Shown here: positions 1 through 25,727 of the stretch, one piece after another
How positions within the stretch are numbered: position 1 is the first letter of the stretch
Layout of the letters: the number at the start of each line of letters is the position of its first letter
Source of the DNA: a virus
Virus record (IMG/VR): IMGVR_UViG_3300025769_000742
Location: 1 to 25,727 of that record
Reading direction: 5' to 3' (one strand)
Length of the DNA: 25,727 bases
The notes under the pieces: model-generated
What the model was told of the DNA's origin: nothing
The model's input: the letters and a program-made list of their open reading frames with translations, nothing else
Database searches by the model: none
Translations under genes and position numbers: made by a program

Positions 1-1
1 A

Positions 2-775
2 TGGGATATGACAAAGGTTCTTCCACCTGAAGCAGGATTACAAGTACAGGGTGTCTTTCATAAGTATACAATTACTAAAGAATCTAACTCTGATGCTATA
101 GTATCTATTACAAATAAAAACTTAAAGGGTTCAGGTAATATATACGAGAGACACGATAACTGGAATCAATTACCTAGTAACACTAAAATAGGATTTGACT
201 TAGTTACACCTTCATTAGGAACATCATGGGGTGAAGGTAACATAGGCGTAACAGGAAAAGCTACACTTAGTGATGTAATCGTAGCATACAACTACAAGTT
301 TGATCCTTGCTTTATACCACTAGCTGACCCTAGCTGCCCAGATTTTAAAGATGCTTTATATAAATACCTGTTAGATAATGGATTACTAGACAATGAACCA
401 GATATAACTGATCCTTATTACGATGAGTGGGTACAATACCAAATGGATCGTAAGACAGAGGAACAGGAAGAAGAAGAGAAAAAAGAACAAGAGGCTAAAG
501 AAGAAGAGCAGGAAGAGTTAAAGCTAGAGAAAGCACTATCTGTAGCTGGTGCAGCAGAACAAATAGCTAACCCAATGCAACAACTCGCCATGATGCAACA
601 GTTAGCTTCTACAGGTACACTGGATAGTTACTACAGTGCAACTATAGAGGGTGGTAGCTACGAAGATACAATAGAATTAAAAGACGCAGAGATAAAAGAT
701 AACACTAGAGCATTAAGAAACCTAGCACAAGATAATTTACACAGAACATTAGTTCGTTCACAATATGATAAATAA
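2..775 (+). CDS. Partial conserved phage protein with acidic coiled-coil tail (5' end outside window)
   Basis: The frame is open to the left edge of the window, so the gene probably starts upstream. The first ATG is at 8, but it has no Shine-Dalgarno sequence and the protein appears to begin in mid-domain. Residues 1-100 (from that ATG) are rich in G, S, T, N and aromatics and look like a beta-rich domain. An FDPCFIPLADPSCPDF motif with two cysteines follows (about 98-113). Residues 145-180 are an almost pure E/K/Q helix, and then comes a helical alanine/glutamine-rich tail. I have seen this beta domain plus FDPC...DPSCP pattern in marine phage proteins of unknown function; that is recollection, not a search. 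It is followed at 12 nt by a gene with a signal peptide, so the product may also belong to the exported set. Its own N-terminus, where a signal peptide would be, is missing. Confidence 0.7.
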   Translation, partial: WDMTKVLPPEAGLQVQGVFHKYTITKESNSDAIVSITNKNLKGSGNIYERHDNWNQLPSNTKIGFDLVTPSLGTSWGEGNIGVTGKATLSDVIVAYNYKFDPCFIPLADPSCPDFKDALYKYLLDNGLLDNEPDITDPYYDEWVQYQMDRKTEEQEEEEKKEQEAKEEEQEELKLEKALSVAGAAEQIANPMQQLAMMQQLASTGTLDSYYSATIEGGSYEDTIELKDAEIKDNTRALRNLAQDNLHRTLVRSQYDK

Positions 776-787
776 AATGGAGATATC

Positions 788-1285
788 ATGATAAAAAGAT
801 TAGCAACAGCAATACTGTTAATGTCAGCGTCTTCTGCATTAGCGGTGGACTCACCAATACAAGGGCAAGTACAAAGCAAATGTTCTGTATGGACTGAAAC
901 AGCAGGTGTCTACGGACACCCATTACCATATAAGCTAACTACAACACCAGCAGATGGTGGCGTAAAGGCTTCTATTAGAATAGATGTAGCACAGGCAGAC
1001 TACTACAAAGCTAAGTTTACACATCCTAACAGCTTCTCATCAAGCCCAACACTTAATGACTCAGTTGCATGGACAGGCAGCACTAAAGTAGGACAGGTAT
1101 CTGTATCAGGTATGTCAGCATATGAAGCTGCAAAGGTTACATACAACAACGTAACTGAGTTTAACTTGACACTTGCAGGTAGCACATGGTTTACTGTAGA
1201 GTCAACTGCACAGTACGGTAGCACTAAGTCTCTACCAGCAGGTAACTATACAGCATTAATTAAAGCAGAATGTATAGCAAAATAA
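788..1285 (+). CDS. Exported protein with signal peptide, beta-rich
   Basis: GGAG at 779-782 sits 5 nt before the ATG, which supports this start. The first 19 residues form a classical Sec signal peptide: positive K3/R4, hydrophobic core ATAILLM, and cleavage after ALA at 17-19. The mature part of about 146 residues is rich in S, T, V, Y and A, has few charged residues and has two cysteines (C32 and C162), one near each end, that could pair in the periplasm. The pattern suggests a beta-sandwich, somewhat like a fimbrial subunit, but I see no diagnostic motif. It overlaps the next gene by 16 nt, so the two are probably translated together. Function unknown; a periplasmic or surface role during infection is inferred from the signal peptide alone. 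Confidence 0.8.
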   Translation: MIKRLATAILLMSASSALAVDSPIQGQVQSKCSVWTETAGVYGHPLPYKLTTTPADGGVKASIRIDVAQADYYKAKFTHPNSFSSSPTLNDSVAWTGSTKVGQVSVSGMSAYEAAKVTYNNVTEFNLTLAGSTWFTVESTAQYGSTKSLPAGNYTALIKAECIAK

Positions 1286-1656
1286 TACTAGCATTAGGTT
1301 TTATTTTTTGTACAACCCTACACGCACACGAAATGACACCTACCTATCCCAAGCTAGTACCATCTTATGTAGACGATGTATACGTAGCAAAGATGAAATT
1401 ATTTAATAGAAGAGATGACGTAGAGTATTATGAGATAGGTGTCTTTACGAAAGACTGGAAAGCATTACCATTTGCTTCTAGTTCAAGAATACTAAAAGTA
1501 TCCTTCAGTAGAAGAAAACTATTTGAGGTATACATAAGATCAGTAGACTTACCAAGGGCTATGTATATATGTACAGAGTCAAAGGTGTACAAGAGTACAG
1601 AGCAAGTTACATTAGTATCTTCAAGAATATGTTCTAAGATAGAGCAAGACGAATGA
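1270..1656 (+). CDS. Exported protein with signal peptide, Ig-like fold suspected
   Basis: This 128-aa product starts inside the previous gene, at an ATG preceded only by a weak purine stretch, so translation is probably coupled. Residues 1-19 are a signal peptide (K4, core IILALGFIF, cleavage after LHA). The mature domain has alternating hydrophobic strands, including KMKLFNRRDDVEYYEIGVF and FEVYIRSVDLPRAMYICTES. This loosely recalls the N-terminal Ig-like domain of pilus-assembly chaperones; that is an impression from the strand pattern, not a match. Two cysteines near the C-terminus (YICTES and SRICSK) could form a disulfide. The stop overlaps the next start as ATGA. Function unknown. Confidence 0.75.
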   Translation: MYSKIILALGFIFCTTLHAHEMTPTYPKLVPSYVDDVYVAKMKLFNRRDDVEYYEIGVFTKDWKALPFASSSRILKVSFSRRKLFEVYIRSVDLPRAMYICTESKVYKSTEQVTLVSSRICSKIEQDE

Positions 1657-2057
1657 GAATACTATTAATTATATGTTTACTTGTATGTAGCTATATACCT
1701 AGTTGGGCAGACTCTACATCTAACTCGTTAAGTTTATCACTACCTAACTCTAGTATGAGTTACCAAGCTGATAAGTTTAGAGCTGGTGAACTAGACTGTA
1801 GTAACGCCATAGGCTCTGCAACACAGTGGGAGTTTGGAGTTACAGGTATAATACAGGGTGGTACTATATCTACTGACAGTAAAAAAACTGGTGACATAGG
1901 TGTATACAGTAGAATAATAATACCACTAGGTAAAAGGGTTAAGTCAAGAATAGATTGTAACAGATTATATGAGTTAGAGTTGCAGAAAAAAGAACTAGAA
2001 GTAATGAAGCTACAACAAGAACTTAAAAAGTTAAGAAGTTTAGCATTTGAAAACTAA
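1653..2057 (+). CDS. Exported protein with signal peptide and C-terminal coiled coil
   Basis: This 134-aa protein starts at an ATG overlapping the preceding TGA (ATGA). Residues 1-19 are a signal peptide with a long hydrophobic core (ILLIICLLVC) and cleavage after SWA. The mature part has an N-terminal S/L/N-rich segment, two cysteines (DCSNA and DCNRL), a short conserved-looking block GDIGVYSRIIIPLGK, and a C-terminal heptad-like helix from about residue 107 (ELELQKKELEVMKLQQELKK) that probably oligomerises. It lies between another signal-peptide gene and a membrane-anchored coiled-coil gene, so an envelope-spanning assembly is conceivable. Function unknown. Confidence 0.75.
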   Translation: MRILLIICLLVCSYIPSWADSTSNSLSLSLPNSSMSYQADKFRAGELDCSNAIGSATQWEFGVTGIIQGGTISTDSKKTGDIGVYSRIIIPLGKRVKSRIDCNRLYELELQKKELEVMKLQQELKKLRSLAFEN

Positions 2058-2065
2058 GGTATAAC

Positions 2066-2569
2066 ATGGCAGAAGTAGAGATAGCAGGTGCAAAAATAAA
2101 GGGTGGCAAGCTTATGTTACTTGTACCAATTGTTTCGGCACTAGGTGGTGGTCTATGGGGTGGCTTTGAGTTCTATAAAGACTACATGGATATGAAAGAG
2201 ATTATCCAAGAGATAGATGTAGACACAATAACAGCTCAAAATACTTTGACACAGACTAAATTAGATGAAGCTATAGACTATACTCGTGATATTAAAAACA
2301 ATCTACGTGAAGACATAATGACTGTAGAAACTCATGTAGATAAGATACGTAATGAAGTTCAGAATGCTATTGATGAGATGAACCAGTTACAAAAAGATAC
2401 ACTAGCATCTATGCGAGAAGTAGAAGCATTAAATCGTGAAACAGAAAAAGATGTAAGAGATACTATGCGTGAAACAGAAAGTCGTATAGAAGAAGCTATG
2501 ACTAAACTAGAAGAGCGTCTAAGTATGAGATTACAAGAAGCTTTAGACAATCCATTAGTTGGTAATTAA
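2066..2569 (+). CDS. Single-span membrane protein with long coiled coil
   Basis: The 167-aa product has one membrane segment at about residues 15-36 (LMLLVPIVSALGGGLWGGF). After it, residues 40-165 form a continuous charged helix with regular hydrophobic spacing and repeated R-E-T-E type units, a long coiled coil. I have the impression this N-terminus (AEVEIAGAKIKGGK...GGGLWGGFEFYKDYM) is common in marine phages, without an assigned function. Alternatives include a spanin-like lysis subunit, an inner-membrane scaffold or a virion protein. It is the last gene before the promoter at 2570 and the fifth of the envelope-type cluster. Confidence 0.75.
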   Translation: MAEVEIAGAKIKGGKLMLLVPIVSALGGGLWGGFEFYKDYMDMKEIIQEIDVDTITAQNTLTQTKLDEAIDYTRDIKNNLREDIMTVETHVDKIRNEVQNAIDEMNQLQKDTLASMREVEALNRETEKDVRDTMRETESRIEEAMTKLEERLSMRLQEALDNPLVGN

Positions 2570-2598
2570 TTGACATTTAACATTATTTATGTTATAAC
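2570..2598 (+). promoter_or_regulatory. Near-consensus sigma70 promoter
   Basis: TTGACA at 2570-2575 (perfect -35) is followed by a 17-nt spacer and TATAAC at 2593-2598 (5 of 6 matches to the -10 box). Transcription would start near 2605, about 26 nt before the ATG of the 1056-residue virion protein. The match and spacing are ideal for bacterial RNA polymerase with its housekeeping sigma factor. This suggests that the virion block is at least partly read by the host enzyme; no phage RNA polymerase gene is seen in the window. Confidence 0.75.
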
Positions 2599-2630
2599 TA
2601 AACAACACAAAAAAAGAACTGACTATACAA

Positions 2631-5600
2631 ATGGTAAGAAGTAAACACGTTAAAAATTATTCTCATGGAGGTTTTGTAAGTTATAGTGATTGGGTAAGTC
2701 GTAATACACCAGCTAATATGGGAGATATGCAAGCAGATAACTGGCTTGCAGGAGGAGCTAGACAGGCATACAATAAAGCAAAAAGAGAGTATGATAATAC
2801 CCAGCATTCAACAAATAATAATACTTCTAATAATAACACTCAAACTAACACAAATACTACAGATACAGGTACAACAACAGCAGATACTACAAATATAGGT
2901 ACAGGTACAACAACAGCAGATACTACAAATATAGGTACAGGTACAACAACAGTAACAGATACAGGTACTGCAGACACAGGTACTACAAATGAAGGTTACA
3001 ATTTTGGCAACGGTTTTATGTCTCCAGATGAAATTGGAACTCCTGGTGATTTTGGCCAAGATGGGGTACAAACTACTAATACACAAGGTACTCCTATATC
3101 TAGAAGTGAATGGCTAAATGCAAACAGACCTGCAGGTGGTGCGGCAGCCGATAACTGGGATGCAGGTGCTGGTGTAGCAGCCTATAACAGATATCTAAAT
3201 AATTTTAATTCAACAAATAATACAAATAACCAGATAGAGAAAGAGTTAGAAATGAGTGAAGGACCAGGGGGAATTACTGAAGAAGAAAAACAACAGTATT
3301 TAGGAAATACTGGTAATACTAATACCAACACTAATACCAATACTAATACTAATAATACAACTACTACTACTGAAGAAACAGAAAAGTTTACTTCTAGTTA
3401 CCGTGAGTTAGCTGGTCAAGAGTTTGCTACTGCAGCTGAAAGAGATGCAGCAGAAGCTCAAGTACGTGAACAGAGAAAAATAACTGAAAGATTTGAAGAA
3501 ATAGCAGCAGATCAAAAAACAATGTCTGATGATGCTAGAAAATTACAGAAAGATACTTTAGCAGATCCTGCAGCACAAATAACACAACAAACTGTAAAAG
3601 AATCAGATCCTAATGCAACTGGTACTTCTATTGCTACAGGCACTGGTGAAGTAGGCACTATAGATAAAGTTAATGCATCAACAGCTGCTGAATCAGATGT
3701 AGTTAAAGCTCCAACAAAAGAACCTTTAAAAACTCTTCAAGAATTTGTAAATGATGAGTTAGCATTAAATCCTAATCAAACTTATGCAAATGCTAGAAGT
3801 AAATATAATACATATAAAACAACTTGGGAAAATACTCCTGACCCAGCAGAAGCAGAAACTTATGAAGCCACTTCAGTAGAAGATAAAGCTAGAGAAGAAG
3901 CAGACAGAGTAGAAGGTGCAGAGGGTGAATTATCAGATGGTTCTACTTTTGAAGGTGCTGAAGGTGAACTATCAGAAGATGCTAAGGCTGATGGTGTAGA
4001 CTTTGACCCAAAAAGAATTAAAGAATATGTAGCTGGTGAAAGAACTGTAGACTCAAAAGAATTAGCAGAGGCACAGGGACTAGATGAAGAAGCAGTTAAA
4101 GCTAAGATTGCTCAGGCTGAAGTACCAGACAATATTGTTGCTGCTACTACTACAGTTAAACCAGAAGAGCTACCTGACGCTGCACAAATTAAAGAATCAG
4201 ACATGGCACAAGCTGCTAATGTTACAGATGAAGGTGGCTTAGATGCACCAGCAGTTGCTGCTAAACTAGAAAAATTTACTGTAGATGCTGAGACTTTAGC
4301 ACAGGCTGCACAAGGTGATGTAGACGCTCAGAGTACTGTACAAGGACAATTAAGTTCTTTGATGAAGGACTTTGATGATGGCACTCCAGCATGGGCTGCA
4401 GGAGCTATAAGAGCTGCTAACCAGGCAATGCTATCTCGTGGTATGGGTGGTAGTACTATGGCTGCTTCAGCTATACTACAAGCTGCAATGGAATCAGCAT
4501 TACCTATAGCTACACAAGATGCACAAACTTTTGCAACTATGAATATGCAAAACTTAAATAATAGACAACAGGTTGCTTTATCTAATGCTGCTGCTCAACA
4601 GGGACTCGCATTACAAAATTTAAACAATGAGCAACAGGCTATGTTACAGAATAGTACTAACTCATTTTCTTTACAATCTCAAAACTTATCTAACGTACAG
4701 CAAACAACTTTAGCTAATGCACAAATTAAAGCTGCATTGCAGGGTCAGAATTTATCTAATCAACAGCAAGCTAATATAGTAGAAGCTGCTCGTTATGCTG
4801 AAGTATCTAATCTTAACCTTAATAATAAACAGCAAGGTATACTACAAGATAACGCTAATACTATGCAAATAGAAGTAGCTAATCTTAATGCTAAACAGCA
4901 AGCCTATGTCGTTAATGCTCAACTTGAAGCAGCACTGCAAGGTAAACAAATAGATAACAAGCAACAAGTAGCTATACAAAATGCTTCTCGTTTTGCTGAT
5001 GCTAATAACCTAACCTTTACTGCACAGGAACAAGCTAAGATAAATAACTCTGAGCTTATGAAGACTATAGGTTTAGCAGAACTTAATTCAGAACAGGCAG
5101 CTACATTACAAAATGCTGCAGCTGTAGCATCAATGGATATGGCTAACCTATCTAATGAACAACAAGCTAAAGTAGCTAATGCTCAAGCTTTCTTATCTAT
5201 GGACATGGCTAACTTAAGTAATGATCAACAAGCTACTATGTTTAAAGCTCAAGCTATGCAACAAGCATTACTATCTGATCAAGCATCAGAAAATGCAGCT
5301 AAACAATTTAATGCAAGTAGTGAGAATCAAACTAAACAGTTTATGGCTAACTTAAATACACAAGTCCAACAGTTTAATGTTGCTCAAAAAAATGCTACTA
5401 ATCAGTTTAATGCTGGTGAACTTAATGCCGCTAAAAAATTTAATACAGAAATAGAAAATCAAAGAGATCAGTTTAATGCTAAGAACCAGTTAGTAATAGC
5501 ACAGGCTAATGCTGAGTGGAGACAGGGTGTTGAGCTTACTAATACAGCAGCACAAAATGCAGCTAATGCAGCTGACGCACTAGCCTCAAACAGCATGACT

Positions 5601-5801
5601 CAGGCTACATTAGATCAAGTGTGGCAACGTGAAAGAGATATGTTAGACTATGCTTTTAAAGCTAGTGAGAGTGCAGAAAACAGAGCCTTACAAATTGTTC
5701 TTGCAGATAAAACTGCTGATCAATATGCTGATGCAAGAGCTGATAGTAATCAGACATTTATGTATGCAGCATTAGTAAAAACATTATTTGGAATATTTTA
5801 A
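2631..5801 (+). CDS. Large repeat-built virion protein, probable internal/ejection protein
   Basis: The 1056-aa protein has four zones. (1) Residues 17-48 and 157-186 hold two copies of a motif S-x-S-x-W...ADNW-x-AG...AYN. (2) Between and after them are T/N/G-rich low-complexity linkers, with a 12-residue repeat at 79-108 and an NT run near 226-241. (3) About 245-640 is acidic, helical and A/E/D-rich, ending in a G/A/M-rich segment (about 585-630). (4) Residues 641-882 are eleven consecutive 22-residue repeats of the type NLSNxQQA, followed at 887-952 by six 11-residue repeats of the type ENxxxQFNAxx. The last residues (YAALVKTLFGIF) are hydrophobic. Position before two other large proteins and the helical build suggest the internal core proteins that T7-like phages eject through the envelope (gp14/gp15/gp16). 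The assignment is by layout, not homology. Confidence 0.75.
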   Translation: MVRSKHVKNYSHGGFVSYSDWVSRNTPANMGDMQADNWLAGGARQAYNKAKREYDNTQHSTNNNTSNNNTQTNTNTTDTGTTTADTTNIGTGTTTADTTNIGTGTTTVTDTGTADTGTTNEGYNFGNGFMSPDEIGTPGDFGQDGVQTTNTQGTPISRSEWLNANRPAGGAAADNWDAGAGVAAYNRYLNNFNSTNNTNNQIEKELEMSEGPGGITEEEKQQYLGNTGNTNTNTNTNTNTNNTTTTTEETEKFTSSYRELAGQEFATAAERDAAEAQVREQRKITERFEEIAADQKTMSDDARKLQKDTLADPAAQITQQTVKESDPNATGTSIATGTGEVGTIDKVNASTAAESDVVKAPTKEPLKTLQEFVNDELALNPNQTYANARSKYNTYKTTWENTPDPAEAETYEATSVEDKAREEADRVEGAEGELSDGSTFEGAEGELSEDAKADGVDFDPKRIKEYVAGERTVDSKELAEAQGLDEEAVKAKIAQAEVPDNIVAATTTVKPEELPDAAQIKESDMAQAANVTDEGGLDAPAVAAKLEKFTVDAETLAQAAQGDVDAQSTVQGQLSSLMKDFDDGTPAWAAGAIRAANQAMLSRGMGGSTMAASAILQAAMESALPIATQDAQTFATMNMQNLNNRQQVALSNAAAQQGLALQNLNNEQQAMLQNSTNSFSLQSQNLSNVQQTTLANAQIKAALQGQNLSNQQQANIVEAARYAEVSNLNLNNKQQGILQDNANTMQIEVANLNAKQQAYVVNAQLEAALQGKQIDNKQQVAIQNASRFADANNLTFTAQEQAKINNSELMKTIGLAELNSEQAATLQNAAAVASMDMANLSNEQQAKVANAQAFLSMDMANLSNDQQATMFKAQAMQQALLSDQASENAAKQFNASSENQTKQFMANLNTQVQQFNVAQKNATNQFNAGELNAAKKFNTEIENQRDQFNAKNQLVIAQANAEWRQGVELTNTAAQNAANAADALASNSMTQATLDQVWQRERDMLDYAFKASESAENRALQIVLADKTADQYADARADSNQTFMYAALVKTLFGIF
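2865..2952 (+). repeat. 36-bp in-frame tandem repeat, 2.4 copies
   Basis: Two identical 36-bp units at 2865-2900 and 2901-2936 are followed by the first 16 bp of a third at 2937-2952. Each unit codes for 12 residues (T-G-T-T-T-A-D-T-T-N-I-G). The lack of any base difference between the units points to recent duplication by slippage or unequal exchange, and to a flexible linker that tolerates length change. Confidence 0.9.
4551..5276 (+). repeat. Eleven tandem 66-bp units coding 22-residue helical repeats
   Basis: Within the 1056-residue protein, residues 641-882 divide exactly into eleven units of 22 residues without a gap. Each begins with a variant of N-L-(S/N)-N-x-Q-Q-(A/V) and contains a later N-A pair. 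DNA identity between units is limited, so the array is old and kept at protein level. A 22-residue period equals two hendecads, as in right-handed coiled coils or apolipoprotein-like amphipathic helices. Confidence 0.85.
5289..5486 (+). repeat. Six tandem 33-bp units coding 11-residue repeats
   Basis: Residues 887-952 of the 1056-residue protein form six units of 11 residues with Q/K-F at positions 6-7 and usually N at position 8 (units begin ENAAKQF, ENQTKQF, NTQVQQF, KNATNQF, LNAAKKF, ENQRDQF). The period is half that of the preceding 22-residue array and is in step with it after a 4-residue joint. Confidence 0.85.
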
Positions 5802-5815
5802 TTTAGGATTATAGA

Positions 5816-6118
5816 ATGTCAAAACTTACTTATGAAAGAACTTACAAAGCAGCTGATAGAGCTTACAAAGCAGATGATACAGCTTACTTTAGATTAGGAA
5901 AATTAGATCCTATGTTTGGTATACCACAAGCAGAGAGTATTAATCCAAGGTTATTAGAAAATGAGTCTGCAAAAAAAGGTTTAAAAAGTCTTATGTCTAA
6001 TACGTCAAAGAAAACTGCTAAGACTCAAGAAAGTATAGGTGAGTTAACTTTATTATTTAATCAAGTTAGAAAGCAGAATGAAGAATTAAAAAGTAATATA
6101 ATATCCGGAGAATCTTAA
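5816..6118 (+). CDS. Small phage protein of unknown function
   Basis: This 100-aa product has AGGA at 5805-5808, 7 nt before the ATG. The N-terminus contains a near repeat (TYKAADRA / AYKADDTA), the middle is basic, and residues 65-95 form a helix likely to be a coiled coil. It sits between the repeat-built virion protein and the next virion gene, and its TAA shares one base with the next ATG. It could be a minor virion or assembly protein; no family recognised. Confidence 0.7.
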   Translation: MSKLTYERTYKAADRAYKADDTAYFRLGKLDPMFGIPQAESINPRLLENESAKKGLKSLMSNTSKKTAKTQESIGELTLLFNQVRKQNEELKSNIISGES

Positions 6119-6702
6119 TGATTAATCAACCAATACCAGGACAATCTCTAACAGGAGAGCCTAAAGCTTATCCTTGGGAAAATCCACCTAAGTACACAAA
6201 GCCATTTGATGCAGCGATGTATCACTTAGAACAATTAAATGAACCTAAAAAAATTACATCTGCTTTAGATATGTTAGAGTTAGATATAGATCTGGTTACA
6301 TTAGTAAGTGGTATACTTCGTATGGGTGTCTCAGAAGGTATACATACTGTTGATGTTAGTTTATTAATTGCACCAGTAATACATGAGTTTATTAAAGGCC
6401 ATGCTGATAGAGCTGATATAGATTACAATGAAGGTTTTGCTGAAGAAGACATGGATCGTACAGATATAGAATATAGTATAAGACAAAAGAAATCAGAAAA
6501 ACTTTTAAAGAAAATTAAAGAAGAAGACATACCTGAAGAAATGCCTGAAGGTATGAGTATAAATATGTCACAAGATATACCTGAGGAGATGCCTAAAGAA
6601 ATGCCTGAGGAGATGCCTAAAGAAATGCCTGAGGAGATGACTGAAGTTATGCCTGAAGCACAACCTCAAGGACTTATGACTAGACAAGGGAGTGTTATGT
6701 AA
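6118..6702 (+). CDS. Phage protein with PIPGQSLT...PWENPP start and EEMPKEMP tail
   Basis: The 194-aa product has GGAG at 6107-6110 before the ATG. The N-terminal PIPGQSLTGEPKAYPWENPP is a style I associate with structural proteins of marine phages (recollection, no search). Residues 30-110 are a compact mixed helical domain without transmembrane character. From about 135 the tail is highly charged, with acidic P-E-E-M-P repeats, and ends in a Q/G-rich stretch. The gene lies in the virion block with single-base overlaps on both sides, so a virion-associated role is likely. Function unknown. Confidence 0.75.
   Translation: MINQPIPGQSLTGEPKAYPWENPPKYTKPFDAAMYHLEQLNEPKKITSALDMLELDIDLVTLVSGILRMGVSEGIHTVDVSLLIAPVIHEFIKGHADRADIDYNEGFAEEDMDRTDIEYSIRQKKSEKLLKKIKEEDIPEEMPEGMSINMSQDIPEEMPKEMPEEMPKEMPEEMTEVMPEAQPQGLMTRQGSVM
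6580..6639 (+). repeat. 24-bp in-frame tandem repeat, 2.5 copies
   Basis: Identical 24-bp units at 6580-6603 and 6604-6627 are followed by half a unit at 6628-6639. The unit codes P-E-E-M-P-K-E-M. Looser P-E-E-M-P copies lie upstream at about 6532-6560. Confidence 0.9.
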
Positions 6703-7880
6703 TGGGAGCTTGGGAAGGTATTTGGTTAGGTATGCAAGCAGTTGATGAGGCTAAGTACAGACAGGAAAAATTAGATCTTCAAAAAGACCAAGAAGAAAGA
6801 TTAAGAAAAGCTGAAGAGGCTAACAGCCAATTAAAAAAAATTCAGACACTAATGAAAACGAATAAAGATATATTTTCTAGTGGTAGTAAACGTACTACTA
6901 ATCTTTCAATTAAAGGAGATCTTGTAAAAGATCTAAAGAATTATTTTAACGATGATTTTTTAACTCCAATTCTTGCTACAAACAATCCTGAAATTCAAAG
7001 TAATTTATTAAAAGCTGTTAGAGAAACACATAATAAACTTGTTGAGTCAGGGGCATCAAGTAAAATAAATAAAGATAGAAATGGTGAATTATACGCAGGT
7101 ATAAATATTTTACCTGGGGGTGATGAAAATTTAATGTTAGAAAATATTATAAATAGATCTTTACAGTTAGGTATAACTAAAGAAACTTGGGAACAATACC
7201 CTGAAATAATGTCAAAAATAAAAAGAGACATAAAAGCTGCATCGTTACCAACTGCAAATATACACACTGTATCTGTTATGCCATTTGCTTCAGGAGCAGA
7301 AATAAAAAATGCTAATGAGTTAATGATGTTAAGTCATAACGAAAGCATGGAGGTTATAAAACAAGAGGTTGACAATATCAATGTATCACGATCAAGTAAT
7401 ATACCAATAGGTTTTAAGCAGTGGATTGCTACATACAAGACTTATTTAAATGATGTAGAAAATAGTACTGCTGCTAAAAAACTTGCTTTTACAGGTGTAA
7501 TTGAACCTGATACTATTTTTGCAGGTCAGGAAAATATTGCAGAAAATCCTTACATAGTTAATCTTGTAAATAAAGCTAATCAACTTAGGCAAGGAATGTC
7601 TATTGATTTAATAGGTGATAAAGAGCCAGGTGGGGGTGTTAATTATAATTTTTGGGGTAATCCAGCTCAAGAAGCAATATATAAACTTGAAGATGGTGAG
7701 TGGTATGCAGGAAAAAATAATCCTTATAAACAAATAAGAAATTACTTTAATGAAACTGGAATAAAATTAATACCTGAAGGTAGTATTGTTGAAGTAATGA
7801 TGAGAAAAACTGTAACCCAAGGTGCTCCTGGTTCTCCTATGTATGAGTATGTTAGACAAAAAATAAGAATGGGGTATTAA
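6702..7880 (+). CDS. Putative internal virion protein (392 aa)
   Basis: The ATG shares its A with the previous TAA and has GGGAG about 6 nt upstream. Residues 15-55 form a strongly charged coiled coil (KYRQEKLDLQKDQEERLRK). The rest is a soluble mixed domain with no transmembrane segment, ending in an aromatic/basic tail (YEYVRQKIRMGY). It sits between the 1056- and 1407-residue proteins, where the middle-sized core protein of a T7-like ejection complex would be. That assignment is by position only; I see no catalytic motif. Confidence 0.7.
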   Translation: MGAWEGIWLGMQAVDEAKYRQEKLDLQKDQEERLRKAEEANSQLKKIQTLMKTNKDIFSSGSKRTTNLSIKGDLVKDLKNYFNDDFLTPILATNNPEIQSNLLKAVRETHNKLVESGASSKINKDRNGELYAGINILPGGDENLMLENIINRSLQLGITKETWEQYPEIMSKIKRDIKAASLPTANIHTVSVMPFASGAEIKNANELMMLSHNESMEVIKQEVDNINVSRSSNIPIGFKQWIATYKTYLNDVENSTAAKKLAFTGVIEPDTIFAGQENIAENPYIVNLVNKANQLRQGMSIDLIGDKEPGGGVNYNFWGNPAQEAIYKLEDGEWYAGKNNPYKQIRNYFNETGIKLIPEGSIVEVMMRKTVTQGAPGSPMYEYVRQKIRMGY

Positions 7881-7885
7881 TAATA

Positions 7886-10800
7886 ATGGATACTGCTCAA
7901 GAAATCTTAGAGATTGGCCCTATAAAAATAGATCCAAAAGAGGCAGCATCGTCTTGGATAAAAACTTTTAATCCTGCTGTTTCATTAAGTATGCAACCTG
8001 AAGAAGATAAAGAAGAAATCTTGGAGATTGGTCCTATAAAAACAGAGCCAGTAAATCCAGATCAACTGTCACCTTTTTTAAATACAGATCACCCACTTTC
8101 TGAGAGTGGATCTCATGTTATATCTCCTAACTATAAATCCTCTCATGAATTAGAAATGAATAAAGCTTGGAAAGAAAAAAATAAGACAGATGTTCCTTGG
8201 GCTATAGGTAACGTTAGAGAAATTATTAAGCATAGGTATAACAATGAGGGCTTAACAGAAAAGGATATTTTTGATCCAGTAAAAGGTGCGGATCTTAGGG
8301 AAGTAGTCTATCAATTTATGGAAAACAGATGGAGAGATGATTACGTAAAGTACTTACAAAGATCTAAAAACCTTGTTACACTTGCATCAGATCCTGGGTT
8401 TGATAGAGACTTTAGAAAAATGCCTTTTGAAAAAGTTTATGAGATGTATCAAAATCATCAAAGAAACTTTTCTGGTGGTAACACAGCTACAACTATAAAT
8501 GAATTAACTTATATGTTAGCAGCAGATGATCCAACAAGAGCAGCATTAGGTGCTGGTTATATACTACATGATAGTATGCAAAGTATATTTTCTGGGGAAA
8601 GATCTGAAATTTTAGATGGGTTAATAGATTATGGCAGTGCTGCACTACTAGACCCAGCAATAATTTTTACAATAGGTTTAAGTAAAATTGCAGCACCAGG
8701 TATAAGTGCTGCTAGTCGTAAGCTAGCACTAAATAAACTTAAAAAAGCATACGCAAAAAATATTTCTATTAAAAAAAATATTCCTGTAAAAGAAGCATTA
8801 GGTATAGCAAACAAAAAAGCAGCTACTCTATTAGGTACTACAAGTTTACTTTTACCTGAGATAGCAGTTAATTCTGGTGTAAATGTTGCCTACCAAAACA
8901 CTAATATTAGAGCAGGTTCTCAAGAAGAGTTTGATCCTAATCAACTATGGTTTGTAGCAATGTCTTCTCTTATTGTCCCTGGAATTTATTATGGAGGTAA
9001 AAAAATAAAAGGTCTAAGAGAGCTTAAAAAAAATCAAGACATTAATTTTTCTATGTTTCATTACCGTAAATATGATTCAGCTTTTATAACTGGGGGTAAG
9101 AAAAGATTAGAACAAGCCATTAAAGATACAATAGAATCACCTAAAGTAATGAAAAATTTACTAGAAAATTTTAATTTAAAGTTTGGAACTTTAAGTCCTA
9201 AAGGAAAAGTTGTAAAAGGTAGAATAGATGATAATAAACCAGCAAACTATTTTAGAAGCTGGGAAGAAAGTAAAATTGTAGCAGGTAAACGTGTTGCTAA
9301 AAGGAATGAAGAATATACTAATGATGAAGTTTTAAATTTATTTTTTGATTTCTTTTGGAAAGGATCTAAGCCAGATGAAAATGGTAATCAAGCAGTAAAA
9401 GGTTATTATCAAATATTAAAAGAAGCAGGTTGGACTGTTCATAGTTCTCAATTCGATGGTAAGGGTGGAACAACAAATGCCTTTGCTTTAGCAATAGATT
9501 TTATACCACCTAAAGTACAAAGAGAATTAATAAAAGAGTTTGAAAATTCTACAGGTTTAAAGTTTCCATCCACATTTACAAAGAGTGGTAAGCAGCAAAG
9601 TGCTGTTAGCTTATCTGCACATTTTATAAATCAAGCAAGTCAAGCAGGTAAGTCATTAGGTCTTAGAGGATACTTATCTAAAATAGAACAACTAGGATTT
9701 TTAAGTGATGCAGATAAAGTAAAAATAATAACTAATCAAGATTTAGAAAAAGTTTTACCTCCAGAAAGACTTAATTTTATGATTGGGATTTATAAAAGAT
9801 TATTAACATCTCACCCTGCAACTACAGGTGCAAACATAAAAGGTTTTGCATATACTTCAGCTTATAATATGTTAGGTGATACAGCACTTGGTGCATTTGA
9901 TATGGGTAGGTCTGCACTTTCTAAAGTATTTGATGACAGTGTTGAAGGGCAAGCTGCTGCTGCAAAGTATTGGCGTGAGGGTTTTGGAACTATGACAGGT
10001 ACTCTTAATAGAGGACTTGATATATTTACACCAGAGTTACCAATTAATTTTGCAAAGTTTATATTTGAATTAAATCCAAAAGCAGAAAAAGAACTTTTTT
10101 CAACCATCGGTGGTTCACATAATGTTAGAAGTGCAGCAACAGCATTTAATCTAGAAAAAGTACCTACTGCAGCGGCTTGGCGTACTGTAGATAAAGCTAC
10201 TCAATTTATACAAACTGTAAATATGATTAAGCTACAAGATGAAGTAACTAAACTTTGGACATTTGGTACAGAAGTTAATAAACTAATACGTAAAAAATAT
10301 GGTACAGATCCAGTTAAATTTTTTGATCAGCCAGATGTATTTCAAATAGTAGCAAGAAAAGATTTTCAAGATGAAATAATAGCACCTGCATTACAAAGAA
10401 CTAGAGATGCAACTGCATCTAACAACTGGGAAATGAGAGCTAAAACTACAAAAACTGTACTCGCTGGTGTAGCAGGTTGGTTTGAAAAACATACTAAAGG
10501 TCTTGTAGGTATTCCAATACCTTTTGCAAGTTTTATGAATACAGCTGCAAAAATTACAGGTGATTTAACTGGCGTTAATTATATACGCAGAAAAATACAT
10601 AGGATTGCAAAGAAAACAGGAATAACTAATAAGACTCCTGATGAGTTAATTAATATAGGAGACCCTAGTGATACAGAATTACTTACTAGAGCTGTAGCAT
10701 TTTATGCTTATCAAGGTACTAAGTTTATAGCTGGAGGTTCAATAGATGATTTAAGTGCAGTAGGTGCTGGTGAAGAATATATAGATCATCCAATATACAG

Positions 10801-12109
10801 AGTTAAAAATGGTTTAACTTGGAATATGCAACAAAATAATGATGGAAGTATTTCTGAAAGACAGTATGATTTCCCTGAATCTATAGTTCGTATTATAGAT
10901 CAAATGTCTGCTCATAAAATATTAGAGATAAGAAATAAAGGCTCTGATAGTAATAAAGCTTTTGAAAATTTTGATTTTGGTAACAAAAATAATTTAATGA
11001 AATATATTAATAATATTAAAAATGAATCTCAACTTAGTGATGACCCTAATTTTTTAGATAATGTAAATTTTGAAGGTATACCAGCACGTTTATGGATAGA
11101 TTTAGGTGAGCAGTTAGGTACTTCTAATATTAGAAGTGTAAAAAATATTACATCTGAATCTAGATTTATAATAGATATGCTTGAAGATGACAATTATACT
11201 ACTGGAGGTAATCTTGGATTTATATTACAAGCTGCTGTAGACTTAAGTGGTAGGGCAGCTAGTCAACTTGGAGCAGGGGGAACTAGATTTTTAGATCCTC
11301 TCAATCAAACAATTAAAAACTATAGAGGTGATGAAGTAGTACCTGATTTAAATCAAGGTAATAGAAATTTAAATTACTCTTTAAAATATGTAGACAGTAT
11401 TATAAAAGCTTTTGAAGATTTTAGTGGTACAGCTATACTACCTGAAGAATTACGAGAGCCTTTTAAAAAAGTTTCAATATGGGAAGAAAAAACAAATGAC
11501 TTAGGTACTTTAGTATTTGGTACTAGATCTCTAAAAGAACCTACTTTATTTCTACAACTTTTAAATTCTGCTGGTATAAGAGCCTACGCACCTAAATTTT
11601 TAGGTGCACCATCACCAGATAATATAAAAGTAAGAGGGCCAGGTGAATTAACAAGTGCATTAAATGATGTTTTAAGAAATGAATTAAATAACCAAACTCA
11701 AATATTTTTTGATGGTGAAGCTAAAGGAATAAATATTAATGAGCTAAGTCAAAAAAATAAAGAAAAAGCTATTAAGATAATAACTAGTAGAGCTAGAGAT
11801 AATATAATGAGCACTCTAAAAAAATCTAATAGTAGAGAAGATAAAAATTATTTAATTGTAAATGATATACTTGGAACTACTAATGCAGCTTTTAATCAGG
11901 CGGTAAAAGAATTGTTTCCCGATAAAAATATTAATTTAAGAACTAAGTATGATGCTATAGAAGAAATATTAACTATGTTTCCTATATTAGATGAAGAAGA
12001 ATTACAATCTCCTTTTAAAACAAAAGGAGTAACACAGTTAGAAGCATTACTAGAAAAAATAAAAACAATAGAAAAACAAGATAGTATGTTAAAGAGAATA
12101 AAAAATTAA
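7886..12109 (+). CDS. Very large internal virion/ejection protein (1407 aa)
   Basis: This is the largest gene of the window, starting 5 nt after the preceding stop. Features in order: a duplicated peptide LEIGPIK (residues 8-14 and 46-52); a helical domain; hydrophobic helices around 245-275 (AALLDPAIIFTIGLSKIAAPG), 310-325 and 355-370; a long mixed region; G/P-rich hydrophobic patches near 865-890 (GIPIPFASFMN); and a charged C-terminus. I could not find a lytic transglycosylase Glu/SLT motif like that in T7 gp16. Length, last place in the virion block and scattered amphipathic or membrane-like helices fit a gp16-like protein that enters the cell with the DNA. The function is an inference from layout. 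It ends in a TAA that overlaps the stop of the opposing gene. Confidence 0.75.
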   Translation: MDTAQEILEIGPIKIDPKEAASSWIKTFNPAVSLSMQPEEDKEEILEIGPIKTEPVNPDQLSPFLNTDHPLSESGSHVISPNYKSSHELEMNKAWKEKNKTDVPWAIGNVREIIKHRYNNEGLTEKDIFDPVKGADLREVVYQFMENRWRDDYVKYLQRSKNLVTLASDPGFDRDFRKMPFEKVYEMYQNHQRNFSGGNTATTINELTYMLAADDPTRAALGAGYILHDSMQSIFSGERSEILDGLIDYGSAALLDPAIIFTIGLSKIAAPGISAASRKLALNKLKKAYAKNISIKKNIPVKEALGIANKKAATLLGTTSLLLPEIAVNSGVNVAYQNTNIRAGSQEEFDPNQLWFVAMSSLIVPGIYYGGKKIKGLRELKKNQDINFSMFHYRKYDSAFITGGKKRLEQAIKDTIESPKVMKNLLENFNLKFGTLSPKGKVVKGRIDDNKPANYFRSWEESKIVAGKRVAKRNEEYTNDEVLNLFFDFFWKGSKPDENGNQAVKGYYQILKEAGWTVHSSQFDGKGGTTNAFALAIDFIPPKVQRELIKEFENSTGLKFPSTFTKSGKQQSAVSLSAHFINQASQAGKSLGLRGYLSKIEQLGFLSDADKVKIITNQDLEKVLPPERLNFMIGIYKRLLTSHPATTGANIKGFAYTSAYNMLGDTALGAFDMGRSALSKVFDDSVEGQAAAAKYWREGFGTMTGTLNRGLDIFTPELPINFAKFIFELNPKAEKELFSTIGGSHNVRSAATAFNLEKVPTAAAWRTVDKATQFIQTVNMIKLQDEVTKLWTFGTEVNKLIRKKYGTDPVKFFDQPDVFQIVARKDFQDEIIAPALQRTRDATASNNWEMRAKTTKTVLAGVAGWFEKHTKGLVGIPIPFASFMNTAAKITGDLTGVNYIRRKIHRIAKKTGITNKTPDELINIGDPSDTELLTRAVAFYAYQGTKFIAGGSIDDLSAVGAGEEYIDHPIYRVKNGLTWNMQQNNDGSISERQYDFPESIVRIIDQMSAHKILEIRNKGSDSNKAFENFDFGNKNNLMKYINNIKNESQLSDDPNFLDNVNFEGIPARLWIDLGEQLGTSNIRSVKNITSESRFIIDMLEDDNYTTGGNLGFILQAAVDLSGRAASQLGAGGTRFLDPLNQTIKNYRGDEVVPDLNQGNRNLNYSLKYVDSIIKAFEDFSGTAILPEELREPFKKVSIWEEKTNDLGTLVFGTRSLKEPTLFLQLLNSAGIRAYAPKFLGAPSPDNIKVRGPGELTSALNDVLRNELNNQTQIFFDGEAKGININELSQKNKEKAIKIITSRARDNIMSTLKKSNSREDKNYLIVNDILGTTNAAFNQAVKELFPDKNINLRTKYDAIEEILTMFPILDEEELQSPFKTKGVTQLEALLEKIKTIEKQDSMLKRIKN
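7901..8042 (+). repeat. Two copies of a 28-bp direct repeat coding EILEIGPIK
   Basis: The segments 7901-7928 and 8015-8042 differ at two third-codon positions and both code E-I-L-E-I-G-P-I-K. They lie 38 codons apart at the start of the 1407-residue protein. Silent differences combined with an unchanged peptide suggest selection on the peptide itself, perhaps as a short docking or packaging signal. Confidence 0.8.
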
Positions 12110-12330
12110 TCCTCACTGTCATCATCTAACATAAAGTCTGCCCAATCATATGCTGATTTCTTAACATCATGCATACGACCGACCCCTCGACCACCAGAGA
12201 GTAACCCAGCTAGAGCTTGTCCAGCTAGGTATCTCCTTGTAGTCAGGGGTTTTATTGTTCTAGGGTTACGCTTACGCTTAGTAAACTTCTTAGCCTCATC
12301 CTCTAGACTTAGATGCCTCTTGTCTTTCAT
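12106..12330 (-). CDS. Small basic/acidic phage protein (74 aa)
   Basis: This is the last gene of the leftward operon. GAGGG lies 9 nt before the ATG. The N-terminal half is strongly basic (KKFTKRKRNPRTIKP), the middle is G/L/A-rich (GQALAGLLSGGRGVGRM) and the C-terminus is acidic (DFMLDDDSED). Its first 35 nt overlap the end of the upstream 58-aa gene in another frame. Its TAA overlaps the TAA of the opposing 1407-residue gene. No family recognised. Confidence 0.65.
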   Translation of the reverse strand: MKDKRHLSLEDEAKKFTKRKRNPRTIKPLTTRRYLAGQALAGLLSGGRGVGRMHDVKKSAYDWADFMLDDDSED

Positions 12331-12472
12331 TCTTTTTTACCCTCTCTAGGTTTCTAAAGTAGGCTATATTAAAACCATACTCCCAGTCTCTATTATTTTT
12401 ACTATTAATAGGATAAGGATTACCAAGAGTACCTTTACGAAAAGCTAACTTACCTTCTTCAAATGGTTTCAT
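12296..12472 (-). CDS. Short RMF-like protein (58 aa)
   Basis: The start is well supported: AAGGAGG (12480-12486) sits 7 nt upstream, and the ATG overlaps the stop of the previous gene as ATGA. The protein has G7, A10, G14, NPY at 18-20, R28-x-W30 and GF at 33-34, followed by a basic helix. This spacing (G..A...G...NPY......W..G) resembles bacterial ribosome modulation factor (RMF), which binds and silences 70S ribosomes, and the small phage proteins of that style. Whether it binds ribosomes is a guess from the pattern. Confidence 0.7.
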   Translation of the reverse strand: MKPFEEGKLAFRKGTLGNPYPINSKNNRDWEYGFNIAYFRNLERVKKNERQEASKSRG

Positions 12473-12723
12473 TTGTGAACCTCCTTATATTTACTGATTA
12501 ATCTTTCTAAATACCATTCACATTTATGTAGATCTTCTAAGCCATTCTTGTATTCAAACCGCCACAGGTACTTAAGTACAGTACCTGCGTGGTAGGCATA
12601 TCTTTTATCTATCGTAGATATTAAAGCCTCAATAGCTTCAATACATTCTAGACTATTCTGATTGTAGTGTAATGGTTTACTAACAGGATTAAAATCCACA
12701 TCACTTTTTAGACTTTTCTGCAT
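12469..12723 (-). CDS. DUF3310 family protein
   Basis: The pattern NPVSKPLHYNQ...ECIEAIEAL...Y..GTVLKYLWRFEYKNGLEDLHKCEWYLERLI is characteristic of the DUF3310 family, often labelled nucleotide kinase-like in phages, although a biochemical role is not established as far as I know. The full 84 residues correspond to one such domain. I chose the ATG at 12723; an in-frame GTG at 12735 would add four residues (K-R-K preceded by Met) but has no better ribosome binding site. The gene overlaps the end of the upstream 88-aa gene and its stop overlaps the next start (ATGA). Confidence 0.8.
   Translation of the reverse strand: MQKSLKSDVDFNPVSKPLHYNQNSLECIEAIEALISTIDKRYAYHAGTVLKYLWRFEYKNGLEDLHKCEWYLERLISKYKEVHK
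12480..12486 (-). promoter_or_regulatory. Perfect Shine-Dalgarno for the 58-aa gene
   Basis: AAGGAGG on the minus strand, 7 nt before the ATG ending at 12472. It is one of the strongest ribosome binding sites in the window and lies inside the 3' end of the DUF3310 gene, so it is the main support for calling the short gene. Confidence 0.85.
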
Positions 12724-12967
12724 CTTTCTTTTCACCTTCAGTTGTTTCAGATTTTAGTGAGTTTTTTAACTGCTCAATTCTTACTTGACCTACTTGTTTT
12801 AAACAGTCAAGTTGATGATTAATTTGAGCTGCTTGTGCAGCAATACTATTTGTGACTTTTAAATTTAAGTCTACGAGATTAACCATAGCCTTTTGTTCAT
12901 CTGTCATGTCATCGATTGCGTACTCAGCATCATCAATTGTAATTTTATTTTCTTTATCTTCACTCAT
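12701..12967 (-). CDS. Small helical phage protein, DUF6447-like
   Basis: AAGGAG at 12975-12980 lies 7 nt before the ATG. The 88-aa protein starts with an acidic segment and a short block ITIDDAEYAIDDMTDEQKAMVN, then a helix with Q/L spacing up to LKNSLKSE, and a charged tail. The layout 'ITIDxxEYxIDxMxxEQKAMVNxxxxLxxK' recalls a small phage/cyanophage family that I remember as DUF6447; the label is tentative. It lies between RNR and DUF3310 and its SD overlaps the RNR stop. Confidence 0.7.
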   Translation of the reverse strand: MSEDKENKITIDDAEYAIDDMTDEQKAMVNLVDLNLKVTNSIAAQAAQINHQLDCLKQVGQVRIEQLKNSLKSETTEGEKKDAEKSKK

Positions 12968-12978
12968 TTTAGTTCTCC

Positions 12979-14883
12979 TTAAGCACTGATGTCTACAATT
13001 TCACACACCTCGCCAGTGCAAGCAAAGGTTTGTGATGACTTAGTTGTGTCTTCAGCTTCAAACTCTGATAGCTTAGACCAGTCAATTTTATTTGGCATAA
13101 TACTTTTTAATATCTTATAATCATTCTTGTTGCAATCCTGATAAGGTGCTTGTTGGTATATATGATCATCGTGTGGTAAAAAAGATACACCACTTATCTC
13201 ATCAAAGTTTTCCCAAACAAACGCCTGTACAGGTATCCATTCTCCTTTCTTAACTGATATTGTAACAGATGGTTTGTGTTCTGTCCAGTGTCTTTGATAA
13301 ATTAACCACATATTTAATTGCTCAATAGCAGTCATATCATTTCTTGTTACTGATTTAGGCGGTGCTTGTACAGGAAAACTAAAGATAGTTGTACTGTCTT
13401 CCTTTCCAATAGCAGGTTCAGATGGTATACCTTGAGCTTTCATAAACTCTGTTAAAGGATCATTGTTATCTGCTCTTACTGTACGTATATAGTATGGTGA
13501 GTGCCTGGCGTGTATTCCAGATGCACTATCTACAAGTTGACTCACTGTACCACTGGGTTTAACACAAGTAATAGCAGTAGAGATAGGTATGTCTAAACGC
13601 TTTGCCCATTCAGCATTTGTTTTAATAGCAATACTCTTTAGATGTTCTAATGTTTTACTTAAGCCTTTGTTTTCTGAAGTCATAAGAGGATTGTCCATAA
13701 TACCTGTAAGACTAACACCAAGTAACCTCTCTTCTTCTGTATTGTTTTGCCATATCTTACGTAAGTATGGAAACTTAGTATAGGTAGATTGAATAGTACC
13801 TAGTATAGTAGCAAGCTTAACTTTATTTGCTAGAGAATCAAGGTTATCTGTTGCTCGTATAACTACCTCAGTAAGATTACAGAATTGATATGGCCTTAGT
13901 ATTATTTCACTACAAGGATTAGTACCAAAGTCATGTTCAACATCTCTCCTACCATTCTTAGCAGCTTGAGCTTTACTTGCTTGTCTATTAAAGATACCAC
14001 GTTCTCCACTACCTGATGCTTTTAATGCAGCCCACTCTCTCATCAATGCATCTTCATCAGGTTTTTCAGTATAGCATACTGAGTTATTAGATAACTGACG
14101 TTGACCATTTAGTTCCCAAAAGTTTCCATCTTTTGCGTGTCTCATTCTATCATCAGTAAGATTAGATAATGAGATCATTGCTGACCTACGCACACCACCT
14201 ACCACTACTACTTCTCCTATCTTACACATAAGATCATGGCACTCAATAGAGTTAAGCTTTCTTCTCTGGGCATTTGTAAAGATACTAACAGTAAAATTAA
14301 ATAGATCAATCAACGGAGCAGGTCCAGATGCTCTGCCACCAAACGTCTTAAGACGAGCACCAGCAGGCCTAACGAGAGTTGTGTCCCACTTGGGTATCTC
14401 ACCTGCATACAGCAAGGCTATGACCTGTCTGAGGGCTTTAGACCACCCTTCCTTGCTATCTCTAACGACGATAGTTGTATCACTATCAAATAACTCTGGT
14501 ACTTCAGGTAGTTTATTTATGTATTGACGCTCAACACTGAAGCCTACACCTGTACCACAAAGTAGTATAAACATAGCTTCATCAAAAGATTTAACATCAT
14601 CTACTGGTAGATAACTACAGTTATACATACAAGTATTGTCTCTGTTTGCAGCTGCACCAGCAGTCATAAGAGATCTCATGCTAGGCATAACATCAAGATT
14701 AAGTATAGCTTCTTCTAATTGTTTAGTAATTTTTGAACCAGAAGATAGTGGCTTTACTACATTAGTAATATATCTACTCACTGTTTCCGGCCAGCTTTCC
14801 CTACGGTTTTCTTCTTCTACCCACCTCGCATATCTTGATGTGTGTATAAATGATTGGTAGTCTGTTGGTAACATATTACTCAT
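12979..14883 (-). CDS. nrdJ: Class II (adenosylcobalamin-dependent) ribonucleoside-triphosphate reductase
   Basis: The enzyme reduces ribonucleotides to deoxyribonucleotides using B12 and needs neither oxygen nor a second subunit. Visible hallmarks are N322-P-C324-S-E326 (thiyl-radical cysteine with its Asn and Glu partners), C335 in QFCNLTEV and C89 in MYNCSY (the likely redox pair), the IHARHSPYYIRTVR block near 465-480, and a C-terminal C622-x4-C627 pair that would carry reducing equivalents. At 634 aa it is shorter than the ~740-aa Lactobacillus-type monomeric enzyme, as is usual for phage versions. The start follows the previous TAA with one shared base. It lies with nuclease and MazG genes, fitting recycling of host nucleotides into phage DNA. 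The host must supply cobalamin. Confidence 0.93.
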   Translation of the reverse strand: MSNMLPTDYQSFIHTSRYARWVEEENRRESWPETVSRYITNVVKPLSSGSKITKQLEEAILNLDVMPSMRSLMTAGAAANRDNTCMYNCSYLPVDDVKSFDEAMFILLCGTGVGFSVERQYINKLPEVPELFDSDTTIVVRDSKEGWSKALRQVIALLYAGEIPKWDTTLVRPAGARLKTFGGRASGPAPLIDLFNFTVSIFTNAQRRKLNSIECHDLMCKIGEVVVVGGVRRSAMISLSNLTDDRMRHAKDGNFWELNGQRQLSNNSVCYTEKPDEDALMREWAALKASGSGERGIFNRQASKAQAAKNGRRDVEHDFGTNPCSEIILRPYQFCNLTEVVIRATDNLDSLANKVKLATILGTIQSTYTKFPYLRKIWQNNTEEERLLGVSLTGIMDNPLMTSENKGLSKTLEHLKSIAIKTNAEWAKRLDIPISTAITCVKPSGTVSQLVDSASGIHARHSPYYIRTVRADNNDPLTEFMKAQGIPSEPAIGKEDSTTIFSFPVQAPPKSVTRNDMTAIEQLNMWLIYQRHWTEHKPSVTISVKKGEWIPVQAFVWENFDEISGVSFLPHDDHIYQQAPYQDCNKNDYKILKSIMPNKIDWSKLSEFEAEDTTKSSQTFACTGEVCEIVDISA

Positions 14884-15449
14884 TAATTAATTCCTTTCTT
14901 AAGTTCTAAATATTTTTTAATACTATCGGGCCTTACCAATTTGTGAAATCCATAGAATCCAGTTTTTGTTCCTCTTCTTCGCAAACTTGGACTAAGAATT
15001 AAATCTAACGATTGATACTCATTAAGCACATCAGTAGTTGCTAGTCCACAAATATAGAATACTTTATCAGATTGTTTGACAACAATAATTTCAGGTTTGT
15101 ATGACTTACGAAAGATGACTGGAAATTTATCTTTTTCAACAGTTTTTACTCCACAGTCGTACCCAATTTTTTTTAAGTCTGGGACATGATAATTGGTAGA
15201 AGATCCCACTGAAAAATCAATGAACTCAGTATCAAAAAATTGTTCTACTGCAGACTCTCCTAAAAAACCAGTGGTCCATCTTTTCTCCTCCATGCCAGAG
15301 TCAACAACGTGATGACTTTCATTTATTTTTTCTTGTATAACTTTTTTTACAAAATTTTTAACTGTTTCAACTTTAGTTTCGCTTAAAATTATCCTAACAA
15401 AAGTAGAACTATACTTTCTAACACAATCATCATAATTAAAATTTTCCAT
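14883..15449 (-). CDS. Putative PD-(D/E)XK-type nuclease, uncertain
   Basis: The 188-aa product has GAGGA 5 nt before its ATG. After a helical N-terminus, the segment 61-72 (GFLGESAVEQFF, with E65), P90-D91 and G100-V-K102-T-V resembles the core of restriction-like nucleases, where an acidic residue, a PD and an (E/Q)xK motif bind metal. Here the (E/Q) position is glycine, so either the site is divergent or the protein is not an active nuclease. The C-terminal part has beta strands (EIIVVKQSDKVFYICGLA), also seen in that fold. It lies between MazG and RNR. Alternatives: a DNA-binding or inactive homolog. Confidence 0.55.
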   Translation of the reverse strand: MENFNYDDCVRKYSSTFVRIILSETKVETVKNFVKKVIQEKINESHHVVDSGMEEKRWTTGFLGESAVEQFFDTEFIDFSVGSSTNYHVPDLKKIGYDCGVKTVEKDKFPVIFRKSYKPEIIVVKQSDKVFYICGLATTDVLNEYQSLDLILSPSLRRRGTKTGFYGFHKLVRPDSIKKYLELKKGIN

Positions 15450-15484
15450 TTAATCCTCTTCCTCTAATAAGATTTCATCATCAC

Positions 15485-15832
15485 TCATCTGTAATCTCCA
15501 CTTCCCTTTATTACATTACGTGCCATACGGCTGTTTAATTTATTAAGATTGTTCTGTGCTACATCTTCCATGTTTATATTTAAATCATTACACATAGCAG
15601 CAATGTACCATAGCACATCACCTAACTCATCTGCTATTGCTTGCTTAGTCTCAGGTGAAAAGTGACCACCATTATCTCTCAAGACTTTCTTTACTTTGTC
15701 TGCTACTTCTCCTGCTTCACTGACTAAACCTAGTGCTGGATAAATAACAAGATCTACATTATCATATATTGCAGTCTGACTTGATTGCTTTTGATAGTTA
15801 CTAAAACTATTATCTCTGACTTGTTTGAACAT
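15485..15832 (-). CDS. mazG: MazG-like NTP pyrophosphohydrolase
   Basis: A single MazG domain of 115 residues with the metal-binding helices E39-A-G-E42 and E69-L-G-D72, the classic ExxE...ExxD arrangement, and the strands and helices expected around them (YPALGLVSEAGEVADKVKK, ADELGDVLWYIAAM). The family hydrolyses nucleoside triphosphates to monophosphate and pyrophosphate; in phages it is proposed to adjust nucleotide pools or alarmone signalling. GAGGT lies 9 nt before the ATG, and the first 23 nt overlap the end of the upstream 59-aa gene. The location next to RNR fits a role in nucleotide metabolism. Confidence 0.9.
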   Translation of the reverse strand: MFKQVRDNSFSNYQKQSSQTAIYDNVDLVIYPALGLVSEAGEVADKVKKVLRDNGGHFSPETKQAIADELGDVLWYIAAMCNDLNINMEDVAQNNLNKLNSRMARNVIKGSGDYR

Positions 15833-15989
15833 TTTTTATTACCTCACATTCTTTAATTTCTAAATCATCTATATCATATAGACAGTCACTCACTACTTGC
15901 TTAATAACATTTGAGTTATTAACTCCACCTACCTCAAGGAAGTTTGCATCAGGATCTACTGATACCTTTATAATTATTTCATAGTCCAT
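15810..15989 (-). CDS. Small phage protein (59 aa)
   Basis: The frame runs from an ATG at 15989 to a TAA at 15810-15812 and overlaps the start of mazG by 23 nt. GGTGG lies about 8 nt upstream of the start. The protein begins with alternating hydrophobic residues (DYEIIIKVSVDPD), probably a beta strand, then a helix (NVIKQVVSDCLYDIDD) and a second strand-like stretch (LEIKECEVIKN): a compact beta-alpha-beta unit. The gene-like amino-acid pattern, overlap style and lack of another gene here support it. Function unknown. Confidence 0.65.
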   Translation of the reverse strand: MDYEIIIKVSVDPDANFLEVGGVNNSNVIKQVVSDCLYDIDDLEIKECEVIKNVQTSQR

Positions 15990-16032
15990 TTTGAAACCAC
16001 CAGTTATACTTTTTATTATTCATTTGTCAAGC

Positions 16033-16806
16033 CTATCCGTAATAAGATTTAAGTCTCTCAAGACTTACAAATTCTGGGTCATAGTAACCTCTGTCTATAT
16101 TTCTTTTTATTACTACACCTTTCCACCAGTCCATGTTAGCCTGCCCTGCCCAGGATTCTTGAGCACCTTTAAAACAACCTGCAACTAAACCTATAGTAGG
16201 GTTAGGATAAGAGTCATCTTTAAAGAAGATAGATCTTTTATGACTGTGACCAACAGTAGTAGAGTGATGTCTTTTATTTAACATAGTATATGCATGGTGC
16301 ATACCAGACATAGCAGTACCAAAGTTACCACTTGAAATGTAATGAGCATAAGATATACCATCTTTATTAAAGATACTTGGAGCAGAGTTTTCATACTCAT
16401 AGTACTCATCAAAGTAGTAGTCTGTTTGTAAATGTTTAAAGCTTATACCATACTTTGTACCTTCAAGTCTTGGGTCGAGAGAGATAGCTCTCTTAATTCT
16501 ATTCTCATGATTACCCTCAAGCCCATAGTATTTAGGTCTCTTACGTTTCATTTGTTTAAATTTCATTCTCAATCTATCCTGTGCATCATTGTAATGATTA
16601 ATATCATTCTCATAGTTTTGTGATACAATAGCTTGTGGGTATCGAGTGTCATAGCTATTTAAAGATTTCATATCTGCACCATCACCAAGATCAACTACAT
16701 AATCAGGTCTTAGATCATAGATAAGTTTACCAAGTAGATCAAATCTTTCATTAGAAATTTCAGGATCTACATGGGCACAAGTAAATACTATTGCTGTATT
16801 AGGCAT
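16033..16806 (-). CDS. Calcineurin-like metallophosphoesterase
   Basis: Motifs of the two-metal phosphoesterase fold are present: G41-D42-G-A-D45, G98-N99-H100-E101, H155 in SYAHY and G186-H187-S-H189. The first motif, usually D-x-H, reads C10-A-H12, so one metal ligand appears replaced. Members of this superfamily cleave phosphodiesters or phosphomonoesters; in a replication operon the substrate could be DNA, RNA or a nucleotide. I chose the ATG at 16806 (257 aa) because GGAG (16816-16819) lies 9 nt upstream; an in-frame ATG at 16821 has no SD. The start overlaps the end of the preceding 82-aa gene. Confidence 0.85.
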   Translation of the reverse strand: MPNTAIVFTCAHVDPEISNERFDLLGKLIYDLRPDYVVDLGDGADMKSLNSYDTRYPQAIVSQNYENDINHYNDAQDRLRMKFKQMKRKRPKYYGLEGNHENRIKRAISLDPRLEGTKYGISFKHLQTDYYFDEYYEYENSAPSIFNKDGISYAHYISSGNFGTAMSGMHHAYTMLNKRHHSTTVGHSHKRSIFFKDDSYPNPTIGLVAGCFKGAQESWAGQANMDWWKGVVIKRNIDRGYYDPEFVSLERLKSYYG

Positions 16807-17047
16807 CGTAAAGTTCTCCATAGTTTATTTTTATTTCAAGCGGTTCAATATGAGTATTGAAATACTTTTTCATTTCATTAGCTTCATTTAGACTGTAGAA
16901 CCAATAGGGGTGAACAACTATCTTACCATCAACTTCTACTTTGCATTCATGAAACCACTCAGCTCCTTCAGGGTAATCATTATCTGGTAAATCCTTAACA
17001 GAGATTGGTCCTTCAATTATACCCCAGATTTTTATATTCTTTTTCAT
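16799..17047 (-). CDS. Small phage protein (82 aa)
   Basis: AAGGAG lies 4 nt before the ATG and the gene starts 2 nt after the preceding nuclease stop. The product is a soluble alpha/beta protein with aromatic-rich centre (EWFHECKVEVDGKIVVHPYWFYS) and a helix after it. No motif or family recognised. Its last 8 codons or less overlap the start of the phosphoesterase gene. Confidence 0.7.
   Translation of the reverse strand: MKKNIKIWGIIEGPISVKDLPDNDYPEGAEWFHECKVEVDGKIVVHPYWFYSLNEANEMKKYFNTHIEPLEIKINYGELYDA
16816..16819 (-). promoter_or_regulatory. Shine-Dalgarno that decides the metallophosphoesterase start
   Basis: GGAG on the minus strand, 9 nt before the ATG at 16806. It lies just inside the longer reading frame that begins at 16821, so it favours the shorter protein. 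Confidence 0.7.
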
Positions 17048-17048
17048 C

Positions 17049-17396
17049 TTACTCCTTCTTCCAGTTTTTTAATAGTTCCATGTAATGGTCTAGTTCTGTG
17101 ATAACAATCCAAGGATTCCTATCTGAACGATAGAATACTATAGGATCTCCTTTGCCATGGTTAGTAGCTTGATCTAAGTATCCATACACAGTTTTTAAAC
17201 CTGCCTTTCTACGTTTAACTTCTATAGTAATAGGTAACTTCTTCCTAGCTGCTGGGCTAAGTTGAATATCCTCACCTGTATCTCCCATAGTTGTACTTCT
17301 AATATCATCAGGTTCAAACTCAGGAAAAGTTTCTAGTAACTTATCCCTTATTTCATTCTGACCTACTCTACCTTTTGCTTTTGCTGCTCTAGTCAT
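17049..17396 (-). CDS. Small PD-(D/E)XK endonuclease, T7 endonuclease I-like role suspected
   Basis: The 115-aa protein has E15, G41-E-D43 and E59-V-K61, the pattern of acidic residues followed by E-x-K that defines the restriction-like nuclease core. It is flanked by a basic N-terminus (TRAAKAKGRVGQNE) and a strand/helix order typical of small resolvase-type enzymes. In T7-like phages such a gene lies near the exonuclease and helps resolve branched DNA and degrade host DNA; the same neighbourhood is seen here. The exact substrate is not shown by the sequence. Its start overlaps the stop of the upstream Fe-S nuclease gene (ATGA). Confidence 0.75.
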   Translation of the reverse strand: MTRAAKAKGRVGQNEIRDKLLETFPEFEPDDIRSTTMGDTGEDIQLSPAARKKLPITIEVKRRKAGLKTVYGYLDQATNHGKGDPIVFYRSDRNPWIVITELDHYMELLKNWKKE

Positions 17397-18259
17397 GCTG
17401 TAATCTCAGGTACTTTAGGTTCTTTTTCTATATGAACTAAGTTCTCTATACCGTAAGAGTATTTAAAAGTTCTTAGCTCAGGCCAACAAAGTTTCTTATA
17501 CTCACAGTAACTACAAGGCATAGACAACTTAGTATTAGGACTTGTCTTACTAAATGGCACTGGTTGAATACGTTCCTTAGGTATCTTCTTTGATACCATA
17601 TCTTTTGCATCAAGCATTTCTTTTTCTTTAGTCTTTAGTTCCTCTGTAAAATCATAAACATCTAAACAGATATGTCCGTTCTGTTTATCTATAGCTAAGA
17701 AAGCACCATGTGTTTTATTTGTAACAAGTGGATCATCTTTACCTGCATATACATATGAACTAAGCTGAGAGATATAACCAAACGGATCATCATCTCTTAG
17801 TGCACCACTTTTAAACTTCTTAAAGGCATAGGTACTGCAAGACTTAACATCAACAGTCATACCATCTATGACTGCATCTCTGTGTCCTTTAATGCCATGT
17901 ACATCAAGCTTACACTGCTCACCAGAGACATAATGTCCTGCAGCAGCTGCTAAACTTAGTAGTAGTTCTTCAATCATGTCACCGTAAAAAAACTTTAATA
18001 AAGTATTTGGTGTTAAAGGATCACCTTCTCCTGGTTTATTAACTTTATACCATAGCTTACGTTTACAAGGCATACCTATAGAAGATAAAGATAGATAGCC
18101 CCTTGGTTCTTGTGGCTTACTGAACCTTTGGTTAGATACTAAAGATATACTTCTACCTAATGAAGCACCTAACATACCTGTCCAGTTACCCTTGCCTTGA
18201 ACAACTTCATAGATGTCATCAACAAGAGTATCAATCTGTTTTACTAATTCTACTTCCAT
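17393..18259 (-). CDS. Cas4/RecB-type exonuclease with probable 4Fe-4S cluster
   Basis: In a 288-residue product starting at the ATG at 18259, the nuclease core is E98 (GDMIEELL), D128 (GHRDAV), D137-V-K139 and Q165 (YISQLSSY). Four cysteines are placed as in Cas4/AddB Fe-S nucleases: C65 (GMPCKRKLWY) before the core and C249-x2-C252-x5-C258 (CSYCEYKKLC) after it. Such enzymes degrade DNA from an end; in phages of this kind they take the place of the T7 gp6 exonuclease. An in-frame TTG at 18307 could start a longer form, but it lies within the 45-aa gene read in another frame. AAAGGA about 12 nt upstream of the ATG is a moderate ribosome site. Confidence 0.88.
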   Translation of the reverse strand: MEVELVKQIDTLVDDIYEVVQGKGNWTGMLGASLGRSISLVSNQRFSKPQEPRGYLSLSSIGMPCKRKLWYKVNKPGEGDPLTPNTLLKFFYGDMIEELLLSLAAAAGHYVSGEQCKLDVHGIKGHRDAVIDGMTVDVKSCSTYAFKKFKSGALRDDDPFGYISQLSSYVYAGKDDPLVTNKTHGAFLAIDKQNGHICLDVYDFTEELKTKEKEMLDAKDMVSKKIPKERIQPVPFSKTSPNTKLSMPCSYCEYKKLCWPELRTFKYSYGIENLVHIEKEPKVPEITA

Positions 18260-18368
18260 CTTTTCTATGTTTCCTTTTTCTAAATAACTTTTTTGTTTTG
18301 TCGGCAATAACCCTGAGTCGGTACTTAGGGGTACGTACTTCTTTTGCCACAGGGTTACGCCTTTTCAT
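18231..18368 (-). CDS. Very basic short phage protein (45 aa)
   Basis: The frame from ATG at 18368 to TGA at 18231-18233 codes a protein of which about 40% is K or R, starting M-K-R-R-N-P-V-A-K-E-V-R-T-P-K-Y-R. Short proteins with an RNPVAK...RTPKYR start are, as I recall, common beside the SSB/exonuclease genes of T7-like marine phages. The ATG follows the SSB stop by 3 nt with no clear SD, so re-initiation is likely. The gene overlaps the start of the nuclease gene by 29 nt. DNA or RNA binding is plausible from the charge. Confidence 0.6.
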   Translation of the reverse strand: MKRRNPVAKEVRTPKYRLRVIADKTKKLFRKRKHRKDGSRISKTD

Positions 18369-18371
18369 AGC

Positions 18372-18869
18372 TTAGAACAATACTGATTCTTCAGCTACAA
18401 CTGCTTGAGGTGGTGGTATAGTATCACTTGCTTCTGATACATACCTGACAAGATCTAATACCTTTATCTTATCAAGCCTAGTACCTACTATGTCTCTACG
18501 TTTAGTATCGTAGACAGCTAGGTGCACCTCTACCTTAGACCCATTACCAATGAGACCATCAGCTTCTAAGTTCCAAGGGGTATCATCAGACTTAAGAACA
18601 GTAGGTGGCCCACTGTCCCAGTCTCTACCTGTATCAAACTTCCGGACAAAGGTAACTTTAGTTCCTCTACCCTCTTTGTCAGGAGAGCCTTTCTTCATAG
18701 ACCTTGAGGCTTGGAGAAGATTTAAATTATCATCATCAATAATGAGATCAATAGTGCAAGCACCATCAAAATCTTCGTAAGCACCCTCGTAACCTTTATG
18801 ATCACGATTCTGTTCAAAGACCTTAGCCCACTCAGCTATGCCTGATAGTTTTACTTTTCTTGTTGCCAT
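18372..18869 (-). CDS. Single-stranded DNA-binding protein, T7 gp2.5-like
   Basis: The 165-residue product (start M-A-T-R-K-V-K-L) has the features of the gp2.5-type OB fold: an N-terminal strand with a charged acidic loop (GAYEDFDGACTIDLIID), a middle block (PPTVLKSDDTPWN), the conserved IGNGSKVEVHLAVYDT strand with its G-N-G-S-K turn, and a C-terminal stretch ending in a phenylalanine, as in T7 gp2.5. The tail is less acidic than T7's. Such proteins coat single strands, anneal homologous DNA and contact polymerase and helicase. AAGGAG (18877-18882) lies 7 nt before this ATG. Longer in-frame starts up to 18923 would overlap the polymerase gene and lack such a site. Confidence 0.87.
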   Translation of the reverse strand: MATRKVKLSGIAEWAKVFEQNRDHKGYEGAYEDFDGACTIDLIIDDDNLNLLQASRSMKKGSPDKEGRGTKVTFVRKFDTGRDWDSGPPTVLKSDDTPWNLEADGLIGNGSKVEVHLAVYDTKRRDIVGTRLDKIKVLDLVRYVSEASDTIPPPQAVVAEESVLF

Positions 18870-18876
18870 TTTTTTT

Positions 18877-18882
18877 CTCCTT
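18877..18882 (-). promoter_or_regulatory. Shine-Dalgarno that decides the SSB start
   Basis: AAGGAG on the minus strand, 7 nt before the ATG at 18869. It excludes the longer frame beginning at 18923, whose extra 18 residues would be basic and non-homologous in style. Confidence 0.8.
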
Positions 18883-20727
18883 CTAATGGACTTCTGCATA
18901 ATTTTTACCGTACTGTACATCAATACCTAAGTCAACATTTAACTTAAGCTGATCGTTTAATATTTTAATAGCACGTTTTAAAACATTGGTATGTTCATTT
19001 TCATAACCCTCCTTAACTGTGTTAATACTTTCATCGTGGAACTGACCTATAATATTAGGTCTATTTAATCTGTATAATGCTACCCATCTATCAAAACAAT
19101 ATGATCCTGTACTCTGATTGATAGTAGAGAAAGCATCTTTCTCAAACCTAAGACTGTGCCAAAACTTACTGACTGGATTTTGTATCCACATCTCACCATC
19201 TATATGTCTTATTGGTTGTGACTCTGAAAACTCTTTGACTGACCAATTACGGTGCCAATAAGCATCAAGTAAAGCTTGAGCCTTATCTCTAGTCATACCT
19301 GTCTCACGAGATAACTTAGCTGCACCTACACCATAAGTAGCAGAATAGTTTACTACCTTGTAGTCTTTACGTAGAGCTTTTAGATCTATAACTCCTGAGT
19401 TATGTTGGTCAATTTGTTTTTGTGTTATCTCTCCTGCGTGTTTAGCTAAGTCTAAGTGTGGATCAAAGCCATGTTGTGACATCTCATTTACATACTCAGG
19501 ATCATAAGGTTTCATGTAGTGACGCTTAGTTGTATCCTCAAGTGATGTCATATCAGCACCACATAGTACATGATTGTTAGGTGCTACTAAACAACTACGT
19601 ATCTCCTTACCCCAAGGCTTGTCTACCCCAGGTAGATTAACTAAAGGCTTCTTGTGTTTAAACCTGAGTGTATTAGTAAGACCATCTATCTCTGCCTTAA
19701 CATAGCCATCACGTTCACAGTCAATAAAACCTTGGAAGATTGCAAGTCTGTGTTGTATAATGGTAAGGCCATCAAGTACTTCAACTGCTGGGTTCTGATC
19801 TATAAGTAATCGTACTGACTCAGTAAGCTCACCATTCTTACGCACCTGAGGTACTTTCTTTTCTTCACCAGTCTCCTTGTTCTTATTGTATTTGTAGGTA
19901 CATGGTTGCCAACCTAAGAATGTAAGCCAATCTTTTACCTGATCAGTTGAGTTAGGGTTAGCAGGTTCTGCACCCTTTACTACAGTTACTTTTCCTGTAT
20001 AGGTAGCAGGTAAGCCATACTCATCAAGTAACTTGAACCATCTCTTACCATGTGCAGATAGAGAACCATCTTTCTTATAACAAACCTTAGGCTGAGTCTG
20101 TACTTTAAATAGCTTACGTAGTGGCATTACATTACATAACTCTTTAGTCTTGTAGTCTTGCTCTCTAGTTAATTTGTCAACACATTCTTGTGCAAGATCT
20201 AAGTTTAACTTCCAACCACTTGCTTCTGCACTTGCTGCACAATCCATCTTGAAAGATAAGTACCTAAAAAACTTATCTAATTGTACCTTGTCTTTGTATA
20301 TGAATAGAAATCGTTTGAGTAGATTCTGCCACAGTAACCAATTAATCTTAACATCTTCTTGACAACGGTGTGCATACTCTTCACGAGATAAGTTAGTCCA
20401 ATCATCTACCTTAGGTTTAGGTACACCAAAGTCTTGCCCAAATGAGTCAAGCCCATGCTTACCTCTATTAGTATTAAGTACCCAAGACATAGGTAAAGTA
20501 TCAAATAGTCTAGACTTAATCTTAATACCTAATAACTTTTCAAGTAGAGGTATATCATAACGAACAATGTTATGTCCTATCAATCCCTTCTGACTGAGAA
20601 GTAGAGTACGCATCTCATCATAAGAGAACAGTGTCTTAACGTCTGAACCATTAGAAGTATACGACAGGCAATGTATCTTTGTAGCATCTTCCAAGAGGTT
20701 GTCTGCTTCTACATCAAATACAATCAT
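18883..20727 (-). CDS. polA: Family A DNA polymerase with 3'-5' exonuclease domain
   Basis: The 614-aa protein copies the phage genome. Residues 1-130 are a DEDD exonuclease: D5-x-E7, G51-H-N...D58 and D125. Polymerase motif A is A391-D392-M-T-S-L-E397, motif B is R453-x3-K457-x3-Y461-S-x2-Y465-G, and motif C is H564-D565-E566. The residue equivalent to E. coli Pol I F762 is tyrosine (Y461), a state linked with virulent phages in published marine surveys; the next residue is S instead of the usual G. The Tyr/His expected four residues before D125 reads R121. No 5'-3' exonuclease domain is present, as in T7 gp5. The start overlaps the primase-helicase stop (ATGA). Confidence 0.93.
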   Translation of the reverse strand: MIVFDVEADNLLEDATKIHCLSYTSNGSDVKTLFSYDEMRTLLLSQKGLIGHNIVRYDIPLLEKLLGIKIKSRLFDTLPMSWVLNTNRGKHGLDSFGQDFGVPKPKVDDWTNLSREEYAHRCQEDVKINWLLWQNLLKRFLFIYKDKVQLDKFFRYLSFKMDCAASAEASGWKLNLDLAQECVDKLTREQDYKTKELCNVMPLRKLFKVQTQPKVCYKKDGSLSAHGKRWFKLLDEYGLPATYTGKVTVVKGAEPANPNSTDQVKDWLTFLGWQPCTYKYNKNKETGEEKKVPQVRKNGELTESVRLLIDQNPAVEVLDGLTIIQHRLAIFQGFIDCERDGYVKAEIDGLTNTLRFKHKKPLVNLPGVDKPWGKEIRSCLVAPNNHVLCGADMTSLEDTTKRHYMKPYDPEYVNEMSQHGFDPHLDLAKHAGEITQKQIDQHNSGVIDLKALRKDYKVVNYSATYGVGAAKLSRETGMTRDKAQALLDAYWHRNWSVKEFSESQPIRHIDGEMWIQNPVSKFWHSLRFEKDAFSTINQSTGSYCFDRWVALYRLNRPNIIGQFHDESINTVKEGYENEHTNVLKRAIKILNDQLKLNVDLGIDVQYGKNYAEVH

Positions 20728-22325
20728 GCCGCAATCTCTCTCCTTGTAACAAAGCTTTCTTCCTTAAGTATGGTAGTCTCTGGATCATAGTAAACAGTAC
20801 CAGCATTACCTAACTTAGCAAACGGTCTGTTCTTATCTATGAAAAATGTAGTTGTATTCTGCACTACTTCATCTTCAGACTCAACATCTCTCTCAATCTT
20901 TATACAGATAATTGCTTCTTCTTCAAGAGATGCTGCATACTTTGTACGCCCATCATCATTTACCTGTGATATAAATACTACACCTATGTTAAGTTCCTTA
21001 GATAACTGTGCCATACGTGCTCCTAATGTTGTCAGTGTACTGGTAGCACCGTCTACTCCTGTGTTACTTAGATAAGCTAACCTCTGTACATGATCTACAA
21101 AGATATAACTAGCACCATAGACTGATGCCGCCAGTCTTACATACTCTAGTAACTTAAGTGGATCATCATGTGAACGCATCTCAAATACAATAGTACGATC
21201 ACCATCTGTTGCTTCCTGTGCAGCAGCTACTACTTGATCCTCAGTAAAGCCATTCTCTCTTGCATCATCTTTAGTTCTAACATTTGCACCTAGACGGTAC
21301 GTAGCCATAGCTCTGTAAGTAGTAGACTTCATCTCCTCCATGTGTAGCAAGGCTATACGGACATCAGGATCTTGTAGTAAACCTACCTCAAAGTATCTTA
21401 CTACCTCTGTCTTACCCATACCTCGTGGTGCTTTGATAAAGGTAAGTCCACCTTTCACCATACCCCTGGTCTTAGAATCAATACCTTCATGTCCGGTGGG
21501 TACATACTCGTATGGGTTCTCGTTACGTATAGCTGCATCAACCTCTTCATCAGAGCAGAAGAAATTATCAGGTGAATACCTCTGAGGTTTCATTGCTGCC
21601 CACTTAAGATCTTCACCATCTCCATTGGTAAGGAAGTCATTAGCATCTTTGTGTTTAGACATAGGTACATAGTAGAACTTCTCAGCAAGAGCTTCATACA
21701 ATCTCTCAGCTGCACGTTTACCTGCATCATCTAACTCACCTGCATAGATAACTTCTTTAAAAGAGTTAAGGTAGTTGTAGTTTTGCTTAACAAACTTCTC
21801 ACCTATTGATGCACTAGGTAATGACTTAACAGGAAACTTCTCACCAAGTACTTGATAGAGACTTGCTGCATCAAACTCACCCTCTGTTATATAGATACGG
21901 TGTGATGAACCTGCATTAAAGTCTGGTCCGAATAGATGGTTCATACCTAAACCTCTATCCTTTACCCAAGACTTAGACTTATCATTGTAATCCCTATACT
22001 TCACAGTATGTGGATACTTGTAGGCATATCTAACAGGCTGACCATCTTCACCTGTCTGCACTTGTATGTTATAGAACTGACATACACTAGACTTGATACC
22101 CCTTATGTTATCATAGGTCATTCCTTTTACTGGTATCTCCATTACATTAATCCTTTTCTTTACGGGATACTCTTTACTCACCCAGTCAAAAACTTCAATA
22201 TGTTTCTTTGCTGGATACGATTCACCACAACTGTGGCAAAAACCAAAGCCATCATCATTCCAATTAAACGCATCGGAAGATCCACAATCCACAAAGGGAC
22301 AGGCTTGATGTGGGTTATCACTCAT
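20724..22325 (-). CDS. Bifunctional primase-helicase, T7 gp4-like
   Basis: The 533-aa protein starts with a zinc ribbon C9-x4-C14...C30-x2-C33, as in full-length T7 gp4A. A TOPRIM primase domain follows with E148-G-E150 (ITEGEFDA) and the acidic cluster E197-L-D199-D200. From about 275 on it is a DnaB/gp4-type RecA fold: Walker A-like A299-P-R-G-M-G-K305-T306, Walker B YIFVD411-H, the ISQVND strand near 452-457 and K498-N-R500 near the end as likely arginine/lysine finger region. It unwinds the fork and lays primers for the family A polymerase encoded immediately downstream. AAGGAG lies 8 nt before the ATG. Confidence 0.92.
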   Translation of the reverse strand: MSDNPHQACPFVDCGSSDAFNWNDDGFGFCHSCGESYPAKKHIEVFDWVSKEYPVKKRINVMEIPVKGMTYDNIRGIKSSVCQFYNIQVQTGEDGQPVRYAYKYPHTVKYRDYNDKSKSWVKDRGLGMNHLFGPDFNAGSSHRIYITEGEFDAASLYQVLGEKFPVKSLPSASIGEKFVKQNYNYLNSFKEVIYAGELDDAGKRAAERLYEALAEKFYYVPMSKHKDANDFLTNGDGEDLKWAAMKPQRYSPDNFFCSDEEVDAAIRNENPYEYVPTGHEGIDSKTRGMVKGGLTFIKAPRGMGKTEVVRYFEVGLLQDPDVRIALLHMEEMKSTTYRAMATYRLGANVRTKDDARENGFTEDQVVAAAQEATDGDRTIVFEMRSHDDPLKLLEYVRLAASVYGASYIFVDHVQRLAYLSNTGVDGATSTLTTLGARMAQLSKELNIGVVFISQVNDDGRTKYAASLEEEAIICIKIERDVESEDEVVQNTTTFFIDKNRPFAKLGNAGTVYYDPETTILKEESFVTRREIAA

Positions 22326-22446
22326 TAATATTCTCCTTTATCTCAAAGTTTACAGTTCTTATTCCTTTAATCTTTCCTACCATAAGGTAATCGAAAGGGC
22401 AAGTCTTTAACCACTCATGTAGTATTTCTTCCTGTGATTTATCCAT
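22318..22446 (-). CDS. Short phage protein (42 aa)
   Basis: The frame from the ATG at 22446 to the TGA at 22318-22320 fills the only gap between the 96-aa gene and the helicase. GGAGGA (22452-22457) lies 5 nt before the start, one of the strongest sites in the operon. Both ends overlap neighbours by 8 nt. The protein has a short helix (EEILHEWLKTCPFDY) followed by strand-like segments (LMVGKIKG, RTVNFEI). No family recognised, but the CPFDY/CPFEY turn is one I have seen in short phage proteins. Confidence 0.7.
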   Translation of the reverse strand: MDKSQEEILHEWLKTCPFDYLMVGKIKGIRTVNFEIKENINE

Positions 22447-22729
22447 AAAAATCCTCCACAAAATCTAAATAATCAGAACTCACCATAAGCATATACTCAT
22501 TGTTCATACCCCTTGATGGCTGATCTATTACAACTAAAGCATCGTATCCATTCTCTCCATCACTGCCTTTAATATTATCACTACAACTTTGTAGCAGTGT
22601 AATCTCAAGGTCATCTGTACAGTCTACATATACTGCTGCACCTATATCTAACTTCAACATAGGTAAAGAGTGCACCTGTTTAATCATCTCTTTACGTGAT
22701 GCACTGTAAGTTTCGGTAGTCATATTCAT
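22439..22729 (-). CDS. Small acidic phage protein (96 aa)
   Basis: AAAGGAGC lies about 7 nt before the ATG at 22729, and the start overlaps the methyltransferase stop as ATGA. A second in-frame ATG two codons later is a less likely start. The protein is acidic, with strand-like segments (LKLDIGAAVYVDCTDDLEITLL, YDALVVID, EYMLMVSSDYLDFV). It has no membrane segment and no catalytic motif I can name. Function unknown; the coupling suggests it is made with the methyltransferase. Confidence 0.7.
   Translation of the reverse strand: MNMTTETYSASRKEMIKQVHSLPMLKLDIGAAVYVDCTDDLEITLLQSCSDNIKGSDGENGYDALVVIDQPSRGMNNEYMLMVSSDYLDFVEDFYG
22452..22457 (-). promoter_or_regulatory. Strong Shine-Dalgarno for the 42-aa gene
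   Basis: GGAGGA on the minus strand, 5 nt before the ATG at 22446, within the 3' end of the upstream gene. It is the main reason for calling this short gene. Confidence 0.8.
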
Positions 22730-23640
22730 AGTTCTGCTCCTTTCAATATATGAGCAATAACATCTACAGTAAATCCATTACCTAACATCTTATACCTTTG
22801 GGTATTACTAACATGATTAGTATAATTATCAGGTACTGTCTGTAGTCTCTCACATTCAAGAGGTGTGAGCTTCCTCCAGTGTAGCTTATCTACACTATCC
22901 CATTCATGCCTATCATAGCTACCTCTACCGCCTGATCTGACAGTCTTAGACTTTTCTCTGATAGGTGATGTCATTACCTTAGGTTCTCTGTGACCACCAC
23001 CCATAGTTGTAAGTGTAGGTGCTTTACCTTCTGGGCTATAGACTCTTTTGATTATGTCAAAACCTTTTATATCTGCTTCACCTACTTGTTTACATCCCTG
23101 AGTATATCTATTCGTGACTGTATGATTATCCTCAAGTATATCAGCTAAGATAATACCTTTATCATCTGGTAAATCAAAGTCTATGTTAGTCCAGAATAAT
23201 CTATTCCTATTCTGTGCTGATACAAGTGAAGAGTTAAACTGTTTAGGTTTTACACCAAGGTACTTACTAATAATATCCTGGTTCTCTTGTTTCATTCTTA
23301 CATTTTCTAGAATAAAATACTTAGGGTTTAACTCATTCTTCAAGCGAACAAACTCAAAGAATAAACTAGACCTAGTACCTTCTTTTAATCCTTTACCTTT
23401 ACCTGCAAAGGATAGATCTTGACATGGGCTGCCACCAATCAACAGGTCTACCTCACCCACATCTTTAGCCTTAACATCACAGACATCACCAAGTTGTTCT
23501 ATGTCAGGGTAGTTTTCATGAGATACTTTAATAGCATACTTGTCTAACTCACTTGCTTTGTAGCTTGTCACTGCTATGCCAACCCTATCAAGTGCTATTC
23601 TAGCACATGACATACCATCAAATAAACTTAATACTCTCAT
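22726..23640 (-). CDS. dcm: DNA (cytosine-5-)methyltransferase
   Basis: The enzyme transfers a methyl group from S-adenosylmethionine to C5 of cytosine. In the 304-residue form, motif I is LSLFDGMSCARIAL, motif IV is G-S-P-C73-Q (catalytic cysteine), motif VI is E-N-V (FILENVRM), motif VIII is QNRNRLFW, and the C-terminal part has LTPLECERLQTVPDNY and the motif X strand Y-K-M-L-G-N-G-F-T-V. I chose the ATG at 23640 because AGGAG (23649-23653) lies 8 nt upstream and it overlaps the preceding stop as ATGA; an in-frame ATG at 23670 has no SD. No partner restriction enzyme is seen, so it is probably a solitary enzyme that shields phage DNA. Target sequence unknown. Confidence 0.92.
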   Translation of the reverse strand: MRVLSLFDGMSCARIALDRVGIAVTSYKASELDKYAIKVSHENYPDIEQLGDVCDVKAKDVGEVDLLIGGSPCQDLSFAGKGKGLKEGTRSSLFFEFVRLKNELNPKYFILENVRMKQENQDIISKYLGVKPKQFNSSLVSAQNRNRLFWTNIDFDLPDDKGIILADILEDNHTVTNRYTQGCKQVGEADIKGFDIIKRVYSPEGKAPTLTTMGGGHREPKVMTSPIREKSKTVRSGGRGSYDRHEWDSVDKLHWRKLTPLECERLQTVPDNYTNHVSNTQRYKMLGNGFTVDVIAHILKGAEL

Positions 23641-24149
23641 GCTGCTAACTCCTGTGTTGTTTGTAACCATGTAGGCATTGGTCTGTTTTTATTCCACCTT
23701 GCAAAGTCCATCTTACCACGCTGATAGAATGCACGATAGGCTTTGATAGGCCACCTCTCGTCTGTCTTAAGATCATCATGTCCTGAGAAACACTGGGGGT
23801 GTGGTGTTATCATACCACTAGGTATGTATTTAAAACCATCTTGTATCTTATGTAGATGTTTACCTGCACCATGATACTTACCATAACGATGTGTATACTC
23901 TATCAACATTGCTTCATATAACCTAAACGCAAAGGCATAGTTATCTCTTGTCTCCATAGCCCACAGTGTACAAGGGTGTCTCTGATGCACTGCTTTATAG
24001 AGATTGTTTTTCTCTGCATACTCTGGTGCATGATGTCTTAGTGCAGTACATAACATCTGTGCTTCTTCGAGTGGCATCTTGACAATGTGTTGGTCACACA
24101 ATGACCTAGCTATGTCTTGTGGATCGTGATCAATTATAAACCTATTCAT
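23637..24149 (-). CDS. Conserved phage protein of unknown function (170 aa)
   Basis: The protein begins M-N-R-F-I-I-D-H-D-P-Q and contains CDQHIVKMPLEEAQMLCTAL, HQRHPCTLWAMETRDNYAFAFRLYEAML, a tyrosine-rich YTHRYGKYHG stretch and a C-terminal AYRAFYQRGKMDFARW. I recall this order of blocks (DP...CD.H..KM..E.AQML, HPCT.WA, YT.RYGK.H, AYR..Y) from many unrelated phages, always unnamed. The several H, D, E and C residues in conserved blocks suggest an enzyme or metal binder. AAGGAAA (24154-24160) lies 4-5 nt before the ATG at 24149; an ATG at 24164 overlaps the previous stop but has no SD. Confidence 0.75.
   Translation of the reverse strand: MNRFIIDHDPQDIARSLCDQHIVKMPLEEAQMLCTALRHHAPEYAEKNNLYKAVHQRHPCTLWAMETRDNYAFAFRLYEAMLIEYTHRYGKYHGAGKHLHKIQDGFKYIPSGMITPHPQCFSGHDDLKTDERWPIKAYRAFYQRGKMDFARWNKNRPMPTWLQTTQELAA
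23649..23653 (-). promoter_or_regulatory. Shine-Dalgarno that decides the methyltransferase start
   Basis: AGGAG on the minus strand, 8 nt before the ATG at 23640. It lies within the longer frame that begins at 23670 and so favours the shorter protein, which begins directly before motif I. Confidence 0.75.
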
Positions 24150-24160
24150 TTTATTTCCTT

Positions 24161-24946
24161 TCATATTAATTTAAGTTGCTCAGGTTTTCTATAAACACTT
24201 TCTAATTTAGGGTGGTTAATTTCTGTAAACTCTAGGTCACAAAAGTTACCACAATCAGGCATTATTATTTTTTGTTTGCGGCCAGCATCTGGATCTAGTT
24301 CATCTAGAAATATATTTCTTATACAAGAATGACCCACTACACGTTCTGCTTCTGCCATTCTCTTAAACGAATCTGGAAAATCTTCTCGTATCTTATTCCA
24401 ATAACCCATACCACCTTTAACACAACCAATACAATTATTATTATTGTAACCTAAGTCATACATAACAGGTCTTTTTATACCCTGTTTTTCTAGAAAGAAT
24501 AAACTCTCAGGCTTAGTCATCTTATTATGTATCAAAGGGAATAGAGGTTTAGCTTCTGGATACTGTTCTTTAAATCTAATAGCTCTATTAATTTCTTTCT
24601 TACTGTACTCAAATCCAAACACCTGACCAGAATAACTTAAAGTTTTTTCTATCCTCTGTCTAACTTTTTTCTTTAGTACAAGAGTGCAGCGAGCACCTCC
24701 TGGACCATTTACATATTTATCTTTTAGTATTACATCGAATTGATCTTTGTGGTTGGGTGCTCTGTGAACTTCTATTTCTTTATCATACCAATCTTCACAC
24801 TGGGTTTTAAACCTTTCATTATCTTTATGAGCACTATCAATGGCGAAATAAATAGGAGTAACATTATCTTTACCGTACTCATCGAGAGCTAACTTAGTTG
24901 CTACTGCACTTGTAACACCTGCACTCCACCAAGATATAATTGTCAT
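24161..24946 (-). CDS. PAPS-reductase-like PP-loop protein with cysteine cluster
   Basis: The 261-aa protein starts with a strand and the loop S5-W-W-S8-A-G10-V-T-S13, a variant of the SGGxxS pyrophosphate-binding loop of PAPS reductase, DndC and tRNA-thiolation enzymes. YFAIDSAHKDNE follows as the second nucleotide-binding segment. Cysteines C87 (GGARCT), C172-x2-C175 (NNCIGCVKGG), C208, C232 and C236 could bind a 4Fe-4S cluster. These families activate or transfer sulfur or adenylate a base. In a phage, DNA or tRNA modification and sulfur metabolism are all possible, and the sequence does not decide. The stop of the 51-aa gene lies immediately before its ATG (TAAATG). Confidence 0.8.
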   Translation of the reverse strand: MTIISWWSAGVTSAVATKLALDEYGKDNVTPIYFAIDSAHKDNERFKTQCEDWYDKEIEVHRAPNHKDQFDVILKDKYVNGPGGARCTLVLKKKVRQRIEKTLSYSGQVFGFEYSKKEINRAIRFKEQYPEAKPLFPLIHNKMTKPESLFFLEKQGIKRPVMYDLGYNNNNCIGCVKGGMGYWNKIREDFPDSFKRMAEAERVVGHSCIRNIFLDELDPDAGRKQKIIMPDCGNFCDLEFTEINHPKLESVYRKPEQLKLI

Positions 24947-25102
24947 TTAATAATTCCTTTCCCAATCAGAACGACTAACAATTTTAAATTTAATTTTATT
25001 TAACTCAGGGTTTGCTACATAAGTAGCAGCCTCAGCTCTGCTGTTAGTAGTATAATAACAAACGACATTATCATTACTATCATAGAACAATATTTTATAC
25101 AT
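24947..25102 (-). CDS. Short phage protein (51 aa), first gene of the leftward operon
   Basis: The frame from ATG at 25102 to TAA at 24947-24949 ends exactly where the PP-loop gene begins. GGAG (25108-25111) lies 5 nt upstream of the ATG. The product starts M-Y-K-I-L-F-Y-D-S and has a strand/turn/strand/helix pattern (NVVCYYTT, SRAEAATYVANPE, KIKFKIVSR), consistent with a small folded domain. It is the first gene after the AT-rich control region. Function unknown. Confidence 0.72.
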   Translation of the reverse strand: MYKILFYDSNDNVVCYYTTNSRAEAATYVANPELNKIKFKIVSRSDWERNY

Positions 25103-25122
25103 TATATCTCCTACTATAAGGT

Positions 25123-25135
25123 ATACTTTAAGTAT
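25123..25135. repeat. Palindromic operator-like element, copy 1
   Basis: ATACTTTAAGTAT: two 6-bp arms ATACTT/AAGTAT around a central T. It shares a 12-bp core identical with copies 2 and 3. Confidence 0.7.
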
Positions 25136-25147
25136 TACTTTAAGTAT
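25136..25147. repeat. Palindromic operator-like element, copy 2
   Basis: TACTTTAAGTAT, directly abutting copy 1 (12 nt centre to centre, a little more than one helix turn). The outermost A of the palindrome is T here. Confidence 0.7.
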
Positions 25148-25178
25148 ATTATTATTATTTATATATATTATTAATATA

Positions 25179-25191
25179 ATACTTTAAGTAT
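25179..25191. repeat. Palindromic operator-like element, copy 3
   Basis: ATACTTTAAGTAT, identical to copy 1 and 56 nt away from it centre to centre. It covers the expected transcription start of the candidate leftward promoter. Confidence 0.7.
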
Positions 25192-25192
25192 A

Positions 25193-25222
25193 CTTATATA
25201 GGTATACATAAAGTTATATCAA
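25193..25222 (-). promoter_or_regulatory. Candidate leftward promoter
   Basis: On the minus strand TTGATA (25217-25222, 5 of 6 matches to -35) is followed by an 18-nt spacer and TATAAG (25193-25198, 5 of 6 matches to -10). Transcription would start near 25186, inside a copy of the palindromic repeat, and run to the ATG at 25102. In such AT-rich DNA chance matches are common, so the position relative to the repeats is the better argument. Confidence 0.45.
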
Positions 25223-25239
25223 TAGGGTGTGACATTATG

Positions 25240-25727
25240 TCATAGTCCTTTACGAATTATATACTTACTTATCTCATTACTATTACCTCCATAAGTTTCA
25301 TTATAGTTATCCATTTCAAATATCTCACTAAGTATTTCATCTGCTTTCCAACCATACTCATGCAGCAACTTAGCTAATTCATCAGGGTAATCTTCTATTA
25401 TGTCTGATATATGTTTAACATTAGTATCAGAAGAACTATCTGAAGTATAAGTATGTCCATAGTGATACCCATAATCCCACCAATCTGATTCGTATTCTAT
25501 CACTGTACAGTCACGTTCAAACACCAACGTAGACCAGTCTGCCGCTATAAGTTTCGCTACTAAAAGGTCAACAAAATCAAGGTCTTGTATTTCTTTAGTG
25601 CTGTGTTGTCCTCTATATCCTACTGATATATTAGTACATTCAGATACCACTCCGCAGTACTCATTGGAGTCAGTAAAACTACCACCACTATCTGCTATTA
25701 ACTGAGGTAAACCTACCGCATCTGAAA
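25240..25727 (-). CDS. Partial zinc-peptidase-like protein (N-terminus outside window)
   Basis: The frame is open to the right edge of the window, so the gene starts upstream; the first candidate start inside is only a GTG at 25650. The visible first part reads ...GLPQLIADSGGSFTDSNEY...SECTNISVGYRGQHSTKEIQDLDF. The order GSFTDS / ECTNISVGY / H..KE.Q resembles the C-terminal metal-binding part of M28/M42-type zinc aminopeptidase-like proteins found in phages, where E and H of these blocks bind zinc. The family label rests on pattern memory. After that comes a 90-residue tail rich in D, Y, S and E (SDWWDYGYHYGHTYTSD), not part of the peptidase core. Cell-wall or protein processing roles are both possible. 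Confidence 0.6.
   Translation of the reverse strand, partial: SDAVGLPQLIADSGGSFTDSNEYCGVVSECTNISVGYRGQHSTKEIQDLDFVDLLVAKLIAADWSTLVFERDCTVIEYESDWWDYGYHYGHTYTSDSSSDTNVKHISDIIEDYPDELAKLLHEYGWKADEILSEIFEMDNYNETYGGNSNEISKYIIRKGL

What the first reader, a model, noticed from the sequence alone, without database searches (positions are those of the whole stretch)
4551..5486. Perfect 22-residue repeats turning into 11-residue repeats in a virion protein
Residues 641-882 are eleven gap-free 22-residue repeats and residues 887-952 are six 11-residue repeats. Both periods fit hendecad helices, which form right-handed coiled coils or long amphipathic helices able to line a tube or lie on a membrane. A gap-free array of this length suggests a measured structure such as a periplasm-crossing ejection tube, with repeat number setting its length. 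At about 1.5 A per residue the 22-mer array alone would span roughly 36 nm if it is one straight helix.
Basis: partly seen in the sequence, partly recalled or inferred. Interest (0 to 1): 0.7.

Follow-up and report, generated by a model that had tools for sequence, protein, structure and literature searches.

The report
Phage protein repeats in five-unit steps
An uncharacterised protein of abundant short-tailed ocean viruses carries a chain of short helical repeats whose number, in hundreds of relatives, changes almost only in blocks of five, which suggests that five repeats make one structural unit of a part probably used to deliver viral DNA into the cell.

Summary
Residues 641-882 of the 1056-aa ORF (2631-5801) are eleven gap-free 22-mers (lag-22 identity 0.34; 0.1% shuffle tail 0.20), followed by 11-mers. 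Repeats are gap-free, not identical.

The protein belongs to an unnamed family of HMO-2011-type podophages. It lies at the end of the structural module, next to a conserved PIPGQSLT protein (329/359 loci) and a ~1100-1400-aa protein: the layout of podophage ejection modules. It matches no Pfam, PHROG or PDB family.

New result: in 359 unique homologues the array length is a multiple of 11 aa in all but one. On a tree of the flanks (124 sequences) unit number changes at least 31 times, but its class modulo 5 only 6 times (modulo 2, 3, 4, 6, 7: 20, 25, 27, 30, 30). The series are 1, 6, 11, 16, 21, 26 and 4, 9, 14, 19. Long arrays show a 110-residue (5 x 22) super-repeat.

One straight 36-nm ruler helix is not supported: each unit carries helix-cap signatures, low-confidence AlphaFold models break the helix at units, and 1-26 units would span 3-85 nm.

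Best reading: an ejection-type internal protein built of five-helix, 110-residue super-units. Its presence in virions and its structure are unproven.

The parts
2631..5801 (+). Repeat protein, 1056 aa, uncharacterised family of HMO-2011-type podophages
   Evidence: ORF; 27 phage records match; no Pfam or PHROG family
2631..4247 (+). N-terminal half (residues 1-539): Thr/Asn-rich, low-complexity, very variable in length between homologues, with two copies of a ~36-residue SYSDW.../SRSEW... motif
   Evidence: translation; short tandem repeats 2847-2987 and 3314-3369; ORF length 460-1586 aa while the flanks stay constant
4371..4550 (+). Conserved N flank (about residues 581-640): PAWAAGAIRAAN-AMLSRGMGGSTMAASAILQAAMESALPIATQDA, start of the long helical region
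   Evidence: alignments A1, A3 with invariant P, W, R, G, A, D columns; N-flank HMM used for counting
4551..5276 (+). Eleven gap-free 22-residue units (residues 641-882)
5277..5507 (+). 11-residue units (residues 883-959), six with F at position 11 and a seventh without; conserved C flank DQA.ENAAKQFNASSENQ
   Evidence: C-flank HMM
5508..5801 (+). C-terminal helical domain (residues 960-1056), conserved ..ANAEWRQ...NTAAQN...WQRERD...
   Evidence: alignment A1 invariant columns
5816..6118 (+). Small ORF (100 aa) in the module; poorly conserved
6118..6702 (+). PIPGQSLT-type protein (194 aa), the most conserved neighbour of the repeat gene
   Evidence: homologue in 329 of 359 loci, median offset 392 nt, and in all six phage records tested
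6702..7880 (+). 392-aa module protein, function unknown
7886..12109 (+). 1407-aa last protein of the structural module; profile match to HMO-2011 gp22 and to the ctYwJ313 1218-aa protein
   Evidence: hhalign 95.9% (E 6e-9) and 95.5% (E 1e-8); order conserved

Best explanation
This is a packaged internal (ejection-type) virion protein of HMO-2011-type podophages. Its centre is a modular array of short amphipathic helices, one per 22-residue unit. Five units (110 residues, a-b-c-d-e) form one structural super-unit, most simply one turn of a superhelix or one register step of an oligomer, so the array can lengthen or shorten without disturbing its two ends only by whole super-units. The protein probably leaves the head with the DNA and becomes part of the envelope conduit together with the large protein encoded at the end of the module. 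Shown: array, family, gene order, whole-unit variation, step of five, super-repeat. Inferred: virion location, ejection, helix-turn geometry, structural cause of the step.
For: Unit number changes at least 31 times on a tree built from the flanks only, but its class modulo 5 changes 6 times; modulo 2, 3, 4, 6, 7, 8 it changes 20, 25, 27, 30, 30, 30 times; 300 random relabellings gave a mean of 24 and a minimum of 12. Unit by unit alignment shows exact five-unit indels inside otherwise similar arrays: L112/L111, L199/L162, L130/L117. Lag-5 self-similarity is z 5.1 (21 units) and 7.5 (26 units), with lag 4 and 6 negative. In the separate 14-unit clade, 19-unit members carry five extra units, whose best self-match is again lag 5 (p 0.015-0.12). 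Helix-cap signatures in the unit agree with an AlphaFold model that has a helix at positions 4-19 of several units. Module order matches podophage ejection operons, as described for T7/P22/SP6 in PMC8954989.
Against: No sequence relation to T7 gp14, P22 gp7 or P22 gp20 was detectable, and none to any PDB chain. AlphaFold confidence is low (pLDDT 55-56, pTM 0.23-0.34), so helix-turn is not shown. Exceptions exist: 14 to 11 units in L307/L311, an 11-aa insertion in L089, a 121-aa array in L324, and 2-, 3- and 7-unit members outside the two main series. Recombination between phages would make the tree overcount independent events. No virion proteomics was found.
Confidence: 0.5

Rival explanations
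1. The five-unit step is only history: once a five-unit block had been duplicated, unequal recombination between its copies kept adding or removing the same 330-bp block, with no structural reason.
For: Lag-5 similarity is strongest in the longest arrays, as expected if blocks were copied. Tape measure proteins with 11-residue repeats are known to evolve by block duplication of n x 11 residues (44 aa in a Bacillus group case; PMC3271669).
Against: The copies are far diverged (units 5 apart share roughly 20-55% aa), poor substrates for homologous recombination. The same step appears in the 4/9/14/19 series, where 14-unit arrays have no lag-5 similarity (z -1.6), and between 6 and 11 units, where 11-unit arrays show lag 3, not lag 5.
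Confidence: 0.35
2. One reading: the array is one continuous right-handed hendecad helix that assembles into a straight periplasm-crossing tube, and repeat number sets its length.
For: Hydrophobic period 98.0-98.25 degrees (3.66-3.67 residues/turn) in HMO-type arrays and in the 11-mers; no proline in the aligned units, 30% Asn+Gln. The phiX174 H tube is a decameric coil with three hendecads and an Asn/Gln/Arg-lined lumen (PMC7354561). The C-terminal 11-mer region is one long helix in both models. An odd step of five would invert the C end of an up-down hairpin array but not of a continuous helix (inference).
Against: N-cap residues at position 3 in 93% of units and C-cap G/N at position 21. 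AlphaFold breaks the helix at most units. The range is 1 to 26 units, 3-85 nm if straight. Nothing in a plain hendecad helix explains a step of five rather than one.
Confidence: 0.2
3. The protein is not ejected but is a tail or head accessory component (fibre, scaffold or internal core) that stays with the particle.
For: It follows tail and tail-fibre genes in HMO-2011. Slicky01's last module protein resembles a family annotated 'head and packaging, virion structural protein'. No virion or ejection experiment is available.
Against: The order repeat protein - small genes - mid-size - very large protein at the end of the structural module, before the divergent replication genes, is that of podophage ejection operons (PMC8954989).
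Confidence: 0.2

Closest known systems
Siphovirus tape measure proteins with 11-residue repeats (Belcaid et al. 2011, PMC3271669)
   Same: Gap-free 11-residue periodicity, aromatic marker every 11 residues (here F in the C-terminal array), length variation by whole blocks
   Different: HMO-2011-type phages are podoviruses without a long tail to measure; unit is 22 aa; block is 110 aa; no significant structural match to tape measure models (best E 0.15)
phiX174 H protein DNA-translocating tube (PMC7354561)
   Same: Hendecad helices, richness in Asn/Gln, a proposed role in passing a genome through the envelope
   Different: No sequence match in the PDB search; H has three hendecads then heptads; here 2 to 52 hendecads plus helix-cap signals
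T7 gp14 / P22 gp7 first ejection protein
   Same: Gene position before a mid-size and a very large module protein; a Gly-Leu-Gly-Ser-Ser-like motif before a long helix (best local alignment to gp14 falls on it)
   Different: Similarity not significant (probability 0.4%); gp14 is 181-240 aa (PMC8954989), the repeat protein 460-1586 aa
HMO-2011 gp25 (YP_008320287.1) and orthologues in roseophages, pelagiphages, phiM6, CHOED, MQM1, Slicky01
   Same: Same family by sequence, flanks and gene order
   Different: Annotated 'hypothetical protein' (in ctYwJ313 'huntingtin'); 6 units in HMO-2011, 11 here

Membership tests
HMO-2011-type podophage repeat protein (gp25 family) | Significant sequence similarity over flanks and array | tested here: met
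   tblastn E 7e-55 to HMO-2011, 2e-111 to ctYwJ313
HMO-2011-type podophage repeat protein (gp25 family) | Conserved neighbours downstream in the same order | tested here: met
   PIPGQSLT protein in 329/359 loci; last large protein profile match 95.9% to HMO-2011 gp22
T7-type ejection (internal core) protein gp14 | Detectable sequence or profile homology | tested here: not met
   hhalign A1 vs gp14 alignment and N flank vs gp14: probability below 1%
T7-type ejection (internal core) protein gp14 | Gene order: ejection genes clustered, ending in the largest gene | tested here: met
   against PMC8954989
T7-type ejection (internal core) protein gp14 | Predicted transmembrane helices | tested here: inconclusive
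   No 19-residue hydropathy window above 1.6 in the repeat protein, but T7 gp14 itself reaches only 1.31 in the same scan
T7-type ejection (internal core) protein gp14 | Present inside virions and found in the host envelope after infection | not testable with these tools
   needs mass spectrometry and fractionation
Tape measure protein | Gap-free 11-residue repeats varying by whole units | tested here: met
   all but one of 359 array lengths are multiples of 11
Tape measure protein | Long-tailed phage whose tail length scales with the gene | tested here: not met
   Relatives are podoviruses: MQM1 tail 9.2 nm (PMC10410586); HMO-2011 described as a podovirus (PMC6256558)
phiX174 H-type DNA tube | Homology to H protein | tested here: not met
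   No PDB chain below E 0.17
phiX174 H-type DNA tube | Oligomeric tube with amide-lined lumen | not testable with these tools
Apolipoprotein-type 22-residue amphipathic repeats | Proline-punctuated 22-mers | tested here: not met
   no proline in the aligned HMO-type units; no Pfam apolipoprotein match to this protein

The most novel reading that the evidence does not exclude
The array is a new kind of helical solenoid: one short helix per 22-residue unit and five units (110 residues) per superhelical turn, so that evolution can insert or delete only whole turns. Packaged copies would unfold through the portal and rewind or stack into a DNA conduit.
Probability: 0.25. Interest if true: 0.8.

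Novelty: new variant of a known kind. Interest (0 to 1): 0.62.

Why it matters
How short-tailed phages carry DNA across the envelope is known in atomic detail for only a few phages such as T7, and HMO-2011-type phages are among the dominant marine virus groups, yet this protein is annotated 'hypothetical'. A repeat array that changes almost only in steps of five gives a sharp, testable structural prediction (110-residue super-unit) from sequence alone. It also shows that envelope width is unlikely to set its length, since near relatives differ by 110 or 220 residues.

Tried and rejected
(1) Domain naming: Pfam and PHROG scans of the protein, its family and its neighbours gave nothing usable; the single above-threshold Pfam hit (Vps4_C on one member of the neighbour family) looks spurious. 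(2) PDB profile search: best E 0.17, a kinetoplastid protein aligned to the 11-mers, rejected as chance. (3) Fold searches with the low-confidence model: in BFVD the only significant hits share 24-40% sequence identity, so they are probably family members, with no usable superposition; PDB best E 0.59. (4) Homology to T7 gp14, P22 gp7 and gp20: not significant; one planned gp7 profile comparison did not run and repeated the gp14 result, so P22 gp7 rests alone. (5) Anchor-regex counts gave false 'exceptions' (L060, L124, L134, L091, L101); replaced by flank HMMs. (6) Co-variation of repeat number with the length of neighbouring proteins: no clear trend for the 194-aa family; too few full-length cases for the large protein. 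(7) Virion proteomics for HMO-2011, phiM6, MQM1 or CHOED: none found in the papers held. (8) 'Chance' and 'assembly artefact': excluded by the lag statistics and by independent contigs and isolates.

Full report
What is there. The finding lies in a 1056-residue ORF, 2631-5801 on the + strand. Residues 641-882 are eleven consecutive 22-residue units with no gap; the typical unit across the family reads N-L-S-N-x-Q-Q-x-x-L-x-N-A-Q-x-x-x-x-hydrophobic-x-x-x. Identity at lag 22 is 0.336, against a 99.9% shuffle limit of 0.199 for the best of all lags. Residues 883-959 are 11-residue units, six with Phe at the last position. The window's first 11,798 bases match two uncultivated-virus contigs at 99.9-100%.

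Whose protein it is. tblastn against annotated phages finds 27 records: HMO-2011 of SAR116, roseophages, pelagiphages, rhizobiophages (phiM6), Vibrio CHOED, Aeromonas MQM1 and 1233, Pseudoalteromonas Slicky01 and the uncultured podovirus ctYwJ313. Those with annotation are called 'hypothetical', except one automatic 'huntingtin'. The gene lies late in the structural module, after tail and fibre genes, followed by a small ORF, a ~170-aa protein with the motif PIPGQSLT, a 390-600-aa protein and an 800-1400-aa protein, and then (in most) by the divergent replication genes. The PIPGQSLT gene is found next to the repeat gene in 329 of 359 loci and in all six phage records tested. The last large protein matches HMO-2011 gp22 by profile (95.9%, E 6e-9) but not those of phiM6, CHOED, MQM1 or Slicky01. 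This is the layout of podophage ejection operons, where the gp14-like gene precedes gp15- and gp16-like genes (PMC8954989). That the protein is in the virion and is ejected remains inference.

Repeat number. Using HMMs of the two conserved flanks, I measured the array in 359 unique homologues (a first set of 233). Every length but one (570) is a multiple of 11 aa, and nearly all are multiples of 22. Counts by units: 1 (7 sequences), 2 (55), 3 (2), 4 (1), 5.5 (1), 6 (137), 7 (10), 11 (44), 11.5 (1), 14 (62), 16 (24), 19 (4), 21 (7), 26 (3, plus the one with a 2-residue deletion). Isolates add 9 units in pelagiphages HTVC103P and HTVC115P.

A step of five. The values fall into two main series, 1-6-11-16-21-26 and 4-9-14-19. 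On an IQ-TREE of the flanks alone (124 whole-unit sequences), unit number changes at least 31 times, but its class modulo 5 changes only 6 times. For moduli 2, 3, 4, 6, 7, 8, 9 and 10 the class changes 20, 25, 27, 30, 30, 30, 29 and 23 times. Giving the unit numbers random values from 1 to 26 (300 trials) produced a mean of 24 changes modulo 5 and never fewer than 12. Close relatives show the step directly: L112 (21) against L111 (26), L199 (16) against L162 (21) and L130 (21) against L117 (26) align unit by unit with one block of exactly five inserted; over the aligned units the first two pairs are about 85% identical and the third somewhat less. In the 14-unit clade, whose array sequence is different, L308 and L327 have 19 units; in all four 19-unit sequences the best self-match is units 5-9 against 10-14, at lag 5 (permutation p 0.015-0.12).

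A 110-residue super-repeat. In 21- and 26-unit arrays similarity at lag 5 exceeds permuted orders by z 5.1 and 7.5, lag 10 by 2.0 and 4.3, while lags 4 and 6 are below expectation. The five unit types are recognisable: one ends in ..LxG(Q/K), the next in ..RYAEVNNI, then ..EG(K/R/Q), then ..ER.I or ..V.DI, then ..VD(M/L). The 11-unit arrays (the window's size class) show lag 3 instead (z 2.3) and the 14-unit arrays no lag-5 signal (z -1.6), so the step of five is not only a copy-number echo of a visible block.

Exceptions. L307 and L311 lost three units from a 14-unit array; L089 carries an 11-residue insertion; L324 measures 5.5 units; the 2-, 3- and 7-unit groups belong to neither main series. 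The rule is a strong tendency, not a law. Recombination between phages can inflate the number of changes on a flank tree; the unit-by-unit alignments do not have this weakness.

Helix or helices. Hydrophobicity peaks at 98.0-98.25 degrees per residue, the hendecad value, in every HMO-type size class and in the 11-mers; in 14-unit arrays a second peak at 109.75 degrees is slightly higher. Yet the 22-mer looks like one helix plus a turn: position 3 is S, N, T or D in 93% of units (the classical N-cap set), position 2 is Leu or Phe in 88%, position 6 is Gln in 89% (capping-box place), position 21 is Gly or Asn in about 36% (C-cap place), and the aligned units contain no proline. AlphaFold models of residues 540-1056 (38 mixed sequences) and 551-1037 (29 gapless eleven-unit sequences) are of low confidence (pLDDT 55.5 and 55.9, pTM 0.23 and 0.34). 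Both make the 11-mer region a long helix; the second gives a helix at about positions 4-19 with breaks of about six residues in several units, with block pLDDT of about 60-72 across units 3-8. Oligomers, which may decide the matter, could not be predicted. An odd step of five argues against a simple up-down hairpin stack, where losing an odd number of helices would invert the far end; it fits a superhelix with five helices per turn, or a continuous rod in an oligomer with a rotational register. This last point is inference.

Ruler or not. With 1 to 26 units, a straight helix of 0.15 nm per residue would span about 3 to 85 nm. Sisters such as L111/L112 differ by 16 nm on this count. A length set by periplasm width is therefore unlikely, though unit number may set the length of something else. 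Nor is this a tail ruler in the usual sense: the relatives are short-tailed (MQM1 tail 9.2 nm, PMC10410586).

Comparison with what is known. The nearest evolutionary parallel is the siphovirus tape measure protein, where 11-residue repeats are gap-free, carry an aromatic marker and change by whole blocks such as 44 residues (PMC3271669). The nearest mechanical parallel is the phiX174 H tube, with hendecads and an amide- and guanidinium-lined lumen (PMC7354561). The nearest positional parallel is T7 gp14; the best local alignment of the N flank to gp14 falls on the AAIGESMLEGSSM / AAN-AMLSRGMGGSTM motif, but at 0.4% probability. I do not file the protein as a member of any of these. It is a member of the HMO-2011 gp25 family, itself uncharacterised.

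Verdict. The explanation offered with it is half right: hendecad periodicity, an ejection-type module and whole-unit variation stand; a straight measured tube does not. The new and testable fact is the five-unit step.

Noticed in passing
788-1285, 1270-1656, 1653-2057: Three consecutive small genes start with signal-peptide-like sequences (MIKRLATAILLMSASSALA, MYSKIILALGFIFCTTLHA, MRILLIICLLVCSYIPSWA): a run of apparently exported phage proteins just upstream of the repeat gene. Two have weak matches to PHROGs of unknown function.
   Followed up: partly
2066-2569: 167-aa protein with an N-terminal membrane-like segment (KD 1.74) and a long charged helix that weakly matches the Pfam apolipoprotein model (E 9e-4, below cut-off). 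Holin or spanin-like role possible, untested.
   Followed up: no
2631-4247: N-terminal half of the repeat protein: two copies of a ~36-residue motif (SYSDWVSRNTPA..ADNWLAGGARQAYN and SRSEWLNANRPA..ADNWDAGAGVAAYN) around Thr/Asn-rich stretches, including a perfect 36-bp tandem repeat at 2864-2952.
   Followed up: no
6523-6658: The PIPGQSLT neighbour ends in a 12/24-bp tandem repeat coding EEMPKEMP-like units, not seen in the homologues I looked at.
   Followed up: no
L146, L232-L311 (14-unit clade): A large, sequence-distinct marine clade (62 unique members with exactly 14 units) with 19-unit and 11-unit variants. Its array has no five-unit self-similarity and shows a second hydrophobic peak at 109.75 degrees.
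   Followed up: partly
L320-L328: Homologues in MAGs labelled Euryarchaeota, Blastopirellula, Flavobacteriaceae, Campylobacteraceae and others. These are probably phage contigs binned with the wrong host, or unknown host links.
   Followed up: no
22726-23670 and 24161-24946 (-): By eye, a C5 DNA methyltransferase-like gene and a PAPS-reductase-like gene close together; possible DNA modification genes. Not searched.
   Followed up: no
L500 3476-4417 (CRP-603); L504 1-2008 (HTVC033P): A gene annotated 'cell wall hydrolase' directly downstream of the repeat gene in one roseophage, and 2OG-Fe(II) oxygenase and putative ferrochelatase genes just upstream in a pelagiphage.
   Followed up: no

Follow-up and report, generated by a model that had tools for sequence, protein, structure and literature searches.

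What would three exact copies of one short palindrome do in the spacer between two viral genes, and what would read them? In the 25.7-kb viral record IMGVR_UViG_3300025769_000742, the whole of which we call the window, three exact ACTTTAAGT palindromes start at 25125, 25137, and 25181 and span 25125-25189, within a 137-b spacer (25103-25239) between an incomplete M28-like peptidase gene and a 51-aa ORF. The original prediction had described operator-like repeats at the head of a leftward operon, and its account of the layout is borne out by our analysis: the 13-mer ATACTTTAAGTAT is exact at 25123-25135 and 25179-25191 and carries one end mismatch (T for A) at 25135-25147, two copies abut with base 25135 common to both, direct repeats of AGGTATAC bracket the copies at 25119-25126 and 25200-25207 (the second continuing into the degenerate site ACATAAAGT), and the core between the copies is purely A/T for 37 nt (25145-25181). 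One copy also lies on the expected transcription start, as a start 6-8 nt on from the minus-strand promoter TTGATA-18-TATAAG falls inside 25179-25191. The placement at the head of an operon was mistaken, since the preceding gene (25240 to the window end) has the same direction, and the promoter is therefore internal, between the early genes and the replication block. The features of the locus are as follows.

24161..24946, minus strand: PAPS-reductase-like gene (phrog_424), second gene after the array
24947..25102, minus strand: 51-aa ORF, first gene after the array
25125..25133 (13-mer 25123-25135), no strand: candidate operator O3 of the tandem pair, ACTTTAAGT, 12 b from O2
25137..25145 (13-mer 25135-25147), no strand: candidate operator O2 of the tandem pair, ACTTTAAGT, 13-mer with one end mismatch
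25145..25181, no strand: A/T-only stretch of 37 nt between O1 and the O2/O3 pair, the longest A/T run of the window
25181..25189 (13-mer 25179-25191), no strand: candidate operator O1, ACTTTAAGT, covering the predicted transcription start
25193..25198, minus strand: -10 hexamer TATAAG, 18-nt spacer, ending 3 nt before O1
25206..25214, no strand: degenerate fourth site ACATAAAGT within the -35/-10 spacer, which L007/L373, a relative, has in exact form
25217..25222, minus strand: -35 hexamer TTGATA, scored on the near-identical copies L084 and L369
25230..25242, no strand: a further conserved dyad, TGACA-N3-TGTCA, lying upstream of the -35 hexamer and across the stop codon of the M28-like gene
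25240..25725, minus strand: M28-like peptidase (phrog_4191), C-terminal part only; the gene that precedes the array

A generic promoter scan, which requires T at the last position of the -10 hexamer, did not list TATAAG.

It is the clustering of the sites, not their total number, that is exceptional. The window holds five ACTTWAAGT against a shuffle mean of 1.0, and its nine matches to the 13-mer with at most two mismatches are mildly raised over the 3.7 expected, a count reached by 2 of 100 shuffles. Three ACTTWAAGT within 70 b occurred in none of 300 whole-window shuffles, and three sites in the 137-b spacer in none of 5,000 spacer shuffles, so that repeated symmetric sites stand at this promoter beyond chance.

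Conservation of the array and its promoter geometry

We chose relatives solely by the neighboring M28-like gene, independently of the motif. Among the best 80 of 148 such viral contigs, 59 hold two or more exact ACTTWAAGT in the 260 b that follow the M28-like stop codon and 39 hold three or more there, whereas the upstream control stretches of the 80 loci (up to 1000 b each) show none. The position of the array is thus conserved in relatives; absence of the repeats from relatives and scatter of the core at chance frequency, the two outcomes named beforehand as contrary to an operator function, were both looked for and not found. The dyad TGACA-N3-TGTCA is exact in 30 of these 80 (again the best 80 of 148), with one copy per contig wherever present among the contigs scanned. 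Collapsed to 33 nonredundant regions, the 80 loci include 27 regions in which one palindrome type occurs at least twice (1% in shuffles), namely repeated ACTTNAAGT in 22, ACTTAAGT in 3, CCTTAAGG in 1, and AGTATACT in 1, and 6 regions without a repeated palindrome. The center base of the ACTTNAAGT sites counted in the promoter test on these M28-chosen loci is A in 32 and T in 27, never C or G. Pairs 12 b apart like O2-O3 also occur in L048, L052, and L053, contigs that were not chosen by motif.

Motif searches gave patterns of differing specificity. The exact 25-base pair of sites is found in nine viral stretches and the strict three-site pattern in 43, with 3 further stretches in the GTDB collection, namely two tandem repeats that differ in composition and an Epulopiscium single-cell contig. 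In that contig (L328:5086-5174), the sites lie at 0/68/80, as in G004, with no related genes nearby. The two-site pattern alone is modestly specific, with at least 119 stretches versus 116 for the backwards control. A further site lies nearby in 53 of 114 distinct two-site stretches (a set that includes those 25-base-pair loci fitting the two-site pattern) versus 6 of 99 in the backwards control, and 68 two-site stretches versus 9 in that control lie outside ORFs of 60 aa. Searching the phage collection by blastn with the window region as query returned chance-level pieces only; a 34-b array query gave short matches in T7-like, Campylobacter, and other phages.

The sites tend to lie at sigma70-like promoters. 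Among 22 nonredundant motif-chosen arrays, tested in both orientations, 16 have a sigma70 match of at least 10/12 (mean of 2.6 and largest value of 7 in 100 shuffles), and in 7 the first site lies at -4 to +6 from the -10 hexamer (shuffle mean, 0.5; largest, 3); this test replaced an earlier one of fixed orientation, which gave 7/39 motif-chosen arrays at a shuffle rate of 5%. For 26 M28-chosen arrays, a sigma70 match of at least 9/12 ends within 12 b of the first site in 12, with 0.9 expected, and in the remaining 14 the promoter near the first site is weaker, more distant, or not recognized at the threshold. The largest gap between neighboring sites in these 26 arrays is 25-61 b, and 43-56 b in 19 of them. 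Array polarity with respect to the downstream gene varies between phages.

Gene neighborhood and phage affiliation

Against the Roseobacter phages CRP-6 and CRP-13, the replication genes of the window reach 55-73% amino acid identity: the DNA polymerase is 55% identical to that of CRP-6, the primase-helicase 66% identical to that of CRP-13, and the ribonucleotide reductase gives 72-73%. Of seven structural ORFs tested, three have weak matches (22-48% amino acid identity) in CRP-9, and two of the three match CRP-13 as well; the window would be best read as part of a mosaic phage resembling CRP-6 and the HMO-2011 type. In seven of eight relatives examined a tyrosine integrase directly follows the array; the window and 35 kb of the near-identical G001 hold none. 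In relatives of the TACTTAAGTA type a tRNA-Arg (TCT) gene follows the array (L377:2572-2648, L378, L389, L392, and L404). We rejected an integrase arm or att site as the identity of the array, as G001 has the array with no integrase in 35 kb and the second array described below is not adjacent to an integrase.

A second array and joint switching of palindrome type

Seven genomes (G002, G004, G007, G008, G010, G014, and L090, the last near-identical to the window) carry two arrays each, one after the M28-like gene and before the integrase or PAPS gene, the other upstream of c5, a small gene (83 aa) at the head of the late (lysis/structural) block. Both arrays have the same palindrome type in 11 of the 11 contigs where both are visible, and this holds when the type changes: in G017, G018, and G020 both arrays carry TACTTAAGTA, which the rest of each contig lacks, and G022 carries ACCTTAAGGT twice at one array and three times at the other, with none elsewhere on the contig, its late array retaining one ACTTWAAGT among the new sites. 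That both arrays switch jointly argues for one diffusible protein reading both.

In the cultured phages HMO-2011, CRP-1, and CRP-2, the late promoter upstream of the c5 homologue is of the TTGACA type and is followed by other palindromes: CACTTAARTG in HMO-2011 (3 of the genome's 4 sites within 131 b), ACTTTAARTG in CRP-1 (all 3 sites within 99 b), and ACATTAATGT in CRP-2 (both sites within 171 b). CRP-603 has no ACATTAATGT, and exact ACTTNAAGT is not clustered in CRP-9, CRP-13, or CRP-6. By eye, the last 1.2 kb of CRP-9 (L355) and CRP-13 (L356) contain repeated GTTTAA-N2-TTAAAC-like palindromes in a long noncoding stretch, and TGTGATCACA-like dyads occur in CRP-13 and G010. CRP-1 and CRP-2 infect one host strain (FZCC0023), yet each has its own palindrome, confined to the homologous late promoter, which favors a protein encoded by the phage over one from the host.

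Proposed mechanism and alternative explanations

From the computed sites, their conservation, their position at the promoter, the two arrays, and their joint switching of sequence, we infer that a protein binds here, and we propose that the array probably comprises the operators of one phage-encoded dimeric regulator, a repressor most likely, acting at the replication and late promoters. O1 would occupy the start of a host-sigma70-type promoter, with a weaker copy in the promoter spacer, and the tandem pair would lie some 45-60 b downstream of O1, past the A/T-rich stretch. Sites on the start or in the spacer of a sigma70 promoter fit repression by occlusion, and the presence of sites in both places here argues for that sign, RNA polymerase most likely being blocked at +1, while the downstream pair may add cooperative binding or a roadblock. 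Compact palindromes 12 b apart suggest small dimers binding side by side. The same protein would also read the second array at the late (lysis and structural) promoter, so that the replication and late blocks would be held and released together.

Of the multisite repressor or activator that had been envisaged from the window, the operator part is upheld by the conserved position in relatives (59 of the best 80 of 148), the sigma70 position, and the joint switching, and the looping part is not supported, because 20 distances of more than 30 b between neighboring sites show no 10.5-b phasing (R of 0.08). The switch may be linked to lysogeny or to lytic timing. CRP-3, an HMO-2011-type phage, integrates at a tRNA-Met gene (PMC6918029), and lysogeny thus exists in the wider group. 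With no integrase in 35 kb of G001, a plain lysogeny repressor fits the lineage of the window poorly, and the switch there may serve lytic timing or be a remnant.

The most serious competitor is an activator that binds the sites and switches on the replication and late genes in the lytic program, a reading that we regard as unlikely. It would account for common sites at two promoters of later gene blocks, for the long spacers (18-19 b) of many promoters, and for a lineage without integrase in 35 kb. Activators rarely bind on or downstream of the start, and the sites here do both; several of the promoters are, moreover, already near consensus. An origin with iterons and an unwinding element had been offered as the other option for this locus; taken as a replication origin resembling the primary origin of T7, with a promoter, an A/T unwinding stretch, and iterons, it is disfavored, its probability being low. 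The order of elements suits it: behind the promoter come the longest A/T run of the window and then direct repeats, and in the T7-like phages Kvp1 and BA14 a phage promoter is followed by three ACTTTAAG repeats at 11-12-b spacing. Against this, the longer relatives G004 and G014 show no GC-skew turn at this array (an indirect sign), their skew minima lying some 0.9 kb away from the other array, in a region of divergent transcription, and two identical, jointly switching arrays behind promoters are not expected of one origin and fit operators better. The repeats of Kvp1 and BA14 (L331 and L332, 600-645) lie between promoter phi1.05 and gene 1.05.

That a host transcription factor binds the sites appears quite improbable: in its favor, no phage regulator could be named, but phages of one host strain (CRP-1 and CRP-2) and close relatives (G022 and L182) differ in palindrome, and the strict triple is found in only three GTDB stretches, two being tandem repeats of other composition. 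Least credible of all is a role of the repeats in the RNA leader, as a translation enhancer or by RNA pairing. The last site does lie near the Shine-Dalgarno region in several phages, as does ACTTTAAG in T7-like phages, but nine-base palindromes with a one-base center cannot form hairpins, some sites lie inside the untranscribed -35/-10 spacer, and there is no Rfam match.

Search for the regulator

No regulator gene was recognized in the window, as originally stated, and this holds as far as tested, the early operon lying mostly outside the window; the search in that operon likewise yielded none, and none of the candidates suits every phage. As first early gene, G001 has c8 (L333:474-1007) and L090 the unrelated c21 (phrog_1448; L090:6106-6606), with no match between the two profiles (hhalign probability, 0.5%). 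Because c8 and c21 are swapped between near-identical phages with operators unchanged, c8 was set aside; its AlphaFold model (mean pLDDT, 78) has a best VIA Z of 4.7 on 39 residues and no PDB or BFVD match at an E value of ≤0.001. The gene c5, directly behind the late array and present in the cultured HMO-2011, CRP-1, CRP-2, CRP-207, and CRP-603, is well conserved across operator types, and its model is poor (pLDDT, 58), the fold not being predictable.

An HTH family, c15/cl165, occurs in the early operons of all three operator types and was rejected, having no HMM match in G001, L090, and G002; by eye, phages that have an identical operator differ in its putative recognition helix. A family of early proteins carrying one or two HTH-like repeats, situated upstream of c7/c3 (L094:4636-5004, L182:1595-2098, and L449:5753-6178), is replaced between closely related phages. 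All eight array groups have both c3 and the M28-like gene, and neither occurs in CRP-6, CRP-9, or CRP-13. As regulators both were dismissed, since they are 93-96% identical between G022 and ACTTWAAGT relatives despite the operator switch; no DNA-binding family was found for c3.

Comparison with known systems

Temperate phages of the lambda type have several symmetric operators per promoter, two promoters, and one repressor protein, and operator sets with diverging specificity are known among lambdoid phages. The likeness here lies in several symmetric sites per promoter, two promoters per phage, and operator sequences that differ between relatives. In contrast to lambda operators, the sites are much shorter (9-11 b), no repressor gene was found, and the arrays stand not around a repressor gene but at the promoters of the replication and late blocks. 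T7-like origins offer a promoter followed by A/T-rich DNA, with the closely spaced ACTTTAAG repeats of Kvp1 and BA14, whereas the promoter here is sigma70-like, the sites are full palindromes at two loci, and no skew turn marks the array.

The immunity of Cluster A mycobacteriophages (L5 and Bxb1, with their stoperators) is a further comparison (PMC6550527; see also PMC9283540). Diverging operator specificity is already known there: cognate site sets have a consensus that differs between related phages, as here, and repressors prefer their own sites (PMC6550527). Cluster A sites are asymmetric, genome-wide (as many as 30), and mostly off promoters, whereas we find few symmetric sites confined to two promoter regions, an arrangement unlike that of stoperators.

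Within the HMO-2011-type and CRP-6-like group, an integrase upstream of the replication genes is a common feature (PMC9038755, PMC8528129, and PMC6918029), and HMO-2011, CRP-1, and CRP-2 have a homologous c5 gene with palindromes of their own at its promoter. The words promoter and repressor have no occurrence in the main texts of these three papers; the literature searched gave no description of these sites in marine phages and no text combining HMO-2011-type, integrase, and promoter.

We tentatively raise the possibility, which we hold to be somewhat doubtful, of an undescribed two-promoter switch, in which a regulator of an unrecognized family would read 9-11-b palindromes at the replication and late promoters and lineages would change ACTTWAAGT, TACTTAAGTA, ACCTTAAGGT, and other types jointly, thereby defining immunity or switch groups, the switch being kept even without an integrase. 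If so, operator type could be read from metagenomic contigs alone for uncultured marine viruses, and would predict which marine phages have a common switch and, among temperate ones, which exclude each other. For a marine group in whose descriptions (PMC9038755, PMC8528129, and PMC6918029) transcription control is not treated, the switch would fill that gap, with joint switching as a comparative route to the regulator gene. Set beside the diverging operator sets already known, what differs here is the compact palindrome, its confinement to two promoters (replication and late), the joint switching of both arrays, and the marine phage group in which they occur.
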